The translations under genes and the position numbers were made by a program. Positions 1 to 64,000 of a stretch of DNA of 64,000 nt are shown here, in pieces. Under the pieces are notes generated by a model that saw only the letters and a list, made by a program, of their open reading frames with translations, was not told the DNA's origin and did not search any database. The stretch comes from Roseibium alexandrii DFL-11 (GTDB lineage: Bacteria > Pseudomonadota > Alphaproteobacteria > Rhizobiales > Stappiaceae), in the NCBI RefSeq assembly GCF_000158095.2, contig NZ_CM011002.1:1875228-1939227 (forward strand), written 5' to 3'. Numbering within the stretch: position 1 is the stretch's first letter; every line of letters begins with the position of its first letter.

Positions 1-1
1 T

Positions 2-550
<549 letters not shown>

Positions 551-560
551 GATCTCCTAG

Positions 561-662
561 AGCAAATCGCGTTTAAACGGATACAGGTTTCGCTGCCACT
601 CGGCTATGCCTCGTACGCAAAACCTGAAGCAGCCTGAATTCAATTAAACGCGGCACACTATA
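561..662. repeat. 102-bp dispersed palindromic repeat, copy 1
   Basis: Starts AGCAAATCGCGTTTAA and ends near TTAAACGCGGCAC, so the ends are roughly inverted copies. An inner pair, CAGGTTTCGC and GCAAAACCTG, is also nearly complementary. Aligned by eye with 21604-21705, the two copies are the same length without gaps and differ at 14 of 102 positions. Both sit just after the stop codon of a plus-strand gene. The form suggests a small mobile palindromic unit that may fold in RNA. Confidence 0.85.
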
Positions 663-676
663 ACTGCCAAATGCCA

Positions 677-901
677 CCCCGGCCGCCGAGCCGGGGTCCG
701 TTTGGAAAAACTCCTGCCACGGATGGGTGGTCCCGGATCAAGTCCGGGACGGCGCCTCAACACTACAGCAACACGTCTGCCCTCACGCGGTCATCCTCGG
801 GCTTGACCCGAGGATCCATTCTATTCCGTTCCCTTTCCAAACAGCACGGCCTTGTTTGCGGCACCACTTCGGCATGGATTACCTCCCCGATCGTGTCGGG
901 G
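677..901. repeat. Cluster of four REP-like hairpins
   Basis: Inverted repeats read directly: CCCCGGC/GCCGGGG at 677-696; GTCCCGGA-TCAAG-TCCGGGAC at 730-750; ATCCTCGGG-CTTGA-CCCGAGGAT at 793-815; CCCCGA-TCGTG-TCGGGG at 885-901. The middle two have 8-9 bp perfect stems and loops TCAAG or its complement CTTGA. The same form recurs at 55601-55652. Confidence 0.75.
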
Positions 902-1071
902 ACAGGCTTTTCAAGCGGGGCAATGACGAAGGTGAATGTGGCAGAGGCCTTGCCATTCTCTTAGGGGTCATCAAAGCAATGCGTTGATTGTTTAGATGTC
1001 AAAGACAAGCATTTGCGTTTCCCAATTCCGATCCCCATATCCAGCTCATCACGAATTGGAGAGCTTGTTTC

Positions 1072-1587
1072 ATGTCCGCCGACACATCGTCCCGATCCTC
1101 CAGGCAAGACGCATTTGATCCGTTCCTGCAACCGGAGTTGTTTGAGGGCGTGCGCAGCCGCCGGATTATCGCTTTCATTATCGATGCGTTCGTGATCACC
1201 CTGCTGACACTCGGGGCGAGCATTCTTGTGTTCATTCTCGGGGTCTTCACCCTGGGTCTCGGCTTCCTGCTTTACGCCATCCTGCCGGTATCCGTCGCAC
1301 TGATCTATGCCGCATTTACGCTGGGCGGGCCAAGCGCCTCCACGATCGGCATGCGTGCGATGGGTCTTGAGATGCGGCTCTGGTATGGCGCCAAACCCTA
1401 CCCTCTGCTGGCCGCCGTGCACCTGTTGCTGTTCTGGTTCTCCATCTCTCTGCTCACGCCGTTCGTGCTGCTCGTGTCCCTTTTCTCGGACCGCAAGCGC
1501 CTGCTGCATGACCTGATCCTGGGCACTGTGGTGATCAATTCCGCCTATCACCGGGCCTATACCCGCGAGCATTCCGCCGCTGCGTGA
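1072..1587 (+). CDS. RDD family membrane protein
   Basis: A 171-residue integral membrane protein of the RDD family. The family motif is seen near the start of the hydrophobic part (RSRRIIAFIIDAFVITLL), followed by a second hydrophobic segment around residues 45-80, a GMRAMGLEMR linker and a third segment. The C-terminal SDRKRLLHDLILGTVVI is the usual RDD ending. I chose the ATG at 1072 because GGAG lies about 10 bases upstream; the frame stays open to 988 but that part looks non-coding. Members are often found next to hemB in Rhizobiales. Function is unknown; some relatives are linked to ion exchange, which is not shown here. Confidence 0.88.
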   Translation: MSADTSSRSSRQDAFDPFLQPELFEGVRSRRIIAFIIDAFVITLLTLGASILVFILGVFTLGLGFLLYAILPVSVALIYAAFTLGGPSASTIGMRAMGLEMRLWYGAKPYPLLAAVHLLLFWFSISLLTPFVLLVSLFSDRKRLLHDLILGTVVINSAYHRAYTREHSAAA

Positions 1588-1741
1588 TTTCTTGCTCAAA
1601 GAAAAATGATCTTATTTCAACGCTCTGCATGAAATATGAGCAGTGTTCCGGGTGTGAATTCGAAAGGTGAGCCCTTCCAAAGCCTCAAGCGGCTGGTCTA
1701 AACTGCTCCTAGAAATGGGCAGGTTGGATCTAGGCGGGTGA

Positions 1742-3580
1742 ATGCTCTCAGTTGATATCGCGATGGCGTTGACCTTTGTGGTCCTGACCGCCACCGTCGT
1801 CTTGTATGCGCTTGAGCGTTATCCGATTGAAACGGTCGCGCTCGGATCCGTTACCAGCTTCATCGTTATATTCTCCCTGATCCCGGTCTTCCGCAGCGAC
1901 GGGACCCGGGTTGCGACAGGTGATTTTCTGCAAGGCTTTGCAAATCCGGCCCTGATCACCGTCATCTGCCTTCTCATAATCGGTCAGGGCCTGTTTCAGA
2001 CAGATGCCCTGGAAGGTCCTGCCAAAGCTATTGTCCGATGGACCCGCGGCCGGTCCAAATGGGCCACGGCCCCAATCCTGCTTGCCGTCGCCATACTCAG
2101 CGCTTTCTTGAACAACACACCAGTGGTTGTGATGTTCCTGCCGATCCTGACCGCCGTCGCAGTCACGGCGGGGCAATCGGCCTCACGGGTTCTGATGCCG
2201 CTGTCCTTCATCGCGATATTGGGCGGTATGACCACACTGATTGGGTCGTCCACCAACCTGCTGGTGGCCAATTACGCGGCGCAGTCCTCGGATCTGAAGC
2301 TGACCTTCTTCAGCTTCACCCCAATCGGGGTCATGGTTGCCGGTGCCGGGATCCTCTACGTTTTGTTCGTCATGCCGCACCTGATGCGCAATCGTAAAAC
2401 CATGGCTGAGGAATTTCAGGCAACGTCCGGCAAGCAGTTCATCGCCCAGATCGAAATCACCTATGAGCACCCGCTCGTCGGCACCGAAGCCGTCTCCGGC
2501 ATGTTTCCGAGCCTGAAGGACATGACCGTCCGCCTGGTTCAGCGTGGCCAGCAACCGCTTCTTCCGCCCTTTGAAAATGTCATCCTGTCTCCGGGCGATA
2601 CCGTGATTGTGGCTGCGACCCGCACCGCACTTGCCAATGCCCTGGCGCGGCGCCAGCCGTTGATGGAAACGGATGGCGGTGAAACCAATGTAACCGGCCG
2701 TGAGGCCACGCCGAACCAGGATGGGTCCCTCAGCCTTGCGGAAGCCGTCGTTGCCCCCGCTTCGCGCCTGATGGGCCGCACGCTGCCGCAATCCGGTTTT
2801 TACACGGAAACCGGCTGTCTGGTGATGGGCATTCAGCGCCGCAGCCGCATGCCCCGCATGGCCATGAATGATATCCGACTGGAAGCCGGTGACGTTCTAT
2901 TGGTCGCGGGATCCGAAGAAGACATTGCGCGGCTGCGCGGAAATCGCGATGTCCTGCTGCTTGATTGGTCAACGGCAGAAGTTCCCCGCAAACGCTATGC
3001 TCCACGCGCGCTAGCGATCTTTGCCTGCGTTGTCGCGCTTGCAGCTTCAGGCCTGGTGCCGATTGTTTCCGCGGCCGTTGCGGGAACCTTCGCCATGATT
3101 GCCTCCGGCTGCCTCAACATCCGCCAGGCCATGCGGGCCATCGACAGCCGGATATTCATGCTCGTCGGCGCCTCACTTGCCGGGGCGGTCGCCCTGGAAT
3201 CAACTGGCGGGGCGTCAGCGGTTGCCATGTCACTTGCCGACATCCTTCACGGCAGCCCGCCTGGCGTCGTCCTGTCCGCCTTGTTCTTCATGGTGATGAT
3301 CCTGACGAACTTCCTGTCGAACAACGCAGCCGCGGTCCTCTTCACTCCCATTGCTATCAATCTCGCTGATCAGATCGGCCAGCCGCCGGAAGCCTTTATT
3401 GTCTGCCTGATCATTGCCGCCAACACGTCCTTTGCGACGCCTGTTGGATATCAAACCAACCTGATCGTGATGGGGCCCGGACATTACCGTTTTGCTGATT
3501 TCCTGCGTGCTGGCGTCCCGCTGGCGCTTGTTTTATGGTTGACCTTCTCGCTGATCGCACCATGGTACTATGGGCTGTGA
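1742..3580 (+). CDS. SLC13/DASS-type permease with two TrkA-C (RCK_C) domains
   Basis: A 612-residue inner-membrane transporter. Hydrophobic segments fill residues 1-215 and 415-612, and the middle soluble part carries two RCK_C-like modules at roughly 230-300 and 335-405 (ENVILSPGDTVIVAA; MNDIRLEAGDVLLVAGSEED). The two pseudo-symmetric re-entrant motifs of the family are visible, LNNTPVVVMFLP near residue 121 and LSNNAAAVLFTPIAI near residue 522. This build is typical of sodium-coupled carriers for sulfate or dicarboxylates. The substrate cannot be read from sequence. It stands alone upstream of bpt, with 30 bases between. Start ATG 1742 taken; an in-frame ATG at 1763 is possible. Confidence 0.85.
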   Translation: MLSVDIAMALTFVVLTATVVLYALERYPIETVALGSVTSFIVIFSLIPVFRSDGTRVATGDFLQGFANPALITVICLLIIGQGLFQTDALEGPAKAIVRWTRGRSKWATAPILLAVAILSAFLNNTPVVVMFLPILTAVAVTAGQSASRVLMPLSFIAILGGMTTLIGSSTNLLVANYAAQSSDLKLTFFSFTPIGVMVAGAGILYVLFVMPHLMRNRKTMAEEFQATSGKQFIAQIEITYEHPLVGTEAVSGMFPSLKDMTVRLVQRGQQPLLPPFENVILSPGDTVIVAATRTALANALARRQPLMETDGGETNVTGREATPNQDGSLSLAEAVVAPASRLMGRTLPQSGFYTETGCLVMGIQRRSRMPRMAMNDIRLEAGDVLLVAGSEEDIARLRGNRDVLLLDWSTAEVPRKRYAPRALAIFACVVALAASGLVPIVSAAVAGTFAMIASGCLNIRQAMRAIDSRIFMLVGASLAGAVALESTGGASAVAMSLADILHGSPPGVVLSALFFMVMILTNFLSNNAAAVLFTPIAINLADQIGQPPEAFIVCLIIAANTSFATPVGYQTNLIVMGPGHYRFADFLRAGVPLALVLWLTFSLIAPWYYGL

Positions 3581-3610
3581 GGGACGACTTTTATGCCGTA
3601 GGAATAGCTG

Positions 3611-4390
3611 GTGACACGCCACCCGACCGACCATCCGCAGTTCTATCTGACTGCCCCCGCGCCCTGCCCTTATCTTGAGGGTTTGCAGGAGCGCAAGGTG
3701 TTTACGCATCTTGTCGGCCACGGCGCGCCCGCGCTCAACGAAGTGCTCACACAAGGTGGTTTCCGGCGCAGCCAGAACATTGCGTACCGCCCGGCTTGCG
3801 AGAACTGCCAGGCTTGCGTCTCCGTGCGTGTCCGCGTCGACGACTTCAAGTGGACAAAATCGCTCAAACGGGTTTGGAAATCCGGGGCGGATGTCATCGG
3901 AGCCCGCCTTCCGCCGAGCCCATCGGCCGAGCAATATGATCTTTTTCGCGATTACCTGCAGGCACGCCATGAAGATGGCGGCATGACCGAAATGAGTATC
4001 CTCGACTACGCCATGATGGTGGAGGATACGCATGTTGAGACTATGGTGATCGAGTATCGAAAACGCGGACCGGATACATTCATGACGGGAGCCGGGACCG
4101 GGCCGCTGCTCGGCGTTGCTCTGAGCGACCAGCTCAGCGACGGCCTGTCGATGGTGTATTCCTTCTACGATCCGGCATTCACTGAGACCGCGCTTGGCAC
4201 CTACATGATACTTGATCACATCGAGCGCGCGCGAAAGCTCCGGCTGCCCTACATCTATCTCGGCTATTGGGTCGATGGCTCGATCAAGATGGCGTACAAG
4301 GCCCGCTTCCGGCCGCAAGAACATCTCGGGCCGGATGGCTGGACGACAGTCGACGCGCCGAGTGGGCCCGGCGCCCCTACAAAAGACTGA
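3611..4390 (+). CDS. bpt: Aspartate/glutamate leucyltransferase (Bpt, Ate family)
   Basis: A 259-residue N-end-rule transferase that adds leucine from Leu-tRNA to N-terminal Asp or Glu of proteins, marking them for ClpS/ClpAP. Recognised from the N-terminal [13 protein letters not shown], from [20 protein letters not shown] (the Cys-rich N-terminal domain) and the C-terminal [20 protein letters not shown]. Starts with GTG at 3611. Nearness to hemB and RDD is common in Rhizobiales. It ends 6 bases before the convergent glycosylase gene. Confidence 0.92.
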
Positions 4391-4396
4391 CGTATC

Positions 4397-5056
4397 CTAA
4401 GGAATGTGCTGACGGATCGACGTGAAGACATCGCGGAACATGTCTTCGGTCAACCGCCCCGTATTCGTGTTGTACCGGGAGCAGTGGTAACTGTCGAACA
4501 GGACAAGATCCGTTCCCGGGAGTTCATGCCGCCCATTGTGGGAAAACGGGAACTGGGCCCGTTTCAATTCCAAGGCGGTCAAAAACGTCTCGTGCGCGAT
4601 CCGGCCAAGTGCCAAGACCGCCCGGACAGATGGGTTGGCCGCGAGTGTCGACAAAAGATACGGACGGCAGGTCTTGATTTCCGGTCCGGTTGGCTTGTTC
4701 TGCGGAGGCAAACAGCGCACGGCGTTGGTAATCAGTGCGTCAGCCAGCACCAACCCGTCGTCCGGCCGCGCTTTATACGCCCCTTCGGCGAAACCGAAAT
4801 CCAGCATGGTCTTGTAGAGGAGATCGCCGGCATAATCGCCGGTGAACGGGCGCCCGGTCGCATTGGCACCGCGCATGCCCGGAGCAAGTCCAATGACAAG
4901 CAATCTCGGATTTGGAGACGTAAAGGACGGCACGGGCGCATTGAACCATTCGGGATGTTCGGCCTGCAGACCTTCCCGAAATTCAACCAAACGAGGGCAT
5001 GCCCGGCAATCCAGAGGTGGATCGACGGGCGTAGCCTGGACATCATGGACCGGCAT
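4397..5056 (-). CDS. Uracil-DNA glycosylase, family 5 (UDGb-like)
   Basis: A 219-residue base-excision-repair glycosylase. Cys pairs for an iron-sulfur cluster are suggested by DCRACPRL near residue 19 and further cysteines (ITNAVRCLPP and KTCRPYL). Motif A reads GLAPGMRGANATGRPFTGD, the family 5 form in which the usual catalytic Asp or Asn is replaced. The C-terminal motif is DSYHCSRYNTNTGRLT, in place of the more common HPS. It removes uracil and some other deaminated bases from DNA. The neighbour on the same strand is the NYN-domain gene, 10 bases upstream, so the two are probably one transcript. Confidence 0.88.
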   Translation of the reverse strand: MPVHDVQATPVDPPLDCRACPRLVEFREGLQAEHPEWFNAPVPSFTSPNPRLLVIGLAPGMRGANATGRPFTGDYAGDLLYKTMLDFGFAEGAYKARPDDGLVLADALITNAVRCLPPQNKPTGPEIKTCRPYLLSTLAANPSVRAVLALGRIAHETFLTALELKRAQFPFSHNGRHELPGTDLVLFDSYHCSRYNTNTGRLTEDMFRDVFTSIRQHIP

Positions 5057-5066
5057 CTAACCGCTC

Positions 5067-5657
5067 TTAGTAATCGTCGTCGTCATCCTCGTCATCGATC
5101 TCCGGCATCGGAGGACGCTGAGGACGTTCGGACGGATCGCGGCCGATTTTGTTGGCAAGACTTGCCAGATCGATGAAGTGGTCGGCCTGGCGGCGCAGAT
5201 CATCGGCAATCATCGGCGGCTGCGTTTTCAAGGTCGATACCACACTGACCTTCCGCCCTTTGCGCTGCAACGCTTCAACCAGTGACCGGAAATCGCCGTC
5301 ACCGGAGAAGAGCACGATGTGATCCACGGATTCCACAAGTTCCATGGCATCAACAGCAAGCTCGATATCCATATTGCCTTTGACCTTGCGGCGTCCCGCA
5401 CTGTCGACGAATTCCTTCACAGGCTTTGTGATGACTTTATAGCCATTGTAGTCGAGCCAATCGATCAACGGGCGGATGGAGGAGTATTCCTGGTCCTCAA
5501 TCAGCGCCGTGTAATAATAGGCACGCAACAGATAGGCCTGGCCCTGAAATTCCTTCAGCAGACGCTTGTAATCTATGTCAAAGCCGATGGCCTTGGCTGT
5601 CGAATACAAGTTTGCACCGTCGATGAACAAGGCAACCTTTTCTCGTGCATCAAACAT
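5067..5657 (-). CDS. NYN (LabA/DUF88) domain protein, putative endoribonuclease
   Basis: A 196-residue PIN-like NYN protein. FIDGANLYSTAKAIGFDIDY near residue 12, DIELAVDAM in the middle and FSGDGDFRSLVEALQRKGRKV near residue 116 give the acidic residues of a metal-dependent nuclease site. The C-terminus is a run of Asp and Glu ending in Tyr, a likely disordered tail. In Rhizobiales this gene usually lies just before rpoZ, as here, divergently transcribed. Its RNA target is unknown. It is followed after 10 bases by the family 5 glycosylase gene. Confidence 0.88.
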   Translation of the reverse strand: MFDAREKVALFIDGANLYSTAKAIGFDIDYKRLLKEFQGQAYLLRAYYYTALIEDQEYSSIRPLIDWLDYNGYKVITKPVKEFVDSAGRRKVKGNMDIELAVDAMELVESVDHIVLFSGDGDFRSLVEALQRKGRKVSVVSTLKTQPPMIADDLRRQADHFIDLASLANKIGRDPSERPQRPPMPEIDDEDDDDDY

Positions 5658-6036
5658 TTATATTGAAACCCTTCTAAGTGGTATGCGTATCCTGTTTGAG
5701 ACCGCTGACCCGAGTTTCCTTCCCACCAAAGGAACCTCACGGAACAAAAACAAAATCACCGCATATAGCTTCCGACCACTGGCTGCTATTTTGCCATTTT
5801 GTGATCAGATTATTTTTAGTTCTTCTAGAACGCCTTTTTAGTTATAGGGCGCTAAGGACTGGCGTACACTATCTCCTCTCCAAGCCGCAACGGCTATGGC
5901 GCGTAGGCTGTGAAAAAATAACCGGATTTTTCTATAATTTCCGCCGCCTCCCCGGATTTTCGACAAGGGGTTGCTTTTTGCCAAGGGCATCACTATACGC
6001 TTGAAGTTCTTGTTCCAAAAGCTATGGAGACGTCGA
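5658..6036. other. Divergent NYN/rpoZ intergenic region
   Basis: 379 bp, distinctly richer in A+T than the flanking genes. It must carry the promoters for the NYN-glycosylase pair (minus) and rpoZ (plus). A plausible rpoZ promoter is listed separately. Small frames here do not look coding. Confidence 0.6.
5971..5999 (+). promoter_or_regulatory. Putative sigma-70 promoter of rpoZ
   Basis: TTGCTT at 5971 and TATACG at 5994 are separated by 17 bases, close to the alphaproteobacterial housekeeping consensus. The start codon of rpoZ is 38 bases after the -10 box. Confidence 0.45.
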
Positions 6037-6438
6037 ATGGCGCGCGTGACCGTCGAGGATTGTATCGACAAGGTCGAAAACCGGTTTGAGCTGGTGCTGA
6101 TTGCTGCGCATCGCGCTCGCATGATTTCCAGTGGTTCTCCGTTGACGATAGATCGCGACAACGATAAGAATCCTGTTGTCGCTCTGCGTGAAATCGCCGA
6201 ACAGACCGTCAGCCCTGAAGACATGAAAGAAGACCTCATTCATTCGCTTCAAAAATTCGTTGAAGTGGATGAGCCGGAAGCCGAATCTGTTCCGGTTGTG
6301 GCTGTACCCGGTCAACAGCAGGTCACTCAGGTCAACAACGTCGACGACAGTGCCGTCGAGTTTGACCGCATGACAGAAGAAGATCTTCTGCGCGGCCTGG
6401 AAGGTCTTGTGCCGCCTGAGCGGACCGACGATATTTGA
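6037..6438 (+). CDS. rpoZ: RNA polymerase omega subunit
   Basis: A 133-residue omega subunit that helps fold the beta-prime subunit of RNA polymerase and takes part in ppGpp binding. The N-terminal [20 protein letters not shown] and the following AAHRARMIS are diagnostic. The ATG at 6037 has GGAGA six bases upstream, and the frame further upstream is non-coding. The tail after residue 70 is acidic, as in other alphaproteobacteria. The ppGpp synthetase gene follows after about 100 bases, a conserved and functionally sensible pairing. Confidence 0.96.
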
Positions 6439-6541
6439 TACCATTATCATGGCCGGAGTGTTGCTGGACTGACCTGGCGCTCTGGCCGCAGTTTATCAGT
6501 TCCGCCATGTATGTTGGCGGTTGCATGGGTCAGTCGCGACC

Positions 6542-8782
6542 ATGATGCGTCAATATGAATTGGTTGAGCGTGTCACCCGCTACAACCCCGATGCCGACGA
6601 AGCCTTGCTCAACAAGGCTTACGTCTACGCCATGCAAAAACACGGCTCGCAGATGCGGGCCTCCGGTGACCCCTATTTCTCTCATCCTTTGGAAGTCGCT
6701 GCGATCCTCACGGATTTGCGCCTGGATGATGCGACCATCGCTGTCGCGCTGCTTCATGACACCATAGAAGATACGGATGCGACCCGCACCGAGATCGATT
6801 CTCTGTTCGGTGAGGAGATCGGCAAACTGGTCGACGGCCTGACCAAGATCAGCCGTTTGGATCTGGTGTCGCGAAAAGCGAAGCAGGCCGAAAATTTCCG
6901 AAAACTTCTTCTGGCAATCGCCGATGATGTCCGTGTCCTGTTGGTGAAGCTCGCCGACCGGCTGCACAACATGCGCACGCTCCAACACATGCCGGAGCAC
7001 AAGCGCGGCCGGATCGCGGAAGAAACCATGGAGATCTATGCGCCCCTGGCCGGCCGCATGGGTATGCATGACATGCGGGAAGAGCTTGAAGACATCTCCT
7101 TCCACACGCTCAACCCGGAAGCTTATGAGACGATCAACGAACGCCTGGAAGACCTCAGAGAGCGCAACAAGGATCTGATTCTCGACATTGAGACGACGCT
7201 GGCTGAGCGCTTGTCGGAACGGGGCATGGCGGCTTTGGTCAAAGGCCGGGAAAAACGCCCTTATTCCATTTTCCGCAAGATGCAACGCAAGGCGATCGGG
7301 TTTGAGCAGCTGTCGGATATCTATGGTTTCCGGGTGACCGTTGGCACCATAGAAGCCTGTTACCGGGTTCTCGGTGTCATCCATACGACCTGGCCGACAG
7401 TTCCGGGCCGGTTCAAGGATTACATCTCCACGCCGAAGCAAAACGACTACAAATCGTTGCACACGACGATCGTGGGCCCCTCCCGCCAGCGTGTCGAGCT
7501 GCAGATTCGCACCGTCAATATGGACCGGGTTGCCGAGTACGGCATTGCGGCACACGCTCTTTACAAAGACAGCGAATATGGCGGCCGGAACATCGCCGAT
7601 CACACAGAAGACTGCCGCGCGTTTGAGTGGCTCCGCCGGACCACGGAGCTTCTGGCCCAAGGCGACACCCCAGAAGAGTTTCTTGAAAACACGAAACTGG
7701 AACTCTTCCACGATCAGGTGTTTTGCTTCACACCGAAAGGCCGCCTGATTGCCCTGCCGCGCGGCGCCACTCCGATCGACTTTGCATACGCGGTGCATAC
7801 GGATATCGGCAACACCTGCGTCGGCTGCAAGATCAACGGCAAGATCATGCCGCTGGTTACCGCGCTCCATAATGGCGATGAGGTTGAAGTCATCCGGTCG
7901 CAGGCGCAAACGCCCCCGCCTGCCTGGGAGGCGATTGCCGTCACCGGGAAAGCGCGTGCCGCGATCCGCCGCGCAACACGGGAATCAGTGCGTCAGCAAT
8001 ATGGCGCGCTGGGCGAACACATACTCAAGCGCGCTTTCGCACGAGCCGACAAGAGCTACTCGGAAGACCTTCTTGAGGCGGTGCTTGATACGCATCACCA
8101 AAACAGCGTTGCCGATCTCCTGGCCGCCGTTGGCCGGGGCGATCTCAGCGCTCAGACCGTATTGAAAACCGCCCATCCTGATTATCAGGATGAACGTGTC
8201 ACCATTTCCGGTCCGCCGTCTGGCGAAGGCTGGTTTGACCTCAAACAAGGCCATGGTCTCAAGTTTCGCATCCCTCCAACTGGGCTTGCCGGTGCAATCG
8301 TTGAAGACGGCGATGATTGGTCAGATACCAATGCGCTGCCAATTCGGGGATTGTCGGGGGACATCCCGGTCAGCTTTGCGCCAGATGGCGGTGCTGTGCC
8401 CGGCGATCGCATTGTCGGGATCTTGACCTCATCCGGCGGGCTGACCATCTATCCGATACAATCGCCTGCCCTGAAAGAATATGACGACGAAACCGAACGC
8501 TGGGTTGATGTGCGCTGGGATATCGACGTCAACAATCCGGAACGGTTTCCAGCACGGCTGGATATTTCCGCCGCCAACGAGCCCGGATCACTGGCAACTA
8601 TCGCGCAGGTCATTGGCGAGAACAGTGGCAACATCGATAACGTCAAAATGCTTCAACGCGCACCGGATTTTCATCAAATGTTGATTGATTTGGAAGTGTG
8701 GGATTTGAAACACTTGAACCGCATCATCAATCAACTCCGTTCCAAACCGAATGTCTCCAGTGTAAGCCGGGTGAACGGCTGA
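6542..8782 (+). CDS. rsh: Bifunctional (p)ppGpp synthetase/hydrolase, RelA/SpoT homologue
   Basis: A 746-residue stringent-response enzyme. The hydrolase HD domain ([12 protein letters not shown], then LLHDTIEDT) occupies about residues 20-180. The synthetase domain with YGFRVTVGT and the conserved DYKSLHTT follows at about 240-350. Then come the TGS domain ([28 protein letters not shown]) and a C-terminal ACT domain ([20 protein letters not shown]). Both catalytic halves keep key motifs, so it should make and degrade ppGpp. I start at ATG 6542 ([11 protein letters not shown]), which matches known alphaproteobacterial Rsh proteins; a TTG at 6521 is less likely. pyrE follows 31 bases on. Confidence 0.95.
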
Positions 8783-8813
8783 CCGGACTGATCAAGTCAA
8801 AAGGACCCGCTTT

Positions 8814-9395
8814 ATGACACGTGACGACGTGCTGTCCGTTTTCCGCGATGCCGGTGCCATTCTTGAAGGGCATTTCATCCTGACTTCAGGCCTTCGCAGC
8901 CCGATCTTCCTGCAAAAGGCGCGGGTTTTCATGTACCCGGACAAAACGGAAATCCTGTGCAAGGCACTGGCTGAGAAGATCCAGGCATCGGATCTCGGGC
9001 CTCTGGATTTTGTTGTTTCCCCAGCCCTCGGCGGACTTATCCCGGGCTATGAAACCGCGCGGCATCTCGACGTCCCGGCAATGTGGGTCGAGCGGGAAGA
9101 TGGGGAGTTCCGTCTGCGCCGGTTCGAGATGCCAGAAGGCGCAAGGGTCATCATTGTTGAAGACATCGTGACAACAGGCCTCTCCAGCCGCGAAACGGTA
9201 ACGTCTCTGAAAGCACTTGGTGCTGAAGTTCTTGCTGTCGCCTGCCTGATCGACCGGTCCGGCGGAGAGGCAGATGCAGGGGTTCCGGTAATTGCACTGG
9301 CGGATTACAAGGTTCCAGCTTATGAACCGGACAACCTGCCGCCGGAGCTCGCCGCTCTGCCGGCCGTCAAACCGGGCAGCAGAGGCCTCGCCTGA
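8814..9395 (+). CDS. pyrE: Orotate phosphoribosyltransferase
   Basis: A 193-residue pyrimidine enzyme that joins orotate and PRPP to give OMP. It has the type I phosphoribosyltransferase PRPP loop [14 protein letters not shown] around residues 112-125, and the substrate segment [17 protein letters not shown] near the N-terminus. ATG 8814 follows AAAGGA. It lies between rsh and the DUF2062 gene on the same strand, a layout shared with other Rhizobiales. Confidence 0.94.
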
Positions 9396-9427
9396 AAAAG
9401 TTGATTAACAGGACTTAACGCCGCCAG

Positions 9428-10030
9428 ATGCTGTTCCGCCGCCGTAATAGACCAACGCATGTTGAGCGCCTTCGTGTTGCCGTGTGGCCACGGCACAGCT
9501 GGGCCCGCTCGACGCGGTATTTCGGCAAGCGTGTCCTGCGGTTGACGGCAACCCCTCATGCGATTGCCATTGGCTTTGCTGCCGGTGCATTTTCTTCCTG
9601 CACGCCTCTGATTGGTTTTCACTTTCTGACAGCTTTTGCACTGGCGTGGGTTCTTCGCGGCAACATGATTGCGGCGGCACTGGGCACATCGATCGGCAAC
9701 CCACTCACCTTCCCGTTCATTTGGGCGTTCACGTACAAAATCGGTCAGTGGGTGCTCTATGGTCAGGCCCCGGATGCTGACCCGCACGCGGTCCATGCGC
9801 AATTCCAGAGCTCTTTGTTCGCCAAGTCGCTCGATTCGCTGTTGCCCATGGTCAAGCCTATGTTCATCGGCGCGGTGCCTATGGGTTTGGTTCTCGGAAC
9901 GGTTTCGTATTTTATCGTCTATAAGAGCGTCGAGGTGTATCAGCGGCGCCGAAAGGTAACGTTGGATGCCCGGAACAAGCGTCTGTTCCCGCCGCCAAAC
10001 CGCTCCTTTGACGACGACCCTGGCAGCTGA
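9428..10030 (+). CDS. DUF2062 domain membrane protein
   Basis: A 200-residue membrane protein of the DUF2062 family. The hallmark is TPHAIAIGFAAGAFSSCTPLIGFHF followed by GTSIGNPLTFPFIW, spanning residues 40-105, with a further hydrophobic segment near 145-170. The N- and C-termini are basic and probably cytoplasmic. No function is established for the family. It often sits between pyrE and acpS in Rhizobiales, as here. Confidence 0.85.
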   Translation: MLFRRRNRPTHVERLRVAVWPRHSWARSTRYFGKRVLRLTATPHAIAIGFAAGAFSSCTPLIGFHFLTAFALAWVLRGNMIAAALGTSIGNPLTFPFIWAFTYKIGQWVLYGQAPDADPHAVHAQFQSSLFAKSLDSLLPMVKPMFIGAVPMGLVLGTVSYFIVYKSVEVYQRRRKVTLDARNKRLFPPPNRSFDDDPGS

Positions 10031-10085
10031 CGGGATCTCACCCTACATAAGCGGTCCTGAACGGAACGAATGGAATTGACCGAAG

Positions 10086-10517
10086 ATGATTTTGGGCATC
10101 GGCAGTGACCTCATCGACATTCGCAGGATCGAGAAGACGCTGGACCGGTTTGGTGAGCGTTTCACCAATCGGGTCTTCACCGAAGTAGAGCGGGCCAAGT
10201 CCGATCGCCGCGCACAAAGGGCAGCCTCCTATGCCAAGCGGTTTGCGGCCAAGGAAGCCTGCTCCAAGGCTCTGGGCAGCGGAATTCGCATGGGTGTTGC
10301 CTGGCGGGAAATGGGCGTTGTGAATCTGCCATCCGGAAAACCGACCATCAGCCTGACCGGTGGAGCCTCGGATCGCCTGAATGCGATGATACCGGAAGGT
10401 TTCAAGGCGACCATTGACCTGACCATCACCGACGATTTTCCTTTGGCGCAGGCCTTTGTTGTCATTTCTGCGTGGCCGGAAGACTGGCCGAAGCCCCCAT
10501 CAACAACTTCCTCGTGA
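10086..10517 (+). CDS. acpS: Holo-[acyl-carrier-protein] synthase
   Basis: A 143-residue phosphopantetheinyl transferase that converts apo-ACP to holo-ACP using coenzyme A. The magnesium-binding motifs [13 protein letters not shown] at the N-terminus and [13 protein letters not shown] near residue 56 are intact. A few extra residues, with several prolines, extend the C-terminus. Its neighbour lepB is in the same direction, about 110 bases on. In many relatives pdxJ sits just upstream of acpS; it is absent here. Confidence 0.94.
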
Positions 10518-10630
10518 GCATGACAGCGAACCTTTGGCTATTGATTGCTTCGCTGGCCGCAACCGGCTAAGAGTGGCCGATATCCGGGCACCGGCTCCGG
10601 CGGACTTTAGAGAACAACTTTAGGGACAGC

Positions 10631-11383
10631 ATGAGCGTGACGGAAAACGGAAAAGATAAGGAAGGCGGCGTTTACGAGACCGTAAAAGTCATAATTCAGG
10701 CCCTTCTGATCGCCCTTGTGGTCCGGACTTTTCTCTTTCAGCCCTTCAATATCCCCTCCGGGTCGATGAAGGACACGTTGCTGATCGGCGATTACCTGTT
10801 CGTTTCGAAGTTCAGCTATGGTTATTCCCGCTATTCCTTCCCGTTTGGTCTTGCGCCGATTTCCGGCCGCGTCTGGGATGCGGAACCGGAGCGCGGCGAT
10901 ATCGCGGTTTTCAAGCTGCCGACTGACACCTCAATTGATTACATCAAGCGGGTCATCGGCCTGCCGGGCGACACCGTTCAGATGATCGATGGCGTCGTTC
11001 ACATTAACGGCGAAGCGGTCCCACGGGTCAGGATCGACGATTACATCGAAGAGTCCTCTTCTGGCGCTGTGCGCCGGGTTCCGCGCTACCGGGAAACTCT
11101 TCCAAACGGTGTGAGCTATGACACGCTGGACATTACAGACCGCGGCCAACTGGACAACACCCGTGAGTACAAAGTGCCGGAAGGGCACTACTTCATGATG
11201 GGTGACAACCGGGACAACTCGGTCGACAGCCGTGTCCTCAGCCGGGTTGGTTACGTACCTTATGACAACTTCATTGGCCGTGCTGAAATCCTCTTCTTCT
11301 CTATCGGAGACGGTACGCCGGCCTGGCAGATCTGGACATGGCCGTGGACGGTCCGTTGGGACCGCATTGGCAGGGGTCTTTGA
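10631..11383 (+). CDS. lepB: Signal peptidase I
   Basis: A 250-residue leader peptidase that cleaves Sec and Tat signal peptides at the outer face of the inner membrane. One N-terminal membrane anchor (residues 18-35) is followed by the catalytic serine in NIPSGSMKDTLLIGDYL and the catalytic lysine in DYIKRVIGLPGD. GDNRDNSVDSR, box E of the family, is at about residue 195. It precedes rnc by about 50 bases; lepB-rnc-era-recO is a conserved bacterial string. Confidence 0.95.
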   Translation: MSVTENGKDKEGGVYETVKVIIQALLIALVVRTFLFQPFNIPSGSMKDTLLIGDYLFVSKFSYGYSRYSFPFGLAPISGRVWDAEPERGDIAVFKLPTDTSIDYIKRVIGLPGDTVQMIDGVVHINGEAVPRVRIDDYIEESSSGAVRRVPRYRETLPNGVSYDTLDITDRGQLDNTREYKVPEGHYFMMGDNRDNSVDSRVLSRVGYVPYDNFIGRAEILFFSIGDGTPAWQIWTWPWTVRWDRIGRGL

Positions 11384-11431
11384 CGCCCGCATCGATAGGC
11401 AACGTCCGGTGTCCAGCACCGGACCTACGAC

Positions 11432-12139
11432 ATGACAAAAGATAAAAAGCAAAATCCCATCGCAGCGCTCAAGGCAGCGCTGGCTTACGAATTCAAGGAT
11501 CTGGAGCTGCTCCGGGTCTCGCTGACCCACGCCAGTGCCCTCGATCCGGCAGACACCGTTGCCGGGAGTTACCAACGGCTTGAGTTTCTTGGTGACCGTG
11601 TACTCGGGTTGGTGGTCGCATCCATGCTTCACCACCATTTCCCAAAGGCAGATGAAGGCGAGCTGGCCCGCCGGTTCAATCACATGGTCAAACGCGAAAC
11701 CTGCGCGGAGATCGCCAGCGAACTCGGCGTTGGCGATGCCATGCGGATCGGTCAGGCAGAGGCTCAGACCGGCGGGCGGAAGAAAACCGCCCTTCTTGCC
11801 GATATTTGCGAGGCGATTATTGCAGCAATCTATCTCGATGGCGGTTTCGAGGCCGCAGACGAATTCGTCCGGCGCCTTTGGGAGCCGCGTATGCTATCCT
11901 GGACCGGCCCTTTGAGAGACGCAAAGACAACGTTGCAGGAATGGGCCCAATCCAAGAGCCTGCCAACGCCGCACTACGAAGTGGCCAGCCGGGAAGGCCC
12001 GGACCACGCGCCGAGTTTTACAGTGTCCGTCATAGTGCAGGGCCTGAAGAACGGTGAGGGAAAAGGCGGGTCGAAACGGATTGCCGAACAACACGCCGCC
12101 GAGGCGGTGCTGCGCCGCGAAGGCGTGTGGAAGGACTGA
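11432..12139 (+). CDS. rnc: Ribonuclease III
   Basis: A 235-residue double-strand-specific endoribonuclease for rRNA and mRNA processing. The signature YQRLEFLGDRVLGLVVA near residue 46 and the second acidic motif DICEAIIAAIYLDGGF near 124 form the metal site. The dsRNA-binding domain fills the C-terminal third (TTLQEWAQSKSLPTPHYEV to GGSKRIAEQHAAEAVL). The stop is six bases before the era start, so the two are translated from one transcript. Confidence 0.95.
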   Translation: MTKDKKQNPIAALKAALAYEFKDLELLRVSLTHASALDPADTVAGSYQRLEFLGDRVLGLVVASMLHHHFPKADEGELARRFNHMVKRETCAEIASELGVGDAMRIGQAEAQTGGRKKTALLADICEAIIAAIYLDGGFEAADEFVRRLWEPRMLSWTGPLRDAKTTLQEWAQSKSLPTPHYEVASREGPDHAPSFTVSVIVQGLKNGEGKGGSKRIAEQHAAEAVLRREGVWKD

Positions 12140-12145
12140 ACGACG

Positions 12146-13159
12146 TTGAGCGACGAAACCTCAAACGAACCTGACGACTTTGAGACCGACGACGATGGTA
12201 CGGAGTTCGTCGCGCCGAAAGGCCGCTTCGACATTCCGCTACCCGATCCGCTGGGTGCGATGCCGTCTGACACGAAGGCCGGCTTTGTCGCCCTGATCGG
12301 CGCGCCGAATGCCGGAAAATCGACGCTGATCAACCAGCTGGTCGGAACCAAGGTCTCGATCGTCACGCACAAGGTTCAAACCACCCGCTCCATCGTGCGC
12401 GGTGTGGCCATGCATGGCACGGCGCAGCTAGTCTTCATTGATACGCCTGGGATTTTCAAGCCTAAACGGCGACTCGACCGGGCCATGGTCGACACGGCCT
12501 GGGGCGGTGCACGGGATGCTGATGTCATTGCACTTCTGATCGACGCCCGGAAGGGCATCGACGAAGAAGTCGAACAGATCCTAAAACGCCTCAAGGGACA
12601 ATCGGCACCCAAGGTTTTGATCCTCAACAAGACCGATGTTGCCAACCGCGAAAAGCTGTTGAAGCTGGCGCAAAAGGCGAACGAGTACTTGGAGTTTGAA
12701 GAAACGTTCATGGTCTCCGCGTTGACCGGCGACGGCACACAGCAAATTCTAGACTACTTTGCCTCAAAAATGCCGGATGGCCCTTGGCTGTATCCGGAAG
12801 ACCAGCCATCCGACCTGCCTTTGCGCATTCTTGCGGCTGAAATCACGCGCGAGAAGCTGTTTGAGCGCCTGCACCAGGAGCTGCCTTACATTTCTACGGT
12901 CGAGACCGAGCGCTGGGAGACCAAGAAAGACGGATCGGCCCGGATCGAACAGACCATCTATGTGGAGCGCGACAGCCAAAAGAGCATTGTCCTCGGCAAG
13001 AAGGGCCAGACGATCAAGCAGATCTCCCAGGCCTCGCGTAGCGAGATCTCGGACATCATCGAAGCGCCAGTGCATTTGTTCCTGTTCGTCAAGGTGCGGG
13101 AAAACTGGGCCGATGATCCCGAGCGCTACCGGGAAATGGGGCTGGAGTTTCCGAAGTAG
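12146..13159 (+). CDS. era: GTPase Era
   Basis: A 337-residue ribosome-assembly GTPase that binds 16S rRNA. G1 (GAPNAGKST), G3 (DTPG) and G4 (NKTD) motifs are clear. The C-terminal KH domain carries GKKGQTIKQISQASRSEI. Relative to the usual length of about 300 residues there is an acidic, Asp- and Glu-rich N-terminal extension of nearly 40 residues before TKAGFVALIG. I use TTG at 12146, right after rnc, with GGAAGGA upstream; an ATG starting MPSDTKAG would give the standard length. Confidence 0.93.
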   Translation: MSDETSNEPDDFETDDDGTEFVAPKGRFDIPLPDPLGAMPSDTKAGFVALIGAPNAGKSTLINQLVGTKVSIVTHKVQTTRSIVRGVAMHGTAQLVFIDTPGIFKPKRRLDRAMVDTAWGGARDADVIALLIDARKGIDEEVEQILKRLKGQSAPKVLILNKTDVANREKLLKLAQKANEYLEFEETFMVSALTGDGTQQILDYFASKMPDGPWLYPEDQPSDLPLRILAAEITREKLFERLHQELPYISTVETERWETKKDGSARIEQTIYVERDSQKSIVLGKKGQTIKQISQASRSEISDIIEAPVHLFLFVKVRENWADDPERYREMGLEFPK

Positions 13160-13220
13160 TTGGCCTTCTGCACGCGAATCCGGCACGGTCTGGCGTCGGC
13201 CTGAGCAAGGGACAGTCGCG

Positions 13221-13976
13221 TTGGAATGGAGCGGACACGGTGTGGTGCTGACCACCCGCAAGCACGGCGAAAACGACGTCATACTGGAAGTGATGACCGC
13301 AGACAGCGGCCGTCACCTTGGTCTTGTTCGTGGCGGCCGTTCAAAGCGCCACCGCCCTGCATTGCAGCCCGGCAACGAATTGTCTCTCACCTGGAAAGCC
13401 CGGCTCTCCGATCATCTCGGGCAATTCCAGATAGAACCACACACCGCCCGTGCTGCTGACCTGATGAACAGCGGAATCGGATTGGCTGCAGTTCAACACC
13501 TTGCCGCACTGGTCCGACTTCTACCGGAACGCCATCCCTATCCGCGCATCTATGGCGCGCTGAACGTTGTGCTTGATCACCTTGATGCAAGCGATGCGGC
13601 GGCGGCACTCATGATCCGTTTTGAGCTGGAATTGCTTCAGGAACTGGGGGCCGGTCTGGATCTAACATCCTGCGCTGCAACCGGAACGACCGACGATCTC
13701 GCCTATGTCTCGCCCCGCTCGGCCCGTGCCGTGAGCCGGGAAGCCGGACGGCCCTATCATGACAAACTGCTCCCCCTGCCCTCGTTTTTGCTGGATGGGC
13801 AACGGCAAGCCGGGACTGAGTTGACCTGGCAAGACGTCACCCAAGGCTTTCAGCTGACCGGTTTCTTTCTCGACCGGCAACTAGGCGAGCGCAACATCAC
13901 TGATAGCGGCACACGCACGCTTCTGACGAATGCCCTGGAAAAACGCTATAGATCTGAATTCCCATGGAATTTCTGA
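13221..13976 (+). CDS. recO: DNA repair protein RecO
   Basis: A 251-residue recombination mediator acting with RecF/RecR to load RecA on SSB-coated DNA. The N-terminal OB fold MEWSGHGVVLTTRKHGEND and LVRGGRSKRHRPALQPGN are typical of Rhizobiales RecO. I start at TTG 13221 because AAGGGA lies eight bases upstream and homologues begin with MEW; the frame is open further back but overlaps era. It ends convergently 13 bases from the GGDEF/EAL gene. Confidence 0.92.
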   Translation: MEWSGHGVVLTTRKHGENDVILEVMTADSGRHLGLVRGGRSKRHRPALQPGNELSLTWKARLSDHLGQFQIEPHTARAADLMNSGIGLAAVQHLAALVRLLPERHPYPRIYGALNVVLDHLDASDAAAALMIRFELELLQELGAGLDLTSCAATGTTDDLAYVSPRSARAVSREAGRPYHDKLLPLPSFLLDGQRQAGTELTWQDVTQGFQLTGFFLDRQLGERNITDSGTRTLLTNALEKRYRSEFPWNF

Positions 13977-13989
13977 CCCTGGACACCGA

Positions 13990-16038
13990 TCAACTGGCTT
14001 TTGGAAGCCCGTCGATTGAAGGGTCTGCCCGATCCGGTAATCCCGTTGCCAGAAGCTGTGCCAACTCTGCGGCATTGAGCGGTTTTGAGAAAAGATAGCC
14101 CTGGACGAATGATGCGCCGAGGTCTTTTAGGATAGATAACTCGTCGTCCGTTTCAACGCCCTCAACCACACAGGAGATCGCCATATCCCGGCTGAGTGCC
14201 AGAAGTGATTTCACGATGCCATAGCCGGTGCTTCCAGGGCAAAGGTCCGAGACAAAACTCCGGTCGATCTTAATGCAATCGAGCGGCAGCCGGTGCACGT
14301 GGGAGAGGCTCGAGTACCCGGTTCCGAAATCATCCAGAGAAATCCGGACGCCAGCACCCTTCAATGTGTCCAGCGCGCGCCGTGTTTCCTTGAAGTCCCA
14401 CATGACCGACGTTTCGGTCACTTCGCAGCTCAGCCGCTGAGGGTCGATCCCGGATTGCTTGAGGATACTCAGAAACTCAACGATGAAACGTCTTGAAGAC
14501 AGGTTGGACGCCGACAGGTTGAACGACAGTCGAAGGCTCTCCGGCCAAGCCTTGGCCTCAGACAGGGCTTTTTCAAACAGATCCAGGCTGATCAGATTGA
14601 TCACACCGGACCGTTCGGCGAGCGGGATGAAGTCGACCGGTGCGATATTGCCGAGCTGGGGATGATGCCAACGGGCAAGGCACTCGACGCCGAGGATTGA
14701 ATTGCATGTGATATCGATGATCGGCTGAAACGCCAGGTGCAGACCGTCTCTTGTTTCTTCATCGAGCAATGCAGACAGGATCTCGGTGTCCCGGGACCGC
14801 CGGGCGTCAAGGCAAGCATCATAGGAAACAGAGGTTTCCTTGCGGTTTTCGCGGGCGGTGGAAAGGGCAAAATCAGCCCGTTCAAACAATTCCGTTGCAC
14901 ATGTCACAGCCCCATTTGAGTGGGCTATCCCGGCGGAATAATTGGGGCGGAAGCGGCCCTGTTTGGTTTCTACCGGCAGCTCGATCAACCGCTCAAAAGC
15001 GGCTTTCACCCTTTGATATTTTTCAGGATCGCAGGTCCCGAAGAACCCGAATTCATCGCCGCCGACCCGGCCAACGAACACCCCTTCGCCGTCCATGCCG
15101 GACAGCCGGCGGGCAACTTCCTTTAACACTTGGTCCCCTGCATCCAGCCCGTAAATCTCAGTGATCGATTTCAGACCACCGATGTCGAAGATGCAGAGGC
15201 CGAAACGCTCTCCCGACGCATTCGCGGCCCGAAGCGCCCGGTCAAGTTCTTGCCGGAAAAACCGCTTGTTTGCGACACCGGTCAGATGATCAGTGGTTGC
15301 GAGCTGGTAATTCAACGCATTGAGCTTTTCGGTTTCCCGATGTTTTTGCTCCAGATAACGGCTTTGCTCCTTAAAGCGCGTGCCGGTCTTGATGAGCGAA
15401 ATGAAGTCCCGATAGGTATTCATTTCTATGAGCGCCACAAAGAATGTAACTGCCACCCCAAAAAGTGCCATCAGTTGATAGGCCGGGTCCCCGTACCAGC
15501 TGAAGAACAGTGTATAGATGCCCGTGCTGGAGACGGCGTTGGTAACCGCGATCGAGCGCAAATGCGTCAGGCTGAACAAGGCACTCAGGTTGCCCACCAG
15601 GATCGTCAGGAAAATCTGAACCTGCGAAAACGCGGTTCCATAGGGAAACAGCATGAGGGCCCAGATTGTGAAAATCGAGGGGGCCAGAGCCGCGATAATC
15701 TGTGTCCTTTTCCGCCAGACAATCAACGCCTCCAAGGTTCTCGGAGGTGCCTTTGGTGCGGACCAAAGGCGGCGAATACGGCAATAGGACCAGATAGTTG
15801 TGCAAATCGGATAAATCAGGACCAGCCAAAGCGGCGCGTAACTCATTTGCGTGAACGCAATGGTCCAGGCGCAGATGAACCGGATAATGTAGAGGAAAGG
15901 GGCCTGGTGCCGTGTCGATTCAAACTGCGCTTTTGCAACTTCGATGTCCTGGCTGTCATCCAGCAACCAAGTGGACAGTGCGGATTTCAAACCAGAAAAA
16001 GGGCCGGAAACTCTGTTCATACCGATAATCGTCGACAA
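13990..16038 (-). CDS. Membrane GGDEF-EAL protein (cyclic-di-GMP turnover)
   Basis: 682 residues. The N-terminal part (about 45-215) has five or six hydrophobic segments forming a membrane sensor. A short coiled region (RYLEQKHRETEKLNALNYQL) leads to a GGDEF domain with intact RVGGDEFGFF, although the usual nucleotide motif is altered to FDIGGLKSITEIYG. No RxxD inhibitory site precedes GGDEF. In the EAL domain the signature reads ECL, keeping the metal-binding Glu; NLSA, DDFGTGYSSL, IKIDRSF and VVEGVE are present, so phosphodiesterase activity is likely. Sensor input is unknown. Confidence 0.88.
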   Translation of the reverse strand: MSTIIGMNRVSGPFSGLKSALSTWLLDDSQDIEVAKAQFESTRHQAPFLYIIRFICAWTIAFTQMSYAPLWLVLIYPICTTIWSYCRIRRLWSAPKAPPRTLEALIVWRKRTQIIAALAPSIFTIWALMLFPYGTAFSQVQIFLTILVGNLSALFSLTHLRSIAVTNAVSSTGIYTLFFSWYGDPAYQLMALFGVAVTFFVALIEMNTYRDFISLIKTGTRFKEQSRYLEQKHRETEKLNALNYQLATTDHLTGVANKRFFRQELDRALRAANASGERFGLCIFDIGGLKSITEIYGLDAGDQVLKEVARRLSGMDGEGVFVGRVGGDEFGFFGTCDPEKYQRVKAAFERLIELPVETKQGRFRPNYSAGIAHSNGAVTCATELFERADFALSTARENRKETSVSYDACLDARRSRDTEILSALLDEETRDGLHLAFQPIIDITCNSILGVECLARWHHPQLGNIAPVDFIPLAERSGVINLISLDLFEKALSEAKAWPESLRLSFNLSASNLSSRRFIVEFLSILKQSGIDPQRLSCEVTETSVMWDFKETRRALDTLKGAGVRISLDDFGTGYSSLSHVHRLPLDCIKIDRSFVSDLCPGSTGYGIVKSLLALSRDMAISCVVEGVETDDELSILKDLGASFVQGYLFSKPLNAAELAQLLATGLPDRADPSIDGLPKAS

Positions 16039-16332
16039 TCCTGCTCGTTACAATTTGGGCAACTTCTCAGACAGCCTCGATCCGAGGTGTTAAAAACACC
16101 ATAATGCCTATTTCATTGTTATTTTTACGGTAAAAGAACAACTAATGGTCGCATTGAAAACCGAAACACCCTCTCAAACGGACCTCATTGCGGTGAGCGA
16201 ACAAATTTGAACTCAAACTGCACCCGCTACTGCCTGTGCATGATGCGGAAAACCGTTGAAAATCTGCGGTTTTGATACCTATGTGCGCCCCGGTTTATTG
16301 AACTGCTTCGCGGAAGCCGGTAGCAAGCAGGT

Positions 16333-18585
16333 ATGGGACAAGAAGTGACACCGCCGCCAAGCGGCATTGAAGGCATCAACCTGAAGGACGCGCTGGAAGA
16401 GCGCTACCTGGCCTATGCATTGTCAACCATCATGCACCGGGCTCTGCCTGACGTTCGTGATGGCCTGAAGCCGGTGCACCGGCGCCTGCTTTACGCCATG
16501 CGGCTGTTGAAGCTGGATCCAGGCCAGGGTTTCAAGAAATGCGCGCGCGTCGTCGGCGATGTCATTGGTAAATACCACCCCCATGGCGATCAGGCGGTTT
16601 ACGACGCCCTTGTCCGCTTGGCTCAAGACTTTGCACAGCGCTATCCGCTGATCGATGGTCAGGGCAACTTCGGCAATGTGGATGGCGATAATGCCGCAGC
16701 CATGCGGTACACCGAAGCCCGCATGACCGACACCGCCAAGCGTCTTCTGGACGGTTTGGACGAGGATGCGGTCGACTGGCGCGAAACCTATGACGGCGAA
16801 GACAAGGAACCGATCGTTCTTCCGGGCGGGTTTCCGAACCTTCTCGGCAACGGTTCCTCGGGCATTGCGGTTGGCATGGCGACCTCGATTCCACCGCACA
16901 ATGCTTTTGAACTCTGCAACGCTTGTCAGCATCTAATCAAGAACCCGGATGCTGAAGTCGATGAGCTTTTAGAGCACATCAAGGGCCCGGATTTCCCGAC
17001 GGGCGGGCTTCTGGTTTCCGATCAAGGCTCCATCCGTGAGGCCTACGCCACAGGGCGTGGCAGCTTCCGGGTGCGGGCACGCTGGGAAGTGGAAGAACTT
17101 GGCCGGGGACAATGGGCAATTGTTGTCACCGAGATCCCCTATCAGGTTCAAAAGTCCCGGTTGATCGAGAAGATTGCCGAGCTGCTGATCGCCCGCAAGC
17201 TCCCGCTTCTGGACGATGTGCGCGACGAGTCGGCGGAAGACATTCGCGTCGTTCTGGTGCCGCGCTCCAAGAACGTCGATGCCAATATCCTGATGGAATC
17301 CTTGTTCAAACTGACGGATCTGGAAAACCGGTTCTCGCTGAACATGAACGTTCTTTCCATGGGCAAGGTGCCGATGGTGATGGGCGTCAAGCAGGTGCTG
17401 CGGGAATGGCTGGACCACCGCAAGGTCGTCCTTGTCCGCCGCTCCGAACACCGGCTTGGCCAGATCAATCACCGGCTAGAGGTGTTGGCCGGCTATCTGA
17501 TCGCCTATCTCAACCTTGATGAAGTCATCCGCATCATCCGCGAGGAAGACGACGCCAAAGCATCTCTGATACGGACCTTCGAGCTGACCGACGTTCAGGC
17601 CGAAGCGATCCTCAACATGCGTCTGCGCTCCTTGCGCAAGCTGGAAGAGTTTGAGATCCGGAAGGAACACGACAAGCTGACGGATGAAAAGGATCAGCTG
17701 ACCAAACTGCTTGGATCCGATGCGCGCCAGTGGACAAAGATCTCCAAGGAAATTGGCGAAATCGCCAAGGTCTATGGCCCGGAGACGGAGATCGGCAAAC
17801 GCCGCACGGACAAGGCGGAAGCCCCGGAAGCGGATCTGGTCGACATCCAACAGGCGATGATCGAAAAGGAACCGATCACGGTCATCATCTCGGAGAAAGG
17901 CTGGATCCGGGCACTCAAGGGCCACCAGGCGGACCTTTCGAGCCTCTCCTTCAAGCAAGGCGACAAGCTTAAGCTCTCCTTCCATGCGGAGACGACCGAC
18001 AAGATCCTCGTCTTCTCCACCGGCGGCAAGTTCTTCACGCTCGGTGCGGACCGCCTGCCGGGGGGACGTGGCCATGGCGAGCCGATCCGTTTGATGGTGG
18101 AAATGGACGAGGCACAGGATGTCGTCAGCGCCTTCGTTCACAAACCCGGACGGAACCTTCTCCTCAGCAACAACGAAGCCCGCGGATTTGTTGTCAGCGA
18201 AGATGATGTCGTTGCCAACACCCGGAAGGGCAAACAGGTCTTGAACCTCACAGCACCGGCTGAAGCGGCTTTGTGTGTCGATGCGACCGGCGATCATGTT
18301 GCGATCATTGGTGAGAACCGGAAGCTTCTGGTGTTCCCGCTCGCGCAGATCGCCCAGATGGGGCGTGGCCGCGGTGTCCGCCTGCAGCGCTACCGGGATG
18401 GCAATGTCTCTGACATCCGCGTGTTCAAAGGCGAAGACGGTCTTACCTGGACCGACAGTTCCGGGCGCAGCTTCACCCGCTCGCTGGAGGAGCTTTCCGA
18501 ATGGCTCGGCGACCGCGGCCAGGCAGGCCGCCTGCCCCCGACCGGGTTCCCGCGCTCGAACAAGTTTGGGCCGAAGACGCTTTAA
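16333..18585 (+). CDS. parC: DNA topoisomerase IV subunit A
   Basis: A 750-residue decatenating topoisomerase subunit. The N-terminal [33 protein letters not shown] and the catalytic tyrosine in [12 protein letters not shown] are diagnostic. The C-terminal beta-pinwheel repeats are shorter and less regular than in GyrA and lack a GyrA box, which separates it from gyrase. Its stop shares the TTAA at 18582-18585 with the stop of the convergent AraC gene. Confidence 0.95.
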
Positions 18586-19463
18586 GCCAAGCTGGCGGCA
18601 TTCAACTGCCGCCATTTTCCAGGTGACATGCCAAACGCACGTTTGAAATGACGGGACATATGGCTTTGGTCTGCAAAGCCACCGGCCGTTGCCGCTGCCG
18701 CAAGGCATTCGCCATCCGCAAGGCCGCTCTTCACCTGTTCCAAACGGCGCATGACCAGATACCGATGCGGGCTTGTTCCGAAGGCCGCCCGGAACTGGCG
18801 GGAGAGCGCAAACCGGTCCAGACCTGAGACAGCCTCCAGATCAGCAGAGGCAATCGGATCTGCCGCATGTTCCTTTATAAACTCGGCACACATTTTCAGA
18901 ACCGGCCAGTCGAGCGTCTGCCGGACGGGTCGTGCATCATCTGAGAAGCGGTTCAAACAGCTGGCCAAGACTGCCAGAAGATCAGAAACTCTCAAGTCAC
19001 CCATCTCGCTGTCGAGATCCTGCAAGGCTTCGATCAGGCTCCTCTGAAACACTGGATCCGTCAGAACCGGAGTTGAAACGTGGGGCAACGCCTTTCCCCC
19101 AAGCGCCTCCGCAATCATTTCCGGCGGGATATACATCATCCTGTAACGCAAGCCGGTCTCTGTCCCGGCCCCGCCGTCATGAACTTCATCCGGGTGGATG
19201 ACAATCACCTGACCGGGACAGGACGCCCGCTCCGCACCGCGGTACTTGAACCGCTGCACGCCCTGCAGTGTCACGCCGATGGCATAGGTATCATGCCGAT
19301 GAGCCGAGAAGCCGTTGCCCTGGAAATTGGCTTCGATCCGCTCAATCCCGGCTTCAGTTGGCGCTACGCGAATGCCGTCCCATCCGATTTTGCACAAACG
19401 TTCAAGACCGTTTCCGGCCACCCCGCCTAGGCTGGTTGTCTCTCGCCTTTCCTCAAATCCCAT
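18582..19463 (-). CDS. AraC family transcriptional regulator
   Basis: A 293-residue activator type. The N-terminal AraC-like sensing domain has [22 protein letters not shown] and [13 protein letters not shown]. The C-terminal pair of helix-turn-helix motifs ([21 protein letters not shown] and [22 protein letters not shown]) ends in GMSPGKWRQ. Start chosen at ATG 19463; ATG 19481 is a choice too, and neither has a strong ribosome site. It is divergent from the DUF2000 gene with only about 16 bases between starts, so regulation of that gene is likely but unproved. Confidence 0.88.
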
Positions 19464-19479
19464 TATGGAATTTTCATTC

Positions 19480-19887
19480 ATGTTCGATACCAAATTCGTC
19501 ATCGTCGTCCGCGAGGACCTGGCCATGTGGCAGAAGCTGAATGTCACTGCATTCCTGTCCACCGGCGTCGCCGCCGCCAAGCCGGACATCATCGGAATGC
19601 CTTACCAAGATGCAGACGGCAATGTCTATCATCCGATGAGCGTCCAGCCTGTGATCGTTTTGACTGCCAATCCAGATGCGCTTAAGAAGATCCACCGGCG
19701 CACGCTTGAGCGGCAGGTCAAATCGAGCCTTTATATCGAAGAAATGTTCTCAACGGGCCACGACAGCGCCAACCGCGCGGTCTTTGCAGAGCATACTCCG
19801 GATGGCGCAAAGGTCGTCGGCATTGCTTTTCACACGGACAAAAAGACCGCCGACAAGATTTCTAAAGGTGCGAAGATGCACGGATAG
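19480..19887 (+). CDS. DUF2000 family protein
   Basis: A 135-residue protein recognised as DUF2000 from FVIVVREDLAMWQKLNVTAFLSTG and IGMPYQDADGNVYHPM, then the C-terminal AFHTDKKTADKISKGAKMHG. The family resembles peptidyl-tRNA hydrolase type 2 in fold; activity in this group is not established. ATG 19480 follows GGAA; an in-frame ATG at 19465 would add five residues. It lies head to head with the AraC regulator. Confidence 0.82.
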   Translation: MFDTKFVIVVREDLAMWQKLNVTAFLSTGVAAAKPDIIGMPYQDADGNVYHPMSVQPVIVLTANPDALKKIHRRTLERQVKSSLYIEEMFSTGHDSANRAVFAEHTPDGAKVVGIAFHTDKKTADKISKGAKMHG

Positions 19888-19979
19888 GCGTTTCGACACG
19901 GGCGTTTCATGGACCTGACCAATTGCCCCTCGACGCAGCCAGCTTTGTTATGCACACTCGCAAAATATCGGGAGGGAAT

Positions 19980-21143
19980 ATGGTCGCGGCGTTTACTTTT
20001 CATACCAGCGAGCGGATTGTTTTTGAAAATGGCGCAGCGGCGGCGCTTGACCGGCATGCTTTGGATTTTCTGGGTGACCGGCCCTTTCTGGTCACTGATC
20101 CGGGGATCGTATCTCTCGGTCTGCAAGAAGAGTGTGAAGCTAGCCTGACCGCCGCCGGACATCAGATTGGCCGCTTTTCTGAAGTCGTTGCAGATCCACC
20201 GCAAAAACTGGTCGAAGACGCTGTCGCAGCGGCCAAGGACCACGGCGCGACCTCAATCATCGGGTTTGGCGGTGGGTCCTCTCTGGATGTCGCCAAATTG
20301 GTCGCCCTGTTGCTCGGCAGCGGTGAAGATCTGAATGATGCCTGGGGCATCGGCAACGCCAAAGGCCCCCGCCTGCCCCTCATCTTGATCCCGACCACCG
20401 CGGGCACCGGATCCGAAGTGACGCCGATCTCGATCATCACGGTCGGCGCCGATGAAAAACGCGGTGTTGTTTCCCCACACCTATTGCCGGATTTGGCCGT
20501 TCTCGATCCACTTTTGACCCTTGGTCTGCCGGCCCATGTGACCGCTGCCACCGGCGTTGATGCGATGGTGCATGCGATCGAAGCCTATGCCTCAAAGTCC
20601 GCCAACAACAATCCATTGTCCCGCACGCTTGCGGTCGAGGCATTGAAACTGCTCGGTGCCAATATCGAGACTGCCGTGTTTGATCCCACCAATGTGAGCG
20701 CCCGTGGCGGCATGTTGCTCGGCTCGAAACTCGCCGGAATGGCGTTTGCCAATTCCCCGGTTGCGGCTGTGCATGCCCTCGCCTACCCGATCGGCGGGAC
20801 ATTCCACGTGCCTCATGGGCTTTCAAACGCCCTGGTCCTGCCGCATGTGCTTGCTTTCAATAATGCGGTTGCCGCACCAATCTACGCGGAGCTCGCACCG
20901 GCCCTGTTTCCGGAACTGAGTGATCTTGCCAGCCCCACTGACCGCGCGGACACCTTTGCAAGGCGTCTCGCCGCACTTACGGAAAAACTCGGTCTGCAGA
21001 CCCGTTTGAGTGAGGTGGGTATCTCTGAAAAGGATCTGCCGAAAATGGCGCGTGATGCCATGAAACAAACCCGTCTTCTGGTGAATAATCCGCGTGAAGT
21101 GACCGAGACGGACGCCTTCAACATCTACGCGGCGGCCCTATGA
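19980..21143 (+). CDS. Iron-containing alcohol dehydrogenase
   Basis: A 387-residue type III dehydrogenase. The dinucleotide site GFGGGSSLDVAKLVALL is at about residue 95, then PTTAGTGSEVTPIS. The metal ligands are seen in GVDAMVHAIEAYAS and FHVPHGLSNALVLPHVLAFN. A very good ribosome site (GGGAGGGA) precedes ATG 19980. Its last codons overlap the thioesterase start (ATGA), so the two are translationally coupled. The substrate is unknown. Confidence 0.92.
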   Translation: MVAAFTFHTSERIVFENGAAAALDRHALDFLGDRPFLVTDPGIVSLGLQEECEASLTAAGHQIGRFSEVVADPPQKLVEDAVAAAKDHGATSIIGFGGGSSLDVAKLVALLLGSGEDLNDAWGIGNAKGPRLPLILIPTTAGTGSEVTPISIITVGADEKRGVVSPHLLPDLAVLDPLLTLGLPAHVTAATGVDAMVHAIEAYASKSANNNPLSRTLAVEALKLLGANIETAVFDPTNVSARGGMLLGSKLAGMAFANSPVAAVHALAYPIGGTFHVPHGLSNALVLPHVLAFNNAVAAPIYAELAPALFPELSDLASPTDRADTFARRLAALTEKLGLQTRLSEVGISEKDLPKMARDAMKQTRLLVNNPREVTETDAFNIYAAAL

Positions 21144-21595
21144 CGGCAAACAAATCTGCAGCTCCTGAGCGCAAAAAACCGCTGGAACGGTCAGATTTCC
21201 GGAGTTTCCTGGAAATCCCCACCCGGTGGATGGATGTGGACATGTATGGTCATGTCAACAATGTCCAGTACCTGAGCTATTTCGATACCGCCGTGAACAG
21301 CTGGTATATCGAAAATGGTCTGCTGGATCCGGTGCGCGGAGAAACCGTGTTTCTTGTTGCTGAGACGGGCTGCAACTATTTCGCGGAGCTGTTGTTTCCG
21401 GGCAATGTTTCAGCGGGTCTCAGAATAGAACAAATCGGCAAGAGCTCAGTGGTTTTCCGGGTCGGTCTCTTTTCCGGCGAAGATCTTCAAACCGCAGCGC
21501 ACGGCCGCTTCGTTCATATCTATGTTGACAGGCAGACCCGGCGCCCGGTTCCAATTTCGGACAAAACCCGCAAGGTTCTGGAAACGCTGGGTTAG
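21140..21595 (+). CDS. Acyl-CoA thioesterase (hotdog, 4HBT/YbgC type)
   Basis: A 151-residue single-hotdog thioesterase. PTRWMDVDMYGHVNNVQYLSYFDTA gives the catalytic Asp and the N-terminus of the central helix, the 4-hydroxybenzoyl-CoA thioesterase pattern. It overlaps the dehydrogenase gene by four bases. Pairing with an alcohol dehydrogenase suggests work on a small acyl-CoA or alcohol pool, which is inference. A copy of the 102-bp repeat follows eight bases after the stop. Confidence 0.87.
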   Translation: MTANKSAAPERKKPLERSDFRSFLEIPTRWMDVDMYGHVNNVQYLSYFDTAVNSWYIENGLLDPVRGETVFLVAETGCNYFAELLFPGNVSAGLRIEQIGKSSVVFRVGLFSGEDLQTAAHGRFVHIYVDRQTRRPVPISDKTRKVLETLG

Positions 21596-21603
21596 CGTTC
21601 TAA

Positions 21604-21705
21604 AGCAAATCGCGTTTAAGCGGATTCAGGTTTTGCTGCAACTCGGCTTTGCCTCGTACGCGAAAGCTGAACTAGCCTGAATTTAATTGAACGCGACACG
21701 CTGTA
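21604..21705. repeat. 102-bp dispersed palindromic repeat, copy 2
   Basis: Matches 561-662 at 88 of 102 positions without gaps. Begins AGCAAATCGCGTTTAAG and ends near TGAACGCGACACGCTGTA. Like copy 1 it sits directly after a stop codon. Confidence 0.85.
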
Positions 21706-21740
21706 GACCACCAGCAAAGTTGCCATTCGCTGGAGCGGAA

Positions 21741-21838
21741 TTCTCCACATCTCAACAAGCTGCGCACAGGTGATCAACAGCGGCCTACCCACAGCTTATC
21801 CACAAGTTTGGAACAGGTTTTGGACAGGCTGTTCCACA
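21741..21838 (+). promoter_or_regulatory. Cluster of DnaA-box-like sites
   Basis: TTATCCACA at 21796-21804 is a perfect DnaA box. TTCTCCACA (21741-21749) has one mismatch; CTACCCACA (21785-21793) and TGTTCCACA (21830-21838) have two. All four point the same way. No oriC hallmark gene is adjacent, so a DnaA-titrating or regulatory site is as likely as an origin. Confidence 0.4.
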
Positions 21839-21881
21839 CATCGCACGGCTTCAAAACAACGCGATTTATGAAGGTTCGGCT

Positions 21882-22361
21882 TTAGGAAATATTCTTCATC
21901 AAGCGCGACTTCTCACGCTGCCAATCGCGTTTCTTTTCCGTCTCGCGCTTGTCATGAAGCTTCTTACCGCGTGCCAGGGCCAATTCCAGTTTCGCCCGCC
22001 CCTGTTCATTGAAATAGAGCTTGAGCGGAACAATCGTCTTGCCGTCTTTTTGAACGGCTCCGGCCAGCTTGCCGATTTCGCGCTTGTGCAGAAGCAGCTT
22101 CCGCGGACGGCGCGGTTCATGGTTGAACCGGTTCCCCTGCAGATACTCCGGGATATAGACGTTGTAGATCCAGATCTCGCCCTTGTGCTCGGCAGCGTAA
22201 GATTCGCCGATATTCGCCTTACCCGTGCGAAGGGATTTGACTTCCGTCCCCTTCAGCTCGATGCCGGCTTCAAGCGTGTCTTCGATCTCGTAGTTGAACC
22301 GGGCCTTCCGGTTGTCGGAGATGATGGTCCGGCCCGGATGCCCCCCTTTTTTCGGAGCCAT
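21882..22361 (-). CDS. smpB: SsrA-binding protein SmpB
   Basis: A 159-residue tmRNA partner for rescue of stalled ribosomes. [41 protein letters not shown] and the basic C-terminal tail ([21 protein letters not shown]) are diagnostic. It follows dapA on the same strand with about 40 bases between. dapA-smpB is a conserved pair in Rhizobiales. Confidence 0.96.
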
Positions 22362-22403
22362 AAGCGTGTTCCCGGAGCGTGCCGCAGCACGCCCTTCTTT
22401 GTA

Positions 22404-23282
22404 TTAGTTGATCAAACCTGCATGCGACAACGCGCTGCGGATCTCTGCCTGCGTGCCTTCGGAAATCGGAACGAGCGGCAAACGCAGCTCTTCCTCGATC
22501 TTTCCCAAAAGCGACAATGCATATTTGGCCCCTGTTGGGCTCGGTTCAAGGAACAATGCCCGATGAAGCGGTGCGAGGCGGTCCTGATACTCAAGCGCTG
22601 TCGTGTAGTCACCGGCCAGCGTCGCAGCCTGAAATTCCGAACACAGCCGCGGTGCGACATTCGCCGTTACCGAAATGCAGCCCACCCCGCCATGTGCATT
22701 GAAAGCCAGCGCAGAAATGTCTTCGCCGGAGAGCTGGATGAAATCCGGTCCGCACAACTGGCGCTGCCGCGAAACCTTGGCCAAATCCGCAGTTGCGTCC
22801 TTGACACCTTTGATGTTTTCGCAGGTCTCGAAGAGCTCAGCCATGGTCTCCGGTGTCATATCGATAATCGACCGCCCCGGAATATTGTAAATGATGATCG
22901 GAATCCCGACCGCGTCATTGATCGCCTTATAGTGTGCCTTCAGGCCAGCCTGGTTCGGTTTGTTATAGTAAGGCGTCACCACCAGAAGCGCATCGGCACC
23001 CGCCTTTTCGGCGTGCTGGGCGAAATCAATGGCTTCGATCGTGTTGTTCGAGCCAGCGCCGGCGATGACCGGAACCCGGCCGTTGGCCGCTTCTATGCAG
23101 AGCTCGATGACACGCTTGTGCTCATCATGGCCGAGCGTCGGGCTCTCTCCGGTGGTTCCGACCGGAACCAGGCCGCTGGAGCCTTCCTTAATCTGCCAGT
23201 CCACGAACTCCTGAAACCGTTTCTCATCAAGCGCACCGTCCTTGAAGGGCGTGATAAGCGCTGGGATGGAGCCTTTAAACAT
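22404..23282 (-). CDS. dapA: 4-hydroxy-tetrahydrodipicolinate synthase
   Basis: A 292-residue aldolase of the lysine and diaminopimelate pathway, joining pyruvate and aspartate semialdehyde. The Schiff-base lysine lies in [11 protein letters not shown], the tyrosine in [11 protein letters not shown] and the active-site threonines in [11 protein letters not shown]. Start ATG 23282 has AAAGGAAA just upstream; a longer frame to 23336 is not needed. Feeds cell-wall peptide synthesis. Confidence 0.95.
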
Positions 23283-23556
23283 CTCGGTTTCCTTTTGGAT
23301 CGGCAGTACGTGGCTAAGCTTGGGACGAATGCCCAAAGAGTTCTAACGGAGGCGCAACATACTCACCCCGCCAGCTTCCGGCAATCCTGCAACTGCTGTT
23401 TAGAAGGCTCAATTTCGCTTTTCTTTCGGCTGATGCAGCATTGGTTCGCATTTCACCCACTGAGCGGGTGTGCCGTTTAAGCAATCTTCCTATGGCAGCC
23501 GGCGCGCGCTCCAGTTATCTTTCAAAAAAACACAACATATCCTAGGGAGAACCGCC

Positions 23557-24471
23557 ATGACGCTTGCACCAGAGGAACCGCCACATGCCGCCCCATCCGG
23601 CGCTCCGGTCAGCTTGACCTATCAGAGCCCGGACGGTCTGACGCTGGCGGCAAAAGAATGGCCCGTGCCCCAGTCCGCACAGAAAGACGAAAAAGTCACC
23701 GTCCTGTGCCTTCCCGGCCTTTCGAGAAATACACGCGACTTCAATGAGATCGCAGCATTTCTTCAAGGCCAAGGCCACCGTGTCATCGCCCTGGATTATC
23801 GCGGACGCGGCGACAGCGACTGGGACCCGGAGTGGCAGAATTATGCGCTCCCTGTTGAGGAAAAAGACATAGATGCAGCGATCGAGGCATTCAAACTCGA
23901 GCGTTTTGCAGTTTTGGGCACATCCCGGGGCGGACTGCATGCGCTCGCGATGGCTCACCGGTATCCACCCAACCGGCTGGCCGCCGTAATTTTCAATGAC
24001 ATCGGTCCGCATATCGAGATGCGGGCCATCCATAGGATCGCGGCAACACTTGGCCGCAACATGTCCTACGCGTCCCTCGATGAGGTTGCCGGCTCACTCC
24101 GGCATATGCTCGGAATGCAATTCCCCGTGTTTTCGGCGGACGATTGGCTGAAAATGGCGGGCCAGGTTGCTTCTGAGAAGGATGGAAAGGTTGTGCTCGA
24201 TTATGATCCGGCGCTTGGGCATCAGTTTGCCAGTCTTGATGACGGCGCTCCGGTTCCTGACCTTTGGCCGCTTTACGAGTTCTTGAAAGACAGGCCAGTC
24301 ATGGTCATTCGCGGCGCAAAATCTGACCTCTTGGGGGAAGACACTGCACAACAGATGCTCGACAGCCACCCCAAAGCCACGCTCCACACGATTGCGGGCC
24401 AGGGTCATGCGCCTGTTTTGTGGGACAGCGAGACGCATGAACGTATCGGAGGGTTTTTGAGCAAGGTCTGA
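23557..24471 (+). CDS. Alpha/beta hydrolase
   Basis: A 304-residue hydrolase of the alpha/beta fold. The oxyanion and early strand region reads LCLPGLSRNTRDF, the nucleophile elbow is GTSRGG with Ser123, and the catalytic His is in GQGHAPVLWD near the C-terminus. LDYRGRGDSDWDP resembles carboxyl-ester and C-C hydrolases. No signal peptide is visible. AGGGAG precedes ATG 23557. Substrate unknown; it stands alone between dapA and the porin terminators. Confidence 0.85.
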   Translation: MTLAPEEPPHAAPSGAPVSLTYQSPDGLTLAAKEWPVPQSAQKDEKVTVLCLPGLSRNTRDFNEIAAFLQGQGHRVIALDYRGRGDSDWDPEWQNYALPVEEKDIDAAIEAFKLERFAVLGTSRGGLHALAMAHRYPPNRLAAVIFNDIGPHIEMRAIHRIAATLGRNMSYASLDEVAGSLRHMLGMQFPVFSADDWLKMAGQVASEKDGKVVLDYDPALGHQFASLDDGAPVPDLWPLYEFLKDRPVMVIRGAKSDLLGEDTAQQMLDSHPKATLHTIAGQGHAPVLWDSETHERIGGFLSKV

Positions 24472-24513
24472 CAAGTCCCTTATTTGTCTGGCCGTTGCCC
24501 CAAACAAAAACAG

Positions 24514-24549
24514 AAAAGGCCGGGACCCGTTTGTGTCCCGGCTTTTTTC
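24514..24549 (+). terminator. Rho-independent terminator of the hydrolase gene
   Basis: GCCGGGAC at 24519-24526 pairs with GTCCCGGC at 24535-24542, followed by six T on the plus strand and preceded by four A, so it could act in both directions. Confidence 0.8.
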
Positions 24550-24570
24550 TTTGCCGCAGTTCGTGCTGAA

Positions 24571-24603
24571 CAAAAAGAAAACCCGGCGTTTCCGCCGGGT
24601 TTT
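24571..24603 (-). terminator. Rho-independent terminator of the porin gene
   Basis: AAAACCCGGCG (24578-24588) pairs with CGCCGGGTTTT (24593-24603) around a four-base loop. Read on the minus strand it is followed by a T-run (24571-24575). It lies 27 bases past the porin stop. Confidence 0.85.
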
Positions 24604-24629
24604 CCATCAAACCTTAAGATAAGGATTGA

Positions 24630-25805
24630 TTAGAACGTGCGCTGTACACGGAAGGTAACAGTCATGTCCTGGTTGTCTACGCCACCAGCACCGAAGTCTT
24701 CGTCTTTGTACTCGAATTCAGTACCGATTACGAGACCGGAGACCGGGGTCCAGCCGAGGGTCGCGTGAGCGGACCAAGCGGACAGGTCGTTGGCTGTGTT
24801 CAGAGTGTCGATATCCCAGTACTGACCTTGAACCGCGGTGTAGATGGTCGGGGTCCAGTAGTGAGTGATACCAGCTGCAACGCCCCAACCGGTGGAGTTG
24901 GACAGGCCAGTGCCAGCAGCATTGAGGGTCGCGTCGTAGGAACCGTATGCTTCGTGGATGTAGCCGATTGCACCGTCAGCGTAGACAGCGCGCAGGCCGA
25001 GGCCAGTGTTGGAGCCGAGCATCGGCAGGTTGAAGCGTGCAGATGCACCGATCGCCCAAGCGGTCTCAGAGTCAACCGGAGCTGTGGAAGCACGGTTAGC
25101 TTTAACAACACCCATCAACTGAGCGCCGCCCCAACCCTGAACTACGTTCACGTTGGCAACGAGAGCCGGGTAGCGGAAGCCACCGCGGGAGTAACCGCCG
25201 ATGTAAGTGCTCGGGGAGCGCTCACCGGTGTTGGACTCGAGAGAGAGGCTTGCAGACAGGCCGTTACCGAAGGTAGCGGTGTAAGCTGCGAGGTTTGCAC
25301 GGGAGTCAAGACCCTGACCGATGCGGGAACCCCAGGATTCACCAGTCCAGTAGTCGAAGAAAGAACCGGTACGACCGAAGGTGAAGCCGCCGAGCTGAAC
25401 GAATGCGTCCCACAGCTCAGTGTTGCCGCCAGCGGAACCGAAGTTGGAGTTGTTTGAAGTGAACCAAACGTCGGTGTAAGTGCGCAGCAGGCCGAATTCG
25501 GTCTGTGTACGAGCGTCGAGGCGGATGTAACCACGAGCACGGAAACGCAGGCTGTTGTCAGCTTTGGAATCCCAAGAGTTCGGGCCAGAGTTGCCGAAGT
25601 CAGAGATGCCGTAGTCGGCACGAACACGACCACCTACACGCAGGCAGGTTTCTGTGCCCGGGATGTAGAAGAAGCGAGCGCCGTAAGCGTCACAGATACG
25701 TACGTAGTCAACCGGCTCCGGAGCAACCGGAAGATCAGCTGCCTGAGCAGTTGTGGCTGTAGCAACGGCTGCAGCGCCGAGCATCATGCCCTTAAAGAGT
25801 TTCAT
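24630..25805 (-). CDS. Outer-membrane porin, Omp2/porin_2 family
   Basis: A 391-residue trimeric general porin of the Rhizobiales type. The signal peptide MKLFKGMMLGAAAVATATTAQA is followed by ADLPVAPEPVDYVRICDAYG and FFYIPGTETCLRVGGRVRAD, the conserved N-terminus of Brucella Omp2-like porins with a likely disulfide. Alternating beta strands lead to a C-terminal phenylalanine (VTFRVQRTF), the outer-membrane insertion signal. GGAGG precedes ATG 25805. The gene's G+C is lower and its codon choice more uniform than neighbours, as expected for a highly expressed gene. Confidence 0.94.
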   Translation of the reverse strand: MKLFKGMMLGAAAVATATTAQAADLPVAPEPVDYVRICDAYGARFFYIPGTETCLRVGGRVRADYGISDFGNSGPNSWDSKADNSLRFRARGYIRLDARTQTEFGLLRTYTDVWFTSNNSNFGSAGGNTELWDAFVQLGGFTFGRTGSFFDYWTGESWGSRIGQGLDSRANLAAYTATFGNGLSASLSLESNTGERSPSTYIGGYSRGGFRYPALVANVNVVQGWGGAQLMGVVKANRASTAPVDSETAWAIGASARFNLPMLGSNTGLGLRAVYADGAIGYIHEAYGSYDATLNAAGTGLSNSTGWGVAAGITHYWTPTIYTAVQGQYWDIDTLNTANDLSAWSAHATLGWTPVSGLVIGTEFEYKDEDFGAGGVDNQDMTVTFRVQRTF

Positions 25806-26257
25806 GTCTGACCTCCAAAAATCAGTCAAATTTGCCAGCATCAAAGTGATGCCATTATCCCCGCGAATAATTTCTGTATTTGCTTCCTGCCGGAGGTTGG
25901 ACGTCCGCGGTATGCAAATCAGTGCGGCCCGAAGCCGCTCGCAGTTGTGACCATACGCATCCCGATCTGCCGTTCAACTCAGAAATCCGGTTTGGAGCCG
26001 CCGGGCAGGGTTTTCAGAAACCGGTGTTGCGTGAATGTCACAAAATCAGCCCCAACGTTTAGGATTTGGTAGGATTTAGAGACGTTTGAGCCTGTTAGTA
26101 ATGGGTTTCGGGGAGTTCCGACTTCAAAGGCGGGTATGTTGTCTACGCCCTGAATGGCCGGAATCGCGCCAAGGAATCGGTTCGTACGCCAACTCCGTTC
26201 GCATAGCTTCCGTAGATCGCAATTCCGGAGGACTGCCGCTGAATGCGGCGCCGGTTT
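25806..26257. other. Intergenic region upstream of the porin
   Basis: 452 bp between the porin and the end of pbpC. It should contain the porin promoter and leader. A short direct repeat, AGGATTTGGT-AGGATTTAG, occurs near 26060-26080. I see no gene, convincing hairpin or RNA family here. Confidence 0.5.
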
Positions 26258-28396
26258 CTAGGGTTTTTCCCGGCTTTGGGTTCCCTCAAGGACGATCGAC
26301 ACCTTGGAAGTCTGCCCTTTCCCATCGAGAATCATGAGATTGGCAAAGCCTGAGCCTGGTGCGTTCCAGAAGAATCGGCGTTCAAACGTGGCTTTCCCCG
26401 TCGGTGTTCCGTTTACGAAAAGCCGGAACGGCCGTTGACCGCCATCAAACTTGACGACCATTGGATGTGCGCCTTCAGAGGAGGCCCTGCCAATCTGCAG
26501 CTTTGCGCCATCCGGCGGGAAGGTGATTCCCAAACGGCTTGTGGTCCTGGTCATCTTGGGACGGGATTTGACACGGGCATACCTAAGCGGTTCAGGAAGT
26601 GGCCGCGTCGCTGCGCGAGCGATGTCATCCGGCGGCTTGGGCAAAGGTTCACGCCCCGCGACCAATGACTGATAGGCTTCATGCAGGATTGGCACCGCCG
26701 ACGACGCACCGGTTTGGCCCGGGACTGGCGACCCATCGGCCCGGCCTGTCCAGATGCCGACAACATAGCGGCCGTCATACCCAACCGCCCAGGCATCACG
26801 ATAGCCATAAGAAGTACCGGTTTTGTAGGCAATAGCCCCTTTTGCGGGATTGAGTGGCTGCGGCAAGCCGGACAGACTGTCAGTGACTTGATACGCCGAC
26901 TTCTCAGTCAGAACAGGCATGGCCCGCCACGCAGGCGCCCGATCGTTATTGCATGGGTTTCGACAGGATCGCAGCTCAACAGGCTCTCCTAGCTGCGCGA
27001 GTGCAGCATAGGTCTGCGTGAGGTCGCGGAGCGATAATCCGATTCCCCCAAGACCAATGGCAAGCCCCGGCGCGCTGCCTGGTTCCAGCTGCGGTTGAAC
27101 GCCCGCACGTCTCAACCGGGCAAGAAGTCTTGTAGGGCCTACTGATTCCAGAAGCTGGACCGCCGGTGTGTTCAAGGAAAGCTGCAGGGCCTCATCCAAA
27201 GTAACCGTTCCCTGATAGCCCCGATCAAAATTGGTGGGACGATAACCGGCGATGTTGGTTGGCCTGTCGACAATCAGGCTGTCCGGTTGGCCAATCCCCT
27301 CTTCAAAGGCGAGTCCATATATAAAGGGTTTCAGGGCAGACCCAGGTGACCGGGTAGCCCGGGTCATGTCCACATGCCCTTCCCGGCTTTCATCCAGAAG
27401 GTCGGGCGCGCCAACGCTTGCCAGGATCTTGCCGGACTTATGATCCGCAACCACCATGGCGATCGAAAGCGGTGCAGGCATGACAGCCACCCTGCGGCGG
27501 GCGAGATCTTCCAGGGCTTGTTGTAGATCCCTGTCCAATGTCAGACGCAGAACCGGCTCGGAAGGATATGCGGCCCGTGCCTCCCGGGTCTCATGGGCTG
27601 CGAGCAGTGGCATTGGATGTCGCTCGGCCCGAAGTGGCTCGTTGGCTGCTGATCTGGCTTCCTCTTCACCCAGCACACCTTCCCGGACTGCACGCGCCAG
27701 AACACGGTTGCGGGCCTTCAATGCATTTTTTGGATGACGATCCGGGCGACGGCTCTCCGGACTTTGCGGCAGAGCTACAAGAAGCGCCGCTTCGGCTGGC
27801 GTCAAACGCCGCGGTTCCTTACCGAACCAGGTGAGGCTTGCCGCCCGGACCCCTTCCAGATTGCCGCCAAAGGGCGCGCGCAAGGCATAAAGGTGCAGGA
27901 TATCGTCCTTGGTTGCCACCTGCTCCAGCTGAACGGCCCTCAGGATCTGCTGATACTTCCGTTTCAGCGACTTTGTGGGCGTCTCGTCCAGAAGCCGGGC
28001 GACCTGCATCGTCAGGGTTGAACCGCCCGAAACAAGCTGGCCGTTGGCAATTGCCTGCAAAGCGGCGCGGCCCAGCGCCAAAACGTCAACACCGCCATGC
28101 TGGCGGAACCTATTGTCCTCGTAGGCGAGCAACAGTTCGAAATAAAGCGGGTCGATTTCGTCGAGTTTGACCGGCAAGCGCCATTTGGAATCAGAGCTTG
28201 TGAAAGCCCGCAGCAAACGATCTTCACGATCGAGAACGACGGTTGACACAGACAGTTCGGAGGCCTTCGGCAAAGCAGGCAGTTGCCGATAGTCCGCAAA
28301 AATGGTCCAGGCGGCGGCGCCGATTGCCAGCAAACCACCAGCGCCAGCAATGAGCCCCCATCGTTTCAATGACCGTCTGTTCATCCGTTCACGCAC
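26258..28396 (-). CDS. pbpC: Penicillin-binding protein 1C
   Basis: A 712-residue bifunctional peptidoglycan enzyme. An N-terminal membrane anchor is followed by a GT51 glycosyltransferase domain (LLAYEDNRFRQHGGVD with the catalytic Glu) and a transpeptidase domain with SALK (Ser353), SLN in LQLSLNTPAVQ and KTGTSYGYRD. The C-terminal domain of about 90 residues is the biPBP_C type (GITFPPDGAKLQIGR). Start given as GTG 28396; ATG 28384 is equally possible. It follows the alpha-2-macroglobulin gene by 12 bases, the well-known pairing. Confidence 0.93.
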   Translation of the reverse strand: MRERMNRRSLKRWGLIAGAGGLLAIGAAAWTIFADYRQLPALPKASELSVSTVVLDREDRLLRAFTSSDSKWRLPVKLDEIDPLYFELLLAYEDNRFRQHGGVDVLALGRAALQAIANGQLVSGGSTLTMQVARLLDETPTKSLKRKYQQILRAVQLEQVATKDDILHLYALRAPFGGNLEGVRAASLTWFGKEPRRLTPAEAALLVALPQSPESRRPDRHPKNALKARNRVLARAVREGVLGEEEARSAANEPLRAERHPMPLLAAHETREARAAYPSEPVLRLTLDRDLQQALEDLARRRVAVMPAPLSIAMVVADHKSGKILASVGAPDLLDESREGHVDMTRATRSPGSALKPFIYGLAFEEGIGQPDSLIVDRPTNIAGYRPTNFDRGYQGTVTLDEALQLSLNTPAVQLLESVGPTRLLARLRRAGVQPQLEPGSAPGLAIGLGGIGLSLRDLTQTYAALAQLGEPVELRSCRNPCNNDRAPAWRAMPVLTEKSAYQVTDSLSGLPQPLNPAKGAIAYKTGTSYGYRDAWAVGYDGRYVVGIWTGRADGSPVPGQTGASSAVPILHEAYQSLVAGREPLPKPPDDIARAATRPLPEPLRYARVKSRPKMTRTTSRLGITFPPDGAKLQIGRASSEGAHPMVVKFDGGQRPFRLFVNGTPTGKATFERRFFWNAPGSGFANLMILDGKGQTSKVSIVLEGTQSREKP

Positions 28397-28408
28397 CGCC
28401 CAGCTTTT

Positions 28409-31400
28409 CTATCTGGTCGGTCCAAGCACCACGAACCGGGCAGTTTCCGTGATAGCCCGCCGGTCCGGTCGGTACATGTCTTCTAACGAGGCCGGTGGAT
28501 GGCTGAACGTCCCCGGTGTCGCCGCCCGTGCCAGATACGCAAAGGTCAGCTCACGGTTGCCCCAGTTGCTCTCATCAACGGAAACCTCAAACCGGTCGGA
28601 ATAAAACGCGCTGTAATCCGGTTGGTCGATCGTGGAGAGGAACGCCAAACCTCCAAGATCACCGGAACGCACCAGACGCGGATTGTCGATAGAAAGACCT
28701 GCGGGCAAACGGTCGACGACCATCAACCGACCAGGCTGATCAGACAACGGCCGTATGGTCAGCACAACGGCGATCCGGGTGTTCACGGGCACCGCGGATG
28801 GGTCAATGACATTGCCGTCAAGGTCATACAGTGTTCGCTCGACGGCATAATCCTTGCCGCCTGCCGGTTCCGGGCTGAGCGGCTGACCGGCAATCGACAT
28901 CAGCACTTCAGTTGGCTTTTCACCGGCATTGCGGACATCGACTTGGCCGGACTTCAGTTCGTCAAAACCAAGTGTCCAGGCAAGCCGGCCAGGTGTCTCC
29001 ACCCCATCCACCGACAGGCGAGCCTCTTCCGCAGACTCGTTCAGCGCATTCGCTGCGAGCAACAACCATGCCATATCCTGTGTCGACCGGCTCCGGGCGG
29101 TGCTGTCCACCGATGTCAGCTCTGAAACCGCGCGGGTGTTCAATTGCTCGCTGACAGATGCAGATACAACATAGTCTGTGACCCCAGCCGCATCGCGAAG
29201 CTTTGATCCAAAGTCTTCCCTGTAATTGCTGGACGCTGTCCGATCCAATGCATCAAGAGCGGCCCCAAATCCGGTCGCGGCCCGTTCATCTTCACCGTAG
29301 AGCGCAAGACCGGCTGCAAGCTGTGCCTTGGCCAGCGGCGTCGCAAAGTTCTGCAGTTTGGCATCCAGATAGTATCTGAGATCCCCCATGGAGGCCCGGC
29401 CATTGCGCGCAAGGACATAAAGCGCATAAGCAATGTCCTCACCGCCGCTTTCAAAGTCCGACGCATAGGCGAGCCGGTTTTCCAGATTGTCGAGCGCGGA
29501 CGTAAAAGCAAGATCTGGAACCTGGTAGCCCTTTTCCCGCGCCCGGGTCAGGAAGTCGGCAACATAAGCATCGAGCCACGTCCCACCGCTGCCATAGCTG
29601 TTCCAGAGCCCGAAGGATCCGCCAGAGGACTGGTTGGCAAGAACGGCGGTAATGGCTTTGATAACCCTTTCACGGATTTCATCGTCTCCACCAAGGCCGG
29701 CTGCTTCTGCAACGTCGCTCAAGTACAACAGCGGCAGCGCCCGGCTTGTGGTCTGCTCGGTACAGCCATACGGGTACCGGTCCAGCGCAGCCAGAAGGCC
29801 AGCCACATCTATTCGTGCCGCACCGCCCGCTGTCAGCGTAACCTTCACACTGTCTCCGCGCAAATCTTCAAAGCTGGCGGCATCCACCTCAAGCTTGTTT
29901 CCCGGCGCCAAATCGAACGCATAACTGCGCAGAACTTCCGGCTGGGTGTCCTTGATATCGAGATTGAGCCGCTTGACGATAGTCTGGGCGTCAGGCCCGG
30001 TCAGGGAAGCAACGATTTCGGCGCTTCCCAGTGCGTCGCCGGCCGCCATTGGCAGAATGACTTGTGTCTTCTTGCCCGTCTCCAGATCGAGAACCCTCGG
30101 AACGCTCGCGCCGTCTTCCAGGCTCAGCCCGTTGCTTGCAGTCAGCTCAAGATCGTAGGCACCTGACGGGGCATCGACCGGATCGATTTCAAGAACCAGC
30201 CGGGAGGAGTCGCCCGGGGCAAGAAAGGCCGGTGTGCTCGCCGTCATGACGACCGGCGCCCTCACCTCGATCTCTTGTTCTCCATGACCGACACCGGATT
30301 TGCTCCAGGCCACGGTTATCACGCGCAAGGCGCCGTTAAAGTCAGGCACATCAAACGAAACGACTGCCTCGCCATTCTCATCAACTTTCACAAGGCCGGA
30401 GAACAGCGCCACAGGTTCATCATCCGGCGGCGGCGCATCCAAACGCATGCCCATACCGTCTCCGCCGGAGCGAACCTTGCCCCGTGCGCCAGACATCCGG
30501 TCAATGAGTTGGCCGTAAAGATCGCGGATATCGCTTCCGAGGCGGCGCTGACCGAAATACCACTTTTCAGGGGCCGGCGTTTCATAGGCCGTCAGGTTGA
30601 GTATTCCGACGTCCACCGCCGCAACCGTGATGTGTGCCTCTTCACCTGCGGCCAAGTTGGCAAGCTGGACCGGAACATCAAGCCGGGTTTGCGGCCGGAT
30701 CATCGACGGCAGATCCATCACAACCTCAAGATCCCGATCACCAGGATCAACCTGCAGCCAAGAAAGGCCCATCGCGCGCGACGGCATCTGGGCTTGATCA
30801 ACGTCCATCGGCCGGTAGAGGCTGGCCGTGATGTAGGCTCCTGCCCCCCAGGCCTCTTCCACCGGAATATCGACTTCCGTTTCTTCCCCGGACACGTCCA
30901 CGGTGCGGGTGGAGAGAAGGCCGCCGGACACCACGTTGATCACGGCCGTGCCCGCCATTTGCGGTTTCAAGCGAAGTTTTGCGGTTTCACCTGGCCGGTA
31001 GTTCTCCTTGTCGAGCCCGACATCGAGATAGTCCGGCGTGTCGGATGTCGCATTGGCGGTGTACCAGCCCGCCTGAAACACCACCCGTGTTGCGGTCTGC
31101 AACGCACCGCTGCCTTCAATGTCCAGCCGGTATTCGCCCCACTCAACAGGGAGCGACAGGCTGGCCGGTTGGGCTTCCGACACATCCAGGGTTCCTGTCG
31201 AGATCCTGCGGGTAGAGGTAATCGGCTCGTACGACCAGCGGCCATCCAGCCGGTACCATTGGTAGCGCCGGTCGACTTTGGACAGCGTCCAGTTCAAGCC
31301 GGTTGCCGCGATCCGCTCGCCGGTTTCACCAATCGCGACCACTATAAAGTCGGCAGGACCGCCCTCATCGACACCGCCATCGAAGGCAGGCCGGATCCCA

Positions 31401-33946
31401 ATCCGCGGCCCGTCGAGGCTGACTGGCAGATCCAGCGTCCGCTCGACATAACGTCCTCCGGTCTCCACAAGGCGGGCAACAATCTCAGCGTCGTAAAGAC
31501 CAGTTGTCTCCGGCAGCTCCGGCAGATCAGCGGAGAAGGTCAACGCGCCTTGATCATCGGTTCGAAGCCCGGACGGCAAGCGCGTGCGCTCAGAATAGGC
31601 GTCCGAATCTTCAATGCCAAAACGGTATCCCGGATATGCTTCCATCGTGCGCACCGGGCGCGCGATCACATCACCTTCCAGCGTTTGGCCACTTGCTGGC
31701 GATCCATACAGAAACTTTGCCGTCAATGAGACGTCGAGCGGCGCAGATCGGCTGAAGGTTTCGGAGGCCGTTTCCAGTGTGAAATCGACTCTTTCCGGCT
31801 GATAGTCCTCGACAAGGAATGTCTTGTCCGCAAGCGCTTCGCCGTCCGGATCCAGCAGGACCTGCCAGGACCAGATGCCCTGCTGGGCGATCGGGCTCAA
31901 ATCAATGTCCTGAACATATCCGCCGAGACCGCCATCTTGCAGCGTGTACCGGGCATGTTCGACACCATCCGGGCGCCGGACTATGAATGTCAGCGGCAAA
32001 CCGGCCTGTGCTTCGGCCTTCGCTGTTCGGAGCAAGGCCTGTGCATGAACGGTCTCACCCGCCTTGTAGACGCCACGATCAGACCAGGCAAAAACGTCCA
32101 AAGGCCCGGGTGCCGGGCGTCCGTCGACACCGCGGTCTGACAGATCAAAGGCGGGTTTGCGCAGATCCAGGAAGCCGTAATCGCCTCCAGCTGTTTCCGC
32201 GACCAGTATGCCCGGCGCATTGCCCCCGCGCCCGAGTGTGAGACCTGCAGCGAATCTGGCAAACCCGTCCGCATCGGTTTCGCTCGTTCCAAGGATCTCG
32301 TTGTTGACAGCCATCAGCCGGACACTGACCCCTGTGAGAGCATCAGCGCTGGATAGGGACCGGATATTGGCCGCAATTCCATCTGCGCCGGACATGGCGG
32401 TGAGTCCAAGGTCAGACACCAGAAACCACTGCGTTGCGAGCGGGCCCCACTGGTTCTTCACGTCCAGCTTTGACCTTGCGGTCATGGCGTAAATCCCGGG
32501 TTTCATCTCAAGCCCGGTTTCAGACAACGGGATGGCCGTCGTGATATCCTGATTGAGCTCATTGCCGGTCTCAACAACACCGCTCCAGACCTTTTCCCCG
32601 AGATCCCCCTCAATCTGGCCCGCCTGATAGCTGCCCAGTTGGCGCAGGAAGCGGTTGTCTCTCAGGACGTCGGCGACGGACCGGTCGCCGATCCGGTAGA
32701 TGGTTGCTTCAACTTCGTTGGTATTGACCGAAACGATCGGGATCGTCGGATCCCCACCTGCGGGAAGCACATAAGACCGGCCAAGGAAGTTGACCGACGG
32801 GCTGCGGTCCCGGACATAAATCGAGAGATCTGAAGACTTTTCGAGCACCTCACCGTCAGCTGCCGGCAGGCCGCTGCGCGCGGTCAACTGGTAGCGCGCG
32901 CCGTGGCGCACGCCTTCGGCGCAAACCTGGGACCCATCTGTTTCAATCGACACTGTGCCGTCGCCCTGGACAGAAACATACGGGCTGAGATCTTCCCCGA
33001 CCGGCAGCTTTTGCGAAAATACAAGGCAGATCCGCGGCGTCGCACTGTCCGAATCGACCTGATGATCGACGATCCGGAAGCCGTGCTCCGCCATCAGTTT
33101 GTCGTAGCGCCGGCGCACGGAGCCACGTTCTTCCAGTGCGAGCGAAGCCCGGAGAGACTTGATGGCTGCTTTGTAGTCCTGGCGAAGGGAAAGACCGCGA
33201 CCCAGATATTCAAGCGCAAAGGCCTGTTCTTCAGGCGCTCCAGCCCGCAAATAGGCGTTGACCGCGGCGGATACGAGGTTCTTGCGTTTCGTTTCCCGCT
33301 CCTGCCAATCACTTGGGTCTTGCAGGATGAGCGCTGTCGAAAGCTGAACCCATGGATCGAACCGTGTCGGGTCCAATGCGATCAGCTGGAGGAAATCAGC
33401 CTCTGCCAGGGCGTTGTTGTTGTTGGCAAGCGCGTTTGAACCATTGCGGCGGATCTCATCTGCATCGGTGCTGTTTGGCCGGACCGTCTCTTCGATCCGC
33501 TGCAGGTAGGTTTCCGCAGCTTCTAAGGTCTCACGGCTTAGAAAATCAAGCTCTGCCTTTCTTTCACCGGTGGTCGCAAAGGTCGATTGCTGGACCTCGA
33601 CCACGCGCCCGGCAACCGCCCCGGCAAAATTCTGCATCTGCCCGGCAGAGGACTTTAGAAAACACCAGCCTGCACTGGTGTTGAAGGTGAAGGCCTGGCA
33701 CTGGTTGTCGCTCAAACAGGCCGTCTTGCAGCCGTCAAGGTCCACATCCTTGACCGTCTGATAATCACCACCGAAGAAATCCGCGTCCTCAATGGTGACG
33801 ATCCGTCTGTCTTGGGCGTGGGCGGCTTCGGTGAAACCACCGAGTGCCAATCCGCCGGTCAAGAGTGCCCCGGCGACTAACAAAGAGAATCTGAAAACAG
33901 ATCTATCTAATTGATTTTGCGAATATTTATTGGAAACATGCCACAT
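28409..33946 (-). CDS. Bacterial alpha-2-macroglobulin with PAN domain and thioester
   Basis: An 1845-residue secreted or periplasmic protease trap. A signal peptide ends around AAHAQ, without a lipobox, so unlike E. coli YfhM it may be soluble. Residues 45-115 form a PAN/apple-like domain (CKTACLSDNQCQAFTFN), then a TPR-like stretch near 130-290, then macroglobulin domains. The thioester motif is GCTEQ with Cys1395 and Gln1398, so covalent trapping should work. The pairing with pbpC suggests a role in guarding the envelope when peptidoglycan or outer membrane is broken. Ribosome site GGGAGGA precedes ATG 33946. Confidence 0.92.
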   Translation of the reverse strand: MWHVSNKYSQNQLDRSVFRFSLLVAGALLTGGLALGGFTEAAHAQDRRIVTIEDADFFGGDYQTVKDVDLDGCKTACLSDNQCQAFTFNTSAGWCFLKSSAGQMQNFAGAVAGRVVEVQQSTFATTGERKAELDFLSRETLEAAETYLQRIEETVRPNSTDADEIRRNGSNALANNNNALAEADFLQLIALDPTRFDPWVQLSTALILQDPSDWQERETKRKNLVSAAVNAYLRAGAPEEQAFALEYLGRGLSLRQDYKAAIKSLRASLALEERGSVRRRYDKLMAEHGFRIVDHQVDSDSATPRICLVFSQKLPVGEDLSPYVSVQGDGTVSIETDGSQVCAEGVRHGARYQLTARSGLPAADGEVLEKSSDLSIYVRDRSPSVNFLGRSYVLPAGGDPTIPIVSVNTNEVEATIYRIGDRSVADVLRDNRFLRQLGSYQAGQIEGDLGEKVWSGVVETGNELNQDITTAIPLSETGLEMKPGIYAMTARSKLDVKNQWGPLATQWFLVSDLGLTAMSGADGIAANIRSLSSADALTGVSVRLMAVNNEILGTSETDADGFARFAAGLTLGRGGNAPGILVAETAGGDYGFLDLRKPAFDLSDRGVDGRPAPGPLDVFAWSDRGVYKAGETVHAQALLRTAKAEAQAGLPLTFIVRRPDGVEHARYTLQDGGLGGYVQDIDLSPIAQQGIWSWQVLLDPDGEALADKTFLVEDYQPERVDFTLETASETFSRSAPLDVSLTAKFLYGSPASGQTLEGDVIARPVRTMEAYPGYRFGIEDSDAYSERTRLPSGLRTDDQGALTFSADLPELPETTGLYDAEIVARLVETGGRYVERTLDLPVSLDGPRIGIRPAFDGGVDEGGPADFIVVAIGETGERIAATGLNWTLSKVDRRYQWYRLDGRWSYEPITSTRRISTGTLDVSEAQPASLSLPVEWGEYRLDIEGSGALQTATRVVFQAGWYTANATSDTPDYLDVGLDKENYRPGETAKLRLKPQMAGTAVINVVSGGLLSTRTVDVSGEETEVDIPVEEAWGAGAYITASLYRPMDVDQAQMPSRAMGLSWLQVDPGDRDLEVVMDLPSMIRPQTRLDVPVQLANLAAGEEAHITVAAVDVGILNLTAYETPAPEKWYFGQRRLGSDIRDLYGQLIDRMSGARGKVRSGGDGMGMRLDAPPPDDEPVALFSGLVKVDENGEAVVSFDVPDFNGALRVITVAWSKSGVGHGEQEIEVRAPVVMTASTPAFLAPGDSSRLVLEIDPVDAPSGAYDLELTASNGLSLEDGASVPRVLDLETGKKTQVILPMAAGDALGSAEIVASLTGPDAQTIVKRLNLDIKDTQPEVLRSYAFDLAPGNKLEVDAASFEDLRGDSVKVTLTAGGAARIDVAGLLAALDRYPYGCTEQTTSRALPLLYLSDVAEAAGLGGDDEIRERVIKAITAVLANQSSGGSFGLWNSYGSGGTWLDAYVADFLTRAREKGYQVPDLAFTSALDNLENRLAYASDFESGGEDIAYALYVLARNGRASMGDLRYYLDAKLQNFATPLAKAQLAAGLALYGEDERAATGFGAALDALDRTASSNYREDFGSKLRDAAGVTDYVVSASVSEQLNTRAVSELTSVDSTARSRSTQDMAWLLLAANALNESAEEARLSVDGVETPGRLAWTLGFDELKSGQVDVRNAGEKPTEVLMSIAGQPLSPEPAGGKDYAVERTLYDLDGNVIDPSAVPVNTRIAVVLTIRPLSDQPGRLMVVDRLPAGLSIDNPRLVRSGDLGGLAFLSTIDQPDYSAFYSDRFEVSVDESNWGNRELTFAYLARAATPGTFSHPPASLEDMYRPDRRAITETARFVVLGPTR

Positions 33947-34042
33947 GGCCAGTCCTCCCGGGCCGAATAACCTCTGTTATGAAGGCACCGGAAGATGACG
34001 AGGACAAGGCAATTTTTCTGAAATGCAAACCTGGAGCCAGGT

Positions 34043-34684
34043 TCAGCCGACGCGGGAGACCAGCTCTTCAATCAATAGATTAACTTCCTGAGCAGCTTTG
34101 CTGGACGGTGCGTTTTCGGTCACGGACGCTCCGCGGCCCATCGCAGAGGCAAACACGGTCCGGTTTCCTAGGCGTGCCCCCAATGTGTCATAGCCGGATG
34201 CGGCAATCGCATCGGCCATTTCACCGGTCAACGAGGCTCGCGGTGGCACCCGGTTCATGACCAGGAGCGCGGGCGTATCTTCCCGGGCTGCCAAATCGAT
34301 GGTCTGGGATGTTGCCCAAAGGTCAACAGGGGTTGGCTGGATCGGAACGATCACGAAGTCGGCAGCATCAATTGCGGGTTTGGCATCCGTATCCGTTTTC
34401 GGCGGCGTATCGATGATGACATACCCGTGAGAGCGCGCCAGAGACCGGGCTTCCCGACGGGCACCCCATCCGGAGGCAGTCCGGAATTCCAGACCGGTCT
34501 CATCTTCCCCGAGCGTTTCTTCGCGCGCCTCGTACCAGGTACCCAACGAACCTTGCGGATCGACGTCCAGGATAGCAACCGGTTCCCCGGATTTCGCTGC
34601 CAGTGCAACAGCAAGATGTGCTGCAAGGGTTGTTTTACCGGACCCGCCTTTTTGTTGTGCAACTGTAAGAATTCGTCCGGACAT
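34043..34684 (-). CDS. Orphan ParA/MinD-type ATPase
   Basis: A 213-residue ATPase with the deviant Walker A VAQQKGGSGKTTLAAHLAVA at the N-terminus, the switch DVDPQGSLGTWY and IDTPP. GGAGG lies five bases before ATG 34684. No ParB gene or parS-like sequence is adjacent, so chromosome or plasmid partition is unlikely. Orphan ParAs of this size position protein clusters or regulate division. It is divergent, with about 10 bases between starts, from the TPR-GGDEF gene, which suggests shared control. Confidence 0.88.
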   Translation of the reverse strand: MSGRILTVAQQKGGSGKTTLAAHLAVALAAKSGEPVAILDVDPQGSLGTWYEAREETLGEDETGLEFRTASGWGARREARSLARSHGYVIIDTPPKTDTDAKPAIDAADFVIVPIQPTPVDLWATSQTIDLAAREDTPALLVMNRVPPRASLTGEMADAIAASGYDTLGARLGNRTVFASAMGRGASVTENAPSSKAAQEVNLLIEELVSRVG

Positions 34685-34694
34685 CAACACCTCC

Positions 34695-36446
34695 ATGCTT
34701 CGCCGCCATATTGCGCCGCACTCTTTCGCATTGCAACACGTAGAAAACCGTGTTTCGTTAACGGATACATCATTTGCACCAGTGATAATTATATCCATAG
34801 GTTGTGAAATTATCCGGAGATTCAACCTGAAAAACCTGCAAGCAAGAACATGGGCGCTGCGCTGGAGAAACCCGGCACTTTGCCGGGCTTTATTGAACAG
34901 AGCCATGGATGCCCGAACGGTGCCTGCCTTGGACGGGCGGCCGCTTGCCTTCAATTTATCTTGGCTGGAGCGCTGGCGCGGCAACTTCAAAACCGCCGGT
35001 GAACTGGCGGAGGTAGCATTCCAATCCATGTCCAAACAGTCCGATCCGGAAGGATGGGCAGAGCTTCTCGTGGTCAAGGCCGTTTGCGCCTACAGCGTCG
35101 GCGACCACAAGCTCGCAGACGAGTTCCTGAAGGACGGTTTTGAAACGCTTGGCCCGCATGCGGAGAGCGGTGCCGGTATTGAAGTGCTAACCATCCTGGC
35201 AACCTTGCGCCAGTACTCGGAAAACTATGACGAGGCCCTGACTCATCTTCGCGATGCCTTGCAGATCGCGGAGGACACCGGTCTTTATTTCGAGCCCGGG
35301 CGCGTGTTGCACAATCTTTGCCGCGTCAATTGCCTTGCCGGAAATATTGATGCTGCGCTCGATGCAGGCCAGCAAAGTGTTGAACAGAACCGGTCGCGGC
35401 GGAACGCGATCATGCTGCCCTATGCTGAGGAGGTTTATGCCGGCGCGCTTGTTGCCAGCGGAAACTATGAACTGGCCCGCGAAGAAGCTGAAAAAGGTCT
35501 GAGGGCGGCAGTTTTCAGCGATGATCCCCGTGTTACTTGCCAGCTGCATTTTGCGATCGGTTCAAGCTACTTGAAAGAGAGACGTCCAGCGGATGCGCTG
35601 AAGGTCTTTGAACAAGGTCTCAAGGAAGCGACCGCTTTCGATTATCACCTATGGATCCGGAACTTTCACCTGCACCTCTCCCAAACCCACGAAGCCATTG
35701 GCACGTACCAGCAGGCGCTGTCGCATCTCAAAGTCTATGCCGAGATGCAGGCGACGCAGTTCAAGGTTGAAGCGCACCGGCAAAGCTATGAATTGCGGAG
35801 CCAGCTGGAGTACCAGCTCGCCCGCCGCAGCGCGGAGTACGAACGTGAGCTTCGCGATCAAAGCGTCCGGCTGAATACAGAATTGGTCCAGGCCAATGAG
35901 ACGCTGCAGATGTTGAACCGGCGCATTGAACACAACGCCCTGCACGATGCGCTTACCGGCATCGGCAACAGGCGCATGATGACCCAGTATTTCGGCCGGG
36001 CAGAACAGTCCGATAAGAGCTCTGATGAAATTGCGGCCCTTCTTATCGACCTTGACGGCTTCAAATCCATCAATGACCGGTTTGGTCACGCGACGGGCGA
36101 TGAAGTCATCAAGGTCATCAGTGAGCGCTTGAGAACACTCCTGCTTGATCAGGAACTTCTGGTCCGCATGGGCGGGGACGAGTTTCTGGTGGCCTCAACG
36201 GTAAGAACGGAACAGGGCGAGCTGGCAAAGCTCGCGCAAGATATCCTTGACCGCATCAACCAGCCGATAGATTTGCCCGGCGATCAAGGAGCGGTCGGTG
36301 CGAGTATCGGAATTTCCGTTACAAGGATCCGGCCAAATCTTGAACGCAGCCTGCTTCAGGCAGCGGACGAGGCGATGTATGCCGCCAAACGATCTGGCCG
36401 CAATCAGGCGTTCATGGAACCGGCTCCCGCAAAAACCGGCTCATAA
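34695..36446 (+). CDS. TPR-containing diguanylate cyclase (GGDEF)
   Basis: Up to 583 residues. A soluble N-terminal half of helical TPR-like repeats (about 80-360) is followed by a coiled coil (QLARRSAEYERELRDQSVRL) and a GGDEF domain with DALTGIGNRR, DLDGFKSINDRFGH and MGGDEF, all intact. The RxxD inhibitory site is absent (LDQE in its place), so product inhibition is not expected at that site. No membrane segment. The first 40 residues look poorly coding and the start could be later (for instance ATG 34905); the end is firm. Head to head with the ParA gene. Confidence 0.85.
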   Translation: MLRRHIAPHSFALQHVENRVSLTDTSFAPVIIISIGCEIIRRFNLKNLQARTWALRWRNPALCRALLNRAMDARTVPALDGRPLAFNLSWLERWRGNFKTAGELAEVAFQSMSKQSDPEGWAELLVVKAVCAYSVGDHKLADEFLKDGFETLGPHAESGAGIEVLTILATLRQYSENYDEALTHLRDALQIAEDTGLYFEPGRVLHNLCRVNCLAGNIDAALDAGQQSVEQNRSRRNAIMLPYAEEVYAGALVASGNYELAREEAEKGLRAAVFSDDPRVTCQLHFAIGSSYLKERRPADALKVFEQGLKEATAFDYHLWIRNFHLHLSQTHEAIGTYQQALSHLKVYAEMQATQFKVEAHRQSYELRSQLEYQLARRSAEYERELRDQSVRLNTELVQANETLQMLNRRIEHNALHDALTGIGNRRMMTQYFGRAEQSDKSSDEIAALLIDLDGFKSINDRFGHATGDEVIKVISERLRTLLLDQELLVRMGGDEFLVASTVRTEQGELAKLAQDILDRINQPIDLPGDQGAVGASIGISVTRIRPNLERSLLQAADEAMYAAKRSGRNQAFMEPAPAKTGS

Positions 36447-36465
36447 AGCCCCAAGACCTTTCTTT

Positions 36466-37665
36466 CTACCGCCCACCAAGTGCGTAATAGACGTTCCAGG
36501 AGGGGCGCCCGGTGACGGGCATGCCGTATTTCGCTTCCGCAGCCCGAATGCCCTTCCGCGTCATCGGGCCAACCTTGCCGTCCGGTTCTCCGACATTGAA
36601 CCCGTTCTTGTTCAAGAGCTTTTGCAGCTCAAGGCGCTGCGCTCTGGAAAGACCGGGATTGTCTGTCGGCCAGGGCGTCATGATCGGATCACCACCGGAA
36701 ACAAGCTCTGAAAGCACCGCGATTGCGAGACCATAAGACGTCGACGCGTTGTAGGATCTGAGCGCCTTGAAATTGCGCGTCACGAGAAATGCCGGGCCGT
36801 TTGCACCGGCTGGCCGGATCAACGCCGTGTCTGCCTTGCTTTTGAAGGTACTGCCGTCGAGATTTCTAAGACCGCGCTTGGTCCATGTGCTCATGGAGGC
36901 ATAGTTCTTGCGGCCGGACGGACCGGAATAGCCCTTGGGCACCTTCACCTCAAACCCCCACAAACGGCTGTTCCGCCATCCGGCGTTTTTCAGGAAGTTC
37001 GCCGTGGATGCCAAGGCATCCGGAACAGAGTTCACAAGGTCCTTGCGCCCGTCTCCATCAAAATCGACGGCAAGACTGGCAAACGTTGTCGGCATGAACT
37101 GGGTTTGGCCAAAGGCCCCGGCCCAGGACCCTTTGAAGTCTTCCATCCGGACATCGCCGCGCGAGGCAATCTGAAGCGTTTTCATCAGCTCGCCGCGGAA
37201 ATACTTTTGCCGTCGTTTGCCGGCACACACCAGATTGGCAAGGGCGTGCGGAGTATAGAAATCGCCGCGGAAATTGCCGTAATCGCTCTCAACTCCCCAG
37301 ACTGCCAATACAATGTGCTTGTCGACGCCGTAGCGTTTTTCGACCGCATCCAGCGTCCGGGCATGCTTTTTCAGGTTTGCCTTGCCGTCCTGAATCCGCT
37401 GCGGATCAACGAGGAACGCCATGTAGTCCCAGATTTCGGTCTTGAACTCCGGCTGAGCCGTTGAAAAGCGGATGACTTTCTCGTCGTATTTCGCGCCAGA
37501 TAGCATTTTCTGGGCAACCTCCGGCCGGACGCCTGCAGAAATCGCTTGCTGTTTCAGCGACGCGACGCAGCTTTCAATCGCCAATGCAGGCGTTGCAAGG
37601 CTGGCCGCCCCCAAAACCGCCAACATCATGACCGAAGAGAAAACACTTGAAGATCTCCGCCGCAT
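36466..37665 (-). CDS. Lytic murein transglycosylase, MltB/SLT_2 family
   Basis: A 399-residue exported muramidase. Signal peptide (MRRRSSSVFSSVMMLAVLG up to TPALA), then the SLT_2 catalytic domain with the catalytic Glu in WGVESDYGNFRGDF, and FGQTQFMPTTFASLAVDFDG. The C-terminal PG_binding_1 domain (RLELQKLLNKNGFNVGEPDG) binds peptidoglycan. Start ATG 37665 fits the signal peptide; a GTG at 37692 would add nine residues. It turns over glycan strands in the periplasm. Confidence 0.92.
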   Translation of the reverse strand: MRRRSSSVFSSVMMLAVLGAASLATPALAIESCVASLKQQAISAGVRPEVAQKMLSGAKYDEKVIRFSTAQPEFKTEIWDYMAFLVDPQRIQDGKANLKKHARTLDAVEKRYGVDKHIVLAVWGVESDYGNFRGDFYTPHALANLVCAGKRRQKYFRGELMKTLQIASRGDVRMEDFKGSWAGAFGQTQFMPTTFASLAVDFDGDGRKDLVNSVPDALASTANFLKNAGWRNSRLWGFEVKVPKGYSGPSGRKNYASMSTWTKRGLRNLDGSTFKSKADTALIRPAGANGPAFLVTRNFKALRSYNASTSYGLAIAVLSELVSGGDPIMTPWPTDNPGLSRAQRLELQKLLNKNGFNVGEPDGKVGPMTRKGIRAAEAKYGMPVTGRPSWNVYYALGGR

Positions 37666-37804
37666 ACCCAGTCCCGCCAGCTTTTGAATCACCTTGCGGA
37701 AACGCTGCCACGGGACCGCGACCGAATTGCGGCAGGAAGATGAACTTCACCGTTATCAAAAGGGAATTCAGCCTGATAGGTGCCCTTTCCAGAGCGGCAA
37801 AACC

Positions 37805-37836
37805 AAAAATCCCGGCTGGAAGCCGGGATCTTGTTT
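37805..37836 (-). terminator. Terminator of the phosphonate-transport operon
   Basis: ATCCCGGCT (37809-37817) pairs with AGCCGGGAT (37821-37829) around a three-base loop; on the minus strand the hairpin is followed by TTTTTGG. It lies about 45 bases past the stop of the last phn gene. Confidence 0.75.
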
Positions 37837-37881
37837 TCTACCCTGCAAGTCCCGGCACACGGCGAGGATTGCGGAGATGCC

Positions 37882-39216
37882 TTATTTGCCTTCGATCAGC
37901 TTGCGGCGCAGCCAGCCGGACGTCTGATCCATGATGATCACCACCACAATCGTTAAAATGATGATGTAGCTGGTGTTCTCCCAGTCACGTGAGGTTTTCA
38001 TCGTTTCGACCAGCATCAGCCCGATACCTCCAGCGCCAAGAGCACCAATAACTGTCGCGGAGCGCGTGTTTGATTCCAGATAGTAAAGCACCTGAGAAAC
38101 GAAGACAGGCAGGATCTGCGGGATCACACCAAACCGGTACCGCTGCCACTGGTTGGCACCAGTCGCCCGCACACCTTCCACCTGCTTGTTGTCAATGTTT
38201 TCCAACGCTTCGGAAAACAGCTTGCCGAGCGAGCCTGTGTCGGTGAAGGCAATTGCCAGCGCGCCCGTCAATGGTCCGAGGCCAAAGGCGCGGATGAAGA
38301 TCAGCGACCAGATCAGCATGTCGATACCGCGCAGGAAATCGAACAACCGACGTGTTCCAAACCGAAGGAACATGGATGGCGTGAAGTTCCGCGCCGCGAG
38401 AAACGCCAGCGGCAGACCAAACAGCGCCGCAGTTATGGTGCCAAGCACGGCCATCATGATCGTTTCAAACAGAGCGACGAAAATCTCCCCGTGCTGCCAG
38501 TCCGGGTTTTCCAGAAACTCATGAACCATGAACCATAGGTTCGAGTAATTCGGGTCCATCCGGTCTGCACTGAGTGCGAGAGCGTAGAGCTGGCTGAAGG
38601 ACATACCATAGAGTTCGGAATGGAACGGGAACCAGAAGTTCTCCCAGCCGCCGAAGTAATTGTGCACTTCGATCTTTGTACGAGTCACCTGCACCCGGCG
38701 GTCGAGTGTCGGCCGAACGTCCAGTTTCTTCGGGTTGGCCTTCACGTAGTCAGGCACATCCCCTTCTGGCAGGATAATATCGACACCGGTATTGGTCGCG
38801 ATCCCGGTTACAACACCGTAGCCTGGGACAGTGAAGTCCATCCGCTTTCCAATAATCTCGACAAGATAACCATCGCCGAGATCGACTGTAGCGTCGGTAT
38901 CATCAACCGCGACCCAGTCGGGCATGTTTGTTTCTTCGAAGGTCGCGCGGCGCTCCCCTTCGATGGCCACTTCAAGAATGTCCCGGCGCAAAAGTTTGGT
39001 GACATGGATTTTGTGGGCCACAGAATCCGTTGCGAGGATTACCGCCCGCTCTGGCTGCGCCTTGGACAAAAGCTCAGGAACGCCAAAGGCAAACCAAGTG
39101 TAGGAAAGATAGGCAAGGACACCAAGCGGGACAGCAATCGTGATCCATGCGCGCTTGCGCACGTTTTGCCAGACATCGTTCGGCGTTACGACCGGTTCGA
39201 GCGTATCATTTGACAT
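37882..39216 (-). CDS. phnE: Phosphonate ABC transporter permease PhnE, long form
   Basis: A 444-residue permease. One N-terminal membrane segment (about residues 25-45) is followed by a periplasmic insert near residues 50-200, then the five- or six-helix core with the ABC coupling motif (EGVRATGANQWQRYRFGVIPQ). The long form with an insert is the usual second PhnE of Rhizobiales. AAGGAGG lies just before ATG 39216. Its start is 13 bases before the stop of the upstream permease, so the two are co-translated. It imports phosphonate, phosphite or phosphate esters with PhnC and PhnD. Confidence 0.92.
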   Translation of the reverse strand: MSNDTLEPVVTPNDVWQNVRKRAWITIAVPLGVLAYLSYTWFAFGVPELLSKAQPERAVILATDSVAHKIHVTKLLRRDILEVAIEGERRATFEETNMPDWVAVDDTDATVDLGDGYLVEIIGKRMDFTVPGYGVVTGIATNTGVDIILPEGDVPDYVKANPKKLDVRPTLDRRVQVTRTKIEVHNYFGGWENFWFPFHSELYGMSFSQLYALALSADRMDPNYSNLWFMVHEFLENPDWQHGEIFVALFETIMMAVLGTITAALFGLPLAFLAARNFTPSMFLRFGTRRLFDFLRGIDMLIWSLIFIRAFGLGPLTGALAIAFTDTGSLGKLFSEALENIDNKQVEGVRATGANQWQRYRFGVIPQILPVFVSQVLYYLESNTRSATVIGALGAGGIGLMLVETMKTSRDWENTSYIIILTIVVVIIMDQTSGWLRRKLIEGK

Positions 39217-39229
39217 GGTCCTGGCCTCC

Positions 39230-40078
39230 TTAGTGCGCGCGGCCGGATCCAACCAGCTTGCCCCGGAGATAGGACGATGACTGGTCGATGATCATAATGG
39301 TGAGAAACAGGAGCACGAAGATCGCGGCGGTTTCATCGCCGGCGCCCTGCCCCCAGCCAATTGTCCTACGCAATTCCTGGCCGATGCCGCCCGCGCCAAC
39401 GAAACCGAGGATAGCCGAAGCCCTCACGTTGATCTCAAGACGCAGCAGGAAATAGCTGAGGTAATTCGGCGCCACCTGGGGCATCACCGCAAAGCGGATC
39501 CGTTGCACCCAATTGGCCCCACAGGCACTCAAACCTTCAATAGGCTTGCGGTCGATGTTTTCATTCACTTCGGAAAACAGTTTGCCAAGCGCGCCAGCTG
39601 TATGAAACGCCACCGCAATCATGGCCGGAACCGGGCTGGACCCTAAAACGAAGATCAGAAACAACGCGATGATCAATTCCGGAAAGGCCCGCATGATGTC
39701 CATCATGCGGCGAACGACCGGTATCAGCGGTCCCCAGCTGTCGACGTTGCGGGTCGAAGCCATTGCGAGAACAACCGCCATAGCTCCGCCAATAAGCGTC
39801 GCCACCGCAGCGATATTAAGGGTTTCCAACATCGCCGGGATATATTGAATAATCAGACCGAAAAAAGCCGGCCCGGCCTCCCAGGCTTCGACAACGATCT
39901 CGCCTGGATAATCGAAAAACTTGCTCAGGCCCTGCAGAAAACCGCCGGAGTTCATGTCGTTGGATTTCGAGTATCCCGAAACCATAACAGCAACGACCAA
40001 CAAAAGTCCGATCAGCGAATAGAGCTGACGGCGTTTGCGTAAGGAGAGGATTTCCTCTTCCATTGCAGCGACGGCCAT
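39230..40078 (-). CDS. phnE: Phosphonate ABC transporter permease PhnE, short form
   Basis: A 282-residue permease with about six membrane helices. The coupling loop EGLSACGANWVQRIRFAVMPQ and GFVGAGGIGQELR are typical of the phosphonate family. AAGGA lies nine bases before ATG 40078. It sits between phnD and the long permease gene in the same operon; the two PhnE proteins should form a heterodimer. Confidence 0.93.
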   Translation of the reverse strand: MAVAAMEEEILSLRKRRQLYSLIGLLLVVAVMVSGYSKSNDMNSGGFLQGLSKFFDYPGEIVVEAWEAGPAFFGLIIQYIPAMLETLNIAAVATLIGGAMAVVLAMASTRNVDSWGPLIPVVRRMMDIMRAFPELIIALFLIFVLGSSPVPAMIAVAFHTAGALGKLFSEVNENIDRKPIEGLSACGANWVQRIRFAVMPQVAPNYLSYFLLRLEINVRASAILGFVGAGGIGQELRRTIGWGQGAGDETAAIFVLLFLTIMIIDQSSSYLRGKLVGSGRAH

Positions 40079-40150
40079 CTTCAATGTCCTTTAAACGTCA
40101 CGCATAAAAAACGCGGGCCGGAAACCGGCCCACGCTTCGAGAAAGAACTC

Positions 40151-41068
40151 TTAGTTCTTGTTCTTTGCTTTACGTGCTTCAACGATGTTGACGTAAGCTT
40201 CATGAGTGATCGGCATGAAGCCTTTGGTCTCACCAGCAGCAACGCCGTACGCGCACTCAGGATCGAGGGAGTTCAGAGAAGCCATCAGAGCGGTCATTTT
40301 GATTTTGACGTCTTCCGGAAGCTTCTTGGAAAGAACGATCGGACCTTCCGGAATCACCGGCGAACGCCAGATTTCACGCAGTTCGGTCATGTCAACCAGG
40401 CCAGCATCGGACGCTTTACGCAGAGCGCCGGAGTTGTAGCCGTCTTCCCACTCACCAAGGCCGTCGGCCCAGGTAACGCCAGCGTCGATGTCGCCGTTGG
40501 ATACGGCAACGATTGTCTGCTCGTGGCCGCCGGTGAATTTTACGTCGCCGAAGTACTCACCCGGCGCCATGGAATAACCTTCCTGCGGGATGGCGATGGA
40601 CGGGATGAGGTAACCGGAGGTGGAGTTCGGATCACCAAAGCCGAAGACCTTGCCCTTCATGTCTTCCAGGGAGTTGATTTCGTTGTCAACGCGAGCAAAC
40701 CCGATGGAATAGTAGCCGTAACCGCCGTCAACATTGACTTTTACCAAAACCGGATCAACAGCTTCCGGGTCGGTCAGATAGACTTTGGCGTAAGACGATG
40801 CGCCGAGCCAAGCCATGTCGAGGTTGCCGCCGAGCAGGCCTTCGATCACGCCGTTGTAGTCAGCCGGTGCGAACAGCTTGACCGGAACACCGAGAAGATC
40901 AGCGGTTTTTTCTTCAAGGCAAGTATATGCACGCAGACGATCGGAAGCGTTTTCGCCGCCGAGAATACCGATGCGGAATTCAGTGATTTCTTCAGCAACG
41001 GCAGAAGTTGCGTTCAGAGCGATCATGCTGACTGCAGCCAGCGCAGCAACTTTGGAAACCAGTTTCAT
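40151..41068 (-). CDS. phnD: Phosphonate ABC transporter substrate-binding protein PhnD
   Basis: A 305-residue periplasmic binding protein. Signal peptide MKLVSKVAALAAVSMIALN up to AVAEE, then FRIGILGGENASDRLRAY, MAWLGASSYAKVY and GKVFGFGDPNSTSGYLIPS, the conserved ligand-loop segments of the PhnD family. GGAG precedes ATG 41068 by eight bases. The ligand (phosphonate, phosphite or phosphate ester) cannot be told from sequence. Abundant product expected from the strong ribosome site. Confidence 0.94.
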   Translation of the reverse strand: MKLVSKVAALAAVSMIALNATSAVAEEITEFRIGILGGENASDRLRAYTCLEEKTADLLGVPVKLFAPADYNGVIEGLLGGNLDMAWLGASSYAKVYLTDPEAVDPVLVKVNVDGGYGYYSIGFARVDNEINSLEDMKGKVFGFGDPNSTSGYLIPSIAIPQEGYSMAPGEYFGDVKFTGGHEQTIVAVSNGDIDAGVTWADGLGEWEDGYNSGALRKASDAGLVDMTELREIWRSPVIPEGPIVLSKKLPEDVKIKMTALMASLNSLDPECAYGVAAGETKGFMPITHEAYVNIVEARKAKNKN

Positions 41069-41120
41069 TTGGGATACTCCCCGAGTTCGGTAAATGGTGA
41101 CGTTTAACTTGGAAGCAGGG

Positions 41121-41954
41121 TCAGACCGCTGCTGCCGCCGGGGCCACCGCACCGGCGGATTCTTGGGTGCCGGACTGCCCGGCATCGATGGCGGTCGATG
41201 TGGCCGCCTCGTTGAAACTTTCATCAGCGCCGTAGATTTCGCGCGCCACATTCGTGGTCAGCGCATCCGGCGCGCCATCAAAGACGATGAAACCATCCCG
41301 CATTCCGATCACGCGGTCGCAGTAGGTGCGTGCTGTGTCGAGCGTATGCAGGTTACAAATGACAATCTTGTGGTCGCGCACATGGATTTCACGCAGCGCG
41401 TCCATCACGATCTTGGCGTTCATCGGGTCAAGAGACGCGATCGGTTCATCCGCCAGTATCATGTGCGGATCTTGCATCAGCGCCCGCGCAATCGCCACGC
41501 GCTGCTGCTGGCCGCCGGACAGCTCCTCGGCCCGTTTTGTTGCCTCTTGGGCAATCCCAAGCCGGTCTAGCGCAGCAAGTGCACTGTTCACATCGTCCTG
41601 GCCGAAAATGTTAAAGAGGCTCTTCAGTGTGCCATGGCCGTTCAAGCGGCCGAGCATGACGTTGGTCACCACATCCAGGCGCGGCACCAGATTGAACTGC
41701 TGGAACACCATCGCGCAGTCACGCTGCCAGCGGCGCATCATGCCGCCTTTGAGGCTCAAAATATCGCGGTTATTAAAGAGGATCTGACCGGAAGTTGCCG
41801 GCGTCAACCGGTTGATCATGCGCAGCAAGGTCGATTTGCCTGCACCGGAGCGGCCGATAATGCCAACCATCTGCGGTTTATCAATGTTGAAAGATACCTT
41901 GTTCACCGCAGTCCGGGACCCAAAGGTCTTGGTGACGTCCTGAAATTGAATCAC
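41121..41954 (-). CDS. phnC: Phosphonate ABC transporter ATP-binding protein PhnC
   Basis: A 277-residue ATPase with Walker [10 protein letters not shown], the signature [15 protein letters not shown], Walker B MILADEP and the H-loop in CNLHTLD. Start is GTG 41954. The last 40 residues are Ala- and Ser-rich and look disordered. It is the first gene of the phnCDEE operon; two Pho-box-like sites lie 56-118 bases upstream. Confidence 0.94.
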
Positions 41955-42010
41955 GCGGCAGCCCTGTCCGTGTTTGTTCGTATTTGCTGCGCGACAAGAG
42001 CCATTCGGGC

Positions 42011-42028
42011 GTAACAGTGAGATGACAG
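42011..42028 (-). promoter_or_regulatory. Pho box upstream of phnC, proximal
   Basis: On the minus strand CTGTCAT-CTCA-CTGTTAC: two 7-base direct repeats with a 4-base spacer, the PhoB-binding layout. It lies 56 bases before the phnC start codon. Confidence 0.75.
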
Positions 42029-42054
42029 GAATTTATCAGTCCCTTGAAGAAACG

Positions 42055-42072
42055 ATGACACTTCAATGACAA
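42055..42072 (-). promoter_or_regulatory. Pho box upstream of phnC, distal
   Basis: On the minus strand TTGTCAT-TGAA-GTGTCAT, the same 7-4-7 layout, 26 bases upstream of the proximal site. Confidence 0.65.
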
Positions 42073-42339
42073 AGGCCTGCCGGGACATGCCGGTCGCCGG
42101 GCCAGGGCTTGTTTTTCCTGCCTCCTCAGAGGGTTCTGCATTGCGCGGCAAATCATGGTTGCAAGAGAAGAACAAAGCCCGAGAAGCGTGTTTCCGCTCT
42201 GAAATAATAGCCAGCTGCTGTGAACCAACCGAAACTGAGGAAAAGGGAAAGAGTTCATGGATACGTCATCAAAGCGTCACGCTTCGTGATGCGACCAAGG
42301 CTATCCATCTGCGCCTGTCACAAACCAATGGAACCAACC

Positions 42340-42966
42340 ATGTCCGCACCGCACCAAAAACCCGGCCTGACCGAAGCCCCCAATGTCCACCCTGACGCGG
42401 TCGTTCAGAACTGTGAGCTCGGTAAGTGGACGGAAGTCGGCGCGCTGACCGAAATGCGCGAAAGCCAGATGGACGATTATTCCTACATTGTTCAGGAAGG
42501 GGATGTGGTCTGGTCAACGATTGGCAAGTTCTGCTCGATTGCCCGGCGGGTGCGTCTCAATCCGGGAAATCATGCCACCTGGCGCGCGTCACAACATCAC
42601 TTTAGCTATCGGGCGGCCGCCTATGGGCTGGGTGATGATGACCAGGAGTTCTTTCAATGGCGCAAGGACGATTGGGTCACAATCGGCCACGATGTCTGGA
42701 TCGGTCATAATGTGACGGTTCTGGCCGGAGTCACAATCGGGACCGGGGCAATCGTTGCCGCAGGCGCGGTCGTGTCGAAAGACGTTCCGCCCTATACGAT
42801 TGTCGGCGGTGTTCCGGCGAAACCAATCAAACGCCGGTTTACGGAAACCCAGGAAGAGGCTCTGATGGAGATCGCCTGGTGGGATTGGAGCCACGATCAG
42901 TTGAAGGAGCGCTTGACCGATTTTCGCAATTTGCCGATCGACGGATTCATAGAGAAGTATCGCTGA
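42340..42966 (+). CDS. Hexapeptide-repeat acyltransferase, phosphonate-associated
   Basis: A 208-residue left-handed beta-helix transferase resembling chloramphenicol and virginiamycin acetyltransferases. [15 protein letters not shown] holds the usual catalytic His region, and [19 protein letters not shown] to [22 protein letters not shown] is the hexapeptide coil. The subfamily is usually found within phosphonate (phn) loci, matching its place divergent from phnC. The acylated molecule is not known. I start at ATG 42340; the upstream frame looks non-coding. Confidence 0.87.
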
Positions 42967-43598
42967 CCTATTATTTTGCCGGAAAATCATTTCTAAACTT
43001 GCATTTGATTTCCGTAAGGGAACTCAACTCACTACAAGGCCTGCATTTCTGCGGCTATCAGAAGAAATAGATGACTTTCCCCACAAGTCACAATGGTTAA
43101 CAGGGCCGATTCGACAGCGCTGAAATCCTGTGGTGAACTTCAATCAACAGCACGGCAAAGACCTGTTTCGGACCGCCAACCAAAGCATACGGTTCTTGCC
43201 ATCGCTGTCTGGGCACAGTCCCAAGGGGCCGCTTGCGGCTCTCGCGGACCGGCTGTGAGGCACCCAGGTTGCGCTTGATGCGGAGCGCTCCGCAGCCAGC
43301 GCCCCGGCTCTCCGGTGAGCAGCGGGTTATCTGCAATGTCGGTGCAGGCTTTAAGTCTCTTCGGGGATGAGAAGTCCGCAGACACCAGATGTCTTCGGAG
43401 ATCTGATGTCGAGTTGAGATCAAGACGGACTATCGATCCCGCTTCGGCAGGTTTCCGGGTCCGATAACCTTGACCTGAACAGGGGGGTGTTGGTGAAAGC
43501 CGACACCCTTTCTGTTATTCCGCATAGAATCCCACAGAAACGCTTGATCTCCGGCGAACCGTGGCCAAACCTAACCGTGCCACAGCCGGGAGCAGCAA
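42967..43598. other. Unexplained 632-bp intergenic region
   Basis: No recognised gene. It holds a perfect 14-bp palindrome GCGGAGCGCTCCGC at 43280-43293 and a near-perfect stem GACACCAGAT / ATCTGATGTC at about 43380-43409. A minus-strand frame (43097-43423, 108 codons) is rich in Arg and Pro and unlike any family I know. Could be a structured RNA or a decayed gene. Confidence 0.45.
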
Positions 43599-43961
43599 GT
43601 GACATATCTTCTCAATCGCCTGACACTCTACGCTCGTGATGTGGAAGCCGTTGCCGAATTTTATTGTCGGCACTTCGGCTACACAGCGAGGCCTGCAGAT
43701 GGCGGTTTGATTGAGCTGCATAGCCTTGACGAAGGATGCCAACTCCTTCTGCATCCATTGGCAAAAGGCCGGAAAGCCGGACAAACCCTCGTTAAACTGG
43801 TTTTTCAGGTCGAAGATGTTGTTTCTGAGAAATCGGTCCTTGCCAAAAAAGGACTGGAATTCGGCCCGATACACCAGGGCAACGGATATCAATTTGCCAA
43901 TACCAAGGATCCGGCTGGCAACGCAGTATCCATCTCAAACAGGGTTTTTAGGGGTTCCTGA
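43599..43961 (+). CDS. VOC (glyoxalase/bleomycin-resistance) superfamily protein
   Basis: A 120-residue single-domain VOC protein. NRLTLYARDVEAVAEFYCRHFGY and the C-terminal KDPAGNAVSISNR are the paired beta-alpha-beta modules. Possible metal ligands are His or Glu in GGLIELHSL, but the full glyoxalase set is not evident. GTG 43599 follows GGGAG. Function unclear. The XRE regulator gene follows in the same direction, 49 bases on. Confidence 0.82.
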   Translation: MTYLLNRLTLYARDVEAVAEFYCRHFGYTARPADGGLIELHSLDEGCQLLLHPLAKGRKAGQTLVKLVFQVEDVVSEKSVLAKKGLEFGPIHQGNGYQFANTKDPAGNAVSISNRVFRGS

Positions 43962-44010
43962 CGCGATTTCAGAAGCTGCCGAACAGTCCGGCATTTGGTA
44001 TGGTAGTGCT

Positions 44011-44583
44011 ATGTTTGATCCTGGCACCGCGCTTTCAAGAAACCTCGGCCCGTCCCTTCGCCGCTGGCGGGTGCTCAATCGCGTCAAACAGCAGGCACTG
44101 GCCGATGAGCTCGGGGTGTCCCAATCCAAAGTCTCGCGCTGGGAAAGCGGTGCTTCAGAGCCTGACGGACTTGACCGCTCCAAAGTGGAACGGCTGTTGC
44201 TCGCGCGACCCAACAGTGCAGCAGACCGGGCCTTGGTGGAGCTTGTCAGCGGTAACAGCGCGCCGGTTCATCTGGTGTGCGATCTCAGCCACAAGCTGCT
44301 TGCCGTCTCCCCTGCCCGGGCGCAGGACTGGCATGCGGGCGTGAAAGAGCTAATGGATCGCCCGCTTTGGCCTTATGCGTCGGAAGGGATCCAGACAGCC
44401 GAACAGAGCCTTGGCGTAAAGGGCTGGTTCGAACCTCACACACCAGACGTCGTGTTTTCAACGGAGCGCGCTGATTTTCCGGAGATGACGATCCCGGAAA
44501 GCCGGATCCGGATCACGCGGCTCGCCCTGTCCGACGGGCGCTTTGCCCGGCTTGTGCGGGACGACACTGCCCGGCTTGCATAA
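44011..44583 (+). CDS. XRE family transcriptional regulator
   Basis: A 190-residue protein with an N-terminal Cro/CI helix-turn-helix (LRRWRVLNRVKQQALADELG and VSQSKVSRWESGASEPD). The C-terminal part (about 80-190) has a PAS-like flavour (VHLVCDLSHKLLAVSPA) with no clear ligand motif. ATG 44011 chosen; the upstream frame overlaps the VOC gene and is spurious. Target genes are unknown. Confidence 0.85.
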   Translation: MFDPGTALSRNLGPSLRRWRVLNRVKQQALADELGVSQSKVSRWESGASEPDGLDRSKVERLLLARPNSAADRALVELVSGNSAPVHLVCDLSHKLLAVSPARAQDWHAGVKELMDRPLWPYASEGIQTAEQSLGVKGWFEPHTPDVVFSTERADFPEMTIPESRIRITRLALSDGRFARLVRDDTARLA

Positions 44584-44632
44584 AATATTCAGCGTGTCGT
44601 CAAGCGTTGTTGGCCGGGGTAAACTTCCGCCC

Positions 44633-45256
44633 ATGAACAGCAAATCCAACGGCAACCACGCCCCCTTTATTGACCATGGCCGGCTGACCGGTCTTCTTGC
44701 CTTTTTTCAGGCAGCCGAACAGCTCAAGGACACTTTGCGATCCGGCACCAGCCGGAGCGGTCGAGCGGAGAGTACTGCGGAGCACAGCTGGCGGCTGTGT
44801 TTGATGGTTCTGCTCTTTGAGAAAGACATCGTTGGTGTCGATATCAAAAAGCTGCTCAAGTTGTGTGTTCTTCATGACCTTGGCGAAGCAATCTCTGGTG
44901 ATGTTCCAGCCCCGCACCAATCGGACGGCGACAACCGGCAGGAGCGCGAAAGACGGGACTTTCAAGCGCTGTGTGCCGACCTGCCCGATGACGTGGCCAG
45001 TGATTTCATGGTGCTTTGGGACGAATACGCCGATGCCGTGACACCAGAAGCGCAACTTGCCAAAGCCTTCGATAAGCTGGAAACCATGCTGCAGCACCAG
45101 CTCATGCCGGCTGCCGATGCCGATTTCCATGCCTTCAATTTGAGTTATGGACGAGACCGGACTGAGGTCTTTCCCCTCACACGCCAGATTCGCGAACGGG
45201 TCGACGCTCGAACAAAAGAGCTCATAAAAGACCGTAAAAGCGCCCAAAATGCTTAG
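44633..45256 (+). CDS. HD-domain phosphohydrolase, YfbR/HDDC2-like
   Basis: A 207-residue HD protein. The metal ligands are seen as His in ESTAEHSWRLCL, the HD pair in LKLCVLHDLGEAISGDVPA, and Asp in AFDKLETM. This set is typical of 5-prime deoxynucleotidases of the YfbR/HD_3 group, which trim dNMP pools; the exact substrate is inferred. ATG 44633 chosen since the upstream frame overlaps the XRE gene. The convergent neighbour is the beta-repeat protein. Confidence 0.83.
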   Translation: MNSKSNGNHAPFIDHGRLTGLLAFFQAAEQLKDTLRSGTSRSGRAESTAEHSWRLCLMVLLFEKDIVGVDIKKLLKLCVLHDLGEAISGDVPAPHQSDGDNRQERERRDFQALCADLPDDVASDFMVLWDEYADAVTPEAQLAKAFDKLETMLQHQLMPAADADFHAFNLSYGRDRTEVFPLTRQIRERVDARTKELIKDRKSAQNA

Positions 45257-45317
45257 GCGGCGTAGGTATCAGATCCTTATCTCTTGTCCAGTCATGGCAG
45301 ATATGCATCGATTGCGG

Positions 45318-46337
45318 TCAAATATTGACGACCAGCCCGGTTGTGTCTGCAGTCACACCGCCGGATTTTGCCTTCACGGATTCTGACTTTGCCGCAACAG
45401 TACTGTTTTCGGTTGAGATTGTCTTGGATGCTGCCTTTAGCTCCGTCATCTCCACGGACATCTGTTTGATCTGGGCGGCCATGGTTTCATTGCTGACCAG
45501 AAGGGTCTTGAGTTTGACAGCCAGTTCTTTCAGGTCCACCTCTTTGCCGGTGACTTCTGCAGCTATACCAACCACGTCGACTGTCATTGCCGCCATACCA
45601 ACGGCAACCGTGGCGTTGATCTCCGTCGTCGCGCCCATACCGATGCTCAATTCACCGCCGCCGAAAATGGCAAGCGATCCGCCGAACGTCATGTCGATGC
45701 TGTTGCCTTCGGTAAAGCTCTTGGTATTGCCGGAATTGTACTCGTAGGTGTCGCCGGCAATGGTTTTGGTTTCTTCCTTGGCATTGGTCTGGATAACCCC
45801 GGTTCCGTCACCCGCTGACAACGTGATGTCCTTGCCCGCTCCGCTGGAGATGGAAACGACTTCTGCGGACGAAGACATTTCCAGTTTTCCGGAGCTCGTT
45901 ACTGATGCTGCCCCGTCGACATTCACCGTGTAGTCACCGTTGACTTGCTGGCTGAAATCAGCGGTTTCCAGATACATTTTCTCCTCAGCCTTGACGAGGA
46001 TCCGGCCATCACAGGCCAGCAGGATCCCGTCTCCGCCTCCGGATGCATTCTTGTAGACATTGGCAGTGCTGCCCTCATCGATGATATGCTGGTGCGGGTA
46101 CCAATCTGCCAGCTCGTCAGCTCTAAATGCCTGCTCCTCGATGTCCGCATACTCACCAAGTCGGAAGACGGCTCCGAGGCGGTGTTCATCCTCCTCTGAG
46201 CTCGTAGACGGCACATAAAAGTAGCAACTGCGGCTTGAATCCATGCGCGCGGCAGCGTTGCTCGCAGCGCTTGCTGCTATGTTGTCCAGGTTCGCTGTGT
46301 CCGGGTCGTAAAACCCGTTCCAGTCAGCCAGCGCCAT
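45318..46337 (-). CDS. Beta-repeat protein resembling gp5/VgrG C-terminal spike
   Basis: A 339-residue protein. After an N-terminal region of about 110 residues comes a run of short Gly-, Ser- and Thr-rich beta repeats (DYTVNVDGAASVTSSGKLEM, DITLSAGDGTGVIQTNAKEE, TKTIAGDTYEYNSGNTKSF), like the needle of phage gp5 or T6SS VgrG. The C-terminus (about 240-335) is helical and heptad-like (LAVKLKTLLVSNETMAAQIK), then a small repeat. No signal peptide. No other phage or T6SS genes are near. GGAGA precedes ATG 46337. Identity as a spike protein is inference. Confidence 0.5.
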   Translation of the reverse strand: MALADWNGFYDPDTANLDNIAASAASNAAARMDSSRSCYFYVPSTSSEEDEHRLGAVFRLGEYADIEEQAFRADELADWYPHQHIIDEGSTANVYKNASGGGDGILLACDGRILVKAEEKMYLETADFSQQVNGDYTVNVDGAASVTSSGKLEMSSSAEVVSISSGAGKDITLSAGDGTGVIQTNAKEETKTIAGDTYEYNSGNTKSFTEGNSIDMTFGGSLAIFGGGELSIGMGATTEINATVAVGMAAMTVDVVGIAAEVTGKEVDLKELAVKLKTLLVSNETMAAQIKQMSVEMTELKAASKTISTENSTVAAKSESVKAKSGGVTADTTGLVVNI

Positions 46338-46616
46338 TGAACGTCTCCACGTCTTTTTTTGTTTCTCTCGGCCACAACAAACGCGGCCGCCTTACAGCAG
46401 CCGCGCATTTTTATGTCTGGTAGTTTAACGGGCGCATTTTAAAGCCGGATTAGCAGCTTCACTCGAGTTGTCGTCAGATTGTTAGGCAGCGTTAACCAAT
46501 CCGATGCCGATAGCATCAAACCCGCACATAAGCACAAACCCGGACTGCCTTGAACGTGGGGCTCGCGATCGTCAAATAAACTTGCAGATGCTTACAAACC
46601 ACTCGGGAGGTCAGGA

Positions 46617-46997
46617 ATGTACGAGATTTTGCCACGCAGCGACGGAGCCGTGCTCGGTGTGAAGGTTTCCGGCACGCTGACGATAGAGGAAGAAAAAGAG
46701 CTGATTGCCAAGGCGGATGAATTGGTCTCAACCTATGGCAAGGTGAGTTTTGTGGTGGTTCTTGGCGAACATGTCGGTGTCTCACTGAAAGCAGTGGCGT
46801 CCGACATCAAATGGATCATAACCCATATGGACAAGATCGCGCGGGTTGCCGTTGTGACAGACAGCAAATTTGTCTCGGCGCTCGTGGATATAGACGCCGC
46901 CTTCGCAAACCTGGCCGGCATTAAGGAACAACACTTTTCAACTGCCGAACTCGACGCCGCCTGGGATTGGATCGAGGAAACGATGCCTACGCCGTGA
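46617..46997 (+). CDS. SpoIIAA-like (STAS-related) protein
   Basis: A 126-residue protein of the SpoIIAA-like superfamily. VLGVKVSGTLTIEEEKELI at the start and DIKWIITHMDKIARVAVVTDS in the middle are characteristic. Known members bind lipid or take part in stress signalling, but no role is firmly known. GGGAGGTC precedes ATG 46617. Its last 11 bases overlap the end of the convergent amidotransferase gene. Confidence 0.82.
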   Translation: MYEILPRSDGAVLGVKVSGTLTIEEEKELIAKADELVSTYGKVSFVVVLGEHVGVSLKAVASDIKWIITHMDKIARVAVVTDSKFVSALVDIDAAFANLAGIKEQHFSTAELDAAWDWIEETMPTP

Positions 46998-47775
46998 GCA
47001 GCTCTTCGTCGCTCAAAAAGGCGCATTGCTCGACCTTGCCGCCGGAGACCGTGATCATGTGCCCGTGCGGCACTTCCATCCAGCAGTTTCGCGCCTCGTC
47101 TAGTGGCTCGGAGACCACCATGACGCCGTCGTTGAACTCGCGGTAATAGAGGGTCGGCGGATAGCTGTCTGATGCGTACCGCGCTGCATAGAGTGTCTCG
47201 CCATCCGACCAGGCAGAGGCAAAACGCATGTGCGGCGTGCAGCCGGAATATTTTGACAGCGCTTCAGCCTCATGAACCGCGCGGGCCATCGCCGCGCGTG
47301 GATGGTGTTTGAGCCCATAGGCGAGCGCAATCAAAAAGAGGCTCTCGCTGTCGGTGCCGCCCATCCGGTCGCGGTAAAGATCGTCCGGGATCATGTTGTC
47401 GAGCCGCCGGCGGACCTTGTCATACCCGCCGATCTGACCGTTGTGCATGAACGTCCAGCGGTCGAAGGTAAACGGGTGGCAATTGTCCCGTGTCGTTGCC
47501 GTGCCGGTCGACGCGCGGACATGGGCCAGGAAGTGCCCCGACTGGATGTGCTTTGCGATCTGCAACAGATTCGGATCCGACCAGGCCGGGCGCACATCCT
47601 TGTAAAGACAGGCCGTTCCCTTGTCACCATACCAGGCAACGCCAAACCCGTCCGCATTCACCGCCGTTTTGCAGGACGTTGCATTGCGGCTCTGATCAAT
47701 CAGCGAATGATGCGGATCGCAGATGACTTCTTCCAGGTATTTCGGAGCCCCGCTCCAGGCAGCCCATCGGCACAT
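46987..47775 (-). CDS. Class II glutamine amidotransferase (YafJ-like)
   Basis: A 262-residue Ntn hydrolase. The nucleophile is Cys2 in MCRWAAWSGAP after Met removal. VNADGFGVAWYGDKG, HVRASTGTATTRDNCHPF and FMHNGQIGGY form the glutamine site. The protein has the amidotransferase domain only, with no synthase domain; the acceptor of the ammonia is unknown. It follows the class V aminotransferase gene by 15 bases, so they are probably an operon. Confidence 0.9.
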   Translation of the reverse strand: MCRWAAWSGAPKYLEEVICDPHHSLIDQSRNATSCKTAVNADGFGVAWYGDKGTACLYKDVRPAWSDPNLLQIAKHIQSGHFLAHVRASTGTATTRDNCHPFTFDRWTFMHNGQIGGYDKVRRRLDNMIPDDLYRDRMGGTDSESLFLIALAYGLKHHPRAAMARAVHEAEALSKYSGCTPHMRFASAWSDGETLYAARYASDSYPPTLYYREFNDGVMVVSEPLDEARNCWMEVPHGHMITVSGGKVEQCAFLSDEELLTA

Positions 47776-47790
47776 GTTCGCTCTTAATCC

Positions 47791-49272
47791 TTATGCAGCT
47801 TTTTGCGCGGCCTTGAACCTTGCGGTCGTTTCATCGCACGCATAGCTGTCGGCGACCGGGTACGGCTTACGCGCCAGCTGGTCGACGGCCTGGATGATCT
47901 GATCGGCTTTCACGTCATCCAGAAGAACGGAAAAATTGAGCCGGGTCCAGCCGGGTTTCTTCAGTTCTTCACCGGAAAGAATGCCATCGCGCAGGGCGTC
48001 GGATTCCGCCCGGTCGATGCCGAGCAGCCGATGGGCGTACGGCCCGGCGCAGGCGCAGCCACCGCGCGCCTGAACCCCGTAAACATCCGACAGCATCCGT
48101 GTGACCAGCTGTTGGTGGATGTACCCGCCGCGCTCCAGGTCCTTCACCCGGACAGAGAAGATCGGCATGGTGAGGCTTGCCTCCAGATTGCCGAGGATCT
48201 CGATTGCCGGATTTTTCTGCCAGGCTGCCAGGGCCCGGGCGCGCCAGGCTTCGTTACGGGCATCCATTTCTGCCTGACCGATGGCTTCCTTCACCAGGAA
48301 CGCCAGCGCTGCGCGGATATCACCGATGACATTCGGCGTTCCGGCTTCCTCACGGGCGGTGATGTTTTCGGAGTAGTCATGCCCCCACGGAGAGACGAAA
48401 CGCACCGTTCCGCCGCCTGGAAACACCGGTGTCTTAATGCAGACCGCCTGTTTGCGCACGATCATGACACCGGATGCGGCCGGACCACCAATAAACTTGT
48501 GCGGGGAGACAACAACCGCGTCTTTTTCTGCGTCCGTGCCCGGCTTCATGTCGATCGGCAGGTAAGGCCCAGATCCGGCACAGTCCCAGACACTCAATGC
48601 ACCATGGCGTTTCAGGATCCGCGTAACGGCAACATCATCGGTCACAATACCGGTGACATTCGACATCAGCGAAAACGCGCCGACGGTCAAACGTCCAGAT
48701 GCTTTGTCGGTGAGAACCGCGTCCAGTTCCAAAAGGTCCGGACCGCCATCGGCCGCTTCGCCGATCTCGATGACCTCGGCGCCGCATTCCCGCCACGGCA
48801 GAATGTCGGAGTGGTGCTCGTAAGGGCCGAGAATCACCAACGGGTTTTGGCCGCGTTCCGCGGCTCCGGAGACTCCCAGCAGGTGAACCAGACGGTTGAG
48901 ACCTGCCGTTGCACCTGACCCGCAAAAGACCGTGGCGTAGCTGTCATAGGCCCGGCAGATGCGGGCAATCTCGGACCGCGCGGCCTCGCGCATCCGGGTC
49001 ATGGCCATCCCGCAGTAAGAAGCTTCGGTGTGGCTGTTGGCATAGACCGGAAGCACCTCTTCCATGACGAAGTCCTCGACCTGCCGAAGGGCCCGGCCGG
49101 AGGCGACATAATCGGCATAGATCATCTTTTTCGGGCCAAACGGTCCCTCAATCACCATGCCGTCTCCGATCAGGCCAGCGCGCAGCCGATCGATCAGGTC
49201 CGGGTCTTTCAAAGCGCGTTTGAATGCATCGAGCGCAGTTCGGGAAGAAGCGTGGTGTTGAGATTGGGTCAT
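47791..49272 (-). CDS. Class V aminotransferase / cysteine desulfurase-like PLP enzyme
   Basis: A 493-residue PLP enzyme. The PLP lysine is in VVSPHKFIGGPAASG, the substrate-side ANSHTEASYCG near residue 80, and a Cys-rich active loop ARGGCACAGPYAHRLLG near residue 400. It is longer than SufS or IscS and its partner specificity is not clear; an amino-acid lyase or desulfurase is the likely class. ATG 49272 has GGAG six bases upstream. It is divergent from the Lrp regulator. Confidence 0.87.
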   Translation of the reverse strand: MTQSQHHASSRTALDAFKRALKDPDLIDRLRAGLIGDGMVIEGPFGPKKMIYADYVASGRALRQVEDFVMEEVLPVYANSHTEASYCGMAMTRMREAARSEIARICRAYDSYATVFCGSGATAGLNRLVHLLGVSGAAERGQNPLVILGPYEHHSDILPWRECGAEVIEIGEAADGGPDLLELDAVLTDKASGRLTVGAFSLMSNVTGIVTDDVAVTRILKRHGALSVWDCAGSGPYLPIDMKPGTDAEKDAVVVSPHKFIGGPAASGVMIVRKQAVCIKTPVFPGGGTVRFVSPWGHDYSENITAREEAGTPNVIGDIRAALAFLVKEAIGQAEMDARNEAWRARALAAWQKNPAIEILGNLEASLTMPIFSVRVKDLERGGYIHQQLVTRMLSDVYGVQARGGCACAGPYAHRLLGIDRAESDALRDGILSGEELKKPGWTRLNFSVLLDDVKADQIIQAVDQLARKPYPVADSYACDETTARFKAAQKAA

Positions 49273-49376
49273 GCTCTGCTCCAAATGTCTTTGAACGGAT
49301 CATACGACCAAGCATATTCAGAAATCCGCACCTATTTTGATTGCTGATCTCTCTAATTTGTGTCATTTGATCTTTA

Positions 49377-49838
49377 ATGGTGAAAAAATTCGATCAAATT
49401 GACCGCGCGCTTCTGAGAGCCCTGCAACGGGATGCCCGCTTGTCGCAGCGGGAGCTCGCCGAGGAAGTGGGATTGTCACAAAACGCCTGCTGGCGGCGGC
49501 TGAAAATCCTTTATGAGAGCGGATTGATCGAAGGGCACACGATTCGCCTCGATCCGGCGCAGCTCGGCCTGAACCTCACGGTCTTCGTCATGATCCGCAC
49601 CCGCCACCACTCCAAGGAGTGGCTGGAAACCTTCCGCAGTGAGGTTACGCGGATCCCCAACGTGATCGACTTCTACCGGCTCGCCGGGGACTACGACTAC
49701 ATGTTGAAAGTCGTCGCCGAAGACATGAACGCCTTCGATCAGGTCTACCAGCGGCTGATCGACAAGGTCGATCTCGACACGGTCACCTCCTACATGACCA
49801 TGGAAGCCATCGCCAACGCCCGCGATCTGCCGATTTGA
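49377..49838 (+). CDS. Lrp/AsnC family transcriptional regulator
   Basis: A 153-residue regulator. The N-terminal helix-turn-helix FDQIDRALLRALQRDARLSQ and LAEEVGLSQNACWRRLK is followed by the RAM/ACT domain with VIDFYRLAGDYDYMLKVVAEDM. The 104-bp intergenic stretch is AT-rich and should hold the shared operator with the PLP enzyme gene. The arrangement suggests control by an amino acid, perhaps cysteine as in DecR-type regulators; that is inference. Confidence 0.91.
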   Translation: MVKKFDQIDRALLRALQRDARLSQRELAEEVGLSQNACWRRLKILYESGLIEGHTIRLDPAQLGLNLTVFVMIRTRHHSKEWLETFRSEVTRIPNVIDFYRLAGDYDYMLKVVAEDMNAFDQVYQRLIDKVDLDTVTSYMTMEAIANARDLPI

Positions 49839-50060
49839 CAGACGGCAACGCTTAGATTTATTTTGATTATTTTTCAATAACTTGAAGAGAATTTCCTTAC
49901 TCCTCCTGTTACCCTACTACGGACAGAAGGAACCAACTTCGCAGCATCTCTCCTTTTTGTTGTATTTTTTCATTAGACAATCTTAAATTTATTCTTATTA
50001 TATTACGTTACGTAAATTACTTTTTTCCACCTTCACATCTCCAGTCGAAGGAAATAAATA
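49839..50060. promoter_or_regulatory. AT-rich leader of the unknown-GH18-lipase operon
   Basis: G+C is 19 of 60 bases at 49861-49920 and 14 of 60 at 49981-50040, far below the window. An inverted repeat TTACG-TTA-CGTAA lies at 50003-50015. GAAGGAAA (50047-50053) is the ribosome site for the next gene. Confidence 0.5.
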
Positions 50061-50606
50061 ATGACCGTCTTCTCTTCTTTTGAAGTTCTTGCCGAGACAC
50101 TTGTTCCCTCTGGAATACTCCCTTCCACAGCAAAAAATCCATTTCTGTTACAGGGTTACTTTGTACAAATTTCATTATCGCCATCAGCGAATGTATCTGC
50201 TGTGAATTTCAATCTGATTTTTGAGGAAACGACTGATTTTACGCAAGGTGCCGGGCAAAGCAGTCTGCAGGCGCAATTTATTGACGCCAACGGCAACGTG
50301 AACATTTACTCCCAGTTTTTCGCGTCAACAGGGCGCGGCTTTCTCAACCAGAAAATCGGCCGTGGGCAGACGCTCATATATGGGGTGCAGGTCATTCCAA
50401 GCCTCGATGAAAAGGCAGTGCCGATCCCCCAGGGTGGAACCGGCTGGCGCGGTACGGTACAGATTGTCTCCAGCGCGACAGGCGCCCTCATCGCAACACC
50501 GACACAGCGTCTGGTCTACTATGATGGCACCAACCCGCTCAGCGATTCCGTTCTGGATGCCGTCGTGTATGCCCTGCCAACCTTCAATGGCGGGACCCAG
50601 ATCTAG
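50061..50606 (+). CDS. Unknown beta-rich protein
   Basis: A 181-residue protein I do not recognise. It is rich in beta-forming residues with short Gly, Asn and Thr turns (VSAVNFNLIFEETTDF, LQAQFIDANGNVNIYSQFF), suggesting a jelly-roll or Ig-like fold. No signal peptide, no Cys. Base composition is clearly lower in G+C at its start (20 of 60 at 50161-50220) than in neighbours. It is followed after two bases by the GH18 gene, so it belongs to that operon. Confidence 0.75.
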   Translation: MTVFSSFEVLAETLVPSGILPSTAKNPFLLQGYFVQISLSPSANVSAVNFNLIFEETTDFTQGAGQSSLQAQFIDANGNVNIYSQFFASTGRGFLNQKIGRGQTLIYGVQVIPSLDEKAVPIPQGGTGWRGTVQIVSSATGALIATPTQRLVYYDGTNPLSDSVLDAVVYALPTFNGGTQI

Positions 50607-50608
50607 TC

Positions 50609-51409
50609 ATGCCAAACCAAAAATTTACTGCTTTCTGGCTTGGCTATGTCCCCTCAGGCCCGGGCGCTGGTCCGGTTCTGGAAGACACCCCAAGCTATAT
50701 CGATACGGTGATCCTGGCGTTCGCGAACCTTTACCCGTCAAACACCACTTGCACCGGTTTTCTTCAAAAATCCAACAGCCAGGACGCGATCCGCTCGGGG
50801 ATCGCCGGCATCCGCAAAGATAATCCCGATACAAAAATCCTGCTGTCCTTGATCGGAACACCAAACCCATCTGTTGGCTGGAACACCGGGATAACCAATC
50901 CGGATCAATTTGGTTCCTGGTGCGCAAACCTTGCCGATGAATGGGACCTGGATGGGTTCGACGTCGATAATGAGGATCTGGATTCGTTTCCAGGCCAGCC
51001 GTTCGTGGATGCTGTAATCGGCATGCGCAAGGCGATGCCGGACAAGATCATCACGCTCGACAGCTACATTTTCGATCGCGACAAGACGGTTATCCACGAC
51101 CTTGCGAAATACGTCGATTACATAAACACAATCGCATATTTCCTCGACTTCGATGATATGACCCAGCTCGTTGAGCAATATGCAACCGTCATCGCTCCGG
51201 AAAAAATTTCTATTGGGGTCAAGTCTGACAAGGTGGGACCGATCTCCCAAGGAACGTCCTTGAGCGAAACCAAACAGCTGACGACTTGGAACCCCTCCAT
51301 GGGTCCAAAATACGGGATGACGCTCTGGAATCTCAGCTCCGACATAAAACAAATTACCGGTGAGCCAGACGGAGCATGGGCCAAGGTCATCCATGACAAC
51401 CTGCCATGA
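50609..51409 (+). CDS. GH18 glycosidase (chitinase / endo-N-acetylglucosaminidase-like)
   Basis: A 266-residue TIM-barrel enzyme. The GH18 catalytic signature DGFDVDNE lies at residues 115-122, with Glu122 as general acid. ILLSLIGTPN near residue 77 is the conserved strand before it, and the C-terminal YGMTLWNLSSD is the family's last strand. It is short, lacks chitin-binding modules and has no signal peptide. The sugar target is unknown. Start 50609 is two bases after the preceding stop and its end overlaps the lipase start by four bases. Confidence 0.85.
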   Translation: MPNQKFTAFWLGYVPSGPGAGPVLEDTPSYIDTVILAFANLYPSNTTCTGFLQKSNSQDAIRSGIAGIRKDNPDTKILLSLIGTPNPSVGWNTGITNPDQFGSWCANLADEWDLDGFDVDNEDLDSFPGQPFVDAVIGMRKAMPDKIITLDSYIFDRDKTVIHDLAKYVDYINTIAYFLDFDDMTQLVEQYATVIAPEKISIGVKSDKVGPISQGTSLSETKQLTTWNPSMGPKYGMTLWNLSSDIKQITGEPDGAWAKVIHDNLP

Positions 51410-52410
51410 TAGCCAAGGCAGTCTCTACATCCGATGCAATCTTGATGACGTTGGCAGGCATTGCCTACGGTGCGCCAAAAGACATTGGCCGGTATATTGA
51501 GGAAGCTGAGCCAACAGCCTCTGATTGGCAGCTGGACTGGCTGCCTTCGGTTACAGATACGCCACCCAATTTTGCATTTGCCGCGCACAACACGTCGGAT
51601 GGCACGCGGGTCGTCTCGATCCGAGGCACTTATCCAAATCCTCTGTCATCGGCTTATTGGGAAGACGGACGGCAGGACAGCCCTTTCGGCACCATGGTCT
51701 CTTGGCCCGGAAACCCAGAGGCGAAAATCTCCGCTGGAACCGCCACCGGTTTTGAAAACCTAAAAATGCTCGCCAATGGCAATGGCATAACCCTTCAGGC
51801 CTATCTAGCGACCGTACCAGACGAGAGCCCGGTCTTTGTTACGGGGCACAGCCTTGGCGGCACTCTTGCTCCAGTATTGGCCTTGTGGTTCACAGACCTT
51901 TTTCCCGGCAAATCGATATCCGTTGCAACCTATGCCGGTCTCACACCCGGCAACAGCAGCTTTGCCGAGCTTTTTGGCCCCGGCACGGCACTGTCCGGAC
52001 GTGTCCGCCGGGTCTACAACAAGTTGGACACAGTCCCTTACGGGTGGGACAACGTCTATGCCACTCATGAATTCTATCAGCCAGAGCCTCAAGGCGGCGC
52101 CGTCGTCTCAGCACTCCTGCTTGCCACCGTCGCCCGGTTAAAACTCGGTGGTTATGACTATACGGCCATTGGCGATCCGATTCCCTTGGACGGTGAAGTT
52201 CAACCGCCATCCGTCTCGTGTGATCTGGTGGCGTATGTTCTGGAGAACCTGCACCAGCACATGCCGGATACTTACCTTTCCCTGCTTGGCGCGCCACCGT
52301 TGCCGTTTTCGATCCTTTTAGGAACGGTTGTTTCACCACGCAAAGCTGCGGATCCGGCCAATACCCAAAAGGCGCTCGGCTTGAGCCCGATATTCGTGGA
52401 CAAAGCTTAG
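51406..52410 (+). CDS. Class 3-type lipase family protein
   Basis: A 334-residue alpha/beta hydrolase. The nucleophile elbow VFVTGHSLGGTLAPVLALWF (Ser149) is the class 3 lipase form; VYNKLDTVPYGWDNV holds a probable catalytic Asp. A catalytic His could be in the C-terminal third (ENLHQHMPDTYLS). No clear signal peptide. It overlaps the GH18 gene by ATGA, so both are made together. A pairing of a glycosidase and a lipase without export signals is unusual. Confidence 0.83.
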   Translation: MIAKAVSTSDAILMTLAGIAYGAPKDIGRYIEEAEPTASDWQLDWLPSVTDTPPNFAFAAHNTSDGTRVVSIRGTYPNPLSSAYWEDGRQDSPFGTMVSWPGNPEAKISAGTATGFENLKMLANGNGITLQAYLATVPDESPVFVTGHSLGGTLAPVLALWFTDLFPGKSISVATYAGLTPGNSSFAELFGPGTALSGRVRRVYNKLDTVPYGWDNVYATHEFYQPEPQGGAVVSALLLATVARLKLGGYDYTAIGDPIPLDGEVQPPSVSCDLVAYVLENLHQHMPDTYLSLLGAPPLPFSILLGTVVSPRKAADPANTQKALGLSPIFVDKA

Positions 52411-52761
52411 TCCGTGGGGATGAATTGGAGACATATTTCATGAGGCAAGTACCGGCGCTCTGACGCCTGCAGTCCCTTGAGCTTATGCCCTGTTTTCAAA
52501 GATTTGCAACGACCTTGCCGGGCAACTTCATCCTGTCCCAAAGGGACGCAAGAATGGCTTCGATCTGCTGCACCGAACCGTTCAAATAGGCAGCCAGTCC
52601 GCTTTTTGCGCTTTTCCTCGCAACTCAACGCCGTGTGTTGCGCCGCATTGTCCAGATCAGTGGGTCCTGCCCACCCGCCGTGAAGATTTCTTCTGCATAA
52701 ATCTGTACCCACCGGTGTTTTTATCACCGATCGGGTCTCACGTTGCAGAACCGGAGACCGT
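52411..52761. other. Intergenic region between lipase and SH3b genes
   Basis: 351 bp between two convergent genes. I see no gene and no strong terminator; a weak hairpin ACCGGTG-TTTTTAT-CACCGAT is at 52711-52731. Long frames crossing this stretch are by-products of the GC-rich neighbouring gene. Confidence 0.45.
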
Positions 52762-55410
52762 TCACCTCCGGCGGCCGCCGCCTCCGCGGGCGGCGCGGCC
52801 ACCGCCGCCCCTTTGCGGGCGGGCCTGTTGCGGCCGGGACCGCTGCACGTTGCGCTGGCGGTTGACCTGACGGTTGCCTGCCTGGCGCGCTGCACGGTCC
52901 CGATTAAGATGTGCCGGTGCTTGCGGCCGCTGTGCTGGCCGGGTCGCTGGGCGTTGGGCCGGGCGCGTTTCCGGCCGGTTGGCTGGACGCTGGACATTCG
53001 GCCTCTGATTGCTTGGTCTTTGTCCGGCATTCGGCCGCTGACCTGCGTTCGGACGTTGGCCCGCGTTCGGCCTTTGCCCGGCATTGGGTCGTTGTCCGGC
53101 GTTTGGCCGGTTCTGGATCCGGTCGCCAGCCGGCCGGTTGGCGAGCGCGGCTCCGGCACCAGCTCCAATCGCAGCCCCTGCCCCGAGATCGCGCGCCCGG
53201 TTTTGAAGAGCGTCGCGCGAAGGCGCATCGACCCCGTTCCAGCGACCGCCTTCAAACTTCTGCCAGTTCTGTCCATCGCGGCGATAAACACTGCCATCGC
53301 GGCCAGCAAAGACATCCCCTCCCCGCCGGTTCAGCGTTGCCGCACGGCCCGGGCCGCCCTGTTGTTGCCACCGGTTTGCCGCCGATGCCCTGACCTCACG
53401 GGTGCGCGACCACTGCGGGCCGGACACGACCGCCCCGCCCCAGGAGCCATAGATGCCGCGGGCACCGCCCGCAACGACGCGATTGCCCGTGCGGGGATTA
53501 TACGCAGAGATGAAACCGGCACTGCCCCGCGGGCCGCTGATCGCTCCGCCGCGGATATATCCACCCGTGCGCGGATTGTAGATGCCGCCACCTGCAATGC
53601 CCCGGCGCGGACCATAGGCATAGCCGTACCGGCCATAAGTGCCGCGAAGCGGATTGTAGTAAGCACCGATTCCGTATGTCACCGGCCGCGGGAAATAGAT
53701 CGGCCGGATGCCCGGGCGGTACCACGGGCGGTAATACCAGCCTGTGCCGTAGACAAAGACGCCCCATGCCAGAAACCCGGTCACATACCCCATAGTGTAA
53801 CCGTACCAGACGGCATTGGGCTCGGTTTCATAAACACGGACATAAGTGACGTTGTAGACCGGCGAAGACGGCGGAATGGTGTAGATCTCGTCCGGAACGG
53901 CTTGCACCACGACAAACGGTCCTTGCGGGCTGTCACCGACAAACCAGACACCGTCCTGAAGCACGTAGTATTTTGCGCCGACCTGAATGACCTGATCGTT
54001 GGTGTTCACCGCATAGGACATCGATGTGCCCTCGATCTGCGTGAACTCCGGATCACCTGCATAGGCGACATCCGCGCTGACCGACCCGAGCTCAACACGC
54101 GCCGTCGTTGGAATGCTGGCCTTCAGGCGGGCCTGGGACGCTTCAGACGTGCCCGGAATGGACGACCGGACCGAATAGTAAGGCGCATCTTCCGGGATGT
54201 TCAGGAAATCCGACGGCATGTCAGGCGTGGTGAACGCCCACGGACCGTCGAGAGACACCGACTTGAACCACCGTCCCGACAGGAGGATGTACCAGGTCGA
54301 TGTGGTTTTCAGGAAAAAGACATCGTGGTCGGTGTTGGAGGCCCACTCCAGATCCCCACCGGGCACCGGCTCCAGTTTCGGATCGCCCTCGAAAACGATC
54401 ATTTCAGCCGGTTTATCGGAATAGATGACCTTGGGCGCTTTGTTGTCCGGAAACGATTGCGGCGGGATTGCCTCGCGGGTCTCTTTCCAGTTGTCGTCGT
54501 CCGGCAAATTGGTGATCGGGTCCGGCAGGTCCATCACCGCTTCCCAGTTGCCAGTCAATTCTGATGCTTTGAGCCAGGATTTTTCATCCCTGAGATAATA
54601 GTCCGAGCCTTCATCCGGCTTCAGGATGTCCCAGTTGGTGTTGACCACGAAGCTCAAGCCCTGATCGCCCTTGACCGGTGCAAAGATGGGCTCGCCTTCC
54701 GTTTGCACCAAGATTGCCGGCTCATAGGAGATGAACAGCGGCGGTGCCTCGGCGTTTAGTCCGTCGACATCCTCCATCCGCTTGTATTCGGCCAAATTCG
54801 CGGTAATGCGGTCTTCCTTAACCGTCACCACGCCCGTTGGCAGAATCTTGCCCACCTGCAGAGACAGATCCGACAGGGCCGTCCGGTCGAGCGCGGAAAA
54901 ATCGAGGCGGGTCACTTGAATGTCCGAGACATCAATCAAGCCGGCTTGCGGGTCCGGAGCGGTTTTTCCGCTGACGCCGATCACGCCGAACACCGGGGCT
55001 GCATCCTTGTCCTTGATGTATTCAGCCGCAATCAGGGCATCGAGGGCCTTGAAGTCCGTCCATTCGGTGACCTGAGGCTGATAGAGAACAAGTGTCGCGC
55101 CTGCATCCGTATCGTAGGTGCGCGGCCAGCCGGTCGTATCCTCAGCTTCGGTCAGTTGCAGGTAATTGCCACTGACGAAACCATTCTGACCGTTGTAGGT
55201 CACCGAGCACCAAGCGCCGGTGTCGTCGCAATCCTGAAGTTCGACGGGAGTGCCGTTCGGCACAGTGCCGAGCGAGCCAAACCCGGTCCCCGGCCCCTGA
55301 CGGAAATTCACATTGGCCGTGGTGACAGCCGGCGCTGCCAGAGCACCATTCAAAAGAACGGTCTGCAGCACCAGGGCAGATGACAGGGCGACGGAAATAA
55401 CTTTACGCAC
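52762..55410 (-). CDS. Large secreted SH3b protein with basic Arg/Pro/Gln repeat tail
   Basis: 882 residues. Signal peptide (MRKVISVALSSALVLQTVLL up to ALA), then a bacterial SH3 domain (VNFRQGPGTGFGSLGTVPNG, residues 30-85). A long middle region, about 100-530, has repeated modules (DGVWFVGDSPQGPFVVV; GRWFKSVSLDGPWAFTT). A Gly/Tyr/Arg-rich stretch around 560-690 follows, and then five PNAGQR repeats at residues 769-798 and an Arg/Gln/Pro/Gly tail. It suggests an envelope protein that binds peptidoglycan or polyanions. Function unknown. Confidence 0.78.
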   Translation of the reverse strand: MRKVISVALSSALVLQTVLLNGALAAPAVTTANVNFRQGPGTGFGSLGTVPNGTPVELQDCDDTGAWCSVTYNGQNGFVSGNYLQLTEAEDTTGWPRTYDTDAGATLVLYQPQVTEWTDFKALDALIAAEYIKDKDAAPVFGVIGVSGKTAPDPQAGLIDVSDIQVTRLDFSALDRTALSDLSLQVGKILPTGVVTVKEDRITANLAEYKRMEDVDGLNAEAPPLFISYEPAILVQTEGEPIFAPVKGDQGLSFVVNTNWDILKPDEGSDYYLRDEKSWLKASELTGNWEAVMDLPDPITNLPDDDNWKETREAIPPQSFPDNKAPKVIYSDKPAEMIVFEGDPKLEPVPGGDLEWASNTDHDVFFLKTTSTWYILLSGRWFKSVSLDGPWAFTTPDMPSDFLNIPEDAPYYSVRSSIPGTSEASQARLKASIPTTARVELGSVSADVAYAGDPEFTQIEGTSMSYAVNTNDQVIQVGAKYYVLQDGVWFVGDSPQGPFVVVQAVPDEIYTIPPSSPVYNVTYVRVYETEPNAVWYGYTMGYVTGFLAWGVFVYGTGWYYRPWYRPGIRPIYFPRPVTYGIGAYYNPLRGTYGRYGYAYGPRRGIAGGGIYNPRTGGYIRGGAISGPRGSAGFISAYNPRTGNRVVAGGARGIYGSWGGAVVSGPQWSRTREVRASAANRWQQQGGPGRAATLNRRGGDVFAGRDGSVYRRDGQNWQKFEGGRWNGVDAPSRDALQNRARDLGAGAAIGAGAGAALANRPAGDRIQNRPNAGQRPNAGQRPNAGQRPNAGQRPNAGQRPSNQRPNVQRPANRPETRPAQRPATRPAQRPQAPAHLNRDRAARQAGNRQVNRQRNVQRSRPQQARPQRGGGGRAARGGGGRRR
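53017..53106 (-). repeat. In-gene tandem repeat, five PNAGQR units
   Basis: Five 18-bp units coding Pro-Asn-Ala-Gly-Gln-Arg. The DNA copies differ in third positions (for instance GCGTTCGG, GCATTCGG, GCATTGGG), so protein repetition is kept while DNA identity has drifted. Confidence 0.8.
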
Positions 55411-55722
55411 AGCAAAACCTCCAAAAATATCGGACGGCCCGGCTTCTTCCGGCGGGTTCTCAATACCTTAGCCTGACGTTATGGCATTTTCACAGCAGGG
55501 TCAGCCGTGATCTTTGAAATTCTTCATTAAAAAAACTCCGGCGCGCTTTTTTTTCAGTGCGCCAATTCTAGGCCGTGTGGATGAATTGGAAGTGGCCGCC
55601 CCGGCCTTGAGCCGGAGCCTAATATCATAAGGTCCCGGCTCAAGGCCGGGACAGCACAGACGTTATCTCAGGCGGAATGAGGTCCTTCGCGTGGGAAGAC
55701 CATGACATTCAACCCACCGGCT
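55411..55722. other. Intergenic region between SH3b and Gfo genes
   Basis: 312 bp. It must hold the promoter of the SH3b gene. Two REP-like hairpins lie near its far end. No gene seen. Confidence 0.5.
55601..55652. repeat. Pair of REP-like hairpins
   Basis: CCGGC-CTTGA-GCCGG at 55601-55615 and GTCCCGGC-TCAAG-GCCGGGAC at 55632-55652. Stem sequence and loops match the hairpins at 730-815, and the two loops are reverse complements, so they form an inverted pair. Confidence 0.75.
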
Positions 55723-56847
55723 TCAGCACGCCATGGAAGACACAGCCCTGCCGACGACCGCAACGGCTTGACCGGTGCGCGCGGACTGCTGAGCGGCAAG
55801 CCCCATCTCAACCGCTCTCCGGCCGTCTTCCAAAGAGACTTCCACGTCGGTCTTTTCGCCGCGGACCACAGCGACAAAATGCTGGTGCTGATAGAAGGTC
55901 GAGCCGTTGTGGTCGCCGGCATCCAGGATGGTCGGATCTACCGGAATGTCGATTTGGCGCGGGCCTTTTGGATTGCGCGGCGACACAATCAGTTGGGGAA
56001 CTGGCGGCTCACCCAGGTCTCTTGGCCAAAACCGGCCCGGCCCGGGGACCAAGGCTTCGATCTTGCCAGCAGGCCCGACCGCGGACACTTCCTCCTGATA
56101 TCGGGAGCCTTCTGCGAACATGCACAACTCCAGCATTGCGCGGGCGCCATTTTCGAAATCAACGATCACATACCCGTTGTCGAGGATATCCGGCGTTTCG
56201 CCGTTATAGAGCTCCTCTTTGTGGTTGGCGTCCTGCCCCGCTGAAGCCATCACACGGACCGGCTCGCTCTTGATGATCAGCCGCATCAGATCGAAAAAGT
56301 GACAGCATTTTTCGACAAACGTCCCGCCGGAATAACGGTTGAACCGGTTCCAGGATCCGACCTTGTCCAGGAACGGAAAGCGGTGCTCGCGGATGGTCAG
56401 CATCTTGATGCCGCCCGTTGCCTGTTCCGCCTGTTCGATCAGCGCTGCAATCGGCGGCATGTACCGGTATTCCATCGCGACCCAGACCGGGGCCGGATAT
56501 GATGCCTTGAAGGCCTCGAGCGCTGCAATATCCTTCGGGTCGGTGAACAGCGGCTTTTCAACCAGCAGCGGCAGCGGCCGCTTCTGACGGATTTCCTCCA
56601 TCTGCGGCACATGGCAGTGGTTGGGACTGGCGATCAGAATGCAATCCAACTCTGCGACGCTCAAAACAGCATCGACGGAATCGACGAGCCTGGCATGCGG
56701 CGCAAACTGGGCAGCTTGCTCGGCCATCCCCGCATCCGGTTCGAAAATAACCACCACTTCGGTGTCCGGCAGCAGCGCGATGTTGCGCAAGTGCTCCTGA
56801 CCCATCATGCCACAGCCGATGACACCGTATTTTACCTTTGCAGGCAT
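55723..56847 (-). CDS. Gfo/Idh/MocA family oxidoreductase
   Basis: A 374-residue NAD(P)-dependent sugar oxidoreductase. The Rossmann motif GVIGCGMMGQEHLRN is at residue 8, EKPLF near 97 is the family's catalytic Lys segment. It acts on a sugar or polyol; the substrate is not readable. AAGGAGAG precedes ATG 56847. It follows the GntR regulator on the same strand by 38 bases, next to the monooxygenase operon, so a role in that sugar pathway is likely by context. Confidence 0.88.
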   Translation of the reverse strand: MPAKVKYGVIGCGMMGQEHLRNIALLPDTEVVVIFEPDAGMAEQAAQFAPHARLVDSVDAVLSVAELDCILIASPNHCHVPQMEEIRQKRPLPLLVEKPLFTDPKDIAALEAFKASYPAPVWVAMEYRYMPPIAALIEQAEQATGGIKMLTIREHRFPFLDKVGSWNRFNRYSGGTFVEKCCHFFDLMRLIIKSEPVRVMASAGQDANHKEELYNGETPDILDNGYVIVDFENGARAMLELCMFAEGSRYQEEVSAVGPAGKIEALVPGPGRFWPRDLGEPPVPQLIVSPRNPKGPRQIDIPVDPTILDAGDHNGSTFYQHQHFVAVVRGEKTDVEVSLEDGRRAVEMGLAAQQSARTGQAVAVVGRAVSSMAC

Positions 56848-56885
56848 TTGGCTCTCCTTAAGTCGGCGGATCGTTTCGTGCCCGC

Positions 56886-57596
56886 CTATTTCAGTCTTTG
56901 AACGTAATGCGCTCTGTCGGTATCGAACCAGGTGCGCGAATACTCGACCGGCTCGGGCTTGTCAGCCCAGCTGAACCGTTCGATGTATCCTGTGAGAGTG
57001 CCGGGTGCCTTGGTAAAAACCTCTGGCGCCCAGTCCGGCACGGCCTTGATCGTCACCCTGTCTTCAGCGCGAATGATCCAAAAGCCAAGTTGCTTTTGAT
57101 AGAAACGGTAAAGCGAATCTGAAAGCTGGTCCTTGCGGACATAACCGCAATCCCCATCCAGCCAGATTTCCTCCACCGCGATGATTGTTTCGTTGAGGTA
57201 GCGCAGACGGCGGATGCGCGTACCCTCGCCGCTGGTGCCGAACGCAGGCAGACCTTCCGGCTTGGAAACGCGTTCAACCTCAAGAATGTCGGCTTTTGGC
57301 AGTCCACCACCGGATAGGAGCTCCAGACGGAACATGGCGTAAACGCTTTCGTTGGTTCCGCCCTGACGTATGTAGTTTCCCGAGCCCTGGATCCGCTCCA
57401 GTAGGCCTTTTTCCGTAAGATCAGCCAACGCTTTTCGCAGTGTGCCGATGGAGATCCCAAGCTCTTCCGCCATGTCCCGCTCCGGCGGCAAGCGCTCTCC
57501 GTCAAGAAGGCGGCCAGCCGCGATATCCCGAATGAGAAGCTCACTTATCTGGACATAAAGAGGCAGGGCATTTGAGGTCTGCGAGGCGGTTGGCAT
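56886..57596 (-). CDS. GntR/HutC family regulator (UTRA domain)
   Basis: A 236-residue regulator. The winged helix (QISELLIRDIAAGRLLDGER, LPPERDMAEELGISIGTLRK) is at residues 12-75. The UTRA ligand-binding domain fills 90-235 (RIRRLRYLNETIIAVEEIWL). It is divergent from the monooxygenase operon with a 146-bp spacer that holds a palindrome, and it precedes the Gfo gene. In the sulfoquinovose monooxygenase loci of Agrobacterium the regulator SmoD is of the GntR family, which matches. Confidence 0.89.
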   Translation of the reverse strand: MPTASQTSNALPLYVQISELLIRDIAAGRLLDGERLPPERDMAEELGISIGTLRKALADLTEKGLLERIQGSGNYIRQGGTNESVYAMFRLELLSGGGLPKADILEVERVSKPEGLPAFGTSGEGTRIRRLRYLNETIIAVEEIWLDGDCGYVRKDQLSDSLYRFYQKQLGFWIIRAEDRVTIKAVPDWAPEVFTKAPGTLTGYIERFSWADKPEPVEYSRTWFDTDRAHYVQRLK

Positions 57597-57624
57597 TGCG
57601 GTGCGGCGATCTGTCTTTCAAAAA

Positions 57625-57649
57625 TTGATACACTATTGATTTACATCAA
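57625..57649. promoter_or_regulatory. Putative GntR operator
   Basis: TTGAT-TTAC-ATCAA at 57636-57649 is a perfect inverted repeat, preceded by another TTGAT at 57625-57629, an 11-base direct period. It lies in the spacer between the GntR gene and the monooxygenase gene. Confidence 0.45.
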
Positions 57650-57742
57650 GGCGGGTGATAAGCAAGGAAAAAGTGAAGGGCCAAATGAAGGCCTTCGAAA
57701 ACAAACGAAATGCCTAAAAAATATTGGGGAGGAGAGCCTTAA

Positions 57743-58897
57743 ATGACCGTTGTTCCCGTAACTTCGCCGGACCTAGATGCAGCTGAAGTGTCCTGGTTTG
57801 CGGCGCTGTGCTCGGACGACTATCAGTTCCTCGGCGTGCCGGAAGGCCACTTGCGGTCCTCATGGGAGCACTGCTCTTCCATCGTCAAAACAGCCGAGGC
57901 CCAGGGCTTCCGGAACATTCTTTGCCCGTCCTCCTACCAGGTCGGACAGGACACCTTGAGTTTCGTCGCCGGCTGCGCGCCGATTACCGACAAGATCAAC
58001 CTGCTGGCGGCTGTCCGCTGTGGTGAAATGCAGCCGATCATGCTGGCACGGACCATCGCGACGCTGGACCACATGCTGGAAGGCCGGCTGACGGTCAACA
58101 TCATCTCCTCCAACTTCCCGGGCGAAGAAGCCGACAGCGGCTACCGTTATCAGCGCTCCCGCGAAGTGGTTGAAATCCTCAAGCAGGCGTGGACGCAGGA
58201 CGAGATCAACTACGAAGGTCAGATCTACAATTTTAAAGGTCTGACCACGGATCCGGCCCGGCCTTACCAGACAGGCGGCCCCCTGCTTTATTTTGGCGGT
58301 TATTCGCCCGACGCTTTGGATCTCTGCGGCCAGCACTGCGACGTCTACTTGATGTGGCCGGAAAAGATCGAAGAGCTGGAAGGCCGCATGAAAGCTGTTC
58401 ATGCCGTCGCCGAGAAATACGATCGCACCCTCGACTATGGCCTTCGGGTTCACATGATCGTCCGCGATACAGAAAAGGAAGCGCAGGAATACGCCGACTA
58501 CATCGTTTCCAAGCTGGATGATGATCAGGGCACTGCTATCCGCGAACGCGCCCTCGACGCGAAATCCCTGGGCGTCAGCCACCAATCCAAAAACCGCGAG
58601 ATCGCGGACCAATTTGGCTACATCGAACCAAACCTTTGGACCGGGGTCGGCCGGGCCCGTTCCGGTTGCGGCGCGGCGCTCGTCGGTTCCACCGACCAGG
58701 TGATGTCCAAGATCGAGGCCTATCAGAAAATGGGCATCCGGGCGTTTATCTTTTCCGGCTACCCGCATGAAGAAGAAGCCAAGCACTTCGGCGCCCGTGT
58801 CATGCCAAATCTGAAGACCTGCTCGCTTCCCGAAGCTTACGGCCGCGTTCCGGCCGAAACCCCTGCAACACCGCTCGGCAATGGAGTCCGCCGCTAA
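57743..58897 (+). CDS. LLM-class FMN-dependent monooxygenase, SmoC-like
   Basis: A 384-residue luciferase-like enzyme of the SsuD group. Conserved stretches are AEVSWFAALCSDDYQFLGVP, FRNILCPSSYQVGQDTLSF, LDHMLEGRLTVNIISSNFPG and WTGVGRARSGCGAALVGS. Such enzymes take FMNH2 and O2 to cleave a C-S bond, releasing sulfite. The N-terminal stretch and overall form are like sulfoquinovose monooxygenase SmoC from memory. The operon also holds a flavin reductase and an SmoB-like reductase. The ribosome site GGGGAGGAGAG is strong. Substrate remains a prediction. Confidence 0.85.
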   Translation: MTVVPVTSPDLDAAEVSWFAALCSDDYQFLGVPEGHLRSSWEHCSSIVKTAEAQGFRNILCPSSYQVGQDTLSFVAGCAPITDKINLLAAVRCGEMQPIMLARTIATLDHMLEGRLTVNIISSNFPGEEADSGYRYQRSREVVEILKQAWTQDEINYEGQIYNFKGLTTDPARPYQTGGPLLYFGGYSPDALDLCGQHCDVYLMWPEKIEELEGRMKAVHAVAEKYDRTLDYGLRVHMIVRDTEKEAQEYADYIVSKLDDDQGTAIRERALDAKSLGVSHQSKNREIADQFGYIEPNLWTGVGRARSGCGAALVGSTDQVMSKIEAYQKMGIRAFIFSGYPHEEEAKHFGARVMPNLKTCSLPEAYGRVPAETPATPLGNGVRR

Positions 58898-59787
58898 TGG
58901 ATCGCGTCAAACTTAACGACACGCTTGAATTTTCCCGCCTCATCTACGGCATGTGGCGGCTTGGCGACGATGCGGACACTTCTCCGGCTCATGTAGAACG
59001 GAAGATCCAGTCTTGCCTAGATCAGGGCATCACGACCTTCGATCAGGCGGATATCTACGGCGACTACGGTGCCGAAGCCGTGCTTGGCGGCGCGATGAAA
59101 GCCAATCCGTCTCTGCGGAACAAGATGGAGATCATCACCAAGTGTGACATCGTCGCTCCGTGTGGCCGGTATGCCGACGCCAAGGTGAAGTACTACGACA
59201 CGTCGCGGGCTCACATTGATAAATCGGTCGAGATTTCTCTCACCGAAATGGCCATTGAGACGGTCGATCTTCTCCTGATCCACCGCCCGGATCCGTTCAT
59301 GGATCATCATGAAACGGGTGCCGCGCTGGATGATCTGGTGAAGTCCGGCAAGGTGAAAAACATCGGCGTTTCGAACTTCCGTCCTTGGGACTGGGAACTC
59401 CTTCAATCCGCCATGACCAACACGCTAGTGACAAACCAGATCGAGATCTCCTTGAAGGAAATCTCGCCATTTACAAATGGCGATCTGGCCTTCCATCAGC
59501 GGCTCGGCACAAAACTGATGGCCTGGTCCCCGCTTGGTGGCGGATCTCTGATTTCGGAAGGCGGCAAGCTCGGGTCAGTGATGGACGAGATCGCACATTC
59601 CTTCGGTGTTGACCGCTCTGCAGTTGCTGTTGCGTTCCTTTTGGCGCATCCGGCACACCTCATGCCGGTCATGGGCACCAACAATCTGGAGCGTATCGGG
59701 AAAATCTCGGACGCGCTCAAAGTCAAACTTGACCGCGAAACCTGGTACCGCCTTTACGAGGCTGCCCTTGGAAACGAGGTTCCCTGA
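58897..59787 (+). CDS. Aldo-keto reductase, SmoB/YdhF-like
   Basis: A 296-residue aldo-keto reductase. Tetrad: Asp49 and Tyr54 in DQADIYG, Lys82 in ITKCD, His129 in LLIHRPDP. The C-terminal YEAALGNEVP resembles YdhF. In the sulfoquinovose pathway SmoB reduces 6-oxo-glucose to glucose, a good match for this position after the monooxygenase. The ATG overlaps the stop of the monooxygenase (TAATG), so the two are coupled. Other sugar aldehydes are possible substrates. Confidence 0.87.
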   Translation: MDRVKLNDTLEFSRLIYGMWRLGDDADTSPAHVERKIQSCLDQGITTFDQADIYGDYGAEAVLGGAMKANPSLRNKMEIITKCDIVAPCGRYADAKVKYYDTSRAHIDKSVEISLTEMAIETVDLLLIHRPDPFMDHHETGAALDDLVKSGKVKNIGVSNFRPWDWELLQSAMTNTLVTNQIEISLKEISPFTNGDLAFHQRLGTKLMAWSPLGGGSLISEGGKLGSVMDEIAHSFGVDRSAVAVAFLLAHPAHLMPVMGTNNLERIGKISDALKVKLDRETWYRLYEAALGNEVP

Positions 59788-60302
59788 TGACCATGCAAAC
59801 TGCAGATCACACCGTAACGTTCGCGCCGCATTCGGAAAACTCCCGGCTGTTGCGGGATGCCTTTGGCCGATTTGCGACCGGCGTCACGGTTGTGACCACC
59901 CATTCTGAAGACGGCCCGGTCGGGATCACCGCCAACAGCTTTTCTTCCGTCTCCACGGACCCGCCGCTGGTCCTCTGGATGCCGGACAAGGGCTCGCGCC
60001 GGTTCCGCTACTTCGAGCAAGCCGAACGCTATGCAATCCATGTTCTGAGCCACGAGCAGGCAGAGATCTGCAATGGGTTCGTCAAGAACGCACATGCTTT
60101 TGATCAGCTGACATACCAGCTTTGCCAGAACAACGTACCGCTGATCGAGAACTGCCTGGCGCGTTTCGAATGTAAGCGGTTTGCGGCGTATGAGGGCGGC
60201 GATCATTTGATTGTTCTGGGCGAAGTGATGCAGGCTGAAATGCGCACCGGGGATGCGCTGACATTTTTTTCCGGCAAACTCGGACAAATCGCGCCAAAGT
60301 AA
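59787..60302 (+). CDS. Flavin reductase domain protein, SmoA-like
   Basis: A 171-residue NAD(P)H:flavin reductase. LRDAFGRFATGVTVVTT, GITANSFSSVSTDPPLVLWM and LTFFSGKLGQI are the family features. It supplies FMNH2 to a two-component monooxygenase, here the gene two places upstream. Its start overlaps the preceding stop (TGATG). A further ATG at 59793 is possible. With the monooxygenase and aldo-keto reductase it completes a SmoC-SmoB-SmoA-like set. Confidence 0.9.
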   Translation: MTMQTADHTVTFAPHSENSRLLRDAFGRFATGVTVVTTHSEDGPVGITANSFSSVSTDPPLVLWMPDKGSRRFRYFEQAERYAIHVLSHEQAEICNGFVKNAHAFDQLTYQLCQNNVPLIENCLARFECKRFAAYEGGDHLIVLGEVMQAEMRTGDALTFFSGKLGQIAPK

Positions 60303-60373
60303 AAGCGATCACAAAAGAAAAGGTCGGGACGGCCATCGCCCCGCCATAATGGACGGACCAGGGAGGAGCCCGT

Positions 60374-60964
60374 ATGGGGGCATTGCTGGCGGTTTTAAAA
60401 CCGCTTGCCTTCGTCAATTCGCATCTTTTGCGGATCGGACGAGGGATCGGCGTCGTCGCCGTTGCGTTGATGGTGGTTGCGATCCTGATACAGGTCGTGG
60501 CCCGCTATGGGTTAAACAATGCCCTCCCCTGGCCTGATGAGGCCGCCCGTTTCTGCATGCTCTGGATGACCGGCTTGATGGCGCCAACCGCCTTCCGGCG
60601 CGGCGGGTTTGTTGCCATCGACACACTGGTAATCATGCTTCCGAAAATTCTGGCAAGTGTCCTGTCGCTGTTTCTCCTGTTGGTCTCCCTTGTTGTTCTG
60701 CTTGTTGCCGTTCAGATCGGCTACGCCGAGGTCACCGGTTTTGGCGGAAGGTTTGCAACCGCCTCTCTCTACGTTCCCGGCAATTTGACCTTGACCGAAT
60801 GGATCCGGGTGCCGCGCAGCTGGATGATGATGTCGATGTTCGTTGGCGTCATCTTGCTCGCTCTGGTCAATGTTGAGCTCATTCTGCGCAGCCTGATTTC
60901 GCTGATTGGCGGCAAGGACCATCTGCCAAACATTCCGGATGCAGATATGGCGGGGGCGGACTGA
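60374..60964 (+). CDS. dctQ: TRAP transporter small permease (DctQ)
   Basis: A 196-residue protein with four membrane segments (about 25-48, 55-75, 92-115, 145-170). The middle NALPWPDEAARFCMLWMTGLM, followed by RRGGFVAIDTLV, is the DctQ signature. GGGAGGAG is the ribosome site. It overlaps the large permease start (TGATG). It should work with the following DctM and DctP to import an anion, probably an organosulfonate from context. Confidence 0.92.
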   Translation: MGALLAVLKPLAFVNSHLLRIGRGIGVVAVALMVVAILIQVVARYGLNNALPWPDEAARFCMLWMTGLMAPTAFRRGGFVAIDTLVIMLPKILASVLSLFLLLVSLVVLLVAVQIGYAEVTGFGGRFATASLYVPGNLTLTEWIRVPRSWMMMSMFVGVILLALVNVELILRSLISLIGGKDHLPNIPDADMAGAD

Positions 60965-62253
60965 TGCTGATTTGGTTCCTTCCTGTCTTCCTCACCTTCC
61001 TGATGATCGGTTTGCCGGTTTTCTTCGGCCTACTGGCAGCGCCCGGTATTCTGTTGTGGCTGAACGGTCAAGAGCGGGACATCACCCTGCTCTACCGCAA
61101 CGTCTACAATGGCATGGACTCCTTTCCTCTCATGGCGATTCCGTTTTTCATGCTCGCAGGCGAGTTAATGAACAAAGGCGGCATCACCATGCGGCTGGTA
61201 GAGTTCTCTCAGGCGCTGATGGGCCACCTGCGCGGTGGGCTGGCTCACGTCAACATCCTCTCGTCGATGCTGTTTGCCGGCCTTTCCGGCTCAGCGGTTG
61301 CCGATACCTCTGCTCTTGGATCCATGCTGATCCCGGCCATGGAAAAGCAGGGCTACACCCGCAAGTTTGCAGCTGCGATTACAGCGGCCTCCTCGGTGAT
61401 CGGACCGATCATTCCGCCCTCGGGAATCATGATCATCTATGCTTATGTCATGGGCGAAAGTGTTGCCGCGCTGTTCCTCGCCGGTATCGTTCCCGGTGTC
61501 ATGGTCGGCGTCGGCCTGATGCTGATGGTCAAGTTCATGGCCGACAAGTACGACTTCCCTATTGCGTCCCGGAAGTCGACCTGGGCCGAACGTGGTCAGG
61601 CCTCTCTCAAGGCATTCTTCCCGCTTCTGACCCCGGTGATCATCCTTGGCGGCATTCTGGCCGGTGTCTTCACGCCCACAGAGGCCGCAGCGGTTGCCGT
61701 GGCATACGCGCTCTTCATCGGGCTGTTTGTTCTCAGAACCTTGAAGCCGCATGAAATTCCGGGCGTTTTGAACCGGGCTGGCATTACATCAGCCGTTGTG
61801 TTGCTGTTGGTCGGCGCCGCCATGGCCTTCAAAACCGTGGTCAGCCTCAGCTACGCGCCGCAGATCATGGCCGACTTCGTGCTTAGCCTGACCGAAAACC
61901 CGCTGCTCCTGCTGTTCCTGATCAACCTGCTTTTGTTCATCGTGGGTATGTTTCTGGATGCCGGACCGGCGATCATCATTCTTGGACCTATCCTTGGACC
62001 GATCTTTCTCGAACTGGGTGTTGATCCGATCCATTTTGCCATCATCATGAGCGTGAACCTGACCATTGGCCTGGCAACGCCTCCGATGGGGCTGGTCCTG
62101 TTTGTAGCAGCATCTGTCTCCAAGGAACGGGTGGAGACGATATCCAAGGCTATTCTGCCGTTTCTGGCGGTGGAGATCGCAGTGATCTTTCTGATCACTT
62201 ACATTCCGGCACTTTCGATGACGATCCCGCGTCTGACCGGATTTGCCAACTGA
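60964..62253 (+). CDS. dctM: TRAP transporter large permease (DctM)
   Basis: A 429-residue permease with about twelve membrane segments. DSFPLMAIPFFMLAGELMNKGG and SGSAVADTSALGSMLIPAM, then ASSVIGPIIPPSGIMIIYAY are diagnostic. It carries out sodium-driven uptake of the ligand delivered by DctP. Coupled by one-base overlap with dctQ; dctP follows 27 bases later. It replaces the ABC importer known from other sulfoquinovose monooxygenase loci. Confidence 0.94.
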   Translation: MLIWFLPVFLTFLMIGLPVFFGLLAAPGILLWLNGQERDITLLYRNVYNGMDSFPLMAIPFFMLAGELMNKGGITMRLVEFSQALMGHLRGGLAHVNILSSMLFAGLSGSAVADTSALGSMLIPAMEKQGYTRKFAAAITAASSVIGPIIPPSGIMIIYAYVMGESVAALFLAGIVPGVMVGVGLMLMVKFMADKYDFPIASRKSTWAERGQASLKAFFPLLTPVIILGGILAGVFTPTEAAAVAVAYALFIGLFVLRTLKPHEIPGVLNRAGITSAVVLLLVGAAMAFKTVVSLSYAPQIMADFVLSLTENPLLLLFLINLLLFIVGMFLDAGPAIIILGPILGPIFLELGVDPIHFAIIMSVNLTIGLATPPMGLVLFVAASVSKERVETISKAILPFLAVEIAVIFLITYIPALSMTIPRLTGFAN

Positions 62254-62280
62254 TCTGAGCTTTACCTAGGGAGGACTTCA

Positions 62281-63339
62281 ATGCTCAAATCTGCCCTTAA
62301 ATCCTTGACGGTCGCGGCGATGCTCGCCGGGTCCGCATTGAGTGCAACGGCGGCCGACTACACATTGCGCGCCACCGCAAACTCCAACGAAAACGATGAA
62401 GACTATGATGGTCTTGTCGTGTTCAAGAACTTCGTGGAAGCCGCTTCGAACGGTGCCATCGAGGTTGAACTCTTCATCGGCACGCAGCTGTGCTCCAACG
62501 GCGCAGAGTGCCTGCAAGGGGTCGCTGGTGGTGCCATCGATGTTTACATCTCCACATCCGGCGGCGCATCCGGCATCTTCCCGTATGTTCAGGTTCTCGA
62601 CCTGCCGTACATGATGTCCGATGACCGGATTGCAGAACATGTTCTGTCCGGTGACTTCACCCGCACCATGCGCAACATGGCGCTGGAAGACAGTGACAAC
62701 ATGATCCGCCTGATGACCATCGGCAACACCGGCGGCTGGCGGAACTTCGCCAACACAAAGCGGCGTATTGCGGCACCTTCTGACATGGAAGGCCTGAAAA
62801 TCCGTACTGTCGTTGCCGATCTGCCGCAGGTTCTTGTCAAAGCGCTTGGCGCGTCTCCGACCCCGATCCCGTGGCCGGAGCTGTTCACCTCCTTCCAGAC
62901 TGGCGTGGTTGAAGGCTCAAAGAACGGCATCACCGACATCATGGGCATGAAGTTCCCGGATGCCGGCCTGCAATACGTCACCCTCGACGGACATGCCTAC
63001 ATGGGCGCTCTGTGGTGGATGAACAATGAGAAGTTCCTCTCCATGCCGGAGGACATGCGCCGGGTGGTTGTTGATGGTTTCTATGCCCTGCAACAGGCAA
63101 CCTTTGCATCTCCGAAGCGCAAGTCGATCCAGGCCTATGAAGACTTTGTTGCCGGCGGTGGTGATCTTTATGTTCCAACCCCGGCCGAAAAGGCAGCCTT
63201 CAAAGAAGCTGCAAGCCCGGTCTTCGATTGGTTCAAGGAAAACGTTGACCGCGGCGGCGAAATCTTCGGCGCGCTGGAAGAAGCCGTGGCAGCTGCCGAG
63301 GCAGACGTTAACGGCGCGCGCGACGCAGACCTGAACTAA
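62281..63339 (+). CDS. dctP: TRAP transporter substrate-binding protein (DctP)
   Basis: A 352-residue periplasmic receptor. Signal peptide MLKSALKSLTVAAMLAGSAL up to ATAAD. The family parts GGAIDVYISTSGG, MRNMALE and MEGLKIRTV, with Arg near residue 178 in a position used for anion binding, and QTGVVEGSKNGI are visible. AGGGAGGA precedes ATG 62281. Ligand predicted as the substrate of the neighbouring monooxygenase, unproved. A terminator-like hairpin follows. Confidence 0.92.
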   Translation: MLKSALKSLTVAAMLAGSALSATAADYTLRATANSNENDEDYDGLVVFKNFVEAASNGAIEVELFIGTQLCSNGAECLQGVAGGAIDVYISTSGGASGIFPYVQVLDLPYMMSDDRIAEHVLSGDFTRTMRNMALEDSDNMIRLMTIGNTGGWRNFANTKRRIAAPSDMEGLKIRTVVADLPQVLVKALGASPTPIPWPELFTSFQTGVVEGSKNGITDIMGMKFPDAGLQYVTLDGHAYMGALWWMNNEKFLSMPEDMRRVVVDGFYALQQATFASPKRKSIQAYEDFVAGGGDLYVPTPAEKAAFKEAASPVFDWFKENVDRGGEIFGALEEAVAAAEADVNGARDADLN

Positions 63340-63350
63340 CACGACACGAC

Positions 63351-63388
63351 AAGTGAGGGGCCGCATTCTGGCTCCTCACTTCGTTCTT
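63351..63388 (+). terminator. Terminator-like hairpin after dctP
   Basis: AAGTGAGGGGCC (63351-63362) pairs with GGCTCCTCACTT (63370-63381), one G-U pair, seven-base loop. The T-run after it is weak. Confidence 0.6.
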
Positions 63389-63480
63389 GGCATTTGTATT
63401 TTCATCCAGACAATCAACCGTGGATATGACACATCTCTTGATGCTACCTGTCTTTAGTCGTTGATTTTTTGGATTGTCAT

Positions 63481-64000
63481 ATGGCTGCCTCATCTCCGGA
63501 ACTGACCAAGCTCGAACCGCCACAAATCTTTGAAACCCGGGACCAGGCCGTCGTTCTGGATGAGGATTTGGCAAGGCTTTTTGGACTGTCGACCTCGAAA
63601 TTCAACCAGCGTGTCAAGGCACATCTGGAGCGGTTTGAGGGCGGATTCGCGTTTCAACTCACTGAAAGTGAAGCAGAAATTTTGATATACCAATCTGGTA
63701 CATCAAGTGGACATGGTGGACGCCGGAAACTTCCATGGGTTTTCACCGAACACGGTGCCGCCATGGCGGCAACCATTATCCGGACTCCGGAGGCAGTGGA
63801 GGCGACCCGGTTCATCATCAAGACATTCGTTGCAGCACGCAAGGCTGGTGTCAGTCCAGAGCCAAACGCAAAGGCAGTGACCGCCAAAACGGGTATGCTT
63901 CCTGCCCCGGCTGATGAACGGCCCGGTCTCCTGGTTAAACTCGACGGCGCCCTTGGCCGGGTTCTCGATGCAATTGCCGATCCGACCGCCGACACCACTG
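63481..64000 (+). CDS. ORF6N domain protein, N-terminal part
   Basis: Open to the right edge, 173 codons, no stop. The N-terminal ORF6N domain is clear: PQIFETRDQAVVLDEDLARL, FGLSTSKFNQRVKAHLERFE, FAFQLTESEAEILI and LPWVFTEHGAAMAATII, residues 14-115. Such proteins are phage or mobile-element linked anti-repressor-like DNA-binding proteins, but many are chromosomal with unknown role. What follows, after residue 120, is Ala- and Pro-rich. Start ATG 63481 chosen; no strong ribosome site seen. Confidence 0.8.
   Translation, partial: MAASSPELTKLEPPQIFETRDQAVVLDEDLARLFGLSTSKFNQRVKAHLERFEGGFAFQLTESEAEILIYQSGTSSGHGGRRKLPWVFTEHGAAMAATIIRTPEAVEATRFIIKTFVAARKAGVSPEPNAKAVTAKTGMLPAPADERPGLLVKLDGALGRVLDAIADPTADTT

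Follow-up and report, generated by a model that had tools for sequence, protein, structure and literature searches.

Sulfoquinovose (SQ) is a plant and algal sulfosugar, and the sulfoquinovosidase of Agrobacterium belongs to family GH31. SQ production is put at ~10 billion tons/year by Kaur et al. 2023 (PMC10755693). In the closest described system, the Agrobacterium smo cluster, the enzymes are accompanied by an ABC importer for SQ-glycerol and by the cluster's own sulfoquinovosidase, according to PMC9594981. The other relevant system is that of the SMO clusters of the marine Roseobacter clade, in which the portion of Kaur et al. available to us reports the GH188 enzyme SqgA to be near-universal; the importer is not discussed in that portion, and the figures or supplement of the paper may draw a TRAP transporter. 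SQ uptake is ascribed to ABC systems in PMC12421959. The literature searched yielded no paper that names a TRAP transporter for SQ nor, judging from titles, one that links SQ with MauG; Liu et al. 2023, on the use of SQ by roseobacters, may mention such a transporter.

The window considered here, a stretch of 64,000 nucleotides from Roseibium alexandrii DFL-11, holds a locus whose monooxygenase and 6-oxo-glucose reductase are orthologous to those of the Agrobacterium cluster, which it also resembles in having a flavin reductase; with the Roseobacter clusters it shares both the SMO enzymes and GH188 (Table 1). The Agrobacterium-type association of an ABC importer and a GH31 enzyme within the cluster was not found at this locus, which carries instead a TRAP transporter and a GH188 homologue. 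What is known is the set of genes for converting SQ to glucose and sulfite, and what differs is the TRAP transporter in place of Agrobacterium's ABC importer. Judging from gene identity, orthology to solved enzymes, conserved residues and a TRAP transporter tied to two SQ pathways, we consider it quite probable that the locus is a sulfo-SMO operon served by a TRAP importer.

Table 1. Features of the predicted sulfo-SMO locus (positions in the window, except for the last line)
Feature	Position	Strand	Remarks
sqgA-like gene, GH188 NAD+-dependent sulfoquinovosidase homologue	55723-56847	-	PDB matches, ligand residues
GntR/UTRA transcription regulator	56886-57596	-	divergent from smoC; Pfam GntR 1.1e-17, UTRA 9.2e-19
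conserved box AATTGATACACTATTGATTTACATCAA, candidate GntR operator	57623-57649	.	between gntR and smoC
smoC, FMNH2-dependent SQ monooxygenase orthologue (LLM)	57743-58897	+	PDB matches 7olf, 7oh2
smoB, predicted 6-oxo-glucose reductase (aldo-keto reductase)	58897-59787	+	PDB matches 7bby/7bbz
smoA, flavin reductase	59787-60302	+	Pfam Flavin_Reduct 2.7e-35; best PDB 4xhy 9.4e-43
dctQ, TRAP small permease	60374-60964	+	Pfam DctQ 2.4e-20
dctM, TRAP large permease	60964-62253	+	Pfam DctM 4.1e-120
dctP, TRAP solute-binding protein, proposed SQ/SQ-glycoside binder	62281-63339	+	Pfam DctP 5.1e-49
YeiH-type putative sulfate exporter	C1:1941392-1942387		~2.2 kb past window end; Pfam PF03601

The gntR, enzyme and TRAP genes listed in an initial annotation are all open frames at these positions, and Pfam bears out their families, with DctP, DctQ and DctM all over cut-off and the three subunits together; smoA is assigned at family level only (Pfam, best PDB match). 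The one-base overlaps that had been reported among the first three enzyme genes are present at 58897 and 59787, another one is found between dctQ and dctM at 60964, and the sqgA-like gene lies 38 bases from gntR. This arrangement is not due to chance, because the neighbours of SmoC recur across 80 related loci: homologues of GntR and SmoB in all 80, of SmoA in 78 and of SqgA in 77. One of the two loci missing SmoA (L063) and one of the three missing SqgA (L071) lie at contig ends. The clusters are conserved in Roseibium and in roseobacters, and the order sqgA-gntR-smoCBA-dctQMP is also found on plasmids of Ruegeria sp. TM1040, Rhizobium sp. SL42 and Paracoccus seriniphilus. Upstream of smoC, ATTGATACAC occurs in 73 of 85 gntR-smoC intergenic regions, that of the window included, and the box in which it lies here contains the inverted repeat TTGAT-N4-ATCAA; this box is a candidate operator for GntR.

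The identity of the enzymes bears directly on the pathway. Against the PDB, SmoC, for which the R. alexandrii DFL-11 genome contains one match, retrieves 7olf (2.8e-208) and 7oh2 (2e-207), both titled as SQ desulfurising monooxygenases, the next match being 7jv3 at 1.2e-53. SmoB matches 7bby at 6.9e-122 (7bby/7bbz ~1e-121) as against 6.7e-59 for YdhF; we take 7bby/7bbz to be SmoB, the PDB listing calling 7bby an aryl-alcohol dehydrogenase, and the full catalytic tetrad announced for this reductase was found by motif (D49, Y54, K82, H129). SmoC and SmoB are far closer to these SQ enzymes than to SsuD and YdhF, respectively, and the initial annotation was right to call the SMO pathway. A SmoB and SmoC pair is the criterion for the sulfo-SMO pathway in PMC13372026, and both SmoC and a SmoB encoded beside it are found here by sequence. 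It could still be argued that the monooxygenase acts on another sulfonate, in an SsuD- or MsuD-like manner, since the three proteins belong to one superfamily, in which MsuD and SsuD come next after the SQ enzymes among the structural neighbours of SmoC; we give this almost no credence, as SmoC is 77% and 76% identical to 7oh2 and 7olf over 354-355 aligned residues, as opposed to 32-33% to MsuD and SsuD, and as homologues of a 6-oxo-glucose reductase and of GH188 are linked to its gene. The gap in identity and score leads us to reject an SsuD/MsuD function. Where the earlier reading went wrong is the sulfoquinovosidase, which it declared absent from the window, hence its suggestion that free sulfonate might be the substrate: a GH188 homologue, the product of a Gfo/Idh/MocA-family gene, adjoins gntR, just outside the coordinates that it had covered. 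The best PDB match of this homologue is 8zn9 (1.2e-168), followed by 8qc3 and 8qc2 (~1e-107), with the next match at 8.4e-15. All eight of the unambiguous ligand residues are kept, K98, Y127, R156, L160, K162, E179, H183 and H313 being the equivalents of K107, Y136, R166, L170, K172, E189, H193 and H321 of ArSqgA, whose SQ-contacting residues are as given in PMC10755693; the ninth, numbered Glu163 there, is shifted by one column in the alignment, next to a conserved Glu (E154). By eye, the N-terminus enters the Rossmann motif directly, without a signal peptide. With this gene beside gntR, the likely substrate is SQ glycosides and not just free SQ. No GH31 sulfoquinovosidase was found in the genome, which would fit the use of free sulfonate only, yet this is scarcely more credible than the preceding alternative: the GH188 homologue keeps the eight ligand residues checked, its gene is next to gntR, and 77 of 80 loci have it together with smoC. 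The genome's sole GH31 match is remote and was rejected, its fit to YihQ (2.8e-28) being much poorer than that to alpha-glucosidases (1.6e-76).

What the TRAP transporter carries has to be approached through its distribution. Among 75 dctP orthologue loci, systematically drawn from one order, 61 are in SMO clusters, 11 in SQ clusters of the sulfo-EMP type (a family-based label, the SQ isomerase model scoring 252 bits for a cut-off of 700) and three in neither. SQ genes are beside dctP in 72 of the 75 loci, GH188 is found in 72 of them, and five genes that flank the window's cluster are found in none. The pathway label switches 4-5 times on DctP trees that are quick and have many weak forks, at least three of these changes being forced by supported branches. 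Thus, dctP follows SQ genes rather than any single SQ pathway, and a TRAP transporter that stays with SQ genes through changes of pathway speaks for the import of SQ or its glycosides by DctQMP. Alternatively, the enzymes might degrade SQ entering through another carrier while the TRAP imports another anion such as a sugar acid: TRAP solute-binding proteins typically bind carboxylates according to the literature, the names of the best profile match of DctP (4p47) and of others ranked close to it say no more than TRAP DctP subunit, and SQ enzyme genes are absent from the stretch read in three of the 75 loci. We regard this as unlikely, if less so than the two readings above, since the association holds in the other 72 loci and through the pathway changes of these quick trees, and since in other loci the position behind smoA is taken by an ABC cassette. 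There, an ABC solute-binding orthologue replaces the TRAP in six of 74 related SMO loci (it is partial in L057), and five of these six also carry permeases and an ATPase. Neither this orthologue nor DctP is found near smoC in eight of the 74, which means that importer and enzymes can separate; one of these eight, L007, retains dctQ and part of dctM.

As for the binding protein itself, the genome has 11 DctP-family matches, and the 10 besides DctP are at most 29% identical to it. R154, R175 and N215 of DctP, invariant in 46 aligned proteins, align with the isethionate-binding R156, R177 and N217 of IseP (8t9t/8te9), a TRAP solute-binding protein whose ligand is a sulfonate; however, the two are ~23% identical, isethionate is a C2 sulfonate whereas a C6 sulfosugar, free or as a glycoside, is proposed as the ligand of DctP, and there are TRAP proteins in which the Arg-Arg-Asn trio binds carboxylates, according to the literature. 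Foldseek ranks IseP first and VIA-align ranks it 28th among close scores, so that we do not take this likeness as evidence of substrate.

The TRAP has companions of its own: a Sel1-repeat protein in 58 and a MauG-like di-haem protein in 57 of the 75 dctP loci. The latter, outside the window here, shares the CCP_MauG domain (Pfam, 6.7e-34) and two CxxCH motifs with MauG and the bacterial di-haem cytochrome c peroxidases, scores under the cut-off of each of the five NCBIfam models that are listed for it, and differs from these enzymes in that a Sel1-repeat protein and a TRAP transporter accompany it. Sulfite was considered as a possible reason for this gene: among TRAP-type SMO loci, MauG is found in 37 of the 48 that extend 8.3 kb or more downstream, and it is found in none of the six ABC-type and none of the eight importer-less ones. 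Its presence in 10 of 11 sulfo-EMP-type dctP loci and in two of the three without SQ enzymes, however, indicates an association with the TRAP rather than SMO. On the SmoC tree, a phylogeny-aware test of the MauG association was not significant (median p 0.5; four independent contrasts on starred branches, of which ~1.9 agree and 0 disagree). We tentatively propose, as a possibility that we rate below even, that DctQMP, the Sel1-repeat and the MauG-like proteins form one mobile sulfosugar uptake cassette, reused across SQ pathways; its haem enzyme, located in the periplasm, would serve the transporter, either by oxidatively modifying the Sel1 partner or by acting on a ligand or on sulfite.

As for sulfite exit, the initial annotation saw no exporter in the window, which is literally true; a YeiH-type gene nevertheless lies shortly beyond its end. 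It is the genome's sole PF03601 gene (218 bits, over cut-off) and scores 130.9 bits against NCBIfam TIGR00698, whose cut-off is 232.6. YeiH and MauG are both present in six of the 48 TRAP-type SMO loci and are therefore not mutually exclusive. None of the genome's seven TauE-type sulfite exporters was assigned to the pathway, because they lie at a great distance from the locus, the closest one (C1:1798892) being ~134 kb from smoC. Two PF00174 sulfite-oxidase-family genes are found elsewhere in the genome.

In the route that we infer, as regards every activity, the transported species, the ion coupling, the sulfite exit and the function of GntR, periplasmic DctP would bind SQ or its glycosides, sulfoquinovosyl glycerol for instance, and DctQM would import them at the expense of an ion gradient. 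In the cytoplasm, the GH188 enzyme would free SQ through a transient NAD+-dependent oxidation at C3, and SmoC, with O2 and the reduced flavin supplied by SmoA, would cleave the C-S bond. Of the two products, sulfite and 6-oxo-glucose, the latter would be reduced to glucose by SmoB. The former, either as such or oxidised to sulfate, may leave through the YeiH-type exporter or by other routes, and the operon would be under GntR control through the conserved box.

Within one order, 390 genomes were compared with DctP; 156 of them have a match at E ≤1e-60, and 155 of these reach ≤1e-152. If the TRAP does carry SQ, ion-driven uptake of this sugar would be common in a large bacterial group, and DctP would be a marker gene for SQ uptake independent of the catabolic pathway. 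The uncharacterised Sel1/MauG pair accompanies this TRAP, which, if the cassette proposal were true, would be an importer served by a haem enzyme of its own.

Open frames and Pfam families bear out the initial annotation in its gene positions, strands and one-base overlaps. The cluster lies in a genome of 5.46 Mb, in three contigs and rated 100% complete, of which the window covers C1:1875228-1939227. Judged from sequence, the locus is a sulfo-SMO cluster of a known type that includes a GH188 homologue of its own as well as a TRAP importer. Among the matches listed, the closest loci by SmoC are those of an uncultured Labrenzia (99%) and Roseibium aggregatum (95%).

Features of the locus and related genes (plain coordinates, window; C1, host contig)
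Feature	Coordinates	Strand	Remark
sqgA-like gene, GH188 homologue	55723-56847	-	left of gntR; PDB match 8zn9, 1.2e-168
27-base conserved box	57623-57649		gntR-smoC intergenic; core ATTGATACAC
ORF6N-domain (phage-type) gene	63469-64000		runs on to C1:1939511
Sel1-repeat protein gene	C1:1939562-1940056	-	signal-like N-terminus; outside the window, 3' of dctP and the ORF6N gene
MauG-like protein gene	C1:1940057-1941376		start uncertain; two CxxCH motifs; divergent from the Sel1 gene
YeiH (PF03601), putative sulfate exporter	C1:1941392-1942387		about 2.2 kb past the window end
GH31 alpha-glucosidase-like gene	C1:3688921-3689904		adjoins a different TRAP large-permease homologue

The initial annotation had found no sulfoquinovosidase in the window, which overlooked the GH188 homologue: this protein matches the SqgA structures 8qc3 and 8qc2 at about 1e-107, the next PDB match being at 8.4e-15. 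According to Kaur et al. (PMC10755693), SqgA is an NAD+-dependent sulfoquinovosidase (GH188), near-universal in Roseobacter sulfo-SMO clusters; eight of the SQ-contacting residues given there align with identical residues here, while for the ninth, Glu163, the alignment is ambiguous by one column. No signal peptide was seen at its N-terminus, judged by eye, and glycosides would therefore need to be imported prior to their cleavage. Only one GH31 gene was found in the host genome, and it is alpha-glucosidase-like.

This gene set is conserved in the best 80 SmoC loci of at least 570 confirmed relatives, a sample of nearest relatives and not a random one, in which SmoC is accompanied by GntR (80/80), SmoB (80/80), SmoA (78/80) and SqgA (77/80). 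Among the 74 loci with at least 5 kb downstream (the other 6 contigs are too short), smoA is followed by a TRAP solute-binding orthologue in 60, by an ABC one in 6 (partial in L057) and by neither in 8, one of which, L007, still has dctQ and a partial dctM. The Ruegeria sp. TM1040 megaplasmid, whose public annotation exemplifies the generic names given to these genes, carries in order Gfo/Idh/MocA, GntR, LLM, aldo/keto reductase, flavin reductase, TRAP Q-M-P, Dabb protein, TPR protein, cytochrome c peroxidase and a putative sulfate exporter. The SMO-TRAP locus of R. aggregatum SY-2-12 is devoid of sqgA and smoA homologues. A second SmoC-like clade (L098-L109, about 47-51% identity) occurs in 12 of 385 class genomes, with a nearby SmoB-like match in 11 of its 12 loci (one partial) and some SqgA-like match in 9. 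As for regulation, the core of the intergenic box is found in 73 of 85 gntR-smoC intergenic regions, and the box could be the operator bound by GntR.

Beyond the window, the YeiH-type gene is the single PF03601 gene detected in the host genome; it scores under the NCBIfam model cut-off, and its product may export sulfite or sulfate. The Sel1 gene and the MauG-like gene, which encodes a di-haem protein, form a pair (C1:1939562-1941376, L119:4563-6377) that accompanies the TRAP genes across different SQ pathways. The ORF6N gene lies between dctP and this pair, and homologues at 58-63% are downstream of dctP in L011, L018 and L020. A 660-codon open frame (L119:4395-6374) can mislead gene callers: it crosses the Sel1 gene in antisense and extends into the MauG-like gene, and 8 relatives match most of it. 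Among 75 dctP loci, MauG is present in 57 and Sel1 in 58, MauG being found in 45/61 SMO, 10/11 sulfo-EMP-type and 2/3 orphan settings. In the SMO set, MauG is present in 37/48 TRAP-type loci and 0/14 loci without TRAP, an association that is not significant in a phylogeny-aware test, which lacks power. Around eight more distant MauG-like genes (45-48% identity), read in 8 stretches, and two others in shorter ones, no match to Sel1 or SQ-type DctP was found in the stretch; one such gene is some 6 kb from the sqgA of its genome. What emerges is a strong co-location with TRAP, not a function.

The predicted model of DctP is good (pLDDT 87.1), and R154, R175 and N215, invariant in 46 aligned proteins, are equivalent by alignment to the isethionate-binding R156, R177 and N217 of IseP (PMC11668362). 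In other TRAP proteins this Arg-Arg-Asn trio also binds carboxylates. Model and trio support import of SQ or its glycosides without deciding it.

DctP is matched at 80% or more in 11 of 385 sampled class genomes, with three further distant matches (39-50%), and three of the 11 (G022, G117 and G222) lack a SmoC match at E 1e-100. There, the genes after the same TRAP encode a PfkB kinase, a LacD-type aldolase, an SQ isomerase relative, a GH188 homologue (51-53%), an aldose epimerase, and aldehyde and hydroxyacid dehydrogenases, plus a sulfopyruvate decarboxylase subunit in L148; by gene family only, these loci read as a sulfo-EMP-type pathway. Their clusters (L148, L149, L150) have the same TRAP, Sel1 and MauG genes. 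Two of the three distant loci (L227, L229) have kinase and aldolase relatives, and no GH188 at the threshold applied. In G310, SmoC and GntR (L125, no SmoB match nearby) are on one contig and TRAP, Sel1 and MauG (L151, no SQ enzyme genes) on another.

In the order of genome G331, DctP is matched at E 1e-60 or better in 156 of 390 genomes. The 75 dctP loci are the even ranks of the 150 best of these matches, the six weakest never being candidates; they comprise L121, L122, L148 and 72 others. SmoABC, GH188 and GntR accompany dctP in 61, sulfo-EMP-type genes and GH188 in 11, and neither pathway in 3 (L190, L208, L215); five genes flanking the window's cluster occur in 0/75, versus 72/75 for SqgA. 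On quick DctP trees, in which many forks are weak, the SMO/EMP label changes 5 times with the window and the three distant rows included (4 if the latter are uncounted) and 5 times when built without them; for the EMP group, supported branches alone force at least 3 changes when the distant rows are left out and 4 when they are included. In the literature searched, which took in neither figures nor two central papers, no account of a TRAP transporter for SQ was found. Because the TRAP genes stay in place although the catabolic chemistry beside them differs, the transporter, on comparative grounds, most likely carries the substrate common to both pathways, namely SQ or SQ glycosides.
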